Shown here: positions 1 through 52,940 of the stretch, piece after piece
Layout of the letters: each line of letters opens with the position of its first letter
Position numbering within the stretch: the stretch's first letter is position 1
From: Bacteroidota bacterium
GTDB taxonomy: Bacteria; Bacteroidota; Ignavibacteria; Kryptoniales; JAKASW01
Assembly: GCA_021794075.1 (NCBI GenBank)
Contig: JAJYRM010000015.1
Span: 1-52,940, forward strand
Direction: 5' to 3'
DNA: 52,940 nucleotides
Program-made: the position numbers and the translations under genes
The notes under the pieces: model-generated
The model's input: only the letters and a program-made list of their open reading frames with translations
What the model was told of the DNA's origin: nothing
Database searches by the model: none

Positions 1-1514
1 TCTGTGATCGCCGAATCGACCGGTGATATTGCCGTCGTGTTCGTCCATGTCTTGCCTGAATCGAGAGAGACCTGGATGGCTTCAACTCCCGAACCGGTCG
101 GGTTGTTCCATACAACGTAACTCTGGCCTGCCGGCACGACGTTGCCGGTTGCCGGGTACGTGATCGAGAAGTTGTGCTGCGCAACCTTGAAGACTCCCGA
201 TATTCCGACGCCGTCGGGAGATATTACTTCGATTACGCAGTTGGACTGGGCAGGTCCGCTCGGAAGGAGGTACGTCGCGCTGTCCACCGAAGCTGTGTCG
301 CCGGAAATTGCTTTCGGGCTGCCGAACGTTACACCTCCATCGCTCGAGAAGCTGATGGAATCCGGGGTCGCACCGAAAGATTGCCAGACCACGGTAATCT
401 GCGAGGTGGTCAGCGAATCGCCGGCCGCAGGTTTCGTTACTATCAGCGGCGTGTTGCCTGCCCATGTGCTGAAATAGGCCGACCTCGTGCTTCTGACGGC
501 GAAACTGTAATTGAAGGTCTCCGCCGAAGCGCCGCTGTTGCTGAAGGACAAAACCTGCTTGAGCAAGCCGGTTGCCTGAGTGTCCGCAACCGCCATCGGA
601 GACGACGATTTGAATCCGAAATACTCGTTGTACTGAGTATCGTACATCGCAGACAGATTGATGCTGTCGGGTCCGAAAGAGGCGGCACTGGCCGGGTAAG
701 TCAGCGCAACGTTCGTCGCTCCGGAACTGTTTGACAGGAGGACGTCGTCGTTTGTGCCGCTGGCAGAACCGCCGGGAGTCCATGCCGTGGCGACGCTAAC
801 CGTCTTGGAGGGGGCTAACGTCAACGCGATGTTAGCCGTGATGCCGTCGGTGCCGCTCGAAACTGTCAGCACTTTGGAGCCGGCGGCGCCATACAATGCC
901 CCGTTGATATACGTGAAGATATTTGTGTCAGCATTTGCCGACGTGTACCAGGATACTATCGTATCCGGCTGGGCACCGTCTCCACCTAGCCCGAGATTAT
1001 GTGCTGCGTTATAAGTCGTATCCAGCAGTTCCTGGTTTGATCCGCCCGCAAACTTGACGCTTGTAATTCCTCCGAGCGTATCCTGATTGAATGCGATAGA
1101 CGCGTTTGCATTAGACATGCTGTAATTTGGCGCGCCTACTTCGAAGTAAGACATCGGGTATGTCCACGAAGTCCACGCGCCGTTGACGCGGGCTCTCACC
1201 TTCCAGTAGTATTCCGTGTTCAACGCGAGAACTGTGTCGGTCAAAGCGTATGTCGTGTCCGATGCGGTGGTACCCGTCGAGATAAACGCCTTCGAGCCGG
1301 CTGGCGAAGATTGACTGTTTGCAAGAGTCGTATCCGCTGCATTTGAAGTAAAATACAGCTGGTAAACGGTTGCATTAGCCACCTGCGTCCACTTGAACGT
1401 TGGCTGCGTCGTGCTTATCGGGACGGATGTTGTTTTGGGCGGAGAGACCATCGTCTGGCCGAGCGCCAGCCCCGTCCATAACAGAATAAGGTAGAATCCA
1501 GCAAACTTTCTCAT
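1..1514 (-). CDS. Secreted beta-sandwich (FnIII/Ig-like) surface protein, N-terminal part
   Basis: The reverse strand is open from an ATG at 1514-1512 to the left edge, about 504 codons without a stop, so the gene continues outside the window. A strong AAGGAGGT ribosome site lies just upstream (about 1521-1528). The N-terminus is a classic signal peptide (MRKFAGFYLILLWTGLALG, then Q). Next come a fibronectin-III-like domain (roughly residues 25-125, containing the EYYWKVRARVNGAWTSW strand pattern), a long Ser/Thr/Ala/Gly-rich beta region, and from about residue 360 Ig-like units built on the pattern SFSSDGGVTFGSP and SLDSGKTWTNTT. This is typical of large secreted or cell-surface proteins. 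No catalytic motif is visible in the part present. Its exact role is unknown. The next gene cluster encodes glycan synthesis, so it could be a glycosylated surface protein, but that rests on proximity alone. Confidence 0.85.
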   Translation of the reverse strand, partial: MRKFAGFYLILLWTGLALGQTMVSPPKTTSVPISTTQPTFKWTQVANATVYQLYFTSNAADTTLANSQSSPAGSKAFISTGTTASDTTYALTDTVLALNTEYYWKVRARVNGAWTSWTYPMSYFEVGAPNYSMSNANASIAFNQDTLGGITSVKFAGGSNQELLDTTYNAAHNLGLGGDGAQPDTIVSWYTSANADTNIFTYINGALYGAAGSKVLTVSSGTDGITANIALTLAPSKTVSVATAWTPGGSASGTNDDVLLSNSSGATNVALTYPASAASFGPDSINLSAMYDTQYNEYFGFKSSSPMAVADTQATGLLKQVLSFSNSGASAETFNYSFAVRSTRSAYFSTWAGNTPLIVTKPAAGDSLTTSQITVVWQSFGATPDSISFSSDGGVTFGSPKAISGDTASVDSATYLLPSGPAQSNCVIEVISPDGVGISGVFKVAQHNFSITYPATGNVVPAGQSYVVWNNPTGSGVEAIQVSLDSGKTWTNTTAISPVDSAIT

Positions 1515-1903
1515 CACTTAACCTCCTTGTTTAGTTCAATGATAGTTGGGCGTTCCTTGCCCACTTGCTGATTCAGAGAGAATACAACCTCTGACATGCT
1601 TATCGGCGCTTTTAGGGGATTCTTTAGGGATTTTTTGAAGAATTCGTCACCCGGTCGGTCGTTTTCGTGAGCCGATTGGGTGAATAACATTAGCCAGCTG
1701 AATAATAGTGTGCCGTGTCTTTCCGACACCCCCAACAGGAGCGGAATTCTTACACCAATAGGGCGGCACAACTATTGCCGCATTTAGAACTGAAGATGGT
1801 ACGAATAATTCCGAAATAATTGAGGGACGAGACCCTTAACAGGTTCTTTTCATCGACCCGGAGCGACCGAGATTCTTTGTCAAGAACTATCTGAGGAAAG
1901 AAG
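1515..1903. other. Intergenic region between divergent transcription units
   Basis: This 389-bp stretch separates the leftward secreted-protein gene from the rightward glycan cluster, so it should carry promoters for both. I see no convincing -35/-10 pair. It contains the ribosome site of the leftward gene at its left end and a 6-bp inverted repeat (GCGGCA at 1763-1768, TGCCGC at 1776-1781) that could form a small hairpin. An 85-codon reverse reading frame across part of it looks spurious. Confidence 0.5.
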
Positions 1904-1969
1904 ATGAAAACCATTTCGAGGAGCGCTCACGTAGATGACTTCAAGACCGCACGTAAAGAAGTCGCGTGA
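1904..1969 (+). CDS. Possible 21-residue leader peptide coupled to the methyltransferase gene
   Basis: An ATG at 1904 follows a good ribosome site (GAGGAAAG, about 1894-1900) and opens 21 sense codons ending at a TGA (1967-1969). The stop overlaps the GTG start of the next gene in a GTGA arrangement, the usual sign of translational coupling. The peptide begins MKTISRSAHVDDFK and has no run of a single amino acid, so an amino-acid attenuation leader is not indicated. It could be a genuine short leader ORF or the remnant of a longer gene. Coding cannot be proved at this length. Confidence 0.4.
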   Translation: MKTISRSAHVDDFKTARKEVA

Positions 1970-3264
1970 CTATGGGCAAGAAATCAAAGCTGCATCAAGA
2001 CGAATCAACAGGGCGGAAAAAACCGGGGCAGATTGCTTCTGCCATAGATGAAGTGTTGAGAATGCTCAAAGAGGAGCCGGGGAACCCGGAAGTCTATTAT
2101 AAATATGCACAGCTCCTTCGTACCGCGGGAGAGAGTGAGGAGGTTGCCGCCCAGCTTAAGGAAGTCCTCACAATAGACCCTTACGATTACCGCGTCGAGA
2201 ACGACCTCGCTGTCCTCTATTACAATGAGGGTAAATTCGATCTGGCGCTGGAGCATTTGGAAAAGGCGGCTACCTTTGAAAACAACCTCGTCGTGCATCA
2301 GAACCTCGGACGTCTCCTTACCGAGCTTGGCAGGTATGATGAGGCGATGGCGGAATTTGAGAAAGCGGTCAGTCACGTGCCTGCGTCCCGTCCCGAAAAG
2401 TCGACTGGACCTGCGGGGCCATTCGATGATTGTAGCGAAGGCCCTTCACAAAAGCCCGCCTCGTATCGAAAATCCCAGGCGATCCTCGACCTGATAAGCC
2501 TGCGGCCCGGCCTCCGCGAAAACGAGATTTACGCCCGCCAAAGTTTCTGTACCGTATGCGGCGCGACCGGAAGACGCTTCCTCCCGCTCGGCAAGCATAA
2601 CATCGATAACCTTTATCATCACGGATTCAAGTACCTGGGTAGATGCGAAATGACGTCCATCGAGGAGTACGCTTGTCCGTCGTGCGGAGCGTCCGACAGG
2701 CAAAGGTTGTATGCGCTTTGGTTCGAACTCGAAGCATCGGCAGCGAGATTCCGTAATCACGGCAATCTTATTCACTTTGCCCCCGAGCGGCCGCTCGAGA
2801 GGAAATTGGCTTCAATGCACATCTTCGACGTGATGCTCACTGCCGACTTATCCATGAAGGACGTCGATTTCCATGCGGACATTACCAGGCTGCCTTTCCC
2901 GGCCGAGAGCTTCGACACCTTCATTTGCAGCCACGTGCTCGAACACGTAGAAGACGATGATATGGCAATCTCAGAATTGTATCGCGTCACAAAGAGAGGG
3001 GGCCGGGGTATACTGATGACCCCCATCGCGATCGGCCCGAAACATACTATCGAAGGCAAGCGCGGCCTTGATGCAGGCAAAAGATGGGGACTGTATGGCC
3101 AGGACGACCATGTCAGGCTATATTCCCACGACGACTTCGTTGCGAAGGCTCTCTATCATGGCTTCCATTTACTGGAACTGGGAATCGACTATTTCGGTGA
3201 ATCTCTCTTCGAGCGGCTTGGCCTGTTGGAGACGAGCGTGCTTTACATAGCGGAGAAATGGTGA
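1966..3264 (+). CDS. TPR domain plus zinc-ribbon SAM-dependent methyltransferase
   Basis: The 432-residue protein starts at a GTG overlapping the leader stop; an ATG two codons later (1972) is the alternative. Residues about 25-140 form three TPR-like helical pairs, including the phrase NDLAVLYYNEGKFDLALEHL. From about residue 190 it matches the family of glycan-cluster methyltransferases that carry a zinc ribbon (FCTVCGATGRRFLPLG and CPSCGASDRQRLYALW) before a class I methyltransferase core. That core shows LIHFAPERPLERKL, DFHADITRLPFPAESFDT and SHVLEHVEDDDMA, the last being the typical type-11 motif after strand 4. It probably methylates a sugar or a lipid- or protein-linked glycan in the cytoplasm; the acceptor is unknown. 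It is the first large gene of the glycan cluster and ends inside the spacer to the aminotransferase. Its TPR block resembles those in the giant protein downstream. Confidence 0.8.
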   Translation: MTMGKKSKLHQDESTGRKKPGQIASAIDEVLRMLKEEPGNPEVYYKYAQLLRTAGESEEVAAQLKEVLTIDPYDYRVENDLAVLYYNEGKFDLALEHLEKAATFENNLVVHQNLGRLLTELGRYDEAMAEFEKAVSHVPASRPEKSTGPAGPFDDCSEGPSQKPASYRKSQAILDLISLRPGLRENEIYARQSFCTVCGATGRRFLPLGKHNIDNLYHHGFKYLGRCEMTSIEEYACPSCGASDRQRLYALWFELEASAARFRNHGNLIHFAPERPLERKLASMHIFDVMLTADLSMKDVDFHADITRLPFPAESFDTFICSHVLEHVEDDDMAISELYRVTKRGGRGILMTPIAIGPKHTIEGKRGLDAGKRWGLYGQDDHVRLYSHDDFVAKALYHGFHLLELGIDYFGESLFERLGLLETSVLYIAEKW

Positions 3265-3284
3265 CGAGAAAAATGGAGCGTAAT

Positions 3285-4487
3285 ATGGCGATCAGAATCA
3301 CACGAGATGGTGATGACGGTATTGAAGAATTGACGGTGGGAAACGAGATAATCGGAAGGATCAGCGAAGAGCCGATCTACGTCACGAAGCCTAATCTCCC
3401 GCCTCTCGAAAAACTCTATCCCAGTCTCGTCGCGATCTGGAACAGGAAGATATTGACGAACGGCGGCCCGTTCCATCAGGAATTCGAAATGAAACTCGCT
3501 GAGTTCCTCCGTGTAAAACACGTCAACCTCTTCGCAAATGCCACACTGGCACTGATTGTCGGACTCGAGGCTCTCAGGATCAGCGGCGAGGTGATCACTA
3601 CACCGTATAGCTTCGTCGCTACCACTCATGCATTGCAGTGGAACGGGATTACCCCGGTGTTCTGCGACATTGATCCGCAGACCATGAACATAGATGCAGA
3701 TAAAATTGAAGCTTTGATAACTCCCCGAACTACCGCGATCATGCCCGTACACGTCTACGGCCACCCGTGCGAAACAAAAAAGATACAATCCATTGCGGAC
3801 CGTTACGGCCTGAAGGTTATCTATGATGCCGCGCATGCCTTCGGAGTGACCATGAACGACAGAAACCTTCTCCTGGAAGGCGACATGTCCATCCTGAGTT
3901 TTCACGGCACGAAGCTGTTTACGACCTTCGAGGGAGGCGCGATCGTCACGAAGGACTCGACACTCAAGAAGCGTATCGACTTCCTCAAGAACTTCGGCTT
4001 CGCCGATGAAGTTACTGTGGTCGGACCCGGCATCAACGGCAAGATGAACGAGCTGCAGGCAGCTGTCGGCCTCCTCGGGCTGGAGATCGTCGGCGATGAA
4101 ATAGTGAAGCGTCGGTCGATTGCTCAAACGTACCGGAGTTGTCTCGATTTAGTAAAGGGCATTGCCACCTTCGAACCTCCCGGCGATGTTTCGTACAACT
4201 ATTCGTATTTCCCGATCCTTGTCGATGAGGAGGAATTTGGGGTAAGCCGGGACGAAGTCTATGAGCGCCTCAAAGAGTGCAACGTCTTTGCCCGCAGGTA
4301 TTTCTATCCGCTGATAAGCAACATGCCTACTTACCGCGGCCTCCCCAGCGCTTCCAAAGAAAACCTGCCCATAGCAAATGAAATTGCATCGCGGGTGCTC
4401 TGTCTTCCGATTTACGGCGAGCTGGAATTGCGGGATGTCCGGTTAATTTGCGATTGCATCAGAAACATTGCAGCGGGACGGCCTTGA
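3285..4487 (+). CDS. DegT/DnrJ/EryC1/StrS-family sugar aminotransferase
   Basis: This is a PLP-dependent aminotransferase that would convert a nucleotide-linked keto-deoxyhexose into the amino sugar, using glutamate as the usual donor. Family signatures are NGGPFHQEFEMKLAEFL near the N-terminus, ANATLALIVGLEAL (cofactor phosphate contact), the GEVITTPYSFVATTHAL stretch, VIYDAAHAFGV (Asp against the pyridine nitrogen) and SFHGTKLFTTFEGGA, whose Lys near residue 210 is the expected Schiff-base lysine. The opening IYVTKPNLPPLEK is typical of the VioA/FdtB/QdtB-like branch acting on dTDP-4,6-dideoxyhexoses, but the substrate cannot be fixed from sequence. I chose ATG 3285 because GGAG sits 6 nt before it; ATG 3258 is in frame, but its GGAG is too close. 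It is followed by the WbqC and GNAT genes with 4-bp overlaps, suggesting amination then N-acylation. Confidence 0.9.
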   Translation: MAIRITRDGDDGIEELTVGNEIIGRISEEPIYVTKPNLPPLEKLYPSLVAIWNRKILTNGGPFHQEFEMKLAEFLRVKHVNLFANATLALIVGLEALRISGEVITTPYSFVATTHALQWNGITPVFCDIDPQTMNIDADKIEALITPRTTAIMPVHVYGHPCETKKIQSIADRYGLKVIYDAAHAFGVTMNDRNLLLEGDMSILSFHGTKLFTTFEGGAIVTKDSTLKKRIDFLKNFGFADEVTVVGPGINGKMNELQAAVGLLGLEIVGDEIVKRRSIAQTYRSCLDLVKGIATFEPPGDVSYNYSYFPILVDEEEFGVSRDEVYERLKECNVFARRYFYPLISNMPTYRGLPSASKENLPIANEIASRVLCLPIYGELELRDVRLICDCIRNIAAGRP

Positions 4488-5200
4488 AAATAGGTATAAT
4501 GCAGCCGTACTTTTTCCCCTACATCGGCTATTTCCAGCTTATCAACGCGGTGGATAAATGGATCGTGTTCGATGTCGTCCAGTACATCGAGCGGGGTTGG
4601 ATGAACAGGAACAGAATCCTGAGCCCTAATATCGAGAAGGAATGGACCTACATCGTAGTCCCCGCAAAGAACCATGGTCGTGATGAACTCATTTCTGAAG
4701 TGAGGATAGATGATGCCTCCGCCTGGCAGGAAACTATCCGCGGCCAGCTTTCTTATTACAAAAGGATAAGGGCTCCATACTTTGAACAAACCGTCGCACT
4801 TTTCGATGAGATCGCGACAACCCGGTTCGATACCATCAGCGACCTTAACGTCCAGACGCTGAAACGTACTTGCGAATACCTCGGGATCGGCTTGAATTTC
4901 GAGATCTGCTCGAATATGAGCATGGACTTTTCCAACGTGAAAGGTCCGGGTGATTGGGCCTTCGAAATCTCGACCCAGATGGGTGCCGATACGTACATAA
5001 ATCCCATCGGGGGTGTCGCGCTGTTCGACAACGAACGATTCCGGGATGCCGGCATCGAGCTGAAATTTCTGAAGTCCGGCAATATTGAGTACAAGCAGTC
5101 GAGGCGCGCCTTCGTCCCGTGGCTCTCGATCATCGATGTTATGATGTTCAACTCGCAGGGAACGATACACTCCATGTTGAAGGATTACGAGCTGGCATGA
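4484..5200 (+). CDS. WbqC-like family protein
   Basis: The product begins LKIGIMQPYFFPYIGYFQLI, the hallmark N-terminus of the WbqC family, followed by VDKWIVFDVVQYIERGWMNR. WbqC proteins are found in O-antigen and other glycan clusters, usually beside DegT aminotransferases, and their reaction is not firmly established. The start is taken as TTG at 4484 because the conserved reading begins exactly there and gives a TTGA 4-bp overlap with the aminotransferase stop; an upstream in-frame ATG at 4448 would add 12 non-conserved residues. Length is 238 residues, normal for the family. It ends by overlapping the GNAT start in an ATGA. Function in amino-sugar synthesis or transfer is inferred from context. 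Confidence 0.85.
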   Translation: MKIGIMQPYFFPYIGYFQLINAVDKWIVFDVVQYIERGWMNRNRILSPNIEKEWTYIVVPAKNHGRDELISEVRIDDASAWQETIRGQLSYYKRIRAPYFEQTVALFDEIATTRFDTISDLNVQTLKRTCEYLGIGLNFEICSNMSMDFSNVKGPGDWAFEISTQMGADTYINPIGGVALFDNERFRDAGIELKFLKSGNIEYKQSRRAFVPWLSIIDVMMFNSQGTIHSMLKDYELA

Positions 5201-5649
5201 ACGAGATAAAACTGCTTTTGAATAAAATTGAGTTGGAAGATCTGTACTCGATCCATCAGACCTGCGATCTCGATTTCGAACCCCCTCTTTCCAGCCGAAC
5301 CGACATAAGAGTCTATTGCAGGAAACTGTTGAAGTACGCCGATATCATCTCCGTAAATGTTAAAGGAAATCTCGCAGGGGTCCTCTGCATTTACGCGAAC
5401 GACTCACAAACCAGGGTGTCCTATATCTCTTCAGTCGCGGTGCTTAAAGGATACAGGCGATTGGGACTGGGCAACGCACTCGTCGAGAAAGCTATCTCGT
5501 TGTCCCAGAAGAAAGGGATGTCTTCCGTCAAATTGGAAGTGGGCAAGAACAATACGGCGGCACAACACCTGTACAGAAAATTCGGGTTCATAGTCGAGAA
5601 AGAAAATGATCTCACGCTCTTAATGGTAAGGGAATACAATGGCAGATGA
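5197..5649 (+). CDS. GNAT-family N-acetyltransferase
   Basis: A 150-residue GNAT-fold enzyme. The acetyl-CoA binding motif A is clear: VSYISSVAVLKGYRRLGLGN (the RxxGxG/A loop), followed by LVEKAISLSQKKGMSSVKLEV and the C-terminal NNTAAQHLYRKFGF motif B. The ATG at 5197 overlaps the WbqC stop (ATGA); a longer reading from 5119 lies wholly inside wbqC and is not favoured. Next to an aminotransferase and WbqC, the simplest role is acetylating the amino group of a nucleotide-activated amino-deoxyhexose, comparable to acetyltransferases in Qui4NAc or Fuc3NAc pathways, though those are often left-handed beta-helix enzymes. A protein or amino-acid acceptor cannot be excluded. Its 3' end overlaps the giant gene by 11 bp. 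Confidence 0.85.
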   Translation: MNEIKLLLNKIELEDLYSIHQTCDLDFEPPLSSRTDIRVYCRKLLKYADIISVNVKGNLAGVLCIYANDSQTRVSYISSVAVLKGYRRLGLGNALVEKAISLSQKKGMSSVKLEVGKNNTAAQHLYRKFGFIVEKENDLTLLMVREYNGR

Positions 5650-8600
5650 CGCAGTCGTCAGTATCCTTTGCGTGACATACAACCACGAAAAGTATATCTC
5701 GCAATCGATAGAAGGGTTTCTCTCTCAACAAACCGATTTCCCGTTCGAAGTCGTAATTGCGGATGACGCCTCGACCGACAACAACCGGAAAATCATCGAA
5801 GAGTATGCCGCGAAATACCCTGACATCATCAAGCCGATACTCCGGACAAAAAACATGGGTGCGGCTGATAATTGGATCGACGCTTTCCGGCACTGCAGGG
5901 GCAGGTATATCGCCCAATGCGAAGGCGACGATTACTGGACCGATCCGCACAAACTGCAAATGCAGGTCGGCTTCCTTGAATCGCACAGGGATTTCGCGAT
6001 CTGCTCACATGGTACTGAACGTATCAATGACCGCACCGGCAGGGACGGTGTGTGGTTCGAGCCGCCGGAAGACAAAGAGTACTATACTCTCGAGGACTTC
6101 ATTTCGTACGGGAGGACTTTCATAGCGACATCTTCGCTTGTCGCCAGAAACTACCCCGACGTGCTGCCGGAATGGTTCACCGAAACGCCGGCAGGTGATA
6201 TGGCATTTATCATGAGCACTTGCTTGAAGGAGAACGGCAAGATCAAGAGATTCAAGGAGTACATGTCGGTACACCGGTCGCATTCCGGCGGCGTCTACTC
6301 TGGTCTGAGTACCCTCGACCAGGAGATGTTCAGCATCGAGGCGAGAATATTCTTCAGGAGAAAACTCCCGGCCAGGTACGAGCCTGCGTTCAGAAAGGGA
6401 TTGAAGACAATCATCTCGGGAATGGTGTCCAGCATCGACAGCCTCTCGAGATCCAACTCGGACCTCACAAGGAGGAACCAAGAACTGACGGCTACGGTGA
6501 ACAACCTCAGTCGAGCCGCCGATAAGCCGCACGCGTCGCACAGCGCCGCAAACGGTATAAACTATAAATCCTACCAGGATCTGAGTCTGACGATCCGAAA
6601 CAACATGGTGAAAATACCGCGCGATGTAGATCTCGTCGTCGGCATACCCAGGTCCGGAATGTTCCCGGCCGTGATGATCGGAGAGCTGTTGAACAAACCG
6701 GTGGTGGCCCTCGATTCTTATATCGACGGGAGGCTCTACGAAATCGGTGAGTATCGCAGACCCGCTAACCTTGTCTCGGACATCTCTCAAGTGAAGAGAG
6801 TCTTGATTGTAGATGACAGCATCAATACGGGGAAGTCGATAGAGAAGGTCAAAGAAAGAGTAAGAAATAGCGGCAGGGCAGGTGTCGATACGATCTATTG
6901 CGCGGTTTACTTCCTCCGCGAAAGCGTCGGCGGCGTCGACATCGGTCTTGAGGAATGTGTTATGCCCCGCGTGTTCCAATGGAACATTCTTAACTCGTGG
7001 GTGATGCCGAATGCGTGTGTGGACATCGACGGAGTCGTATGTGTGGATCCGACTGAAGAGGAAAACGATGACGGCAAGAGGTATGAAGCGTTTCTTCGCG
7101 ATGCCGAACCTTTGTTCCTGACCGAGTTTAAAGTCGGTGCCTTCGTCACGAGCCGCCTCGAAAAGTACAGGAGCCTGACCGAAGAATGGCTCCGGAAACA
7201 TCATCTCGATTACGGCGAGCTGATCATGCTGAACCTCCCGTCGAAGGAGGAGAGGCTGCGTCAAAAAGCGCATGCTTCCTTCAAGGCGGAAGTCTTCAGG
7301 AACCGGAAGGAACGCTTCTTCATCGAAAGCAGCCTGTCCCAGGCAAAGCAAATAGCCGCACTGACTGGCAAGACGGTATTCTGCACCGAAAACATGGAGA
7401 TGATCGCTCCAGGGCCCGGTGCCCGCCCCGCAGAACCCGTTCTGAGTTACGAAGAACTTCTTGCCGATGCAGAGATCGCCATCCAGAGCCGCGATCTGGA
7501 TAAGGCTCACTTCAAACTTGAAACCATTCTGGCCCGTCGGCCGAACGACGTGGCAGCATTGAATGACCTCGCCGTGGTCAGGATTCTGACGGGCGATTCC
7601 GCCTCGGCCGCTCAACTTATAGCGAAGGTAATCGATATCGACCCTTCTAACGATGTCGCACGGCAGAATCTTACCATCCTGAAAGGGCTCCTCACGTCTA
7701 AGCTGAATGAGCTCAAGGAGAGCCGCGATCAGACTGGCGTCTCGCAGCAACTCCCGCAAACGTCCGATCCCGGTCGACCTGCGTCTGGGTACGGCCCGGT
7801 CAGGTTGAGCGAGAATTCTCCCATCGTCTCAATCATAATTCCCACCCGGAACAGGCCCGAAGGATTACGCAGGACCCTTGAAAGCATCAAAGAACAGACA
7901 TATGGTAAAATCGAAGTAATTGTCGTCAATGACGCGGGGAAAAATGTGGAGGGAGTGGTCTCGGAATTTTCTTCGGCGTTGAACGTGCGCTATTTCCAGC
8001 ATGATACCAACAGGAGATCGGGTGCCGCGAGGAACACCGGCGTGAAGGCCGCTTCAGGCAAATACGTTTGCTTCATCGATGACGACGATGTCTTCTACCC
8101 GGACCATGTCGAGACTCTGGTTGCGCGGCTGGAACATGGCGATTGCGCAGTTGCATATACGGACGCTCACAGGGCAAACGAAATCATGCAGAACGGGAAG
8201 TACGTGACCGTCGGAGTGGATGTCCCTTATTCACAGGATTTCTCCCGCGACAAAATGCTTGTTGCGAATTTCATCCCGATCCTCTGCGTGATGCTTAAAC
8301 GGTCCATCCTCGATGATGTCGGTCTCTTCGACGAGTCCCTTACTTCGCATATCGACTGGGACCTCTGGGTTCGGGTGGCCCTGAAGTTCGACTTCGTCCA
8401 CCTTAACAAGGTGACTTGCAGATTTACCTGGCGCCATGACGGAAGTACCATGACGAGCCGCGGCCAGGAAGACCTGAGGAGGACGGCCGCGATCGTTTAC
8501 CGGAAATACGCAGAATATTCGGCCGGGGTCCCGGGACTGGTCGAGCTTCAAAAGCGGCAACTGATGTCATGGATAGCCGACCTAAGGGATCAGGCCCGGA

Positions 8601-11600
8601 CCATCGCCTCGGAAGGCCGTATCGAGAACGCCATTTCTCTTCTCGTAAGGCTCGGCGATCTAAAAGAAGAGGTCGCACGAACCGCTTCACATCTGAACTT
8701 CGATTTCGAAGAAGATGACAGGCTGAACATTTATTTGCTCCTCGAATTGGCAACCAGGGGAATAGCAGAAGGGCTGATCACGAATGTGATGGAAGCCTGC
8801 GGGGCGGTACTCCGGCTCGACGAGCACAACCATGAGGCACTCCAAATTCGGCGCGAACTTACTGCGGGGAACGCCGCCGGCGACCCCGCGATACCAGATA
8901 AGAAAAAGACTGGTGAAGCGGCTGGACGCCGGGATTCGGTCAAGTTGGTCTCAATCATAATCCCGGTCTTCAACAAGGTTGAGTATACCAGGAAATGTAT
9001 CGATGCGCTGTTTGCCGATACGGATGCTTGGAAATTCGAACTGATTGTTGTCGACAATGCGTCCTCAGATGGAACGAGAGAGTATTTGGCCGCACTGCAG
9101 CGCGAGATCAAAGTGATCAGCAACCGGGAAAATCTAGGGTTTGCGAAAGCCTGCAACCAGGGTTCGCGTGCCTCTTCAGGGAAATACATCGTCTTCCTGA
9201 ATAACGATACCGAGCCGCAGCCGGGATGGCTGGATGAACTCCTGAGGACCGCCGAGACCGAAGAGAACGTTGGGATAGTGGGCAGCAAGTTGCTATATCC
9301 GGACGGCACCCTGCAGCATGCCGGTGTGGCCATCAACAGAAACAAGATCCCCTATCATATCTACAGGGGATTGCCGTCAGACCTGCCTTCCGCGAACAGG
9401 CAGTTGGACTATCAGGCGGTGACGGCAGCCTGCCTGATGATACCTCGAGATCTGTTCTTCGAGGTCGGCTGTTTTGACGAGCGTTATGTCAACGGCTACG
9501 AAGATGTGGACCTCTGTTTCAAGGTCGGAGCAGTACGGAAGCGAATCGTTTATAATCCCGCGAGCGTGCTGATCCATCACGAAGGGAAGTCCGAGGGGAG
9601 GCAGGACCGCATGGACCTGAACGAAAAAATCCTGCTGAGAACATGGTCGGACAAGATTCAGCAGGATGACTATCTGATAGTCCTGCGGGATGGGCAGGAG
9701 TTGCTGAAACGAGGAATGGTTAAGGAAGCGGAACGCTATTTCGAATTATCTCTGGCTCTCTTCTCCGGAAGGTCGGATGTTAAGAAATGGAAGGAAGAGC
9801 GTGTCGCGGAATTGTATGGCAATGCCCAGAACCTGATTGCCTCCGGAAATCTTGACGGAGCGAGAGAGAGTCTTGCCGCCGCGCTGGAAATCGATCCCGA
9901 CAATGCCGCATGCCTGAATGACATGGCCGTCCTCGCTTCTATGGCCAACAACTCCGAGACTGCCATCAGGTTATTGGGCCGCTTGACGGAACTGGAGCCG
10001 GAAAATACCATAGCCCGTAAGAACCTCGCCAGCTTATACATGAAGACGAACAGGATCGAAGACGCTCTAGCTTGCTATCGAACGCTATCGAAGGCATTGC
10101 CGGACGATGTCGAAGTCCTCCTTGCAACGGCACAGGCGTGTATGGCTTCAGGGAAACAGGAGGACGCTATGTCCTTCTACAAGAGAATTTTGAATTTGCC
10201 TGTCGCCTCCGGCCTGAGAGAAAAAGTGTCCGCCGTCGTCGAAGAAATTGGCCTCGGCCTGTCGGTCGGGTTTCAGTCCGCGAACGAACACGCTCTCCGG
10301 TCTGAATCAGCGGCCTCCGGCGAAAATACGCGCATCGGTTCCGGCCCTCTCGTCTCGATAATCATTCCGGTATTCAACAAGATAGAGTATACCAAGAAGT
10401 GCGTTGAGGCCGTTCTGCGAAACACGGCGTATCGAGAGTTCGAGGTGATATTCGTGGACAACGGTTCTACCGACAGCACTTCGGATTTCATCCAGGGACT
10501 CGGGAAAATGGACGCCCGGTTCCATTCTTTGCATTCGGAGGAGAACCTGGGCTTCGTAAAAGGGTGCAACTGGGGAGCCAGGGAGGCGAAAGGAAAGTAT
10601 ATCCTCTTCCTCAATAACGATACTGAAGTGATGACGGGTTGGCTCGAAAGCCTTGTGAACTTTGCCGATTCGAGGAGCGACTGCGGGGCTGTCGGCTCAA
10701 AGCTGATTTATCCCGACGGCTCTTTGCAGGAGGCCGGCGGCATGATATTCTCCGACGGCAGCGGCGGCAATTTCGGACGGGGTCAGGACCCGGATGCGCT
10801 TCCGTTTAACTCCGTGTTGGAGGTGGACTACTGCTCCGGCGCCAGTCTTATGGTTAGGGCCGACCTCTTCATGAAGTATGGCGGTTTCGACGAACTGTAC
10901 GTACCAGCATATTCCGAGGATGCCGACTTCTGTTTCACTCTCCGGGCGAACGGTTACAAAGTATTCTATCTCCCAACATCGCAAGTGCTTCATCACGAAT
11001 CGAAAACATCCGGCAGCGACGAAAATTCAGGGTTCAAAAAGTATCTCCAGATCAACCGTAGGAAATTCATCGGGAAGTGGAAAAATGAAATCCTCTGTCA
11101 GGACGAACCGCCGTTCGGCGACAAACTCCTTCCGGCCACTGCAGACCGCAAGAGGTTGGCTGATGATGCTGACAATGGAAAATTCGGATATAGAACGAAA
11201 TACTTCTTCGATGGGTTGAGCGGCTATCCTGACGATGTCATATCGTTCTTCCCTTCACTGACCCCACGAGAAAGGAAAGTGAGCGTGATCGGGAAATTCC
11301 AAGATCCGTTTTTCCTGTCCGATCTTGCCGGCCGTTACGGATTTGCATGGGTCTTTGTCCGTGCCTATCTGGAAGGGCGGTACCTGCGATTGCATCCCGA
11401 CGAGAGACGAGAGATGTTCGACGCCGTGACTGACGACGAATTATCTCACGCGAAAGGATTCGTGATGGGCGTCGAACCGCAGCTGGCCTATTTCCTGAGG
11501 GACATTGCCAAACTGGAAGCTACTCCGGAGCCGACAAGGTCACTATTCTTCATAACGTCGGCAGGGAAAAGACTCTACGGGATACAGGCGCTCTATGAAC

Positions 11601-14600
11601 TCTACAAGGTTTGCACCAAGTATGCGTTGATGAAGGGAATCTCCGATGTCAATGGGAATGTCACGGAGGAGACGGGGGTGAGCGCCGTTGAGGGAGTGAT
11701 TCGAAGCGGATATTCAGAACTCGAGGAGCTTCCACAATTCGTCGGTAAGATCGACAATCGCGTGCTGAGATATGTGAGCCACACTGAAACAGCCGCCGAA
11801 GGAAAGCATGTCAAAGTCCTCTGTTTCTATCCGCATAATCCTTATCCTCCGAGAACCGGCGCCGACCACGGATTTATCGGCGTCCTCGATGCCCTTCAGG
11901 AACTCGGTTGCGAGGTCGATCTGATGAGTTCCACGTACTTCACCGACAAGCCCTGGAAGACTCATGATATCGAGAAGTTTTGCCGGGAGAAAAAAGTCGG
12001 GCTCTATATCCATCAAGCAGATGAAGAGGACCATATCCACGTCAGGTCCTTGCAGCTCACCGGTCCTTCCGGGAGATGGGATATGAAAGTACCGGACGGC
12101 CTCCGGTCGGCATTCGCAGAAGTCTACGCCGAGGTTTCACCAGATATAGTGCTCATCAATTACGCATGGTGGGGAAAGCTGATAGACGGTCCGCAGTTCG
12201 ATGGATCCATCCATGTCATTCAAATGCACGACCTTATCAGCCTCAACGAGAAAATGCAGGAAGCAGCGCACGCCCTTACCGGCAGGCCTCCTTATGACCT
12301 CGCTAACGTAAATCCCAATGCCTTGATAGAGGATGTTTACTCTCGGTTGAATCTCAGGGGGGATCAGGACGAATACGAAATTTACAGAAGATTCAACCAT
12401 GTCATCGGAGTCTCTCCGGGTGAACTCGAAAGAATAACCGAGTTCTCGAGCGGGACCAAATCCATTCTTATCCCGGCCCCTCTCGGAAACAGGCAGTTCG
12501 TGACAGGGAACAGCTACAAGGGACTTCCGCTTTTCGCGATCGCGAATAACGTGTTTAATGTACAGGCATACATGTACTTCGTGAATAAGGTCCTGCCGTT
12601 GATCAGGAAAGAGGTGCCTGATTTCCAGCTCAACGTCATCGGTGACGGTTGCAAGGTGATACAGCCGGTCGACGGAGTGAACCTGCTCGGATTCGTCGAT
12701 GATATTCTCGCCCTGTACCGTGATACATCCTTCGCCATCGCACCTATGATCGGGGGTACGGGACAATCGGTCAAGATACTCGAAGCGATGGCCAACGGCC
12801 TGCCGGTCGTCTCGCTGAAGAATTCCTACCAGGCGTGCAGTGTAAGGAACGGAGTCGATGGGTTCACCGCGCAGAATGCTGAGGAATTCGCGGAATACTC
12901 GATCCGGCTCTACAAGGACAGGGAGCTTTGCAGGAAAATGGGCGAAAATGCCAGGGAAGGGATAAGCAAGGATTATTCATACGGGAAAATCGTTGAAGCC
13001 TTGAAGCCGGTCGTCGATGACGCCTCGGTGCCCCGTTCCGGGAAATCAATGGGCCGCGTGAAAGCCGCAGCTCGGAAAACCGGAAAAGGAAATGGTTCGG
13101 GAAGCGTCCGCTCGACAGAAGCGATATTGAAACCGTATATCGAAAGAGTCGAAGGGAATTGCGTGTTTGTCAAGGGTTCTATCTTCGACATAGATCCCGG
13201 ATCGCCCCTCGCCTCGATCGAAAAGTTCCTCAACAGCCTGCCGCCTTTTTATGCCCACTTCGGTGGAATAGGCGACGCGTCGCTGCTGCTTTCAACTTTC
13301 TACGACAGCGATCCTGCGCAGACCATCGTGAGCTTTGGCAATTCCAGGGAGACGATGAAGAGCTTCTTCGAATCGTTCGCAGGCATACGGAAAATCTATC
13401 TTATGGACTCGCCGTCCCATTCGGGTGTCCACCAGTTGATAAGGTTCATGATCCATAGGACCCGCAAATGCAAGGGGACGGGCGTCGCACCCCTCCATGA
13501 GTACAACGCCGAGTGGAACGCCAATATTGACATATTTGGCAAGTACGGAATCAAGAAGAATCCCGAGTGGATGGACAGGTTCAGAACAGGAAAAATCCAG
13601 GACTTCCAGGTGGCTATCCAGCCGAAGGGAAGCCTCAGGGGAATGGTCCTGAGCAAGAAGAATGTCATCGACAGGAATCATTGGAGGGCAATGATATCGT
13701 ACCTTCGTAGCGCCGGCATCAGTCCGGTTATACTTGGTACCCCGCAGGAAAGCAAGGACTACCCGGCTCTCGATGGGTGTATCGACAAGCGCGGTGCTTC
13801 TCTCAAAGAACAGCTGCAAATTGCCGCCTCAAGCGATTTGGTCATAGGTGCCGATTCCTGGGCGAAAACATTTTCAGCCCTTGCTTCGATTCCAACCATC
13901 GTGTTCCGTACGGTCCGTGGGGAAGATCTGAAGGGATGGGACGACCCAGCTGATAACGTGTTCATCAAGCCGTGGGAATCCATCAAAGTGGTTGGCAACA
14001 TCGAAGAATTTCAAACGGAATGTTCCAGGTTGATTCCGGAAAGTGTGAAGTACAATACGCGGACGGACTCACTGGAGAACACCGCTGCCGCGAGCCCTCA
14101 TTCGTCAGACGATCGGGAAGGAAAGCTTCTTGTCAAATGGGAAGGCTCCCAGTTCGTTCACCATTCCATGGCGCTCATCAACCGCGAGTTGACACTGCAA
14201 CTCATCGACAAGGGACATGATTTGAGTATTATTCCTTATGAGCAAGATGAGTACAGCCACCGAATAGACAAACGGTTTGCGAAGATCGTGAAACGGGTCA
14301 ACAAACAGCTGGCGGGTCCTGCAGATATTCACGTCAGGCATCAGTGGCCGCCGAACCTTGTGCCTCCGTCCGAAGGTCATTGGGTCGTGATTCAACCATG
14401 GGAATTCGGCAGCATCCCCAAGGACTGGATAAGGACAATGAACGAGTCAGTGGACGAAGTCTGGGTCCCATCCACTTATGTCAGGGACTGCTATGTGAAA
14501 AGCGGTCTGAATCCTGACGGAATTACCGTCGTTCCCAACGGCGTTAACCCCGAAAGATTCAGCCCGAAATCAAAGCCGTATCAGCTGAAGACAAAAAAGA

Positions 14601-15739
14601 AGTTCAAGTTCCTCTTCATCGGCGGCACGATCGCGCGTAAGGGAATCGACATCCTTCTCAACGCGTACGTGAAGTCGTTTACCAGGAACGACGACGTCTG
14701 TCTCGTGATCAAGGATATGCTCGGGAATTCATTCTACAAGGGACAGACGATAGAGGAGGATCTCAAGAGAATTTCATCCGACCAGTCGCTTCCCGAAATT
14801 GAGTATGTCAACGAGAAGTTGTCGGAAGAGGAGATCGCTGGCCTTTATACCGCCGCGGATTGTCTCGTTCACCCGTACAGGGGGGAAGGCTTCGGTCTAC
14901 CGATCGCCGAAGCCCTCTCGAGCGAACTTCCCGTCATAGTGACGAATTATGGCGCGGCACTCGACTTCTGCAACGACGGGAATTCGTATCTCATTCCTTC
15001 GAAGGTGGTTTATTACGAGGAAAAGAAGATCGGAAACCGCGAAACGGTGGATCTCCCGTGGCTCGCCGAGCCCGACCAGGCCGCTGTCGGGGAATTGATG
15101 AGGCACGTTCACGAATCCTATGAGGAAGCTAAGGCGAAAGCCCGGAGAGGGAGGCAACTCATTCTTGAAAAGTTCAGCTGGAACAGGGTTGGCGAATTGG
15201 CAGAGCAGCGTATGCTGGAACTTCGGAGCCGCCCCGTCAAACGGTTTGAGAAAGCCGTGTCCTCAACCATCGAGGCGCAATACAATCTCGCGCAGGATCT
15301 GATAAACGCGGGGGATCTGAGGAGCGCCGCCAACGTTCTGAAGGAACTTCTTGAATCTGACGGTGACAACGTGGAGGCCGCGAACGATCTGGCGGTCGTA
15401 TATTCCATGAACGGAAACCTGTCGGACGCAGAGAAAGTCCTGAGCGATGTTGTCAGCAGGCATCCTGAGCATACTCTTGCAAAGAAAAATCTTGCTTCAA
15501 TGTATTCGAACCAGGGGAAGTTCGAAGAGGCGGTCGCGCTTTATCAGGATATCCTGAAGTCGACTCCCTTCGATGTCGAAGTCTTCAACTCGCTCGGACA
15601 AATATGTCTCAGGCTAGGGAACGTGGCGCAGGCAAAGGAATTCTTCTCGATCATTCTGGAAAAGGATCCGGGCAACCAGCAGGCGAAAAAATTCCTTGAT
15701 GCTATCGAGAGCCTCCCGGAGGAGTCTGCCGTAAAATAG
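5639..15739 (+). CDS. Giant multi-domain glycosyltransferase (4x GT2, PRTase-HAD, 2x GT4-like, GT9-like, TPR)
   Basis: One uninterrupted frame of 3366 codons. Approximate domain order by residue: GT2 number 1 (1-230; DDASTDN, CEGDDYWTDP); short coiled coil (268-293); phosphoribosyltransferase (310-450; VVGIPRSGM, VLIVDDSINTGKS); HAD-like phosphatase (459-600; DIDGVVCVD, FVTSRLEKYR); TPR (611-681); GT2 number 2 (730-960; IDDDDVFYPDH); helical linker (1005-1074); GT2 number 3 (1104-1340; FLNNDTEPQPGW); TPR (1351-1538); GT2 number 4 (1572-1820; FLNNDTEVMTGW); unassigned region (about 1848-2054); GT4-like (2059-2457); GT9-like (2498-2788); GT4 (2830-3198; VVPNGVNPERFSP, HPYRGEGFGLPIAEAL); TPR (3211-3361). 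No signal peptide or membrane segment is evident, so it should work on cytoplasmic precursors. It overlaps the GNAT gene by 11 bp. It probably assembles or attaches a complex surface glycan; substrates are unknown. Confidence 0.9.
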   Translation: MADDAVVSILCVTYNHEKYISQSIEGFLSQQTDFPFEVVIADDASTDNNRKIIEEYAAKYPDIIKPILRTKNMGAADNWIDAFRHCRGRYIAQCEGDDYWTDPHKLQMQVGFLESHRDFAICSHGTERINDRTGRDGVWFEPPEDKEYYTLEDFISYGRTFIATSSLVARNYPDVLPEWFTETPAGDMAFIMSTCLKENGKIKRFKEYMSVHRSHSGGVYSGLSTLDQEMFSIEARIFFRRKLPARYEPAFRKGLKTIISGMVSSIDSLSRSNSDLTRRNQELTATVNNLSRAADKPHASHSAANGINYKSYQDLSLTIRNNMVKIPRDVDLVVGIPRSGMFPAVMIGELLNKPVVALDSYIDGRLYEIGEYRRPANLVSDISQVKRVLIVDDSINTGKSIEKVKERVRNSGRAGVDTIYCAVYFLRESVGGVDIGLEECVMPRVFQWNILNSWVMPNACVDIDGVVCVDPTEEENDDGKRYEAFLRDAEPLFLTEFKVGAFVTSRLEKYRSLTEEWLRKHHLDYGELIMLNLPSKEERLRQKAHASFKAEVFRNRKERFFIESSLSQAKQIAALTGKTVFCTENMEMIAPGPGARPAEPVLSYEELLADAEIAIQSRDLDKAHFKLETILARRPNDVAALNDLAVVRILTGDSASAAQLIAKVIDIDPSNDVARQNLTILKGLLTSKLNELKESRDQTGVSQQLPQTSDPGRPASGYGPVRLSENSPIVSIIIPTRNRPEGLRRTLESIKEQTYGKIEVIVVNDAGKNVEGVVSEFSSALNVRYFQHDTNRRSGAARNTGVKAASGKYVCFIDDDDVFYPDHVETLVARLEHGDCAVAYTDAHRANEIMQNGKYVTVGVDVPYSQDFSRDKMLVANFIPILCVMLKRSILDDVGLFDESLTSHIDWDLWVRVALKFDFVHLNKVTCRFTWRHDGSTMTSRGQEDLRRTAAIVYRKYAEYSAGVPGLVELQKRQLMSWIADLRDQARTIASEGRIENAISLLVRLGDLKEEVARTASHLNFDFEEDDRLNIYLLLELATRGIAEGLITNVMEACGAVLRLDEHNHEALQIRRELTAGNAAGDPAIPDKKKTGEAAGRRDSVKLVSIIIPVFNKVEYTRKCIDALFADTDAWKFELIVVDNASSDGTREYLAALQREIKVISNRENLGFAKACNQGSRASSGKYIVFLNNDTEPQPGWLDELLRTAETEENVGIVGSKLLYPDGTLQHAGVAINRNKIPYHIYRGLPSDLPSANRQLDYQAVTAACLMIPRDLFFEVGCFDERYVNGYEDVDLCFKVGAVRKRIVYNPASVLIHHEGKSEGRQDRMDLNEKILLRTWSDKIQQDDYLIVLRDGQELLKRGMVKEAERYFELSLALFSGRSDVKKWKEERVAELYGNAQNLIASGNLDGARESLAAALEIDPDNAACLNDMAVLASMANNSETAIRLLGRLTELEPENTIARKNLASLYMKTNRIEDALACYRTLSKALPDDVEVLLATAQACMASGKQEDAMSFYKRILNLPVASGLREKVSAVVEEIGLGLSVGFQSANEHALRSESAASGENTRIGSGPLVSIIIPVFNKIEYTKKCVEAVLRNTAYREFEVIFVDNGSTDSTSDFIQGLGKMDARFHSLHSEENLGFVKGCNWGAREAKGKYILFLNNDTEVMTGWLESLVNFADSRSDCGAVGSKLIYPDGSLQEAGGMIFSDGSGGNFGRGQDPDALPFNSVLEVDYCSGASLMVRADLFMKYGGFDELYVPAYSEDADFCFTLRANGYKVFYLPTSQVLHHESKTSGSDENSGFKKYLQINRRKFIGKWKNEILCQDEPPFGDKLLPATADRKRLADDADNGKFGYRTKYFFDGLSGYPDDVISFFPSLTPRERKVSVIGKFQDPFFLSDLAGRYGFAWVFVRAYLEGRYLRLHPDERREMFDAVTDDELSHAKGFVMGVEPQLAYFLRDIAKLEATPEPTRSLFFITSAGKRLYGIQALYELYKVCTKYALMKGISDVNGNVTEETGVSAVEGVIRSGYSELEELPQFVGKIDNRVLRYVSHTETAAEGKHVKVLCFYPHNPYPPRTGADHGFIGVLDALQELGCEVDLMSSTYFTDKPWKTHDIEKFCREKKVGLYIHQADEEDHIHVRSLQLTGPSGRWDMKVPDGLRSAFAEVYAEVSPDIVLINYAWWGKLIDGPQFDGSIHVIQMHDLISLNEKMQEAAHALTGRPPYDLANVNPNALIEDVYSRLNLRGDQDEYEIYRRFNHVIGVSPGELERITEFSSGTKSILIPAPLGNRQFVTGNSYKGLPLFAIANNVFNVQAYMYFVNKVLPLIRKEVPDFQLNVIGDGCKVIQPVDGVNLLGFVDDILALYRDTSFAIAPMIGGTGQSVKILEAMANGLPVVSLKNSYQACSVRNGVDGFTAQNAEEFAEYSIRLYKDRELCRKMGENAREGISKDYSYGKIVEALKPVVDDASVPRSGKSMGRVKAAARKTGKGNGSGSVRSTEAILKPYIERVEGNCVFVKGSIFDIDPGSPLASIEKFLNSLPPFYAHFGGIGDASLLLSTFYDSDPAQTIVSFGNSRETMKSFFESFAGIRKIYLMDSPSHSGVHQLIRFMIHRTRKCKGTGVAPLHEYNAEWNANIDIFGKYGIKKNPEWMDRFRTGKIQDFQVAIQPKGSLRGMVLSKKNVIDRNHWRAMISYLRSAGISPVILGTPQESKDYPALDGCIDKRGASLKEQLQIAASSDLVIGADSWAKTFSALASIPTIVFRTVRGEDLKGWDDPADNVFIKPWESIKVVGNIEEFQTECSRLIPESVKYNTRTDSLENTAAASPHSSDDREGKLLVKWEGSQFVHHSMALINRELTLQLIDKGHDLSIIPYEQDEYSHRIDKRFAKIVKRVNKQLAGPADIHVRHQWPPNLVPPSEGHWVVIQPWEFGSIPKDWIRTMNESVDEVWVPSTYVRDCYVKSGLNPDGITVVPNGVNPERFSPKSKPYQLKTKKKFKFLFIGGTIARKGIDILLNAYVKSFTRNDDVCLVIKDMLGNSFYKGQTIEEDLKRISSDQSLPEIEYVNEKLSEEEIAGLYTAADCLVHPYRGEGFGLPIAEALSSELPVIVTNYGAALDFCNDGNSYLIPSKVVYYEEKKIGNRETVDLPWLAEPDQAAVGELMRHVHESYEEAKAKARRGRQLILEKFSWNRVGELAEQRMLELRSRPVKRFEKAVSSTIEAQYNLAQDLINAGDLRSAANVLKELLESDGDNVEAANDLAVVYSMNGNLSDAEKVLSDVVSRHPEHTLAKKNLASMYSNQGKFEEAVALYQDILKSTPFDVEVFNSLGQICLRLGNVAQAKEFFSIILEKDPGNQQAKKFLDAIESLPEESAVK

Positions 15740-15862
15740 ACATAGATAGCATGCCCTTTTGGCCGGCTCTTTGAACTACCTCCTTCGTCGCCCGCGTCGG
15801 AGACTGTCATTCATTGTCTCTATTCCAGAATTCGCATAAATTATGTCTAAAAAGGGAGAAGT

Positions 15863-16982
15863 ATGTTCGAACCCCAGAAACAAAAGGCAGCCGACCTGAA
15901 GACGAGAATCGAAAACCTGCGGAGGTTTCTTTGACGTCGACGGCAAAAGGGAAGAGATAGAAAGGCTTCACCAAAAAACCCTCGAGACAAATTTCTGGGA
16001 TGACAACCGCGCCGCCCAGGAGGTCATGGGACAGCTCAACGACCTGAAGGAATGGTCGGACCAATGGGAAGGAGCGGCGAAGAATGTCGATGACGCGCTG
16101 GCGTTTATCGAGCTTGCTGACGAATCGGGTGACGAGTCTAACACCGCCGATCTAGATGCGGAACTCTCTCGCGCCGACAAACTGGTTTCGGATCTTGAGT
16201 TCAGAAAGATGCTCGGTAACGAAGACGACGACAAGAATGCGATTCTGACGATCCACTCAGGCGCCGGCGGTACTGAGGCGCAGGATTGGTCTCAGATGCT
16301 CATGCGAATGTATATTCGATGGGGCGAGCGCAACGGCTTCAAGATGGACATCGCCGACATGCTCGAAGGCGAAGGCGCCGGAATAAAGAGCGTCACGATA
16401 GAAGTCATTGGCAAATATGCCTATGGATACCTTAAAGCTGAGAATGGGGTTCACAGGCTTGTCAGGATTTCCCCGTTTGACTCGAATGCAAGAAGACACA
16501 CGAGTTTCGCCTCTGTCTACGTGTATCCTGAGGTTGAAGGTGACGTCGAAATCGAAATAGATCCGAAGGATGTGAAGTTTGAGACCTTCAGGTCGGGCGG
16601 TCATGGCGGTCAAAATGTGAACAAGGTTGAGACCGCGGTAAGACTGATACATACCCCGACGAACATAATAGTCGCTTGCCAGCAGGAACGGTCGCAGTTC
16701 CAGAACAGGGAACGCGCCATGAAGATGCTGCGCTCCCGCCTTTACCAGATGAGAAAAGAGGAAGAAGAGGCGAAGAGGGACGCGATCGAAGGGGCCAAGA
16801 AGAAAATCGAGTGGGGGAGTCAAATCAGGTCTTACGTCTTCCATCCGTACAACCTTGTGAAAGATCACCGTACCGGCGTGGAGACGAGCAACGTTCAGGC
16901 GGTCATGGATGGCGACCTCGACGATTTTATTCGCGGCTATCTCATGGAATTCGGACTCGCCGGCGGAGAAGGGGCTAAATAG
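15863..16982 (+). CDS. prfB: Peptide chain release factor 2 (with programmed +1 frameshift)
   Basis: RF2 recognises UGA and UAA stop codons and triggers peptide release on the ribosome. The gene starts at ATG 15863 (GGGAG 4 nt upstream) and reads 23 codons to an in-frame TGA at 15932-15934. A +1 shift at CTT-T gives a continuous protein of about 372 residues, close to the E. coli RF2 length of 365. After the shift the N-terminal helical domain resumes ([11 protein letters not shown]). The recognition motif SPF lies in [15 protein letters not shown] and the catalytic GGQ in [18 protein letters not shown]. An annotation starting at ATG 16026 would lose the N-terminal domain. The lol permease follows after 3 nt. 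Confidence 0.95.
15921..15935 (+). promoter_or_regulatory. prfB programmed +1 frameshift site
   Basis: The bases GGAGGTTTCTTTGAC contain an internal Shine-Dalgarno-like element (GGAGG, 15921-15925), a 3-nt spacer, the slippery CTT codon (15929-15931) and the in-frame TGA followed by C. This matches the known RF2 autoregulatory element: low RF2 slows termination at UGA, the ribosome shifts forward one base and more RF2 is made. Both flanking frames encode recognisable RF2 sequence, which supports the shift directly. Confidence 0.95.
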
Positions 16983-16985
16983 CCG

Positions 16986-18224
16986 GTGGGCTATCCGTCT
17001 TTTATCGCCAGGCGTCTGGCACAATCGCGCTCGCACAACCGTTTCGTATCCTTCATCACCCTTTTCGCGGTCATCGGGCTGGCGATCGGAACCGCAGCTC
17101 TTCTTATAACAGTCTCCATTCTGAATGGATTTCAGAAACAGATTTCAGATAATGTCTCCAATTTCACGGCGAACATCGAAATCCGCGGCTTTGAAGATGT
17201 GAGTCTTCCGGATTACCAATCAGCGATGAGCAAAATCCTCTCGCAAAAGAACGTCAAGTCTGTCTCTCCGTTCGTCGCGCATGAAGCGATGATACGCGTC
17301 CATCGTTCCCATGCGGTGAACGCGCCATCTACAGATGGGCTACTCCTGAAGGGGCTTTTGTCGAAGTACGACAACAGCAGCATCAGACGTGAAATTGTTT
17401 CAGGTAAGTACGACCTTTCAAATCAGGGTTCCATGTCTCCTCTTCTAATAGGAGCAAAGCTCGCGCGGAAGCTCCAGGTAGGCGTTGGTGATACAGTGTT
17501 CATATTTGGAGTCGAGGGAATTCCATCACCGCTTAATCCTCCGAGAGTTTTATCTTTTGTCATCACGGGAATCTACGAGACCGGGATGTCGGAGTATGAC
17601 GATATTTACGGCTACACGAATCTCGCGTCGGCCTCCTATCTTTTCGACATTCCTCCCGGAAGCGTCACGGGATTCGATGTAATGGTGAACGACCTCCGAA
17701 CCGTCGGTACGACCGCGCATGATCTGGAGCTCAAACTCGGCTATCCTTATTACCCTCGTACCATGTACCAAATGTATAGAAATTTGTTCGCATGGATCGA
17801 ACTTCAGAAAAAGCCGATCCCGATAGTTATTGCTCTGATTATAATTGTCGCTGCTTTCAACGTCGTCGGCACGCTTCTCATGATCGTCATCGAGAAAATG
17901 AATGCGGTGGGAATACTGAAGACGCTAGGTGCTACTCGCGGCGCTATAACAAGAATTTTTCTTTTGCAGGGAGCATTTATCGGAGCTGCCGGCACCCTCA
18001 TCGGAAGCGGATTGGCGTACGCCATACTCGAACTGCAGAAGAGGTATAGTCTGATTCACATTCCCGGGTCGGTTTACTTCATGAACACTGTCCCGGTTTC
18101 CATGAAGGCCACGGACTTTTTCTTGATTGGTGGAATCGCGTTCGCCCTGTCGTTACTCGCTTCCTACCTTCCGGCAAGGACCGCGTCCGGCTTTGATCCG
18201 CTCGAATCGGTGAGGTACTTCTGA
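16986..18224 (+). CDS. LolC/LolE-type lipoprotein-releasing ABC transporter permease
   Basis: A 412-residue inner-membrane permease with the LolCE topology: one transmembrane helix near residues 22-45, a large periplasmic MacB-like domain, and three C-terminal helices (about 275-300, 320-350, 370-395) forming the FtsX domain. The conserved LFAVIGLAIGTAALLITVSILNGFQ after helix 1, the coupling segment MNAVGILKTLGATRGAITRIF and the ending FDPLESVRYF are characteristic. With the second permease and LolD it should extract outer-membrane lipoproteins from the inner membrane for delivery to a carrier. GTG start, 3 nt after prfB, whose 3' end supplies GGAGAAGG as ribosome site; so it is likely co-transcribed with prfB. 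Which permease equals LolC or LolE cannot be told. Confidence 0.88.
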   Translation: MGYPSFIARRLAQSRSHNRFVSFITLFAVIGLAIGTAALLITVSILNGFQKQISDNVSNFTANIEIRGFEDVSLPDYQSAMSKILSQKNVKSVSPFVAHEAMIRVHRSHAVNAPSTDGLLLKGLLSKYDNSSIRREIVSGKYDLSNQGSMSPLLIGAKLARKLQVGVGDTVFIFGVEGIPSPLNPPRVLSFVITGIYETGMSEYDDIYGYTNLASASYLFDIPPGSVTGFDVMVNDLRTVGTTAHDLELKLGYPYYPRTMYQMYRNLFAWIELQKKPIPIVIALIIIVAAFNVVGTLLMIVIEKMNAVGILKTLGATRGAITRIFLLQGAFIGAAGTLIGSGLAYAILELQKRYSLIHIPGSVYFMNTVPVSMKATDFFLIGGIAFALSLLASYLPARTASGFDPLESVRYF

Positions 18225-19462
18225 TGTCTTACTCAAGCTTCGTGGCCTTTCGCTACCTTAAATCTAAACGGAGGATGACCTCCGTATCGATTATCTCCCT
18301 TATATCGTTACTCGGCGTAATCGTTGGGACGGCGGCGCTCATCATTGTCATTTCAGTCTTCAATGGATTTCAGGGAATAGTCACGAAGATTTTGGTGGAC
18401 TTCGATCCGACGATCAGGGTAACCGCCGAATCGGGGCAGTACCTTTCGAATCCACAGAAGGCGATGGCGGAAGTCGCGAGCCTTAGGGAAGTGAAATCCG
18501 CTACGATGTTTCTCAGCGGAAAGGCGATGGTAGTTTCCGGCGGGGTGAATAGAGCAATCAACATTGTCGGAATTGTTCCGAAGGGGAACGAACGCATCTC
18601 AAGCCTTTCCGGGTCGATCGTTCTTGGCAAATTCCTCAATCCCGACAACGACCACCAGATCGTGATTGGCCTGTCGCTTGCCGACGCGCTCGACGCGGTG
18701 GTGGGAGACTCTATAGCCGTTATAAGTCCGGCGGGGATCGAGAGGAGCCTGACGCAATTCTATCAGCCGAAGGTTGAGCATTTTGTCGTTGGTGGAATTT
18801 ATCAATCGAATAACAAGGACTATGACGGGTATTACGCGTTTGTGAACCTTCCATCGGCACAGTATCTGTTCGCTTCGCCGGATTCTGCAGTTTCACCCAA
18901 CATGGTAAACGGGGTCGACGCGAAGCTCTACGACATCGGCAAGTCAAACGAGGTGAAATCGAAGCTCGAAAAGATGCTCCCAGGTGACAAAGTCGAGACA
19001 TGGTATGACCTTCACAAAGACCTATATCAGATGATGACAGTAGAGCGTATCGTAGCGTACATTGTCCTCTCACTAATCATCGTGATAGCGGCGTTCAATA
19101 TTCTCGGTTCCCTCACTATGACGGTCATCGAGAAGCGGAGGGAGATCGGAGTGCTAAAGGCGATGGGGGCGACGCAATCAGGTATCATGAAGATTTATCT
19201 CCTGGAAGGATTTTTAGTCGGCCTTGTGGGGAGCATCCTCGGCTTGCTCATTGGTTACGGTGTCGGCGAAGCCCAGATCAAGTATCATCTTTTCAAATTG
19301 GACACCAGCGTCTATATAATACCGGCGCTGCCGGTCACCATGCATGTCTCTGATTTCATCGTGGTAGGGTTGATAGCCATGGTAATCTGCTCACTTGCCG
19401 CCCTGTACCCGGCTAAACGGGCGTCAAAGATTGATCCTGCTGAAGCCGTGAGATGGGAGTGA
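18224..19462 (+). CDS. LolC/LolE-type lipoprotein-releasing ABC transporter permease, second copy
   Basis: Also 412 residues and clearly paralogous to the preceding gene: SIISLISLLGVIVGTAALIIVISVFNGFQG after the first helix, the cytoplasmic coupling helix VIEKRREIGVLKAMGATQSGIMKIY, and the ending LYPAKRASKIDPAEAVRWE. The start ATG overlaps the previous stop by one base (TGATG). Two non-identical permeases imply a LolC/LolE-like heterodimer rather than the single LolF homodimer seen in some bacteria. The periplasmic domain lies at about residues 45-270. LolD follows after 6 nt. Confidence 0.88.
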   Translation: MSYSSFVAFRYLKSKRRMTSVSIISLISLLGVIVGTAALIIVISVFNGFQGIVTKILVDFDPTIRVTAESGQYLSNPQKAMAEVASLREVKSATMFLSGKAMVVSGGVNRAINIVGIVPKGNERISSLSGSIVLGKFLNPDNDHQIVIGLSLADALDAVVGDSIAVISPAGIERSLTQFYQPKVEHFVVGGIYQSNNKDYDGYYAFVNLPSAQYLFASPDSAVSPNMVNGVDAKLYDIGKSNEVKSKLEKMLPGDKVETWYDLHKDLYQMMTVERIVAYIVLSLIIVIAAFNILGSLTMTVIEKRREIGVLKAMGATQSGIMKIYLLEGFLVGLVGSILGLLIGYGVGEAQIKYHLFKLDTSVYIIPALPVTMHVSDFIVVGLIAMVICSLAALYPAKRASKIDPAEAVRWE

Positions 19463-19468
19463 ATTAGT

Positions 19469-20146
19469 TTGTCGGAAAAAGTAATACAAGTCTCAGGTAT
19501 CACGAAAAGCTACTTCATCGGGAAAAGGGAACTGCAGGTCCTGAAGGGCATTGATTTCACTGCCGATCAGGGCGAGATTATAGCCATTGTTGGCGCGTCC
19601 GGCGCGGGTAAGAGCACGCTACTCCATATCGTCGGAACGCTTGACAAGCCGACGGGTGGAAGCGTTCTCTTTGATGGCCAGGATGTCTTCAAGCTGAGCG
19701 ACGAGAAGATTGCCAGATTCAGGAGCCTCCAAATCGGTTTTGTCTTCCAATTCCATCACCTCCTTCCGGAATTTACAGCTTTGGAAAACGTGGCAATGCC
19801 GGCTTTGATCGCGGGTATGAAGCTGGGTCAGATCAAGGAACGCGCCCTCAAGTTGCTCGCGGAAGTCGGTCTAGATGAGAGGGCGGAGCACCGGCCCTCG
19901 GAGTTGAGCGGAGGTGAACAGCAGAGGGTCGCCGTAGCCCGCGCGTTGATCAACGGGCCGAAGGTTGTTTTGGCCGACGAGCCGTCCGGCAATTTGGACT
20001 CCGTGAATGCGGAATCTCTTCACGGACTTCTACTCGACCTTTGCCGGAATCACTCGACGACTTTTCTAATCGCCACGCACAACGATCACCTGACGAAGCT
20101 GGCGCATCGCGTCTTCAAAATACAAGACGGGGTGTTGGTCGCCTGA
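19469..20146 (+). CDS. lolD: Lipoprotein-releasing system ATP-binding protein
   Basis: This 225-residue ABC ATPase powers the two adjacent permeases. Walker A is GASGAGKST (about residue 43), the Q-loop is in IGFVFQFHHLLPEFTALENV, the signature is LSGGEQQRVAVARAL (about 145), Walker B is VVLADEPSGNLD, and the switch His is in FLIATHNDH. The LLPEFTALENV stretch is typical of the LolD/MacB group. It starts at TTG 19469, 6 nt after the second permease stop. Position directly after two LolC/E-type permeases separates it from the MacB and FtsE relatives. Confidence 0.9.
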   Translation: MSEKVIQVSGITKSYFIGKRELQVLKGIDFTADQGEIIAIVGASGAGKSTLLHIVGTLDKPTGGSVLFDGQDVFKLSDEKIARFRSLQIGFVFQFHHLLPEFTALENVAMPALIAGMKLGQIKERALKLLAEVGLDERAEHRPSELSGGEQQRVAVARALINGPKVVLADEPSGNLDSVNAESLHGLLLDLCRNHSTTFLIATHNDHLTKLAHRVFKIQDGVLVA

Positions 20147-20192
20147 AAACAAAGATTGTAACTCGCCGCCCTGCTGCTTAAATTTCATATCC

Positions 20193-20266
20193 GGGCACGT
20201 AGCTCAATTGGATAGAGCGTTGGCCTCCGGAGCCAGAGGTTGTGGGTTCGAGTCCCACCGTGCCCA
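20193..20266 (+). tRNA. tRNA-Arg (anticodon CCG)
   Basis: A complete 74-nt cloverleaf. The acceptor arm GGGCACG pairs with CGTGCCC; the D arm is GCTC...GAGC with AATTGGATA as loop; the anticodon stem TTGGC/GCCAG encloses the loop CTCCGGA, giving anticodon CCG (reads CGG, arginine); the T arm is GTGGG TTCGAGT CCCAC. The discriminator base is A and CCA is not encoded. Confidence 0.95.
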
Positions 20267-20744
20267 CTGCGTTAGCGGGTAAATTCAGTCAGGGTGTTTT
20301 CGGTCACACGTATTCCGTCGTTTAGAGTCTAACTTTCCCACGTGATTCGCAGCGGCAGACTAGTCAGGAGTCGCAATCAGTCTGCATGGCGGTACGGTGG
20401 AGGTCGTCCAACTCACGTCTCAAGACCTTTGGGCAGGCATCGAATTTCATGACCGTTCAAGGGGCTCCGGTTTGTAAGTAAATTTCTCATTTCATCCATC
20501 GAATCACGCCTTTCTATATCGATTCTTGTGGCGATGACATATTTCAGATTGCCGCATTTTTTCCTTTTTTTCTCGGGCCTGCGCCGTAGAGCAATACGTG
20601 CGACAGGTTCTGAACTTTGGGGTGTTCAATGTCGACCTCTTTCCGAATCGAGTTGAGAAAGCGATCTCTTTCGGAAGATGATGCTCTTGTAGTATATTTT
20701 TGGACAATTTGTGATTTAAGCAATGTGGCTTTCAGAATACACTC
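20267..20744. other. Gene-free region between tRNA-Arg and the patatin gene
   Basis: About 480 bp without a convincing gene on either strand. It contains a pyrimidine-rich patch (about 20555-20575) and a reverse-strand frame of 67 codons that has no ribosome site and no recognisable product. No integrase, direct repeat of the tRNA 3' end or inverted repeat pair was noticed. The promoter of the patatin gene should lie near its right end, but I cannot assign boxes. Confidence 0.5.
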
Positions 20745-23327
20745 ATGAAGATTACCAGACTATACGTCATTCTATTTTGTTTCTTATTGATCAACACTGC
20801 GTCGGCTCAGGAAGAGAGACTTGAATTTGCCGGGAAGTACTTCCCTTATCTTGAAAAGAGCAGACCTAAGATTGCTCTTGTCCTTTCAGGTGGAGGGTCA
20901 AGGGGCATTTCTCAAATTGGGGTCATCGAGGCGCTTGAAGCCGCCCACATACCTATCGATCTAATCGTCGGTACGAGCATGGGGAGCATCATCGGCGGAC
21001 TCTATGCCTCCGGATATTCCGGGACCGAACTAGACTCCATCGCGCTATCTCAAAATTGGAACCAGCTTCTCGCTTTGTCCGACGCGGTGAGCAGGAGCGA
21101 CCTGTTTCTCCAGCAAAAACAGGATGAGGAACAGAGTTTCCTTGTAATAAGATTGAACGGATTTGAGCCAGTCCTCCCTTCGGCTCTCGCTAACGGGCAG
21201 AGGCTTACGACGCTACTTACGAGGCTAGTGTTGAACGCTCCGTACCGAGTAGTGAACTCATTCAACGACTTGAAGATCCCATTTCGAGCTGTCGCCACGG
21301 ATATGGTTACCGGAAAGCGTGTGGTGATATCAACAGGTGATCTCGCGCAAGCTATGCGTGCCAGCTCAACTGTGCCGGTGGTATTCACTCCGATAAGGGC
21401 TGACTCTTTGAGGCTCGTGGATGGCGGTCTTGTATCTAACATACCGGTGGACATTGCCAGAAACATGGGCGCGAATCTTGTAATAGCCGTGAACACAACC
21501 AGTCCGCTTCGCCCCGAAAGAAGCATAGCGACTCCCTGGGACGCGCTTGACCAGGTGACGAGCATTATGATGCAGCAATCGAACAAGCTTGAGCTTGAGA
21601 AGGCGGACGTAGTCATCACTCCTCGTCTTTATGGACATTACTCTTCTGATTTCAATCACCTGGATTCATTGATTTATGATGGGAAAATCGCTGCCGAGTC
21701 AAAAATCGGAGAGATCGACTCGCTCTATCAGATAGACATGCGAAAGATGGAGCGCGCCGAAGCCAGAGGACCAAGAAAGGTGGTGGTCGAAGGAAAGCCA
21801 TATCTACAAACCGACAACACTTCGACCAGATTACCGGAGTACGACTCAAAATCTTTGCTGCTAATTTCAAGCGTGAGATTTACAGGCGCCTTCAGGATGC
21901 CAGACTCAATCCTGATCGAACCCTTCAAAGACCTCCTCGGACATTACGATAATCCAGTTCAGATTAACGCGGCATGCGAGAAACTCGTATGGATTTACCG
22001 CAACCATGACCTCGGGATGGCAAGGATAACAAATGTCAGCTATGATTCGGTTCAGTCCACGCTGGATATATCTATCAACGAGGGAGAGATTTCAAACATC
22101 TCCCTTTTGGGCAACGTCGTAGCAAAACCATTTCTTATCCGTAGAGAGTTTCCTTTGGTGCCTGAGGACATTTTCACGACGAGTCAGGCAATCGAGGGGA
22201 TCAATAATATCTATTCCACTAATCTGTTTAGCCAGGTCCTCCTATGGACACAGTATGATCCTTCCACCGCCCTTACTATCGATGTTGCCGAGAAAAGTTC
22301 TCGATTGTTCAGATTCGGGTTGCGCGCCGACAACGAACGAAATGGACAGATTTTCGCGTCGCTTTCGGACGATGACCTTTTGGGCACCGGGACAAGGGCG
22401 GGTTTCTCTTTCGCCGGCGGATCAAGAAACAGGCTGGGCGAGATGTTCCTCGGTACAACGCGCATTCTCAACACCGACCTTACTTATGACTTTCGCGCGT
22501 TCACAGGCTTCAGGGATGTCCGATATTACGTCGATCAGTCTAATTCTGCCGCTCCCACCGTGTGGGACCTGGCTTCTGTTGGCGAATACCGAATCATACG
22601 ATCGGGGTATGAATTCTCAATTGGGACTCAGATCCGCCGCTTTGGTACGGTGAATGCGACTCTCGATTATGGTTGGGACCGGATAAGACCGCTGCACAAT
22701 TTCTCGACCAGTTACTCAGCCAGGCTCGTCGACCTGAAGGTCGGCTCGTTCGTCGACACCCGCGACAGGTCGGCGTTTCCTCGGACAGGTATTTTGAGCG
22801 ACATCTATTTTGAAACTTCACTCAAGGGACTTAACAGCCAACAGTCTTTCTCGAGGATTTATTTCGATTACGAGACTTACCAGACAGCCTTCTCTCTCTT
22901 CACATTTAAGCAGCACTACATATTCGGCTTCGGTGACAACTCGCTGCCGCTTTCCAGACAGTTCAGCCTTGGTGGGCAGGATCTCTTTTACGGATTGCAA
23001 GAAGATGCGCTTCGGGGGAGACAAATATTCCTCGCCAGCGCCGAACTGCGCGTCAAACTTCCGATAAAAATATTCTTCGACACTTATCTCGCCGGTCGAT
23101 TTGACATCGGCGATGTGTGGGCGCAGCAGGAGAACATAGTCCTGAAAACACTGAAGCAGGGAATAGGTATGTCTCTCGGATTCGATACCCCGATCGGTCC
23201 TTTCGTCGTAAGTGCCGGAAAAGCTTTTTATCCCGGAAGAGGTTCCAAACTTCAGACGCTGTCAACGCCCTGGCAGTTCTATTTTAAGATCGGTGTGGAG
23301 ATACCTACGATCAGTTCATTCCAGTAA
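20745..23327 (+). CDS. Patatin-like phospholipase fused to POTRA and outer-membrane beta-barrel
   Basis: An 860-residue exported protein with a signal peptide (MKITRLYVILFCFLLINTASA, cut before QE). The patatin lipase domain (about 40-330) has the oxyanion loop LVLSGGGSRGISQIG, the nucleophile elbow GTSMG (Ser near 77) and the catalytic Asp in LVDGGLVSN (about 225), all intact. A POTRA-like segment follows (about 375-500), then a C-terminal Omp85-type barrel (about 510-860; FSLGGQDLFYGLQEDALRGRQ is typical). This is the PlpD-like architecture, in which a lipase is joined to a 16-strand barrel in the outer membrane. The likely substrate is phospholipid; whether the domain is released or stays in the periplasm is unknown. 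It is convergent with the PAP2 gene. Confidence 0.9.
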   Translation: MKITRLYVILFCFLLINTASAQEERLEFAGKYFPYLEKSRPKIALVLSGGGSRGISQIGVIEALEAAHIPIDLIVGTSMGSIIGGLYASGYSGTELDSIALSQNWNQLLALSDAVSRSDLFLQQKQDEEQSFLVIRLNGFEPVLPSALANGQRLTTLLTRLVLNAPYRVVNSFNDLKIPFRAVATDMVTGKRVVISTGDLAQAMRASSTVPVVFTPIRADSLRLVDGGLVSNIPVDIARNMGANLVIAVNTTSPLRPERSIATPWDALDQVTSIMMQQSNKLELEKADVVITPRLYGHYSSDFNHLDSLIYDGKIAAESKIGEIDSLYQIDMRKMERAEARGPRKVVVEGKPYLQTDNTSTRLPEYDSKSLLLISSVRFTGAFRMPDSILIEPFKDLLGHYDNPVQINAACEKLVWIYRNHDLGMARITNVSYDSVQSTLDISINEGEISNISLLGNVVAKPFLIRREFPLVPEDIFTTSQAIEGINNIYSTNLFSQVLLWTQYDPSTALTIDVAEKSSRLFRFGLRADNERNGQIFASLSDDDLLGTGTRAGFSFAGGSRNRLGEMFLGTTRILNTDLTYDFRAFTGFRDVRYYVDQSNSAAPTVWDLASVGEYRIIRSGYEFSIGTQIRRFGTVNATLDYGWDRIRPLHNFSTSYSARLVDLKVGSFVDTRDRSAFPRTGILSDIYFETSLKGLNSQQSFSRIYFDYETYQTAFSLFTFKQHYIFGFGDNSLPLSRQFSLGGQDLFYGLQEDALRGRQIFLASAELRVKLPIKIFFDTYLAGRFDIGDVWAQQENIVLKTLKQGIGMSLGFDTPIGPFVVSAGKAFYPGRGSKLQTLSTPWQFYFKIGVEIPTISSFQ

Positions 23328-23415
23328 GCGTAACGCTGTGCGACGGCATCTGAATTTAAGCCGACCGCTTACCGGAATAGAGGCCGGGAGAATGAGGTGT
23401 GATGGCTTGGCGCAT

Positions 23416-24393
23416 TCACTTTCTTATATATACCTCTTCCTCGACCAGGTCATATCTGTCGTTCGATCCGTGATTGGAGCCCTTTCGTTTATTTCTCCCC
23501 GTTAATATTGACTCTAGCCACCGCGCGCTTGACAATACAAGAATCCCAACTAGCGCTCCCGCTATGACATCGACGCCGTAATGGTAACGCATGTAGATCG
23601 TCGCGAAAATCAACCCTGCGCCTAACGGAATTATTATCATCGCGGACTTTGCACGATACCTGATCGCCATCGCAATTGTAATGAGAGTCATTTCGGTATG
23701 GCCACTGGGGAAACAATCGCGTTGAGCAAGAGCCGCCGCTCGCGCAACGTTTGTTATCGACTCACCGGAGTTAATTATGTTTCTAAGTATCGGCGTGAGA
23801 TATAATCCGGGTAACTGTTCGTTGAGTTTTGCGAAGTTGTATAAAGTGAAGCGCGGACCGATGGCAGGGACGAAGAGGTATCCTGCATAAGAAGTATAGA
23901 AACCGTACATCAGCGTGAAGAGGAAAAAGAGAAATGCTTCCTCCCGATGTTCCCTTAGCAGGTCAACGCCGAGTATGATCCAGAGAAGATAGAAGCTACT
24001 GTAGCAAATCTGCAGGAACTCTGTCAGACCGGGCGTTGCGATCCTGTCAAACACGGCCGTCGGGTCGGCGCCGAACAACATCCTGTCGAGTTTTATGAGC
24101 ACGTAGTCCAGATCATGCGGGTTGATCGGATGGACCATCAGGTACATTTCCTTGAAGGTCAGGAAGATCAGCGGTATGCTGTACCATCGCGTCACAAACT
24201 TTACGGCCCTGTTGGAGTGACTCGCGTCCAGATTCACAAGGACCAGAATAATCACGGATGCGGCGATGTTGCTAACGACTATCAAAACGAAATACTCGAC
24301 ACGGGAGTAGAAAATCAGCGCGACGATTGAGATCAGCGCCATCCCGATGATGTTGAGCCGGTCAAGCGGCCTCAATCTGCTAAGATCGAACAT
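23416..24393 (-). CDS. PAP2-superfamily membrane phosphatase / Aur1-Ipt1-like phosphotransferase
   Basis: A polytopic membrane protein of 325 residues with at least six hydrophobic helices. Motifs are those of the Aur1/Ipt1-like branch of the PAP2 superfamily: FVPAIGPRF, then CFPSGHTEMTLI (catalytic His in the PSGH motif), then MRYHYGVDVIAG (third motif, second catalytic His). Such enzymes remove or transfer phosphoryl groups on lipid phosphates such as phosphatidate or undecaprenyl pyrophosphate; the substrate is not visible here. ATG 24393 is chosen because GGAGAG lies just upstream; a longer start at 24429 sits deeper within rsmA. It overlaps the rsmA 3' end by 14 bp, so the two are probably co-expressed. 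The C-terminal tail is charged and hydrophilic. Confidence 0.82.
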   Translation of the reverse strand: MFDLSRLRPLDRLNIIGMALISIVALIFYSRVEYFVLIVVSNIAASVIILVLVNLDASHSNRAVKFVTRWYSIPLIFLTFKEMYLMVHPINPHDLDYVLIKLDRMLFGADPTAVFDRIATPGLTEFLQICYSSFYLLWIILGVDLLREHREEAFLFFLFTLMYGFYTSYAGYLFVPAIGPRFTLYNFAKLNEQLPGLYLTPILRNIINSGESITNVARAAALAQRDCFPSGHTEMTLITIAMAIRYRAKSAMIIIPLGAGLIFATIYMRYHYGVDVIAGALVGILVLSSARWLESILTGRNKRKGSNHGSNDRYDLVEEEVYIRK

Positions 24394-25219
24394 TTCTCTC
24401 CAGCTTTGCGAAAATGCCATAAATCTCATTTGGCGCGAAAGTTTCGACTCTTCCGGTCCTGAAACGCTCTTCGAGAACGTTTACGGATTGCTTCCCGTAG
24501 CGTACCGCGACGAAATGCCGGAACATCTTCCTTCTCATACCGAACGCCCCCTTTACAAACCTTACGAATTCATCCTCATTTTTCAGCGGCTCGCGGTCCC
24601 GGAAAGCAATTCGAACGACGCGTGAATCGACGCGCGGTCTCGGCCGGAAACATCCAGGGGTGACGAGGAAAAGTTTCTCAACGTCTGCAACAAGCTGCAG
24701 TCGCACGGAGATCGCTCCATAGTCCTTGGTGCCAGAAGGACCGGCTAGCCTTGATGCGACCTCATCCTGCATCATCAGTACCGCGGTGTCGATCTTGTCC
24801 CGGTTATCGACAAGCGTAGAGACGATCTTGCTGGTGAGATTATACGGAATATTTCCAACAACTTTTATCAGCGGCCTCCCGCTTGTGAACTCATACTCAA
24901 GAAAGTCGCCGGCGACTATTTGAACGTTCGAATCACTCGGAAATCTCGAAATGAGCTCTTCGGCGAGGTATTGGTCCTTCTCGACCGCCACTATCTTTGC
25001 GCCGGTAGCGGCCAGCAGGCCTGTCAGCGCCCCCTTGCCAGGGCCTATCTCAACGAGCGAATCGGATTCTGACGGTGAAACAGCTTCGACAATCTTACGG
25101 GCTATGTTTTCGTCGACAAGAAAATTCTGTCCGAGGGATTTTTTTGCCGGATGTTGTAAGCGCATTACCGAATTGTCGTATCCGTTTTTAATACCCGAAT
25201 TTTTCCCGAGTGCAGTCAC
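24380..25219 (-). CDS. rsmA: 16S rRNA (adenine-1518/1519-N6) dimethyltransferase
   Basis: RsmA (KsgA) dimethylates two adjacent adenosines in the 3' terminal helix of 16S rRNA during small-subunit assembly. The family opening PAKKSLGQNFLVDENIARKI is present, followed by the SAM loop LVEIGPGKGALTG, the acidic AVEKD, DFLEY, and the catalytic GNIPYNLTS (motif IV). The C-terminal part (LFLVTPGCFRPRPRVDSRVV) is also standard. Start is GTG at 25219, overlapping the AsmA stop (GTGA); ATG at 25165, directly before the conserved region, is a credible alternative. Length 279 matches the family. Confidence 0.93.
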   Translation of the reverse strand: MTALGKNSGIKNGYDNSVMRLQHPAKKSLGQNFLVDENIARKIVEAVSPSESDSLVEIGPGKGALTGLLAATGAKIVAVEKDQYLAEELISRFPSDSNVQIVAGDFLEYEFTSGRPLIKVVGNIPYNLTSKIVSTLVDNRDKIDTAVLMMQDEVASRLAGPSGTKDYGAISVRLQLVADVEKLFLVTPGCFRPRPRVDSRVVRIAFRDREPLKNEDEFVRFVKGAFGMRRKMFRHFVAVRYGKQSVNVLEERFRTGRVETFAPNEIYGIFAKLERNVRS

Positions 25220-27591
25220 TTCAAGGCCAGAAAAATGTTTGATTGGCCGGCGCTCATGTCTGCTATCGCTCCGTTGAATGATACGATGGTGAAGCGGGCA
25301 TCGTTTGTTGTGCCCCCAGCCACTACTCCAAGCGCCAGACTCTTATCCGGACCGAGGCTGAGATCGGGGTAAGTCTTTTGCAAATGTGTCGCCATCTCGG
25401 TGCTTAACGGCGGGAACACTTTGAGGGCTAGTTTGTAATCAAGCGTACCGTCGAATCCGTGCCACCCGTCGAGTTTGAAATTGAACGGCGTTCCGAATGC
25501 TATCAGCCTGTTGAAATATATTCTTCCATCAGTTATGTCGACCGTGAAAGCGGCGCTTTTGAATCTGGCAGATTCCTTATCCTTCACGCCAAGGAACGAG
25601 TATAGTTTCGTCAGAACCGAATAACGATTGATGGTGACGTTGGAAAGCTGCAAGCGACCGCGGCCTCCCAGACTCGCAAGATCCATCTTCCCGGAATCGT
25701 TGAAGACGCCGTTTATGTTGAGAGATCCCTTTCCAATGCCTCCTGAGATCTCGTCCTTCCCGATATATCTCCGAAGAAGCTTGCCAAAATCCGAAGTAGA
25801 GATGCGAGTCTTCACGCTGAACGTTGTCCTGTTTTCCTGGCTATAATCGGTCCAGCCGCTTACTTCAAAGTTACCAATTGAGGTAGTATAGCTCAGGCTT
25901 CGCAGCTTCACGAAATAATCAAGGAGCTGGAGGTTCGCCGATACGTTCGATAGCGAGTCGGCGGGCATGAGAAACTTTCCGGCGTTGAAGTTGAGCGATA
26001 TGTTCGCGGTTGGAAGCCACGCGAGAACCGGTCTTCCGATATTCAGGTTCATGTGCGGTAGGAGACCTATCGTGTTGAATGTCCTAGATACGATCCTGAG
26101 CTTTAGACTTGGTATGGAAGTTCGGGCCCCAACAAAAGCAGTTTGATAATTCGTCAAGGTTCCGCTGATGACCATATCGCTGGCGCCGAGCTTGACGAGA
26201 AGCTTGTTGAAAGTGGCTCTGTTATTTTTAAGAAGAACACTGCCGTCGCATTCCCCCGTGTAGAGCGTGTCTATTCCGATCGGCAATTGGACAAGAGCGT
26301 CATTGAAGTTCACTAGGCCGTTTCCGTGAACAAGCCCGGAATTCGCGTCGTAGTTGAAGGCATACCTTGCCTGGATGGTACCTGAGAATCGGTCCTCCTT
26401 CGGCATGTCGAGGTTCCGCGCGAGCTTTGCCAGATCGATATCGCCGGCTATTCTCGCGGAAGCTGTCGAGGGTGGACTCATCAACAGGTGGATCGAAGCA
26501 AAATTTTGGCCGAGAGTCGCGCGGGGCATAGAAACGGATAATGCTGATGAGTCCCCAAAGATTACATATTTCCAGGCGAGATTATGTATAGACAGCGAAT
26601 CGCCAGATCTGAGCCCGGCGTTGAAATCTTTCAGGCTGGCGTCGAACTGCATGTCGGTGAAGGAGTCATGCCTTCGAAGCCTTAGAGTCAGTCCGAAACG
26701 TCCCGTGATCGACTTCTCTATGACGACCTTCTTGAGCGGAGCAGGGAGTATGTTGTAAAGGCCGCGAGCCGACGAATCGACGTTCACGCTGATCACGGAG
26801 AGAGTCGTGGAAGGGTAAAAGGAGTATGTTATCGCGCTCTTCAGATGGATCCCAAAAACAGAACCACGGTCAGATCGGATCTTGACAAGGTCGTGTTGCT
26901 TATCGTAGTCCAGGTCCGCGGCGAGATTGACATTGTCGCCCGTGAAGAGATTGGATGTCCCCTTCCAAAACTCAAACCTTCTCACGCGCAGCTGGGAAGT
27001 CAGGAGAAGACGGTCTTCTTCCACGACAGTTTTTATGCGCGAAGTGAAATCTACGTTTAGGAATCGTACCGAAGTTCCCGCGCGGTCGTTATCCCACACG
27101 AAGGAGCCGTTCGCAACTTCGAAGTTCGACAGAAGAAGACTCGAGAGAGAACTTCGGACGTTACCTCTCTCTCTATTAAAGGATTCGCTGAGAAGATGAT
27201 CGGTGTTTAATTTTCCGCGAGAATCTTGTTCGAGATAAAAAGTGGGAGAATAGAAAATCACGTTGTTGATTACAAGCCTGTTCTTCAGAAGAGGGAGTAT
27301 TTTCGCGTCGATTACCACCGACTTCGCGTCAAGGAGGTACGGCGTTTCGAATTTTCCTGACGATGGGTTTGATACCCTCAGCCCGATCACCTTAATCCCG
27401 ATTGTCGGGAAGAAGGAGAGTTCGACTTGTTCGGCGGAAACTTCCCGGTTCAAAAGCTGGCTGATCTTCGGAAGGACAAGCGCGGTAAGTCTGTCGCTGG
27501 AAAAGATAATCTTAGAAAAGATTAGCGCGACGAGGATTACGATACCAATTGTCGCAGAAAGATACTTGATTATATTCCGGTTTCTGCTCAC
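25216..27591 (-). CDS. AsmA/TamB-like family envelope protein
   Basis: A 791-residue protein with a single N-terminal transmembrane anchor (about residues 10-30, IGIVILVALIFSKIIF) followed by the AsmA domain opening (TALVLPKISQLLNREVSAEQVELSFFPTIGIKV). The rest is a long repetitive beta-rich region typical of AsmA-family proteins, with an AsmA_2-like C-terminus (GKGSLNINGVFNDSGKMDLASLGGRGRLQLSNVTI). Members form long beta-taco structures spanning the periplasm and are implicated in phospholipid transport to the outer membrane. It is the first gene of a leftward trio with rsmA and the PAP2 gene, overlapping rsmA by 4 bp. Its neighbours across the divergent gap are tmk and an S41 protease. Confidence 0.85.
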   Translation of the reverse strand: MSRNRNIIKYLSATIGIVILVALIFSKIIFSSDRLTALVLPKISQLLNREVSAEQVELSFFPTIGIKVIGLRVSNPSSGKFETPYLLDAKSVVIDAKILPLLKNRLVINNVIFYSPTFYLEQDSRGKLNTDHLLSESFNRERGNVRSSLSSLLLSNFEVANGSFVWDNDRAGTSVRFLNVDFTSRIKTVVEEDRLLLTSQLRVRRFEFWKGTSNLFTGDNVNLAADLDYDKQHDLVKIRSDRGSVFGIHLKSAITYSFYPSTTLSVISVNVDSSARGLYNILPAPLKKVVIEKSITGRFGLTLRLRRHDSFTDMQFDASLKDFNAGLRSGDSLSIHNLAWKYVIFGDSSALSVSMPRATLGQNFASIHLLMSPPSTASARIAGDIDLAKLARNLDMPKEDRFSGTIQARYAFNYDANSGLVHGNGLVNFNDALVQLPIGIDTLYTGECDGSVLLKNNRATFNKLLVKLGASDMVISGTLTNYQTAFVGARTSIPSLKLRIVSRTFNTIGLLPHMNLNIGRPVLAWLPTANISLNFNAGKFLMPADSLSNVSANLQLLDYFVKLRSLSYTTSIGNFEVSGWTDYSQENRTTFSVKTRISTSDFGKLLRRYIGKDEISGGIGKGSLNINGVFNDSGKMDLASLGGRGRLQLSNVTINRYSVLTKLYSFLGVKDKESARFKSAAFTVDITDGRIYFNRLIAFGTPFNFKLDGWHGFDGTLDYKLALKVFPPLSTEMATHLQKTYPDLSLGPDKSLALGVVAGGTTNDARFTIVSFNGAIADMSAGQSNIFLALK

Positions 27592-27799
27592 AAGTCAAAA
27601 TATAGGCTTTGCGGCGTGGATTATCAATTTGTGTATTGTTCCGAGATATCTCTCGCGCATCCGACACTGGCAAATCCAACCGAGATCGTTGTGGATGAAG
27701 GGTAGGTTGGTTTTCGTCAGATTGCGATGATCCCACAGATTCCTCTCGATGTTGCATGCCGGACATTGTAATAAAAGCGTTTCAAAGTTATTTTGTGAA

Positions 27800-28441
27800 G
27801 TGTTAATAGCTTTTGAAGGCATCGATGGCAGCGGTAAAACCACTCAGGCGATAGAACTTTCGAAACGTCTTGAAGCAGAAGGTATTCCGAATGAGGTTGT
27901 ACGCGAACCTGGCGGCACCAGGCTCGGTGAAGGTGTGCGCGAACTTTTGTTACACCGTTCCGATCTGAAAATAAGCCCCGTGGCGGAATTCCTGCTCTTC
28001 AGCGCGAGCAGGGCACAACTCGTCGAAGAAAAAGTGAATCCGATGCTTCGTGCCGGCAAAACGGTCATCCTCGACAGATATTTCTATTCTTCTATCGCCT
28101 ACCAGGGATTCGGGAGGGGAATACCGATAGATGAGATTGAGGCAGTAAGCCGGTTCGCGACGGGCGGGCTTCTGCCGGACGTTGTCTTTCTCGTCGAACT
28201 TGACCTTGAGACTGCTATGCGAAGAAGAGAAAATGCCGGGAGACGAGCTGACAGAATGGAGGAAGCTGAGGTCAATTTCTTCAAAGAGGTGATTTCAGGT
28301 TTCAAGGAATGCGCGAGGCATGATCCCACCCGGTTCATCGTCGTCGATGGAAAGGCGCCGATCGGGAAAGTCTCCGAACGAATTCATGGTAATGTTTTAA
28401 ATAGAATCAAAAATCTGGCGGAGGAAAGAAATGCGCCGTAG
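27800..28441 (+). CDS. tmk: Thymidylate kinase
   Basis: Phosphorylates dTMP to dTDP with ATP. The P-loop FEGIDGSGKTTQ is at the N-terminus, the DRY motif appears in ILDRYFYSSIAYQGFGRG, and the LID region RRENAGRRADRMEE carries the arginines. The protein is 213 residues from GTG 27800, which reproduces the usual family opening (hydrophobic LIAFEGIDG). An in-frame ATG at 27749 would add 17 residues (MLHAGHCNKSVSK...) with no family counterpart. No strong ribosome site precedes either, so the start is moderately certain. It overlaps the S41 protease gene by 11 bp. Confidence 0.92.
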   Translation: MLIAFEGIDGSGKTTQAIELSKRLEAEGIPNEVVREPGGTRLGEGVRELLLHRSDLKISPVAEFLLFSASRAQLVEEKVNPMLRAGKTVILDRYFYSSIAYQGFGRGIPIDEIEAVSRFATGGLLPDVVFLVELDLETAMRRRENAGRRADRMEEAEVNFFKEVISGFKECARHDPTRFIVVDGKAPIGKVSERIHGNVLNRIKNLAEERNAP

Positions 28442-30080
28442 ATCTCTAATCATATTTGCTGTCCTTCTGATTGCAAGCAGCGTAGGCTTCGTTGCAATCC
28501 GAACCAGCGATAGATTTTTTGAAGTAAGAAGAAGTATTGATTTGTTCGGTGCTGTTTATCGGGACGTGATTCAAGACTACGTCGATCCGGTTTCCCCTCA
28601 GCAGCTTATGAGAAAGGGAGTCGACGCTATGCTCGCGTCGCTGGATCCATATACAGTATACATGGATAAAGAGAACAGCGGCGAGATAGACCTCCTGACA
28701 AACGGAAAATACGGCGGCATCGGAGTCTCGATAGGAATGGCCGACGGCAAGGTCATTATCACTGGCGTGATAGATGGATACAGCGCCCAACGACAGGGAC
28801 TCAGAATCGGCGATCAGATTCTGAAGGTGGATAATGCGGATGTCGACACCCTCAAGCTTGATGAGATTAGCAACATGGTTCGTGGCGCACCTGGCACACA
28901 GGTAACTTTGACGATCAAACGGGAAGGCGACGAGAAACCTTTTCAGGTGGTTCTGGTAAGATCGGAAATACGTCTGAAGGCCGTTTCGTTCTACGGTGTT
29001 GTTGACTCCAGCATAGGTTTCATCAAACTCGATCAGTTCTCAAGGGGTTCCGACGAGGAAGTCCGTAACGCCCTCGTGGACCTGATGGCGAAAACAAAAC
29101 TCAAAGGAGTGATACTCGACCTCAGGAATAATCCGGGCGGGCTGCTCGAATCCGCCGTTCACATCGCGGAGCTTTTTGTTCCGAAGGGAAGTCTTATTGT
29201 GATGACGAAGGGAAGAGACCCGTCGTCCGACCACAAGTATATCTCGGATCGTGATCCCATCGCTCCGAACCTTCCGGTTGCCGTGCTGGTAAACGGGAAT
29301 AGCGCCAGCGCCAGCGAGATCGTCACCGGCGCTCTTCAGGATCTCGACAGAGCCGTTGTCGTTGGCACAAACACATTCGGCAAGGGGCTGGTTCAGACTA
29401 TCCTTCCGCTTGACAACAATGCTCAACTTAAGATCACGACGGCGAGGTATTACACTCCGAGCGGAAGATGCATCCAGAAGATCAATTACAATCTTATCCG
29501 CGAGGGCGAGAGTCCGATAATCCCGGATAGCCTGAGAAAGGAATTCAAGACACTCGACGGAAGAGATGTCTTTGCCTCCGGCGGCATCGCGCCTGATTCT
29601 GTCGTTACGGGCGAGCGTTATTCCGACTATGTCATTCAGCTCATGCGGGGCGGATTCTTTTTCAACTTTGCGACGCAATACAGGTCGGAGCATAACTCGA
29701 TACCAGCTCATTTCACTGCCGGTTCGGATGTGCTTGACGAGTTCCATAAGTTTGTCAAGAAGAATGGATTCACGTTTATCTCTCATCTCGGACAGATTGT
29801 CGACGATGCGCAAATTGTAGCGTCGAAATCGAAATACAGCCCGGCGCTTTCAAAAGAGATCGAGACCCTGTCAAAGAATATTGAAACCGACGAGCGAGGG
29901 CTTTACGCAAAGAACTCCGACGAGATTTCGCAGCTGCTGACGGCAGAGATCATCGGCAGATTCGACGGAAACTCAGAGCAGATCAGAGCTGGTTTGCGGT
30001 ATGACAGGCAGGCAAAGGTAGCGGAGGGAATTCTCAAGGACGATCCGCTCTACCTGCGCATTCTCGGGCTAACTCATTGA
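28431..30080 (+). CDS. C-terminal processing (S41/Ctp) peptidase
   Basis: A 549-residue periplasmic serine protease of the carboxy-terminal processing family. It has an N-terminal signal or anchor (SLIIFAVLLIASSVGFVAI), a PDZ domain (about 85-170; YGGIGVSIG...QGLRIGDQILKVDN) and the S41 core with GVILDLRNNPGGLLESAV, the catalytic Ser in NGNSASASEI (about 290) and Lys in GTNTFGKGLVQT (about 318). The C-terminal 140 residues are a helical extension common in Bacteroidota-type Ctp proteins. Such proteases trim or degrade periplasmic proteins, often with a lipoprotein adaptor; the target is unknown. It overlaps tmk. Confidence 0.9.
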   Translation: MRRRSLIIFAVLLIASSVGFVAIRTSDRFFEVRRSIDLFGAVYRDVIQDYVDPVSPQQLMRKGVDAMLASLDPYTVYMDKENSGEIDLLTNGKYGGIGVSIGMADGKVIITGVIDGYSAQRQGLRIGDQILKVDNADVDTLKLDEISNMVRGAPGTQVTLTIKREGDEKPFQVVLVRSEIRLKAVSFYGVVDSSIGFIKLDQFSRGSDEEVRNALVDLMAKTKLKGVILDLRNNPGGLLESAVHIAELFVPKGSLIVMTKGRDPSSDHKYISDRDPIAPNLPVAVLVNGNSASASEIVTGALQDLDRAVVVGTNTFGKGLVQTILPLDNNAQLKITTARYYTPSGRCIQKINYNLIREGESPIIPDSLRKEFKTLDGRDVFASGGIAPDSVVTGERYSDYVIQLMRGGFFFNFATQYRSEHNSIPAHFTAGSDVLDEFHKFVKKNGFTFISHLGQIVDDAQIVASKSKYSPALSKEIETLSKNIETDERGLYAKNSDEISQLLTAEIIGRFDGNSEQIRAGLRYDRQAKVAEGILKDDPLYLRILGLTH

Positions 30081-30134
30081 TTATACATAGATGCTCCTTT
30101 AAATTTTTAGCAAAAACAAGGAATTATAGATAAG

Positions 30135-31280
30135 ATGTCTAGTAAGGCAAGTGAAGCACCAACTACATTTTCAAAGGGTTTGGATGGAATAGTAGCCGGT
30201 CAATCTTCGATATGTTTTATTGATGGAAAGAAAGGCGAACTGATTTACCGCGGAATAAATGTGGACGATCTTGCGGTTAATTCTAATTTTGAAGAAGTTG
30301 TCTACCTCTTATGGTACGGAAAGCTACCCAAAAGCAATGAGCTCACCGATTTCAGGAAAGAACTTACTGCGGAGAGATCACTTCCGGAACCACTGATTGG
30401 TTTTTTGAAGGCGGCGCCAAAGAAGGCCGTACCGATGGATGTCCTGAGGACGGCGGTGTCACTTCTCGGTCTTTATGACGAGGAAGCTAGAGATAATTCC
30501 ATTGCCGCGAGCTGGCGCCGGGCGAAGAGACTTGTCGCGAAGCTCCCGACAATTGTCGCGAATCTCCATACTCTGCGCACCAACGGCGACTACATAAGAC
30601 CCGACACTACGCTCGGCCATTCTGCAAACTTTCTCTATATGCTGAACGGGGTGGAGCCGGGCCAGATGGCGTCAAAGACCTTTGACTGCGCGCTGATCCT
30701 TCACGCGGACCATGAATTTAACGCCTCGACGTTCTCTGCAAGAGTCACCGCGGCGACACTCTCGGATCTCTACTCCGCGATTACATCTGCGGTAGGTACT
30801 CTCAAAGGGCCGCTTCACGGCGGCGCGAATGAGAACGTCATGGACATGCTTGTCGCCATAAAAACATTAAACAACGTCGATGGCTTTCTCGCGAAATTAT
30901 TCGCCGATAAGAAAAAGGTGCCTGGCTTCGGCCATCGGGTCTATAAGACCGAGGATCCACGTGCCAAGCACCTGCGAAAGTTTTCAAAGCAGCTCGGGGA
31001 GACGATCGGAAATCTCAAGTGGTACGAAATGTCGGAAAAGATAGAGGCTTATGTGAAAAAGGAAAAGTCGCTCCTGCCGAACGTCGATTTTTATTCGGCA
31101 TCGACTTACCATTATCTTGGAATACCGACTGACCTATTCACACCGATATTCGCTGTGAGCAGGGTAGCCGGCTGGACTGCGCATGTCATGGAACAATATT
31201 CGGACAACAGGTTGATCAGACCTGTGTCTGATTATGTCGGTCAGCACGACGCCCGCTACATTCCGATCGATCAAAGGTAA
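30135..31280 (+). CDS. gltA: Citrate synthase
   Basis: Condenses acetyl-CoA and oxaloacetate to citrate. The 381-residue protein has the two catalytic histidine regions (GPLHGGANENVMDML and VPGFGHRVYKTEDPRAKHL), the catalytic Asp region (LPNVDFYSASTYHYLGIP) and the closing arginine motif (FAVSRVAGWTAHVMEQ). The N-terminus GIVAGQSSICFIDGKKGELIYRG fits the short citrate synthases (type I, CitZ-like) without the NADH-binding domain of enterobacterial GltA. A 2-methylcitrate synthase function cannot be fully excluded, but the neighbouring icd and acnA favour citrate. AAGGAA lies about 11 nt before the ATG. Confidence 0.93.
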   Translation: MSSKASEAPTTFSKGLDGIVAGQSSICFIDGKKGELIYRGINVDDLAVNSNFEEVVYLLWYGKLPKSNELTDFRKELTAERSLPEPLIGFLKAAPKKAVPMDVLRTAVSLLGLYDEEARDNSIAASWRRAKRLVAKLPTIVANLHTLRTNGDYIRPDTTLGHSANFLYMLNGVEPGQMASKTFDCALILHADHEFNASTFSARVTAATLSDLYSAITSAVGTLKGPLHGGANENVMDMLVAIKTLNNVDGFLAKLFADKKKVPGFGHRVYKTEDPRAKHLRKFSKQLGETIGNLKWYEMSEKIEAYVKKEKSLLPNVDFYSASTYHYLGIPTDLFTPIFAVSRVAGWTAHVMEQYSDNRLIRPVSDYVGQHDARYIPIDQR

Positions 31281-31305
31281 AAGGAAGGCGAGACGCTCCT
31301 ATAAC

Positions 31306-31333
31306 GCCCCCGGAGGCGCGGCACACCGGGGGC
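31306..31333 (+). terminator. GC-only hairpin after citrate synthase
   Basis: GCCCCCGG (31306-31313) and CCGGGGGC (31326-31333) form a perfect 8-bp all-GC stem around a 12-nt loop, between the citrate synthase stop and the HIT gene. It lacks a downstream T-run, so it may be a weak terminator, a pause or an mRNA-stability element rather than a full intrinsic terminator. Confidence 0.45.
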
Positions 31334-31371
31334 TGAATTTCGGAGTTTGCCGACAGGTGGCTAGTTAAGAA

Positions 31372-31860
31372 ATGATACCAGTGAGCTATTCAGAGCGCGA
31401 AGCAAGCGAAAACCATGTAAGTTCGTGTCCATTCTGCCAGATCGTTGCGGGCAGGGCGAGAGCTGAAATCATATACGAAGGGATTTCGAGTCTGGCTTTT
31501 CTCGATATAAATCCTATCAACTTCGGGCATGCCCTCGTGGTGTCTAAGGACCACTACAGCGATTTCAATGAACTACCGGACGATGTCCTCTCTGATATAG
31601 TTTCCTCTCTCAGAGTTGTGTCGAGGGCAATAATCGAATCGGTGCATCCTGCGGGTTTTAATATTTTTAATAATAACGGGCCGGCGGCGGGACAGTCCGT
31701 TTTCCATTTCCATTTCCATGTGGCGCCCCGTTACGACGGCGACGGTCTGAAGATAAGACCACAGTTGAAAGTTTACGAGTCCCCTGAGCAAATGGCAGAA
31801 TACGCGAGCATTATTCGCGGCAAGATAGAAGTGAACGATAAATCAGGAGAACGAAAATGA
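31372..31860 (+). CDS. HIT (histidine triad) family protein
   Basis: A small nucleotide hydrolase or transferase. [18 protein letters not shown] marks the N-terminus of the HinT-like branch, [18 protein letters not shown] the central strand, and [11 protein letters not shown] the histidine triad, with the middle His acting as nucleophile. HinT-type enzymes hydrolyse phosphoramidates of AMP. The protein is 162 residues, with about 35 residues beyond the triad that end in a hydrophilic tail. Its ATGA overlap with icd implies translation from one mRNA; no metabolic link is obvious. The ribosome site before ATG 31372 is weak. Confidence 0.88.
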
Positions 31861-33113
31861 ATCCTTACGAAAGATTATCAGAACCCACGAAGGGCGAGAA
31901 GATCCGGATTGTTGACGGGAAGCTTGTCGTGCCGGACAATCCAATCATTCCATTCATCGAGGGGGACGGAACCGGGCCGGATATTTGGCGGGCCAGCAAA
32001 ATGGTTTTTGATGCGGCGATCCAAAAGGCATACAAAGGAAAAAAGAACATCGAGTGGTTCGAAGTTTATGCCGGAGAAAAGGCCAACAAAGTTTATGGAA
32101 GGGAAGTGTGGCTGCCGGACGATACCTTGAAGGCTATCAAGGAATACACCGTAGCTATTAAGGGGCCGCTCACGACACCGGTGGGCGGAGGAATAAGGTC
32201 GTTGAACGTCGCGCTTCGACAGATGCTTGACCTCTACGTCTGCCTTCGGCCTGTCAGATATTTCCAGGGCGTCCCATCTCCTGTGAAAAAGCCGGAGCTG
32301 ATAGACATGGTTATCTTCAGGGAGAATACGGAAGATATCTATGCCGGTATAGAATGGCGTGCCGGAACGCCGGAAGCGAAGAAGATTGTCAGCTGGTTGA
32401 TATCGGAGATGGGCGTTAAGAAGATACGCTTTCCCGAATCGTCAAGTATCGGCATAAAACCAGTTTCAGAAGAAGGTTCGAAGCGGCTCATCCGCGCGGC
32501 TATCGAATATGCCATCACCAGAAAGAGAAAGAGCGTTACCCTGGTACACAAGGGAAACATCATGAAGTACACTGAAGGAGGCTTCAGAGACTGGGGATAC
32601 GAACTTGCGAAGAAGGAATTTCGCGACAAGATAGTGACGTGGGATGAAGTCCAACAGGGCGCTAACTCTGAAGGAAAGATTTTGGTGAAGGACGCGATCG
32701 CCGATAATTTCCTGCAACAGATCCTAACCAGGCCTGCAGAGTACGAAGTGATAGCAACACTCAACCTGAACGGTGATTACATTTCCGATGCGCTTGCAGC
32801 GCAAGTCGGTGGAATCGGTATCGCTCCGGGCGCAAACATTAACTACCAGAACGGATTCGCGATCTTCGAGGCGACGCACGGAACAGCGCCAAAATATACT
32901 AACATGGACAAGGTTAACCCCGGTTCTGTTATACTTAGCGGGGTGCTTATGTTTGAGTATCTTGGTTGGCCTGCTGCTGCTGATTTGATCGTGAAAGGGA
33001 TGGAGAAGGCAATCGGTACGAAGACGGTGACGTATGACTTCGCCAGACTTATGGATGGCGCGAAAGAGGTGAAGACCTCCGAGTTCGGCGCAACTATCGT
33101 GAAGAACATGTAG
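31857..33113 (+). CDS. icd: Isocitrate dehydrogenase (NADP+)
   Basis: Oxidatively decarboxylates isocitrate to 2-oxoglutarate. The 418 residues match the length of E. coli Icd. Visible signatures are [14 protein letters not shown], the substrate loop [17 protein letters not shown] (its Ser is the kinase-regulated residue in E. coli), [30 protein letters not shown], and the metal and nucleotide segment [29 protein letters not shown] preference is inferred from family resemblance. A good ribosome site (AGGAGA) is inside the end of the HIT gene, with a 4-bp overlap. A strong intrinsic terminator follows. Confidence 0.93.
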
Positions 33114-33147
33114 TTTAAAGGAACATCGCCTGCGAAGGCTCTTTTTG

Positions 33148-33173
33148 AAGGCGGCTCACTCCCGCCTTTTTTT
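33148..33173 (+). terminator. Intrinsic terminator after icd
   Basis: AAGGCGG (33148-33154) pairs with CCGCCTT (33162-33168) around a 7-nt loop and runs straight into seven T residues. This ends the citrate synthase-HIT-icd unit and isolates the following Lrp-glnA unit. Confidence 0.88.
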
Positions 33174-33182
33174 ATATCCTGC

Positions 33183-33234
33183 TTGACAATTTGATTTTAA
33201 TATTTTAACTTATTGCCATCAGTTAGTTAACTAA
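33183..33234 (+). promoter_or_regulatory. Candidate promoter and 12-bp palindromic operator before the Lrp/AsnC gene
   Basis: A perfect -35-like TTGACA (33183-33188) is followed 17 bp later by a weak -10 candidate TAACTT (33206-33211). Then comes the perfect palindrome TTAGTTAACTAA (33223-33234), 22 bp before the regulator start codon. Lrp/AsnC proteins often autorepress by binding short palindromes near their own promoter, so this is a plausible operator. The -10 is poor and the promoter is unproven. Confidence 0.45.
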
Positions 33235-33256
33235 ATTAAAAAGAACGGCTTCAGGC

Positions 33257-33730
33257 ATGTTAACCACCGACAAGAAATTAGATCCAATCGATCACAGGAT
33301 CCTGGAGATCTTACAGAAGAACGCCAGGACGAAGTTGAACGAGATGGCTCAGCAGCTTGGGCTCACCATCCCGACGATTTCCGAGCGGATCCAGAAGCTT
33401 GAGGAAAGGGGCTTCATCAAAGGGTATACTACTATCCTTGATGCGAAGCGGCTGGGCAAGGACATTACTGCGTTCATAACAGTTTCAATCGACTCGAGTA
33501 AACATTATCAGATGTTCATGGAGAGGGCAAGAGAGACGGAAGAGATACTCGAGTGTCATTCGGTGACAGGGGAGGGTTCTCACCTGCTCAAGGTTCGCGC
33601 GGAGAACACGAACTCGCTGGAGAAACTTCTTTCCAGGATTCAGTCTTGGCCTGGCGTACTGAGCACGAAGACAAGCGTGGTGCTTTCCACCATCAAAGAG
33701 TCTACCATATTAAAAACACAACACAATTAA
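33257..33730 (+). CDS. Lrp/AsnC-family transcriptional regulator
   Basis: 157 residues with the standard two-domain layout: an N-terminal winged helix-turn-helix (LDPIDHRILEILQKNARTKL...LGLTIPTISERIQKLEERGFIKGY) and a C-terminal RAM ligand domain (about 68-150; ITAFITVSID, ECHSVTGEGSHLLKVRAENT, WPGVLSTKTSVVLST). These regulators respond to amino acids or related effectors and act as dimers or octamers. It is 15 bp upstream of glnA on the same strand, so it is very probably in one operon with glutamine synthetase and may control it in response to nitrogen or amino-acid status. The effector is unknown. Confidence 0.9.
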   Translation: MLTTDKKLDPIDHRILEILQKNARTKLNEMAQQLGLTIPTISERIQKLEERGFIKGYTTILDAKRLGKDITAFITVSIDSSKHYQMFMERARETEEILECHSVTGEGSHLLKVRAENTNSLEKLLSRIQSWPGVLSTKTSVVLSTIKESTILKTQHN

Positions 33731-33745
33731 TCTTAGGAGGAACCA

Positions 33746-35182
33746 ATGGCAAAAGTTGCCAAGTCTGCAACTGACGTCGATAAACTGCTGAAGTTTGTCA
33801 AGGACAACGGAGTTGAGATAATTGATTTAAGGTTTACTGACATCCCCGGACAATGGCAGCATTTTTCAATCGTCCCTTCAGGGCTGAGCGCTGATTCTTT
33901 TGAAGAGGGAATAGGGTTCGATGGGTCGAGTATCCGAGGATTCCAAGCCATACAAGAAAGCGATATGGTCCTTATCCCGGATCCGAACGAGTATTTCATG
34001 GATCCATTTACGGCCCACAAGACGCTGAACATTATCTGCGATGTGAAAGATCCGATCACCGGAGAGCCTTACAGACGAGACCCGCGTTTCATCGCCCACA
34101 AAGCCGAAGCGTACGTTCGTTCTACAGGCCTAGCGGATACCGCGTATTTCGGACCTGAGGCCGAGTTCTTCATCTTTGACAATGTCAGGTTTGGACAAAC
34201 CAGCAACTCAGGTTTTTACGAAATAGATTCGGACGAAGGAATCTGGAATAGCGGGGACGCCGAGAAACGCAATCTTGGTTACCGCCCTAGGCACAAAGAG
34301 GGGTATTTCCCGGTTCCTCCCGTTGATAGCCTTCAGGACATACGATCTGAAATGGTTCTGACGATGAAGCAGGCGGGAATTGAAGTTGAAGTGCACCACC
34401 ACGAAGTCGCCACAGCCGGACAGGCTGAGATCGACATGAGGTTCAACACGCTTACGCGCATGGCTGATAACCTCATGATGCTGAAGTACATCACGAAGAA
34501 CGTGGCGGTGAAGCACAACAAGTCCGTGACTTTCATGCCGAAACCGCTCTTCGGAGACAACGGCACAGGCATGCACGTCCACCAGAGTCTATGGAAGGCA
34601 GGCAAGCCTTTGTTCTACGGTAACGGTTACGCGAACCTTAGCGAGATGGCATTGTACTATATCGGTGGTCTGCTGAAACATGCCGCCGCCCTTTGCGCGA
34701 TAACCAATCCAACCACGAATTCCTATCATAGGCTTGTTCCTGGCTTTGAAGCTCCCGTCAACCTTGCCTACAGTCAGAGGAACCGTTCGGCGTCTGTGAG
34801 GATACCGATGTACTCGAAGAGTCCGAAGGCGAAGAGAGTGGAGTTCCGCGTTCCTGACCTCTCGACGAACGCGTATCTGGCGTTCCCGGCGCTCTTGATG
34901 GCGGGAATCGACGGCATCATCAATAAGATCGATCCGGGGGAACCGCTCGATAAGGACATCTACGACCTTTCACCGGAAGAGCTGAGCAACGTTCCTTCCA
35001 CTCCCGGCTCGCTCGAAGAGTCGCTGAAGGCGCTCGAGAGAGATCATGAGTTCCTCCTCCGTGGCGATGTCTTCACGGAAGATCTGATCAGCACGTGGAT
35101 CAAGTACAAGATGGCCAACGAAGTTAAGCAGGTAGCTTTGAGACCCCATCCGTACGAATTCATGATGTACTACGATATTTGA
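33746..35182 (+). CDS. glnA: Glutamine synthetase, type I
   Basis: Makes glutamine from glutamate, ammonia and ATP. At 478 residues it has the type I signatures: [20 protein letters not shown], the metal-binding [30 protein letters not shown], the ATP-site region [19 protein letters not shown], and [12 protein letters not shown]. The Tyr in [10 protein letters not shown] lies where enterobacterial enzymes are adenylylated (Tyr397 region), so GlnE-type control is possible, though glnE is not in view. A near-perfect AGGAGG precedes the ATG and a strong terminator follows. Confidence 0.95.
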
Positions 35183-35205
35183 TCGGCGCCTTAGACAAGC
35201 TAGCG

Positions 35206-35232
35206 AAAAGGCCACCATAAGGTGGCCTTTTT
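35206..35232 (+). terminator. Intrinsic terminator after glnA
   Basis: An 11-bp stem, AAAAGGCCACC (35206-35216) with GGTGGCCTTTT (35221-35231), closes a 4-nt ATAA loop and ends in a T-run. It is nearly symmetric and could work from both strands, but the only gene ending here is glnA. Confidence 0.92.
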
Positions 35233-35264
35233 CATTTTCATTGAACAGACGCGCGTCATTGATT

Positions 35265-35292
35265 AAATTTCTTCAGAGTTTAAAAAGAAATT
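35265..35292 (+). promoter_or_regulatory. Inverted repeat upstream of aconitase
   Basis: AATTTCTT (35266-35273) and AAGAAATT (35285-35292) form an 8-bp inverted repeat with an 11-bp gap, ending 16 bp before the aconitase ATG and 3 bp before its GGAG ribosome site. It may be an operator or a 5'-UTR hairpin. AT-rich repeats arise easily by chance, so confidence is low. Confidence 0.25.
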
Positions 35293-35308
35293 AACGGAGT
35301 GATTCCCA

Positions 35309-38020
35309 ATGGCTGCATTATCAAATTCATTTTCGACAAAGAAAGAACTTAGAGTCAAGAGCTCAGTCTTCAACATCTTCCATCTCCCAGCACTTCAGAA
35401 ACAAAATTACGACATCTCCAGACTCCCATACTCAATCAGGATATTGTTGGAGAATCTCCTGAGGTACGAAGACGGAAGAATCGTGACAGCAACCGACATC
35501 GAAGCGCTGCTGAAATGGGACGGCAAGACGCTTCCGCGGAAGGAGATCGCTTTCATGCCGGCGCGTGTACTTATGCAGGACTTCACGGGAGTCCCCGCGG
35601 TCGTCGATCTTGCGGCGATGAGAAGCGAAGTCGAAAGAAGAAAGGCAGACACGAGCAAGATAAATCCGCTAATACCATCCGAATTGGTCATAGACCACTC
35701 CGTTCAGGTCGACAGATTCGGTAGCGACGACGCGCTGCTATTTAACGCGGAACTTGAATTCAAACGAAATGTCGAGCGTTATAAGTTGCTTCGATGGGGG
35801 CAGAAGGGGTTCAAGAATTTCAACGTCGTTCCTCCGGATACTGGCATAGTTCATCAGGTTAACCTCGAATATCTCGCTCGCGTTGTCGAAACAAGAAGAA
35901 TAGACGGAGTTCTCAACGCGTTTCCTGATTCACTCGTCGGCACCGACTCGCACACAACCATGGTTAACGGACTCGGCGTGTTCGGTTGGGGCGTAGGCGG
36001 CATCGAAGCGGAAGCAGTCATGCTTGGGCAACCCTACTTCATGCTCGTACCGGAAGTCATCGGAGTCAAATTGAACGGCGAACTTCCCGAAGGCGCCACC
36101 GCTACCGACCTTGTGCTCACCGTGACGGAGACACTTCGCAAAAAGGGAGTTGTGGGGAAGATTGTCGAGTATTACGGGGAAGGGATCGCGCGACTCAGCC
36201 TCCCCGACCGTGCCACGTTGAGCAACATGTCGCCGGAATACGGCGCGACCATGGGGTTCTTCCCGATTGATGAAGAAACTTTAAAATACCTCAGACTTAC
36301 AGGGCGTAATGATGAGCAGGTTGCCGTTGTAGAGACCTATTGCAAGGAGCAGGAGCTTTTTTGGAGTAAGAGCAAACCTGAACCGGTATACACCGATGTC
36401 GTGGAGATTGACATGGGCAAGATCGAGCCGAGCATTGCTGGTCCGAAAAGGCCGCAGGATCGCGTCGCGCTCCGTGACGTGAAGATATCTTTCGCGAAAT
36501 CGCTGGTTGCTCCGACAGCGGAACGTGGTTTTGCCGTGAAGCAGGAAAATGTTTCGCGCTCAGTCACGGTAAATAAGAACGGGAAGTCGTTCGATGTTCG
36601 CAACGGTTCGGTAGTCATTGCCGCAATCACAAGCTGCACGAACACGTCCAATCCAGGCGTTCTTGTCGCGGCGGGCCTTCTGGCAAAGAAAGCCGTCGAG
36701 AAATACGGCCTCAAGTCGAAGCCGTGGGTCAAGACGAGTCTTGCGCCGGGGTCGCAAGTTGTGGTGGATTATCTCAATGATGCAGGATTGCTCAAGCCGC
36801 TTGAAGAGCTGAAGTTCAATGTCGTTGGATTTGGATGCACCACCTGCATCGGCAACAGCGGGCCTCTCGATGAAGGTATCTCCGGCGCGATCGAAAAAGA
36901 GAATCTTGTCGCGGCTGCGGTTCTTAGCGGTAACCGGAATTTCGAAGGACGAATCAACCCTCACGCGAAAGCCAGCTACCTCGCCTCGCCGCCCTTGGTC
37001 GTCGCGTACGCTCTCGCCGGAAGAGTAGATTTTGATCCAATCAATGAACCCATCGACACCGCAAAAGACGGAAAGCCTGTTTATCTAAAAGATATTTGGC
37101 CGACGCAGGCTGAAATCAATGAAGTGCTCTCGAAATCAATCAGGCCAGAAATGTACAGGTCGCGTTACGCCGAAGTGTTTGAAGGACCTGAAATCTGGAA
37201 GAAGCTCGATGTGCCGGAAGGAAGCAGTTATAAGTGGGACGGTTCCTCAACCTACATTCAAGAGCCTCCATTCTTCAAGGATCTTCCGCTTGAGCCTCCG
37301 CCGGTCGAGGACATAAGCGGCGCGCGAGTATTGGCGCTTCTCGGGGACTCGGTCACGACGGACCATATATCGCCAGCTGGAAATATCCAGGCCACGAGCG
37401 CCGCTGGGAAATATCTCGTCGAACACGGGGTCCAGCCGAAGGATTTTAATTCTTACGGCTCACGCCGTGGGAACCACGAAGTCATGATGAGAGGGACTTT
37501 TGCGAATATCAGGCTGAAGAATCTTCTCGTCGCGGGGACGGAAGGGAGCTGGACGCTTCACCTTCCTGATGGGGAAAAGATGCTGATATTCGATGCCTCC
37601 ATGAAATATCAGTCGGAGAATATTCCGTTGCTGGTGGTCGCCGGCAAGGAGTACGGAAGCGGGAGCTCGAGAGACTGGGCCGCGAAGGGTACGCTCCTGC
37701 TCGGCATCAAGGCGGTAATCGCCGAGAGTTATGAGAGAATCCATCGAAGTAATCTTGTAGGCGTCGGAGTCCTACCGCTGCAGTTCAAACCCGGTGAAAA
37801 CGCGGCGTCGCTTGGTCTGACCGGAAGGGAGGTCTTCGAGATTGACGGCATCAAAGAAAACCTTACTCCTCACAAGACGCTTCGGGTAACAGCGATCGGC
37901 GAAGGAGGGAAGAAGACCACGTTCGAAGCGGTGGCAAGACTTGACAGTCACGTCGATGTGGAGTACTATAAGAACGGAGGAATTCTCCAGACTGTTCTAA
38001 GGCAGATGCTTAGGGCGTAA
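35309..38020 (+). CDS. acnA: Aconitate hydratase (AcnA type)
   Basis: Isomerises citrate to isocitrate through cis-aconitate using a [4Fe-4S] cluster. The 903-residue length fits the AcnA/IRP1 group. The three cluster cysteines are in AAITSCTNTSNPGVL (about 443) and VGFGCTTCIGNSGPL (about 508 and 511). Other family stretches are YSIRILLENLLR, VPPDTGIVHQVNLEYL, VGTDSHTTMVNGLGVFGWGVGGIEAEAVM split over the substrate region, and the swivel-domain YNSYGSRRGNHEVM-like FNSYGSRRGNHEVM and AGKEYGSGSSRDWAAKG. It completes the citrate to 2-oxoglutarate set with the upstream citrate synthase and icd. Confidence 0.95.
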   Translation: MAALSNSFSTKKELRVKSSVFNIFHLPALQKQNYDISRLPYSIRILLENLLRYEDGRIVTATDIEALLKWDGKTLPRKEIAFMPARVLMQDFTGVPAVVDLAAMRSEVERRKADTSKINPLIPSELVIDHSVQVDRFGSDDALLFNAELEFKRNVERYKLLRWGQKGFKNFNVVPPDTGIVHQVNLEYLARVVETRRIDGVLNAFPDSLVGTDSHTTMVNGLGVFGWGVGGIEAEAVMLGQPYFMLVPEVIGVKLNGELPEGATATDLVLTVTETLRKKGVVGKIVEYYGEGIARLSLPDRATLSNMSPEYGATMGFFPIDEETLKYLRLTGRNDEQVAVVETYCKEQELFWSKSKPEPVYTDVVEIDMGKIEPSIAGPKRPQDRVALRDVKISFAKSLVAPTAERGFAVKQENVSRSVTVNKNGKSFDVRNGSVVIAAITSCTNTSNPGVLVAAGLLAKKAVEKYGLKSKPWVKTSLAPGSQVVVDYLNDAGLLKPLEELKFNVVGFGCTTCIGNSGPLDEGISGAIEKENLVAAAVLSGNRNFEGRINPHAKASYLASPPLVVAYALAGRVDFDPINEPIDTAKDGKPVYLKDIWPTQAEINEVLSKSIRPEMYRSRYAEVFEGPEIWKKLDVPEGSSYKWDGSSTYIQEPPFFKDLPLEPPPVEDISGARVLALLGDSVTTDHISPAGNIQATSAAGKYLVEHGVQPKDFNSYGSRRGNHEVMMRGTFANIRLKNLLVAGTEGSWTLHLPDGEKMLIFDASMKYQSENIPLLVVAGKEYGSGSSRDWAAKGTLLLGIKAVIAESYERIHRSNLVGVGVLPLQFKPGENAASLGLTGREVFEIDGIKENLTPHKTLRVTAIGEGGKKTTFEAVARLDSHVDVEYYKNGGILQTVLRQMLRA

Positions 38021-38278
38021 GACTAGTTCTGTGGGCGCCTCTGGTCTATGGAGCGCTCTCGAAGCAGCCGAAGATCTCTTTTGCCTCCGAATGACCGATT
38101 TAGAAAGGAAAAATTGCTAGTTCGGGGGGAGACGTGAAAAGATCCGCACCTGACGCTGGCAATTCGCCAGATTTATAGGTCGCTTGTGAGAGGTGAAAAG
38201 CCGATTCGCTTCGAGGCATGCCACTTATTTGGAAATCGTTGCCCATTTTAGTAGATTTATGCGTAAATAGGAGAAAAA

Positions 38279-38500
38279 ATGAGAAGCGGAATTCACCCGA
38301 AATATCACAACGTTACAGTGACTTGTGTATGCGGGAATACATTTCAAACGAGATCGACAGAACCAGGCGAGTTCTTGAAAGTAGAAATTTGCTCTAGTTG
38401 TCATCCCTTCTTCACCGGCAAGCAGAAGCTTATTGACTCGGCCGGACGCGTGGAGAAATTCATGCAGAAGTATGGCAAGAAAATGAAAGCTGGGGCGTAG
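38279..38500 (+). CDS. rpmE: 50S ribosomal protein L31
   Basis: A 73-residue L31 with the opening [16 protein letters not shown] and the ending [23 protein letters not shown]. The four cysteines C16, C18, C38 and C41 (CVC and CSSC) make this the zinc-binding (C+) form, as opposed to the zinc-independent paralogue. AGGAG precedes the ATG. The 258-bp upstream gap holds a small CTGGC/GCCAG hairpin (around 38155-38171), but I cannot match it to a known L31 leader. Confidence 0.95.
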
Positions 38501-38522
38501 GTCTTTCAGTTTCTTCTTGGAT

Positions 38523-38543
38523 TGCCCCGGTTCGCCCGGGGCA
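38523..38543 (+). terminator. Hairpin after rpmE, probable terminator
   Basis: TGCCCCGG (38523-38530) pairs with CCGGGGCA (38536-38543) around a 5-nt loop. The stem is strong, but the following TATATGTTTG has only a weak T-run, so termination may be partial. Confidence 0.6.
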
Positions 38544-38572
38544 TATATGTTTGAGTGAGCGTGATTGAGCGT

Positions 38573-38581
38573 TTATCCACA
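38573..38581 (+). promoter_or_regulatory. Single consensus DnaA box
   Basis: TTATCCACA at 38573-38581 is an exact match to the strict DnaA-box consensus, in the gap between rpmE and rsmB. No second box, AT-rich unwinding element or dnaA/dnaN gene was found nearby, so an origin is not indicated. It could be a titration or regulatory site, or chance. Confidence 0.35.
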
Positions 38582-38739
38582 AATAGGCAAGTTTTGATAT
38601 AGAAACTTGGAAATGAACTTTTACTAACCAAAGGTGTAACGAACAGACCGCCGTCGTGACCTAAGTACAATATTCCGGGCATGATAAATTGTTACGATGG
38701 CAGTAAGACCGCAGCAAACGCAAAGTAAGGGGTGCAGAG

Positions 38740-40128
38740 ATGGAACAGCCTAAGAGGTACAGGAATTATCCGCGTGAGGAAACCGAGACCGTGATCTACG
38801 AAACCGCTCGAGAGGTTGCAGTCAAAGTACTAAACCGGATCGAGAGAACAGATTCCTATCTTGACAAAGTCTTGGATTTCGAGCTCAGGTATTCGGAGTT
38901 GAGTAAGCTCGATAAGTCTTTTCTGACTGAGCTCGTCAATGGAACTGTTCGCTGGAAATTAAGAATCGATTATGTGATTTCGCAGTTCTATCGGGGCGAT
39001 TACGCTAAGCTGGATGTTAACATCAAGAACGCAATCCGGATAGCGATGTATCAGATCATGTTTCTTGAAAGGGTGCCACAGTCAGCCGCAGTGAACGAGG
39101 CCGTCGAATTTGTCAAGAAGCTGCGTGGGCAGTTTCTGGCGAACCTTGTTAACGCCATTCTCAGAACTTCTATCCGGAAACTGGATTCTGTCGACTATCC
39201 TTCGATTGAAGACGACCCGATCAAGGCGCTTTCTATCGTTCATTCGTTCCCTTCCTGGCTCGTTAGAAGGTTCGTCAACCGCTTCGGAGTCTATGAGACG
39301 GAGCAGTTGTTGACTTCATTGAATGAGCGACCGAGGCTTTCGGTGAGGGTGAACCCCAGGAAAATTTCCGTCGACGAACTCGCGACATCCTTTGAAACCA
39401 AGGGACTGAAAGTCACACGAGGACGATTCCTCCCCAACTTTTTCTTTGTGGAAGGGCTGTCGAGGATCGGTGAGCTCGATTCGTTTCGCGCCGGGCATTT
39501 CACTGTTCAGGATGAAAGTGCGGGGCTTGTCTCAAAGCTTCTTGACCCGAAGCCCTCGGAGCGAATACTCGATATGTGTGCCGCACCGGGAGGGAAGACA
39601 ACGCATATCCTGGAGTTGACGAGTGGGGAAGCTGACGTGACTGCCGTCGAGAAGTACGAAAACCGCGCGAGACTGATCCAGGATTCAGTCGACCGGATGG
39701 GTTATCCTCACGTCAAGATTGTTGTGGCGGACGCCGGGATGTATTCCGATGCTGTCCTTTTCGATAAGATACTGATCGACGCGCCGTGCACCGGTTTTGG
39801 CGTTATGAAGAAAAAACCGGACTCAAAGTGGAAGCGTGAGCCAGAGGATATCGAGATGCTGAATCAAATCCAGAGCAATATTCTCGAGAACGCAGTGAAG
39901 TTGCTTAAACCCAACGGCGTGATAGTCTACAGCACATGCACAATTGAGGCGGCTGAAAACCAGGAGATAGTCCAGGCATTCATCGCAAAGCATCCGGAGT
40001 TCAAGCTCGAGCCTGCCGACGAGTTTGTGGATCGCTCGGTCGTGAGCAAGGAAGGGTACATCGAGACTTTCCCGCACCGGAACGACATGGATGGAAGCTT
40101 CGCGGCGAGACTCCGGAAAACGAAGTGA
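38740..40128 (+). CDS. rsmB: 16S rRNA (cytosine-967-C5) methyltransferase
   Basis: 462 residues combining an N-terminal NusB-like RNA-binding domain (about 20-165; AREVAVKVLNRIERTDSYLDKVLD, ELVNGTVRWKLRIDYVISQF) with a C5-cytosine RNA methyltransferase domain. The SAM loop is MCAAPGGKTTHILEL, motif IV is LIDAPCTGFGVM (release cysteine) and motif VI is VYSTCTIEAAENQ (nucleophilic cysteine). The protein ends DGSFAARLRK, the usual family terminus. It methylates C967 of 16S rRNA. The aldolase gene follows after 62 bp with its own strong ribosome site. Confidence 0.92.
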   Translation: MEQPKRYRNYPREETETVIYETAREVAVKVLNRIERTDSYLDKVLDFELRYSELSKLDKSFLTELVNGTVRWKLRIDYVISQFYRGDYAKLDVNIKNAIRIAMYQIMFLERVPQSAAVNEAVEFVKKLRGQFLANLVNAILRTSIRKLDSVDYPSIEDDPIKALSIVHSFPSWLVRRFVNRFGVYETEQLLTSLNERPRLSVRVNPRKISVDELATSFETKGLKVTRGRFLPNFFFVEGLSRIGELDSFRAGHFTVQDESAGLVSKLLDPKPSERILDMCAAPGGKTTHILELTSGEADVTAVEKYENRARLIQDSVDRMGYPHVKIVVADAGMYSDAVLFDKILIDAPCTGFGVMKKKPDSKWKREPEDIEMLNQIQSNILENAVKLLKPNGVIVYSTCTIEAAENQEIVQAFIAKHPEFKLEPADEFVDRSVVSKEGYIETFPHRNDMDGSFAARLRKTK

Positions 40129-40190
40129 CATTCTTGAATGCGACGCGACCTTTTAATAACTTGCTAAGGAAAATACTTTTGGAGGTTTAA

Positions 40191-41540
40191 ATGGTGAAGA
40201 ACGTTGAAGAGCTTAAAAGTTCTCTGCAGGGAGTCGTCGAGGTGGACGGCTGGCAGAAAGCGAAAGTTGCCAATGCAGATAAGCTCCGCAGCTCTGTTAT
40301 AGACACATTGGTTTACGAATCTGTTTTCAATTCAAATGAAGAAGTAAAGAGTAAGTCGCGCTGGCTGATAAGGGAACTCGCCAAGAATCTTGGATGCGGT
40401 TCAGCCTCGATACAGGGCCTCTATGACGCCTTCGGGCGCGGTGAGGTGTCCGGATTCACGGTTCCGGCCGTCAACGTGCGCGGTATGACGTATGACTTTG
40501 CTCGCGCTATGTTCCGTGTCGCCAAGAAGCATCAAATCGGCGCCTTCGTGTTTGAAATAGCCAAGTCGGAGATGGGATACACCCTCCAGCGCCCTGATGA
40601 GTATTCTGCGTGCATTCTAGCGGCAGCCGTTAAGGAAAATTATTCCGGACCTGTCTTCATTCAGGGAGACCATTTCCAGTTCAATGCGAAGAAGTTCGCC
40701 GAGGATCCCAAGAAGGAAACCGAAGTGATCAGGTCTCTGATCAAGGAAGCCGTCGCCGCGCAATTCTATAACATCGATATCGATTCATCGACACTTGTCG
40801 ACCTAAGCAAGTCTACTCTCGAAGAACAGCAGCGTAACAATTTTGAGCTCGCCGCTGAGATGACGGCCCTCATAAGAGAAATCGAGCCCAAGGGAGTTAC
40901 GATATCCGTTGGAGGTGAAATCGGGGAGGTTGGAAAAAAGAATTCCACCCCGGAAGAGTTCCGCGCCTACATGCAGGGATATGTGAAGGCTCTCACTTCG
41001 AAGAAGAAAGGCGCTAAGATCATAAGCAAGATTAGTGTGCAGACTGGGTCGAGCCACGGAGGCGTTCCTCTGGCCGACGGCACCGTAGCCAAGGTAAATA
41101 TCGACTTTGACGTCCTGAAGAAAATCTCGGAAATCTCCAGAAAGGAATACGGGATGGCCGGGGCAGTCCAGCACGGAGCATCCACGTTACCGGAAGAACT
41201 TTTCGATAAGTTCCCGGGCGTCGGGACGGCGGAGATACATCTGGCGACCGGTTTTCAGAATCTTCTGTACGACCTGTTCCCGAAAGAATTCAGAGAGAGT
41301 ATTTACGACTACCTCAGGAAAAACATGGCCGACGAAAAGAAGCCGGACATGACCGACGAGCAGTTCATCTACAAGACCAGGAAAAAGGGGTTCGGCCCGT
41401 TCAAGGAACAGATGTGGAACCTCGATAAGAGCTGGTTCGAGATGGCGAACAAGGAACTCGAGAAGAGATTCGAGTTTATTTTCCTGAAACTCAATATGCA
41501 GAACACGAAGAGCGTAGTCGATAAGTACGTCAAATTCTGA
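40191..41540 (+). CDS. Class II fructose-bisphosphate aldolase-like protein (long form)
   Basis: A 449-residue class II (zinc) aldolase-type barrel. Zinc and substrate segments are seen in PVFIQGDHFQFNAKKF (about 158; Asp-His), the YNIDIDSSTLVDLSK strand, VGGEIGEVG, ISVQTGSSHGGVPLADG (about 286) and AGAVQHGASTLPEELF (about 327). It is about 90 residues longer than E. coli FbaA (359), with an extra N-terminal helical region before TVPAVNVRGMTYDFARAM and a longer C-terminal tail. Fructose-1,6-bisphosphate is the likely substrate, but tagatose- or other ketose-bisphosphate activity is possible. A strong TTGGAGG lies before the ATG. Confidence 0.82.
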   Translation: MVKNVEELKSSLQGVVEVDGWQKAKVANADKLRSSVIDTLVYESVFNSNEEVKSKSRWLIRELAKNLGCGSASIQGLYDAFGRGEVSGFTVPAVNVRGMTYDFARAMFRVAKKHQIGAFVFEIAKSEMGYTLQRPDEYSACILAAAVKENYSGPVFIQGDHFQFNAKKFAEDPKKETEVIRSLIKEAVAAQFYNIDIDSSTLVDLSKSTLEEQQRNNFELAAEMTALIREIEPKGVTISVGGEIGEVGKKNSTPEEFRAYMQGYVKALTSKKKGAKIISKISVQTGSSHGGVPLADGTVAKVNIDFDVLKKISEISRKEYGMAGAVQHGASTLPEELFDKFPGVGTAEIHLATGFQNLLYDLFPKEFRESIYDYLRKNMADEKKPDMTDEQFIYKTRKKGFGPFKEQMWNLDKSWFEMANKELEKRFEFIFLKLNMQNTKSVVDKYVKF

Positions 41541-41583
41541 CGCCGATTGAAAAGTCGGTTTAGAGAAGGGACATTTTCCCGGC

Positions 41584-42975
41584 TTGACGAAGAGTTCGTC
41601 TCACGAAAAGTTAACGGCGGCGCTAAGTTCTGTAGTTGCCGCCGTCTTTCTTACCGCATTTAAACTATTAGTCGGAATGAGTACGGGGAGCCTCGGTATC
41701 CTTAGCGAGGCGGCCCACTCCGGACTTGATCTGCTCGCGGCCTTCATGACTTTCTTCGCCGTTAGAGCGGCCGACAAGCCTGCGGACTCCGAGCACCATT
41801 ACGGGCACGGCAAGTTTGAAAACATTTCCGCCTTTTTCGAAACACTCCTCCTGCTTCTGACCTGTTTCCTCATTGCAAGGGAAGCCATCGAGCGCATTTT
41901 CTTCCGGCAGGTGCCGATTGACGTGACGGCTTGGAGCTTCATAGTGATGGGGACGTCAATCGTGATCGATTTCACCAGGTCCAGAATTCTCCTGCGGGCC
42001 GCGAAAAAATACCACAGTCAGGCGCTGGAAGCGGATGCTCTCCATTTTAGTACGGACATACTGAGTTCGAGCGTTGTGATCTTCGGACTCATCGGCGCGA
42101 AACTTGGCTTCGAGTTCGCGGATCCTATCGCGGCTCTTGGAGTCTCGGCAATCGTAGTCGTGATAAGCCTCCGATTGGGCAAGAGAGCCATTGACGTTCT
42201 CGTTGACAGGAGCCCCGATCCCGCTCTTGTGGCGTCGATTCGAACCGCCGCGCTGCAGTCAAGCGAGATCCGCGAGCTGAAGAAGCTGCGCGTCAGAGAT
42301 TCCGGCGGAAGAATCTTCGTTGACATGGTAGTGGGACTCCCGAGGCTTCTCCCTTTCGAGCAGGCCCATAAGCTCATGGACGGAATCGAGCAGCGAGTGA
42401 GGAAGATAAGGGATGGTATTGACGTCGTGGTTCACGCGGAACCTGTCGAGACAATGGAAGAAACAGTTCTTGACAAGGTGAGATTCGCCGCCGAGGACAC
42501 CGGCAGCAAGATCCATCAAATCGAAGTCTTCACAACGGATGGGGGAATTGTCATCGACCTTCACCTCGAAGTGGAGGACGCCAATACGATCGAGGAAGCG
42601 CACTTGAAGGCGGACAAGCTGGAGAATGCGATACGCCACCAGGTCAATGAAGTGGAGGAGATTTTTGTTCACATCGACAAATCCTCAGGAGAGCTGATAC
42701 AAGCCAAATCGGTGAGCCTGAGGAACAGCAACCTGCCTCGCAGAATTATTGATTTCATCAGATTGAAACGCGAGGTAGTATCTTGTGGAAATCTGAATTT
42801 TACTGAAAGCGCATCCGGCCTTCGTGTAGGCCTGACATGTCAGATCAAAGATACTTTTTCATTGGAAGAGACAGTTAGGATCGTGAATGAGCTTGAAGAA
42901 GATATTGTGAGGGAGTTTCCGCAAATAAACAAGGCAGTGATTCACCAGGAACCCGTTGACGGCAAAGGAATATGA
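41584..42975 (+). CDS. Cation diffusion facilitator transporter with three C-terminal repeats
   Basis: Residues about 1-205 are a six-helix CDF core. Transport-site motifs are EAAHSGLDLL in helix 2 and DALHFSTDILSSS in helix 5, both HxxxD, giving an HD-HD site like zinc-selective ZnT proteins rather than the DD-HD site of YiiP. The loop HHYGHGKFENISAF is also typical. Beyond one normal dimerisation domain (about 213-290, LVDRSPDPALVASIRTAAL...) there are two more units of the same kind (about 293-370 and 378-460), so the protein is 463 residues against roughly 300 for most CDF proteins. The start is TTG 41584, giving the standard N-terminus; no strong ribosome site is seen. It overlaps alaX by 4 bp. 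Likely zinc or divalent metal export. Confidence 0.87.
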   Translation: MTKSSSHEKLTAALSSVVAAVFLTAFKLLVGMSTGSLGILSEAAHSGLDLLAAFMTFFAVRAADKPADSEHHYGHGKFENISAFFETLLLLLTCFLIAREAIERIFFRQVPIDVTAWSFIVMGTSIVIDFTRSRILLRAAKKYHSQALEADALHFSTDILSSSVVIFGLIGAKLGFEFADPIAALGVSAIVVVISLRLGKRAIDVLVDRSPDPALVASIRTAALQSSEIRELKKLRVRDSGGRIFVDMVVGLPRLLPFEQAHKLMDGIEQRVRKIRDGIDVVVHAEPVETMEETVLDKVRFAAEDTGSKIHQIEVFTTDGGIVIDLHLEVEDANTIEEAHLKADKLENAIRHQVNEVEEIFVHIDKSSGELIQAKSVSLRNSNLPRRIIDFIRLKREVVSCGNLNFTESASGLRVGLTCQIKDTFSLEETVRIVNELEEDIVREFPQINKAVIHQEPVDGKGI

Positions 42976-44156
42976 GACCTTATTACGACGACCCATACAC
43001 AACTGAATTCAAGGCGAATGTAACTGAATGTATCAGCAGGGAAGACGGCTTCGCCGCGCTTCTTGACAACAGCTATTTCTATCCGACCTCCGGAGGGCAG
43101 GAGCACGATATCGGATTCATCGGCCAAGAGGAAGTTGCGGATGTGATCGAGGAGGAAGGCCGCGTCCTGCATATCGTAACGCGAAAAATCCCGATCGGTG
43201 AAGCCGAATGTAGGATAGACAGGAAGAGACGGGTTGGCAACATGCAGCAGCATACGGGCCAGCACATGCTTTCCGCCGCATTCGACAGCCTGTTCGGCAT
43301 CGAAACAGTCTCGTCGAGACTTGGTGAATACATCGGTTCGATCGACCTGTCTCGTCAACCGACAGAAGCGGAGATCTCTCAGGCCGTGGAAGCGGTGAAC
43401 ATGGTGATACGTGAGAACCGTCCGATTACGGTTCACTATGCGGAACCGGGTGATGTCGGATCATTCCATCTTAGAAAGCCTCCTAAGGTTGATGGGACCG
43501 TGAGGATCATCGATGTCAAAGATTTCGATATGTCCGCATGCGGCGGAACCCACTGCACGCACACATCCGAAATAGGCGTTGTCTTGACGGGAAACGTCGA
43601 GAAGGTGAAGGGAGCCTTGACCCGCATCGAATTCTTCTGCGGAGAGAGAGCGATAAGGCGTTACTATGAAATGTTCAGGTCCGCGCATGAGAGCTCAAGA
43701 CTCATTTCTGCGGGCATTGACGATCTGCCTGTTGCGGTTCAAAAAATCAAGACTCAAATTCAGGAGCGCGATAGCAGGATCAAAGACCTTTCAGGGAAGA
43801 TACTGGAGAGTATATGCGAGCGAGCCGTTCAACGCGTGGAAGGAACGGACGAATCGCTTGTCGTTGTTGATCTCTCGTCTGAAATTGAAAACACCGAGGA
43901 CATGCGTTTCGTGGGGAGCTGCGTTTCGAAAAGGACTAAGAAGTCGTTTGCATTTCATCGTACTGAGGGAAATATTAGCTACATGAATCTGAACCTTGCG
44001 TTTGAAGAAAGTCTCGCCACATCAGTCATGTCTGCTCTTCGATCCGAGTTAGGCGTAAAAGGTGGAGGGCGAGGCGGCTATTTCTCCATCACGTTTGAGG
44101 CTTCGGAAAAAGAGAAGGTGGTTGAATTCGTGAGGAGCAAAGTCGGAAATGGATGA
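42972..44156 (+). CDS. AlaX-type alanyl-tRNA editing protein (long form)
   Basis: A 394-residue free-standing homologue of the AlaRS editing domain, expected to deacylate Ser-tRNA(Ala) or Gly-tRNA(Ala). The N-terminal beta part includes DNSYFYPTSGGQEHD; the zinc site is formed by MQQHTGQHMLSAAF (HxxxH, about 93-97) and SACGGTHCTHTSEIG (about 190). After that comes a helical linker and a C-terminal DHHA1-like domain ending in GGRGGYFSITFEASEKEKV, which makes it the long AlaX type. It sits in ATGA overlap after the CDF gene and overlaps the acylphosphatase gene by 8 bp. Confidence 0.9.
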   Translation: MRPYYDDPYTTEFKANVTECISREDGFAALLDNSYFYPTSGGQEHDIGFIGQEEVADVIEEEGRVLHIVTRKIPIGEAECRIDRKRRVGNMQQHTGQHMLSAAFDSLFGIETVSSRLGEYIGSIDLSRQPTEAEISQAVEAVNMVIRENRPITVHYAEPGDVGSFHLRKPPKVDGTVRIIDVKDFDMSACGGTHCTHTSEIGVVLTGNVEKVKGALTRIEFFCGERAIRRYYEMFRSAHESSRLISAGIDDLPVAVQKIKTQIQERDSRIKDLSGKILESICERAVQRVEGTDESLVVVDLSSEIENTEDMRFVGSCVSKRTKKSFAFHRTEGNISYMNLNLAFEESLATSVMSALRSELGVKGGGRGGYFSITFEASEKEKVVEFVRSKVGNG

Positions 44157-44424
44157 CGCACGGGCGCATCTATTCGTGAGCGGCCTTGTCCAAGGTGTTG
44201 GGTACAGGTACTATGCGATGCGAAAAGCCAATGCTTATGGGGTCAGCGGGTTCGCGAAGAACCTGATGGACGGTCGCGTCGAGGTGGTGGTTGAAGGGAG
44301 TCGGAGCATGGTGGAACAGTTTATCAGCGACCTAAAAGTCGGCCCAATGTCCGCGCATGTTTCTGACATACGAATAGAGTGGGACCAACCTACGTATGAA
44401 TTCAATGGGTTTCAGGGATTATGA
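44149..44424 (+). CDS. acyP: Acylphosphatase
   Basis: A 91-residue enzyme hydrolysing acyl phosphates such as carbamoyl phosphate or 1,3-bisphosphoglycerate. The signature GLVQGVGYRYY carries the phosphate-binding Arg20, and GVSGFAKNLMDGRVEVVVEG carries the catalytic Asn38. Length and both motifs are standard. It overlaps alaX upstream by 8 bp and ispF downstream by 4 bp (ATGA). Confidence 0.94.
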   Translation: MDDARAHLFVSGLVQGVGYRYYAMRKANAYGVSGFAKNLMDGRVEVVVEGSRSMVEQFISDLKVGPMSAHVSDIRIEWDQPTYEFNGFQGL

Positions 44425-44888
44425 GGGTCGGTTTTGGGTTCGACGCGCATGAACTCGTCGGAGGGAAGCGTCTCATTCTCGGCGGCGTTCAAATAGAGTT
44501 TGAGAAAGGCCTTCGCGGACATTCTGACGGAGATGTTGTACTGCACGCGCTGAGCGATGCTCTACTTGGCTCCTGCGCGGGTGGGGATATCGGTATGTAT
44601 TTCCGCGACGATGATGGAAAGATTGAGGGAATCGACAGCCGTCGGATTCTCGAGTTTGCTCTCCAAAAAGCGCATGAGTCCGGGCTGAAGATTCACAATA
44701 TCGATCTCGTCCTGGTGGCTGATAGGCCGAAGCTCAGCGGGCTTTACGATGCGATAAGGCGATCCATGTCCGAGTGCTGTGGAGTCGGCGAAAGAGCTGT
44801 GTCAGTTAAGGCTAAGACTACCGAAGGAACTATGGTAGGAAAGGATGCCATTGCTTGCTTCGCAATCGCATTGATGGATGAGTTGTGA
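44421..44888 (+). CDS. ispF: 2-C-methyl-D-erythritol 2,4-cyclodiphosphate synthase
   Basis: Catalyses ring closure of CDP-methylerythritol phosphate in the MEP pathway of isoprenoid synthesis. The metal ligands are Asp8 and His10 (GFGFDAHEL) and His42 (HSDGDVVLHALSDALLG); the loop AKTTEGTMVGKDAIA near the C-terminus binds the cytidine side. Length 155 is normal. Its presence implies the MEP route rather than mevalonate. Overlaps on both sides (ATGA upstream, GTGA downstream) place it in a tight operon. Confidence 0.95.
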   Translation: MRVGFGFDAHELVGGKRLILGGVQIEFEKGLRGHSDGDVVLHALSDALLGSCAGGDIGMYFRDDDGKIEGIDSRRILEFALQKAHESGLKIHNIDLVLVADRPKLSGLYDAIRRSMSECCGVGERAVSVKAKTTEGTMVGKDAIACFAIALMDEL

Positions 44889-45496
44889 CCGAACTAGACT
44901 CGCTCGTCACTGCACTGAGCCACACCGACCCGTCATATCTGTACTTTACGATTTTCTTCATCGCGTTCTTGGAAAACCTTTTTCCACCGGCACCGAGCGA
45001 CCTGGTGATCGCTTTTGGCGGCTCGCTGGTCGGGATTGGGAAACTCAGTTTTGGCGCGGCGCTTGTATCGGCAACGCTCGGAAGCACAGTTGGTTTCATT
45101 GTCATGTACTTCGTTGGCTTCCTTCTTGGGAAGAAGCTGATCGACGCCGGTAGGCCACGTTTTCTGCCGTTCGACAAAATAAAAGTGGTCGAGAAATGGT
45201 TTACGAAATACGGCTACTGGCTCGTGGTGATGAACAGGTTCCTTTCAGGGACAAGGGCGGTCATTTCTTTCTTTGTAGGACTATCCGAACTTCCCGTCGC
45301 AATCACACTCCCGCTATGTGCTATTAGCGCATTGCTTTGGAATTCGATTTTATTATACGGCGGATATATGCTGGGACACAACTGGAGAACGCTTGATGAG
45401 TATTTGACAGTTTATGGAATAGCGGTGCTCGTTGTCATACTTGGCGCGACTTCCTTTTTTATTGTGAGATTTATCCTAAGGCGGAAGAATGCTTAA
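44885..45496 (+). CDS. DedA-family membrane protein
   Basis: A 203-residue polytopic inner-membrane protein of the DedA/VTT superfamily. Family motifs are ENLFPPAPSDLVIAFGG near the N-terminus (ExxxPxP), the LGSTVGFIVMYFVGFLLGKK helix and FLSGTRAVISFFVGLSELP (FxR-like G-x-R segment). Some DedA proteins flip undecaprenyl phosphate or phospholipids across the inner membrane; the specific lipid here is unknown. GTG start in GTGA overlap with the ispF stop. It overlaps the next gene by 8 bp. Confidence 0.9.
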   Translation: MTELDSLVTALSHTDPSYLYFTIFFIAFLENLFPPAPSDLVIAFGGSLVGIGKLSFGAALVSATLGSTVGFIVMYFVGFLLGKKLIDAGRPRFLPFDKIKVVEKWFTKYGYWLVVMNRFLSGTRAVISFFVGLSELPVAITLPLCAISALLWNSILLYGGYMLGHNWRTLDEYLTVYGIAVLVVILGATSFFIVRFILRRKNA

Positions 45497-46694
45497 GAGA
45501 TCCGCCAAGTATGCCGGAGTCATTCTAGCCGCCATTGTAATAGTGTCGATACTCAACCCTTTTTTCGTTTATCACGTCAACCGGTACGACCCCGTGGATT
45601 TCATCGGCTATTATGAATACTCGGGGGTCATAGGCGTGCACACGAAGTATTCCGACGGAGGGCTGACTTACTCTGACATCGGGAAGATGGCGGATTCACT
45701 GAACCTGCACTTCGTTATCACCACTGATGTGAATTCAACTGAGGCCATGAAGAAGATCCTGGAGAAGCGTTACGGAATGACTTTGATGATCCCGGCCGTT
45801 GAGTTATCCTCGGATCGGGGGCGACTACGCTTTCTTGTGATCGGGGACAGCATCCCAGCCCTTCCGCAAAAAGGAATTAGTCTGGATTCGGCATTGGCTG
45901 AGGCTCGAAGGAAGGGAAGCCTTATTGTCGCGTGCGGCGTTCCAAAACAGGCAGACAAGCTGACATCTTATCATGACAATGAAATCCCTTTCGCAGGCCT
46001 AGAAATCTACAACTTCAGCCGAAGCCTGAGTGGCATGGTCAGTATAACTGAGGTAAACAAGCTCTTCGGAGCTTTTCTCGATTATACAATGGATCCACGA
46101 ACGCTTAATTATCTGATCCATTACCCGAAAGATAAAATGAGAGAGTTTAACAAGCTGAACGATCAAAGGAGAATTGTAGGCATCGCGACGTCGACGCTCC
46201 CTCCGAACAATGTTCTCAGCAAAAGCGGGGGAGTTAGATTTCCTTCTTACGAGAGTGAGCTTGAATTTGTGCATACGATAATTGTTACGGAGACTCCATA
46301 TTCAGCTCAGTACTCTCACGATAGAGACCTGACCATCAACGCGATCAAGCGCGGTCATATGTACATCGCTTTTTCCGGACTCGAGCCGGCGAGGGGCTTT
46401 TATTTTACCGCCACTTCCGGAGACACGACTAGTATCATGGGAGACAGCCTTCGTCTTGAAGGAACCGCGAAACTTCGAATATCGCTTCCTGACAGCGGCG
46501 ATGTGGAAACACGTGTGCTGAAGAATGGAGAAGTCATCGAGAAGTATCGCAATGTCGGCACAATTTCTCTTGCGGTCAATACGCCCGGCGTCTATCGTGT
46601 GGAAGTATATCAGAATAGGACTGTGCTGCCGCTGTTCATGGAACGTTCTTATCCATGGATAATTTCAAATCCGATATATATTTACAAAAGATAA
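45489..46694 (+). CDS. Membrane-anchored PHP-like protein with degenerate metal motifs
   Basis: 401 residues with an N-terminal membrane anchor (about 8-28, GVILAAIVIVSILNPFFVYH). The segment SGVIGVHTKYSDGGLTYSDIGKMADSLNLHFVITTDVN aligns by eye with the start of PHP phosphoesterases, whose consensus is D-L-H-x-H-T...S-D-G then T-D-H. Here the first His is Gly49 and the His after T-D is Val, while His51 and SDG are kept. The later MYIAFSGLEPARGF resembles the region after the PHP barrel, and the last 90 residues look like a beta-sandwich (ETRVLKNGEVIEKY...PGVYRVEVYQ). It probably sits outside the inner membrane. Function is unknown; it may be a binding protein or have a changed metal centre. 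Confidence 0.7.
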   Translation: MLKRSAKYAGVILAAIVIVSILNPFFVYHVNRYDPVDFIGYYEYSGVIGVHTKYSDGGLTYSDIGKMADSLNLHFVITTDVNSTEAMKKILEKRYGMTLMIPAVELSSDRGRLRFLVIGDSIPALPQKGISLDSALAEARRKGSLIVACGVPKQADKLTSYHDNEIPFAGLEIYNFSRSLSGMVSITEVNKLFGAFLDYTMDPRTLNYLIHYPKDKMREFNKLNDQRRIVGIATSTLPPNNVLSKSGGVRFPSYESELEFVHTIIVTETPYSAQYSHDRDLTINAIKRGHMYIAFSGLEPARGFYFTATSGDTTSIMGDSLRLEGTAKLRISLPDSGDVETRVLKNGEVIEKYRNVGTISLAVNTPGVYRVEVYQNRTVLPLFMERSYPWIISNPIYIYKR

Positions 46695-46697
46695 TTG

Positions 46698-48323
46698 ATG
46701 AAAAAGTCTCACAAGTTTTTCGACTCGAAGTTGGCGCTTGGGATCCTATCGGGGATCCTCCTCGGCTTTTCATTTCCTCCTTTTCATATCGAGGGGATAG
46801 CATTTGTCGCGTTAATCCCGTTCCTCTACGCGCTTGAGGGAGCCACGAGCTACAGAGAAATCCTCAAGCTTACTTATTTCAGCTTCCTCGCATTTAATAT
46901 CATAGCGATTTACTGGATAGGCGGATGGAACAAACAGACCGATCCATTCATGATGATTGGAGGAGGAGCGCTGGTAGTCGGGCATCCGCTCTTCTTCGTC
47001 GTCCCCATGCTTTTTTATTACTTCGTTAGACGAAAATTTGGAAAGCATGCTCTTCTCCTCTTCCCATTCCTATACCTTACGTTCGAATATCTTCACTCGA
47101 TAACTCAATTTGCGTTCCCATGGCTAACCCTGGGGTACTCACAATCGTATAACCTGCCGGATATACAGTTCGCCTCGTTTACCGGGCTCTTCGGGGTGTC
47201 CCTTCAGTTATTGATCGTCAACTCGTTGTTGGCGTATGCGCTGATTCGCTGGATGGAATCACCCAATCCGAAGATCAAGACTATAGCATGGCCGGTTTCT
47301 GTCGCATTGCTTTTCGTCGTTATCCCAGAGATATATGGCATTGCGGTTCTCAGCGGCGCGAGACTATCTAACTTCAAGAAGCACATGCGGGTAACGATTA
47401 TCCAGCCGAACATCAACCCATACGCTAAGTGGGAGGGATCTCCTTCGGATATAATGAGGGCGTACGAAAGGGAAACTTATAAGGCGCTCCACCATAAGGC
47501 GGACTTGGTCGTATGGCCGGAGACAGCGATACCTTTTTATATATTTCTTCCTCAATTCAGTTTCTTTCGAAGCGAGCTTCAGACATTTGTCGATACTACG
47601 GGCATATCGCTTCTGAGCGGGGTTCCCCTTGCCCATTATTACAAAGACAGCAGCGAGGCTCAGCCGAGCAGTCACTACGATGAATTCATGAACGAGTATT
47701 ACGACGCGTACAACGGCGCGGCGTTGTTCATGCCGTATGTCCATCGTTATCAGAGCTACGCGAAAATCATCCTCGTTCCGTTCGCAGAGCGTCTCCCTTA
47801 CGCGAATCATCTTTCGTTCCTGATAAAACCGTTGAAGTGGGGAGTAGGGATCAGCAATTGGGCTCGCGGCACAGACACGACGGTTTTCAGACTGGCCAAC
47901 GGCACGCGCTTCTCCGCGGCGATATGTTATGAAAGCGTGTTTCCCGGATATGTCAGGGAGTTTGCGAAGAAAGGCGCCGATTTCCTGGTGATAATCACAA
48001 ATGACGGCTGGTACGGGAATACATCCGGCCCCTACCAGCACGCGGCGTACGCGATCATGAGGGCCGTCGAGAACAGAAGAGCCGTGGTCAGGTCGGCGAA
48101 TACCGGTATATCTGAATTCATCGATCCGTATGGTAGGTATATCGGCGAACCTACGAAGTACGGCGTGATAGCGACGCTGACGGAGAACATCCCCTTGAAT
48201 AGCAAGGTTACTTTTTATTCTGAAAACGGGAATTGGATTGCCCACATCGCGGAGATTGTTTCGGTAGCGTCAATTCTTATCGGACTTTTTCTTAAATTTA
48301 AAAACAAAGAGAGAAGGAGTTAG
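46698..48323 (+). CDS. lnt: Apolipoprotein N-acyltransferase
   Basis: Adds the third acyl chain to outer-membrane lipoproteins, the step before Lol sorting. About eight hydrophobic helices (residues 10-230, including FAFPWLTLGYSQS) precede a nitrilase-like domain whose catalytic triad is visible: Glu in LVVWPETAIPFY (about 274), Lys in AKIILVPFAERLP (about 355) and Cys in AAICYESVFPGYV (about 410). The protein is 541 residues from ATG 46698; a TTG one codon earlier is also possible. A lone C-terminal helix (IVSVASILIGLFLKF) closes it, as in E. coli Lnt. Together with the LolC/E-D genes upstream it shows a full lipoprotein maturation route. Confidence 0.92.
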   Translation: MKKSHKFFDSKLALGILSGILLGFSFPPFHIEGIAFVALIPFLYALEGATSYREILKLTYFSFLAFNIIAIYWIGGWNKQTDPFMMIGGGALVVGHPLFFVVPMLFYYFVRRKFGKHALLLFPFLYLTFEYLHSITQFAFPWLTLGYSQSYNLPDIQFASFTGLFGVSLQLLIVNSLLAYALIRWMESPNPKIKTIAWPVSVALLFVVIPEIYGIAVLSGARLSNFKKHMRVTIIQPNINPYAKWEGSPSDIMRAYERETYKALHHKADLVVWPETAIPFYIFLPQFSFFRSELQTFVDTTGISLLSGVPLAHYYKDSSEAQPSSHYDEFMNEYYDAYNGAALFMPYVHRYQSYAKIILVPFAERLPYANHLSFLIKPLKWGVGISNWARGTDTTVFRLANGTRFSAAICYESVFPGYVREFAKKGADFLVIITNDGWYGNTSGPYQHAAYAIMRAVENRRAVVRSANTGISEFIDPYGRYIGEPTKYGVIATLTENIPLNSKVTFYSENGNWIAHIAEIVSVASILIGLFLKFKNKERRS

Positions 48324-48327
48324 TCCC

Positions 48328-49359
48328 ACGGACTGCATTGATTTACGAAGTGATACCGTAACGAAACCAAGCGAAGGGATGCGCCAGTATATGGCATCCG
48401 CCGAAGTCGGCGATGATGTCTTCGGTGAGGATCCTACGGTAAACCGTCTCCAGGAAACTGTCGCGGAAATGCTCGGCAAAGAGAGCGGTCTCTACGTCCC
48501 AAGTGGAGTGATGTCAAACCAGGTAGCGCTTAAGACTCATACGACGCCTGGCGAAGAGGTCATCGTCGAAAGGGAATCTCATATCTTCAATTATGAGACC
48601 GGCGCTCCGGCCCTCCTTTCAGGAATCCAGCTTAATCCCGTCCCTGGCGTTCGCGGACTTATGACGGCGAAAGATGTCGAGGACGCGATAAGGCCAAACT
48701 CATATTACATGATTCCTACCCGGCTGATCTGCGTCGAGAATACTCACAACAGAGGCGGGGGGAGTCTTTACCCTATGAAGTTGATCGAGGAAATCAGGGA
48801 GGTAGCTGTAAGGCATGGCCTCAAGTATCACCTCGACGGGGCGCGGCTCTGGAATGCTTCGGTTGCGAGCGGCATCAAAGTGTCGGAGTACGCGAAGCAT
48901 TTCGACTCTGTTTCGGTTTGTCTGTCAAAGGGTCTTGGAGCGCCTGTGGGTTCCGTGCTCACGGGAACGAAGGAATATATTGAAAGGGCGAGGCGGTTCA
49001 GAAAGATTTTCGGCGGAGGAATGAGGCAAGCTGGAATACTGGCGGCGGCGGGCCTTTACGCGCTCGAACATAACTTCAAGAGGCTTGCCGAGGATCACGA
49101 AAAGGCGAAGACCTTTGCGACAATACTGCGCGACTCATCCATGTACGAAGTCAACGTTGATCATGTCGAAACGAATATCATCATTTTTGGAATAAAACAT
49201 AAGATGAGCGTCGACCGGTTTATTGCCGATGCAAAGGCGATGGGAGTCCTGGTATCAGCAGGAAGCGCGGGAAAGTTGCGCGCGGTTACTCACCTGGATG
49301 TTTCGATGTCTCAAGTAAGAAAAGCCGCTGAGCTCCTCGCTAATTACAAAGGAAACTAA
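48328..49359 (+). CDS. ltaE: Low-specificity L-threonine aldolase, start codon unusual
   Basis: A PLP enzyme cleaving L-threonine (or allo-threonine) to glycine and acetaldehyde. Family signatures are AEVGDDVFGEDPTVNRL, KESGLYVPSGVMSNQVAL, ENTHNRGGGSLYP, YHLDGARLWNASVASG and the Schiff-base Lys in VSVCLSKGLGAPVGSVL. The nearest ordinary start, ATG 48379, would cut off the conserved IDLRSDTVTKPS that is encoded in frame just upstream. A ribosome site AAGGAG (48314-48319) sits 8 nt before ACG at 48328, and ATT at 48337 begins the conserved block. No ATG, GTG or TTG is available in that stretch. I report ACG 48328 as the likely original start. A sequencing error or an ATG-to-ACG change would explain it. 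Confidence 0.85.
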   Translation, partial: TDCIDLRSDTVTKPSEGMRQYMASAEVGDDVFGEDPTVNRLQETVAEMLGKESGLYVPSGVMSNQVALKTHTTPGEEVIVERESHIFNYETGAPALLSGIQLNPVPGVRGLMTAKDVEDAIRPNSYYMIPTRLICVENTHNRGGGSLYPMKLIEEIREVAVRHGLKYHLDGARLWNASVASGIKVSEYAKHFDSVSVCLSKGLGAPVGSVLTGTKEYIERARRFRKIFGGGMRQAGILAAAGLYALEHNFKRLAEDHEKAKTFATILRDSSMYEVNVDHVETNIIIFGIKHKMSVDRFIADAKAMGVLVSAGSAGKLRAVTHLDVSMSQVRKAAELLANYKGN

Positions 49360-49416
49360 AGAGACATTTTCACATCGAAAAAAAATCCCACATTCAAAGT
49401 ATTAGACTGAGCCCAG

Positions 49417-50910
49417 ATGGCATCGACAGTTGAGCATATCCCGGAAATAACCGAACTGGAGAAGGCGAATAAAGCGGGGTATACTCATTATCCTGTCGTG
49501 GTAGAATCACTCCAGGACATTTACACGCCTGTCGGACTATATCTAAGACTGAGGACCCTCGGCGACAACAGCTTCCTGCTCGAGAGCGCGGACGGGGGCG
49601 AGAAGATCGGCCGGTATTCATTCATGGGGGTAAATCCTTTCACGAGCTTTCGGGTTATTGGCGGAAAAGTCGTTATCGATGGTGTGGAGAAAAAGAATGC
49701 CGGTTCGCCTATATCAGAATTAAAGAACTTCTTTTCGGGTTTTAGGGTTTTTCCTGTAGAGAATCTTCCACGACTTGCCGGAGGCGCCGTCGGCTATTTC
49801 GGATACGATTTCGTGAAATATTTGGAGGCGATTCCGGTAGGCGAATCCGGGAAGCAGGTACCGGAAGTATTTCTCAATTTTTACGATACGATTCTGGCTG
49901 TCGACAATCTGAAGAGGAGAGTCGTCATTGTCACCTTGATACCCTTAACGGGAGACGCCTCTTCGCTTGAAAATGTTCTTAACGATCGAGTTTCCTACGC
50001 AAGAAGGATCGTCGATCTCATAGGAGACCGCGGTTTGGGTCCTGCGTCGCTTCGCTGCTCGGTCGGCGAACCGAAGTTCAACATGACAAAAGAACGATAC
50101 GAGCAAATCGTTTCAAGGGCCAAGCAATACATAGTGGAAGGAGACATTTTCCAGGTCGTCCTTTCGCAACGCGCTGAGTTTGCGCTGGACGGCGATCCCT
50201 TTCTCCTTTACAGGAGCGTGAGGGCGCTCAATCCTTCACCATACATGTTTTACCTCGAGTTTGGAAAAGGAAAAGAGCGGTTAGGGGTGATAGGATCGTC
50301 GCCCGAGATGTTTGTACGCAAGGAAGGCAAACGAATCGAGATGCGCCCGATTGCCGGTACCAGCCCGCGAGGAGCGACGGTTGATGAAGACGAGCGCTTC
50401 ACCCGGCAGCTCGTGACGGACGAAAAGGAAAAGGCGGAGCACGTGATGCTTGTCGATCTTGGCCGCAACGACATAGGACGTGTCGCGTCGACCGGCACAG
50501 TGCGCGTGGAAAATTTCATGCACGTCGAGAAGTTCTCTCACGTAATGCACATAGTCTCCGATGTGATCGGAACGATAGATGCAGGCAGAGATGCCGTCGA
50601 GACGCTCGCGGCGTGTTTTCCCGCCGGGACGCTGAGTGGGGCGCCGAAAGTCCGCGCCATGGAAATCATCTCAGAGTTAGAGACTACACCGAGACAAATC
50701 TACGGCGGAACTGTCGGTTATATAGATTTCAACAATAACATGGACACATGCATTGCCATCAGGACGTTCGTTGTAGAGGGGGACACCGCTTATCTGCAGG
50801 CGGGAGCCGGAATAGTGTACGATTCCGATCCGGAACGCGAATACAATGAGTCATTGAACAAGATGAGGGCCAATCTGGAAGCGGTTAAAGTACTGGATAA
50901 GTTTCAATGA
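49417..50910 (+). CDS. trpE: Anthranilate synthase component I
   Basis: Converts chorismate to anthranilate with ammonia from the TrpG subunit, the first committed step of tryptophan synthesis. The 497 residues contain the tryptophan feedback motif SFLLESADGGEKIGRYSFMG, the chorismate-binding core YIVEGDIFQVVLSQR, GSSPEMFVRKEG, RPIAGTSPRG, the metal-binding region LVDLGRNDIGRV and PAGTLSGAPKVRAMEII. Length and the LLES motif favour TrpE over PabB. It overlaps trpG by 4 bp (ATGA). Confidence 0.93.
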   Translation: MASTVEHIPEITELEKANKAGYTHYPVVVESLQDIYTPVGLYLRLRTLGDNSFLLESADGGEKIGRYSFMGVNPFTSFRVIGGKVVIDGVEKKNAGSPISELKNFFSGFRVFPVENLPRLAGGAVGYFGYDFVKYLEAIPVGESGKQVPEVFLNFYDTILAVDNLKRRVVIVTLIPLTGDASSLENVLNDRVSYARRIVDLIGDRGLGPASLRCSVGEPKFNMTKERYEQIVSRAKQYIVEGDIFQVVLSQRAEFALDGDPFLLYRSVRALNPSPYMFYLEFGKGKERLGVIGSSPEMFVRKEGKRIEMRPIAGTSPRGATVDEDERFTRQLVTDEKEKAEHVMLVDLGRNDIGRVASTGTVRVENFMHVEKFSHVMHIVSDVIGTIDAGRDAVETLAACFPAGTLSGAPKVRAMEIISELETTPRQIYGGTVGYIDFNNNMDTCIAIRTFVVEGDTAYLQAGAGIVYDSDPEREYNESLNKMRANLEAVKVLDKFQ

Positions 50911-51476
50911 TTCTTTTGATAGATAACTACGATTCCTTCACATACAACCTGTACCAGTATCTTTCCGAGCTTGGGGCAGATGTTTCGGTTGCTCGCAATG
51001 ACAAAATCACGCTCGAGGAAATCGGAAGAAAACAGCCTGAAGCGATCGTAATTTCTCCCGGCCCGAAAACGCCTGCCGAGGCCGGAATATCGGAGAACGT
51101 CATAAAGACGTTTCACAAGTCCGTGCCTATACTTGGCGTTTGCCTTGGACATCAAGCAATCGGCGAAGTCTTCGGAGGACGGATCGTCAAGGCGCCTGTC
51201 CCGATGCACGGGAAAATCTCGCAAATCTTGCATAACGGCAGATCGATATTTAATTCTCTTCCAATACCTTTTCCCGCGACGAGATATCATTCGCTGATCG
51301 TCGACAGGCAAGATTTGCCAGCACAGCTTGATGTCATTTCGTGGACGGAAGACAACCTAATCATGGGATTGAAGCATCGCGATTATCCGACTGTCGGCGT
51401 CCAATTTCATCCCGAGTCCATAATGACGGACAACGGAAAAACCCTTCTTCAAAACTTTCTTGATGGAAGAATCTGA
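50907..51476 (+). CDS. trpG: Anthranilate synthase component II, glutamine amidotransferase
   Basis: A 189-residue class I glutamine amidotransferase supplying ammonia to TrpE. The nucleophile Cys is in GVCLGHQAIGEVFGG, the His-Glu pair in VGVQFHPESIMT, and the N-terminus ILLIDNYDSFTYNLYQYL is typical. It might also serve PabB for folate synthesis, as in bacteria with one shared subunit. The rest of the trp pathway is not in view; the next gene is a LOG protein. Confidence 0.93.
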   Translation: MILLIDNYDSFTYNLYQYLSELGADVSVARNDKITLEEIGRKQPEAIVISPGPKTPAEAGISENVIKTFHKSVPILGVCLGHQAIGEVFGGRIVKAPVPMHGKISQILHNGRSIFNSLPIPFPATRYHSLIVDRQDLPAQLDVISWTEDNLIMGLKHRDYPTVGVQFHPESIMTDNGKTLLQNFLDGRI

Positions 51477-51477
51477 T

Positions 51478-52182
51478 ATGAGCACCACTATCAATCATGC
51501 CCCGAACAACGATCGCATGTCAATCCTAGAGGCGCGTCAAAGGGATATTTGGCGAATTTTCAAGATAATGTCCGAGTTTGTCGATGGATTCGACCTTCTC
51601 AGCAGGGCATCGCCCGCTGTCTCTATTTTTGGATCTGCGAGAATGAAGCCGGGAAGTAAGTACTACGAGCTAACGCGCCAGGTAGCTTACGAGCTAGCAA
51701 AGACCGGTTACGCGATAGTCAGCGGCGGTGGCGGTGGCTTGATGGAAGCCGCCAATCGCGGAGCGCGCGAAGCGGGGGGAGAATCTATCGGACTCAATAT
51801 CGAGCTGCCTTTTGAGCAGAAATCGAATGACTACATAGATCAGGATAAATTGATGACCTTTCAGCACTTCTTCGTCCGAAAGGTGATGTTTGTAAAGTAC
51901 GCGCAGGGATTCGTGGTCATGCCTGGTGGGTATGGTACCCTCGACGAATTTTCCGAGGCAATCACTCTAATACAGACAAAGAAGACGAAGAGGTTTCCGG
52001 TAATCCTGATGGGGAAGGAGTATTGGGAAAAGCTTCTTGCATGGATAAAGGAGACCGCTCTCGCCGAAGGAAGCATTTCAGAGGCTGACCTTGACATCTT
52101 TAACGTTTGTGACGATCCGGCGGAGGCGGTCAGCATAATTACAGACTTTGGGATCAGGCACGGATATGTCACGAATTTCTAA
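51478..52182 (+). CDS. LOG-family protein (possible cytokinin riboside 5'-monophosphate phosphoribohydrolase)
   Basis: A Rossmann-fold protein of the LOG/TIGR00730 family: VSIFGSARMKPGSKYYELT, IVSGGGGGLMEAANRGA and the signature FVVMPGGYGTLDEFSEAI (PGGxGTxxE). Characterised members hydrolyse N6-modified AMP or plain nucleoside monophosphates to base and ribose 5-phosphate. ATG 51478 is chosen because GGAAGA lies 7 nt before it; in-frame TTG 51460 and ATG 51463 overlap the trpG end. Length is 234 residues. Its true substrate in this organism is unknown. It overlaps the transglycosylase gene by 17 bp. Confidence 0.87.
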   Translation: MSTTINHAPNNDRMSILEARQRDIWRIFKIMSEFVDGFDLLSRASPAVSIFGSARMKPGSKYYELTRQVAYELAKTGYAIVSGGGGGLMEAANRGAREAGGESIGLNIELPFEQKSNDYIDQDKLMTFQHFFVRKVMFVKYAQGFVVMPGGYGTLDEFSEAITLIQTKKTKRFPVILMGKEYWEKLLAWIKETALAEGSISEADLDIFNVCDDPAEAVSIITDFGIRHGYVTNF

Positions 52183-52940
52183 ATCTTTCGTCTTCGTGGG
52201 CGTACCGATCGGCATCTTGCTCGCGGCGCTCTTTGCGATATTCACACATCAATTCGGACTTGGCACTCCATCAAACTCTGTCGGTGCGAGCTATGTAAGC
52301 CGTTTGTCGACTTACCACATCCCGGACACGCTTGAATTCTGTGGGGAAGGGATGCCTCTCCGTGATGAATACGTCCGGCGTAGGATGGAACAGGCATTCT
52401 ACATAGAATTGTCCGACGCGCAGATAATTCTGGATCTAAAGCGCAGTGCCGTATATTTTCCGTATATCGAAAAGAAGCTGCGGGAAATGAATCTGCCTCA
52501 GGATCTCAAGTATCTGCCTGTGGCAGAAAGCGCTCTGAGAAATCTTGTCTCTTATGCTGGGGCTGCGGGGATATGGCAATTCACGAGAGCGACTGCATGG
52601 CGCTACGGACTCATCGTCAATTATAATGTCGATGAGCGCTACAATTTTAGAAAGGCAACAGTTGCCGCGCTGAAATATCTTTCAGACCTGCACTCGGTGT
52701 TCGGCAACTGGACCACTGCCGTCGCCGCGTACAACATGGGACAAAACGGAATGCTTGCCACCGTTCGTTACCAGATGACTCATGATTACTACGATTTGCA
52801 CCTCAACGACCAGACCTCACGGTTTATTTTTAGGATCGTCGCCATAAAACAAATAATGTCGCATTACCGGAGGTATGGATTCGATCTGAATGCCGATGAA
52901 TTCTACCCGGCTCCTCAAACCAAACTTGTGGACGTGGGAA
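52166..52940 (+). CDS. Membrane-bound lytic transglycosylase (MltD-like), N-terminal part
   Basis: The frame opens at ATG 52166, inside the LOG gene, and runs to the right edge without a stop (258 codons seen). An N-terminal membrane anchor or signal (FVFVGVPIGILLAALFAIF) is followed by an SLT domain: NLPQDLKYLPVAESALRN, with the catalytic Glu near residue 120, YAGAAGIWQFTRATAWRYGL, DERYNFRKATVAALKYLSDLH and WTTAVAAYNMGQNG. This enzyme cleaves peptidoglycan glycan strands with 1,6-anhydro ring formation. MltD proteins usually carry LysM repeats at the C-terminus, which would lie beyond the window. Confidence 0.88.
   Translation, partial: MSRISKSFVFVGVPIGILLAALFAIFTHQFGLGTPSNSVGASYVSRLSTYHIPDTLEFCGEGMPLRDEYVRRRMEQAFYIELSDAQIILDLKRSAVYFPYIEKKLREMNLPQDLKYLPVAESALRNLVSYAGAAGIWQFTRATAWRYGLIVNYNVDERYNFRKATVAALKYLSDLHSVFGNWTTAVAAYNMGQNGMLATVRYQMTHDYYDLHLNDQTSRFIFRIVAIKQIMSHYRRYGFDLNADEFYPAPQTKLVDVG

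Follow-up and report, generated by a model that had tools for sequence, protein, structure and literature searches.

Repeated loss of the metal site in membrane-anchored PHP-like proteins encoded beside lnt

In membrane-anchored PHP-like proteins whose genes are linked to lnt, the metal site has been lost at least twice, and the proteins have been retained. The window, by which we mean the whole stretch of 52,940 nucleotides that was analysed (contig JAJYRM010000015.1 of assembly GCA_021794075.1), holds one such gene at 45489..46694 on the forward strand; it codes for a membrane-anchored PHP-like pseudoenzyme of 401 aa, as judged from its translation, its NCBIfam match, an alignment of its ligand positions and an AlphaFold2 model. 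There is good support for the view that the enzyme is dead and has nevertheless been kept. Our preferred reading, to which we give a probability of about 0.45, is that the retained pseudoenzyme acts as a membrane-anchored partner of Lnt, the apolipoprotein N-acyltransferase encoded next to it.

A two-domain protein of the CehA/McbA branch

The initial annotation of the window had placed this open reading frame between dedA and lnt, and both neighbours are indeed there: a gene for a DedA/VTT family membrane protein (44885..45496, forward strand) overlaps it by eight bases, and lnt (46695..48323, forward strand; LNT_N and CN_hydrolase both over the cut-off) begins directly after its stop codon, with an ATG at 46698 that may be the true start of lnt instead. 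The membrane anchor proposed at the same time is also found, as a single N-terminal hydrophobic stretch at aa 9-27 (45513..45569, forward strand) with a mean hydropathy of 2.48 over 19 residues; the model has a helix at residues 2-26, and the next best 19-residue segment of the protein reaches 0.99. The N-terminal flank of the predicted anchor carries a charge of +3, so that under the positive-inside rule the bulk of the protein is predicted to lie outside the cytoplasm, probably on the periplasmic side. Elsewhere in the window, 5639-15739 is a single open reading frame of 3366 aa, the start of which resembles, by eye, a family 2 glycosyltransferase.

Within the PHP superfamily, the protein is a membrane-anchored two-domain member of the CehA/McbA branch. 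Its best NCBIfam match is CehA_McbA_metalo (NF038032, E 1.6e-12), at 47.5 bits and thus under the curated cut-off of 80 bits, and the same family model matches all 13 members sampled from the genus at E 0.01 or better; apart from the sub-threshold score, the protein differs from the family in its anchor and in the loss of six of the nine metal ligands. Pfam gives the window protein no match over the cut-off, and PF02811 (PHP) is absent even from its matches down to E 10; three of the 13 genus members match PF02811 (E 0.1 or better). A sequence search of solved structures with the window protein returned nothing up to E 1. The claim of a PHP-like fold is upheld by the NF038032 match together with the AlphaFold2 model (mean pLDDT 79.4, pTM 0.81), whose best matches by VIA-align are PHP structures, namely 3e38 (Z 15.2, rmsd 5.0, 243 residues aligned) and 2anu (Z 14.8, rmsd 2.8, 186 aligned). 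The model of an intact relative (L036) matches the same structures at Z 18.1 and 15.7, although both models were fed the same 20 sequences, intact PHP relatives included, and to that extent the window model leans on those relatives. The PHP fold of the window protein is supported as a predicted structure.

The PHP-like domain covers about aa 41-298 (45609..46382, forward strand), these being the model residues matched to 2anu, and in the model it is followed by a C-terminal beta domain at about aa 299-401 (46383..46691, forward strand) with PWIISNPIYI close to its end. This second domain had been singled out as a distinguishing trait; it is seen in the model but is not special, since the best fold match, BVU_3505 (PDB 3e38), is itself titled two-domain PHP-like. 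Comparison of the beta domain with Ig folds gives weak matches at Z about 4, a level that may reflect common arrangement alone.

A search of the window's own genome revealed no second copy of the protein (E 1). Three other PHP matches over the Pfam cut-off lie on contigs C17, C169 and C187 of this genome, in frames of 1154, 299 and 580 aa, respectively; by size, we presume that those on C17 and C187 may be DnaE and PolX.

Loss of the metal ligands

PHP enzymes are described in PMC12926913 as having a nine-residue metal site, HHDHEH[C/H]DH. At the nine positions so defined (aa 49, 51, 56, 81, 105, 114, 150, 236 and 238), the window protein reads GHDVERGTP, so that three of nine ligands are kept, six are lost and the complete nine-residue site is absent. 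By alignment, and all on the forward strand, the former HxH is G49 V50 H51 (45633..45641), with the first ligand gone and the second present; the former TDH histidine is V81 (45729..45731); a former ligand histidine is R114 (45828..45830); a former histidine or cysteine ligand is G150 (45936..45938); and the former DxH is T236 L237 P238 (46194..46202). The substitutions of GxH for HxH and TDV for TDH, noticed in the initial annotation, are thus confirmed, but the two lost histidines counted there were too few. Judged by these residues, the protein has probably lost its enzymatic activity.

We sampled 13 genomes of the genus, each of which gave a single match at E 0.001; the twelve proteins besides that of the window are 44-76% identical to it, and the genus records (L031-L040) are titled as Bacteroidetes MAGs, with one Candidatus Kryptoniota. 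Ten species keep one to four of the nine ligands and three (G003, G005 and G007) keep all nine, with no intermediates. Positions 49, 81, 236 and 238 are lost in all ten degenerate species, and E105 is kept in every one. Intact homologues, which the initial annotation would have taken as a sign of merely local mutation, do exist (in three of the 13 genus members and among 105 of 120 other family members), yet the ligand loss is common to ten species and recurs elsewhere. As ten of 13 species have it, we reject a local mutation or an error in sequencing as the source of the loss.

In C-family DNA polymerases, according to PMC12926913, PHP domains that persist after losing their ligands are frequent, and PHP inactivation as such is to that extent already known. 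Those inactivated domains sit within polymerases, whereas the window protein is stand-alone, membrane-anchored and encoded among envelope genes.

Linkage to lnt in two classes

In all 13 genus genomes (the window and 12 further loci), lnt comes directly after the PHP-like gene. Gene order is conserved over a long stretch across the genus, so that this adjacency is weak evidence alone. Linkage to lnt is also found in a second class of the same phylum, represented by four genomes, where three carry a second, anchored copy with one to four of nine ligands directly upstream of lnt, at gaps of 136, 122 and 12 bases. The Lnt proteins of this class share 34-35% identity with that of the window, at E 1e-91 or better, and L111, the one second-class PHP-like copy compared, is over its length 23-24% identical to proteins of the window's genus. 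Near the degenerate copies of the second class, no dedA was detected. All four genomes also hold a homologue with nine of nine ligands that lacks the context of the anchored type (L109, L110, L113 and L114).

Four residues, N207, S256, Q375 and R377, are common to all 16 lnt-linked proteins; they occur in none of 18 soluble relatives and in one of nine other anchored relatives. The sole relative without lnt linkage that apparently has them, L041, lies on a 3.9 kb contig without lnt. An anchor, these four residues and an lnt directly downstream are combined in 16 of 16 lnt-linked members, the window protein included, though the group was defined from the same 16 sequences on which it was scored. 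The motifs WPE, K..LVPF and ICYE, which we take to be catalytic in Lnt, are present in the window Lnt and in all 16 linked Lnt proteins.

Among the 16 lnt-linked proteins, 13 have one to four ligands and three have nine; the ligand letters of distant rows are alignment-dependent, one protein (f26_L128) keeping three or four of nine according to the alignment. The 120 other family members examined comprise 105 with nine ligands and 15 with five to eight, none having fewer than five; in this census duplicates were removed and one incomplete row (L162) was dropped, the 120 are not independent of each other, and 20 loci had been chosen for a poorly matching catalytic half, which enriches the set for odd ligands. 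Twelve of the 15 partly altered proteins have one and the same pattern, HHHHE[FLY]YDH, and belong to the phylum that includes the Aminicenantes record L042, which we take to be Acidobacteriota. The anchored proteins L196, L198-L204, L206, L212 and L215 from that phylum, together with L047 (Pyrinomonadaceae), show this pattern, with GGHS[TSL] in place of SDG, and on the basis of these motifs the group may use a different metal site.

Beyond the 16, lnt was not seen beside the gene, within flanks of a few kb for fetched loci and at most about 1.5 kb for search loci, so that a gene farther away, or a more distant Lnt, would be missed. Among the fetched loci, tblastn (E 1e-5) detected neither lnt nor dedA in the sequence around L041-L051 or around the 18 outgroup loci L061-L078, which come from the same order or class. 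With the window proteins as blastp queries (E 1e-4), no Lnt or DedA appeared in 14 loci, 11 of them from 64 genomes of L041's phylum. A further search gave 14 loci, one of them L111; the other 13 were likewise negative at this threshold, as were 49 loci from L042's phylum, in which 98 of 396 genomes gave a match. A contig search yielded no locus when the window protein was the only query, and 21 loci when an alignment was used. A profile of the second lineage matched 48 of 395 genomes of the window's phylum, and no further anchored copy was found among the matches listed (the best 20 loci, with at most four candidates scored per genome).

The metal site was lost at least twice

In an outgroup-rooted gene tree from which the ligand columns were excluded, the ten degenerate genus proteins form one clade (90/99, and 94/99 in a larger tree; not starred). 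The same ten-species split (92/96, not starred) emerges from 12 neighbouring genes; lacking an outgroup, that tree is rooted at its midpoint (60/21), and this root sits inside the degenerate set, so that the genus might have lost the site more than once. The outgroup rows of the gene trees keep five to nine ligands, most of them nine; on that ground we treat the full ligand set as ancestral, and a single inactivation within the genus is likely. Replacement of a degenerate gene by transfer of an intact one in the three intact species is disfavoured, since the gene tree and the neighbour-gene tree separate the same ten species.

One old inactivation common to both lnt-linked groups can be rejected: a clade of all degenerate proteins, from the genus and the second class, fails the AU test (p-AU 0.0024, on a set that includes long branches). 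A clade of the second lineage, the genus and L041 is not rejected (AU p 0.32), and the same clade without L041 is (p 0.009). Common ancestry of the lnt-linked form is thus possible on these topologies, while the metal site within it was lost at least twice. The first gene tree holds 26 of 40 rows and the AU-test tree 31 of 43 (8 of the 18 soluble and 7 of the 9 other anchored relatives); L050 and L051 were left out of trees and counts. The association of ligand loss with lnt linkage stands on these two losses (n=2).

Intact anchored relatives and an envelope role

The anchored relatives L041-L046 and L048, from Latescibacterota, Aminicenantes and B38, resemble the window protein in their anchor, their PHP domain and a C-terminal part with PWI.SNPI, and differ from it in keeping nine of nine ligands; neither lnt nor dedA turned up in the flanks fetched for them. 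Several adjoin envelope genes: L042 has MurJ as a neighbour, L041 has LPG_synthase_TM, and L044 and L046 have genes for a heptosyltransferase and an O-antigen ligase on one side and for a PfkB-type kinase on the other. There are non-envelope neighbours too, a DNA polymerase III delta gene upstream of L042 and a sodium:solute symporter gene at L041. Such settings fit a periplasmic envelope function of the putative ancestral enzyme.

The Aminicenantes block of GT9 heptosyltransferase, O-antigen ligase and PfkB-type kinase recurs at L044:2501-3673, L046:9785-11014 and L048 (by Pfam for the first two, by eye for L048), and suggests a lipopolysaccharide-related substrate for the intact anchored PHP proteins. 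L041 itself (L041:1131-2462, a Latescibacterota MAG) keeps both its ligands and its anchor and, at 41-43% identity to the window protein, is far closer than the other relatives found outside the genus; either transfer or a misbinned contig would explain this.

An envelope role, proposed earlier from the Lnt and DedA neighbourhood, gains circumstantial support from lnt linkage in two classes and from the envelope genes beside intact anchored relatives. Such a role need not involve Lnt. The retained pseudoenzyme might bind or sense a glycolipid or undecaprenyl intermediate in the periplasm, for instance, with lnt linkage as an operon habit; the envelope genes around L041, L042, L044 and L046 fit this, as does dedA, also an envelope gene, which lies directly upstream in 11 of 13 genus species. 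However, dedA was not found at the locus in the other two (L037 and L040; tblastn, E 1e-5) while lnt is always next, and lnt is the only one of these neighbours that the second lineage shows. We regard an envelope role unrelated to Lnt as rather unlikely, while giving it serious weight.

Retention and selection

Might the protein still catalyse a reaction, at a site that was rebuilt or needs no metal, around residues such as H51, D56, D80, N82, E105 and the new R114? E105, D80 and N82 are invariant across all 13 genus proteins, and arginine takes the place of the lost ligand histidine at 114 in nine of the ten degenerate species. But column 114 is the sole one in which at least 90% of the ten share one new residue, so that no new multi-residue site is seen; the other lost positions carry unlike residues in different species (V, L, R, I or S at 81; T, G or N at 236). 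The catalytic half is, moreover, the faster-changing half. Its amino-acid distance relative to that of Lnt is 0.68 for the three intact pairs vs 1.88 for 45 degenerate pairs, about 2.8-fold higher, and the corresponding values for the C-terminal part are 1.05 and 1.45 (pairs share branches, and these values are not independent). Continued catalysis of this kind is on this evidence improbable.

The PHP-like open reading frame is full length and free of internal stops in all 13 genus species. NG86 estimates of dN/dS for five degenerate pairs are 0.121, 0.129, 0.166, 0.147 and 0.114, as against 0.039-0.062 for lnt in the same pairs; dS exceeds 0.9 in four of the five, where the values are rough, and the pair G009-G012 (dS 0.57) gives 0.166 for the PHP-like gene and 0.058 for lnt. 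Recent decay is disfavoured by these ratios (0.11-0.17) and by the intact reading frames. As far as substitution patterns go, constraint was eased mostly in the catalytic half and the whole protein stayed under purifying selection. The protein changes faster than the products of most neighbouring genes, as might also be expected if its role were accessory or relaxed. A gene two to four places upstream (window 42972-44156, alanyl-tRNA-editing-like by eye) is also fast-changing (dN/dS 0.04-0.17, five pairs).

That the gene is a mere passenger in slow decay, its function lost and its persistence due to its place inside an essential operon, would agree with its rate of change, with the free variation at lost ligand positions and with its position between overlapping or abutting genes, but we disfavour this as the least probable reading given the low dN/dS, the lack of internal stops, retention in two classes and 49 of 161 C-terminal columns invariant across the ten degenerate species.

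A possible partner of Lnt

Recurrent loss of the metal site in a gene retained beside lnt suggests a non-catalytic role in the envelope. Within this, partnership with Lnt would be the most economical mechanism for a retained pseudoenzyme. The ancestor would have been a membrane-anchored, periplasm-facing metallohydrolase of the CehA/McbA type, encoded beside lnt. Its metal site would have been lost in the ancestor of ten of the 13 genus species and, separately, in another class, while fold, anchor and C-terminal beta domain stayed selected. The protein would sit in the inner membrane beside Lnt and work by binding, not catalysis; we infer that it may hold, position or regulate Lnt or its lipoprotein substrate, in a scaffold role that outlasts the old activity. 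The three species with nine ligands at the same locus indicate that catalysis may still be wanted in some.

A wider claim would be that an undescribed subfamily of anchored PHP proteins serves as a dedicated partner of Lnt, in which the structural role is dominant and catalysis has been discarded at least twice, leaving a non-catalytic cofactor of lipoprotein maturation. We hold this tentatively, and with more doubt than confidence.

Lnt is normally taken to work alone. Our literature searches, with most subscription journals and bioRxiv outside their scope, found no paper linking a PHP domain with CehA, pseudoenzyme or apolipoprotein N-acyltransferase, and none linking Kryptoniota with lipoprotein. 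The genus offers a clean natural series from enzyme to pseudoenzyme at one locus, with three species at nine of nine ligands and ten at one to four, and an envelope-facing protein that repeatedly loses its metal site yet is kept beside lnt would suggest that Lnt has a partner in maturing lipoproteins.
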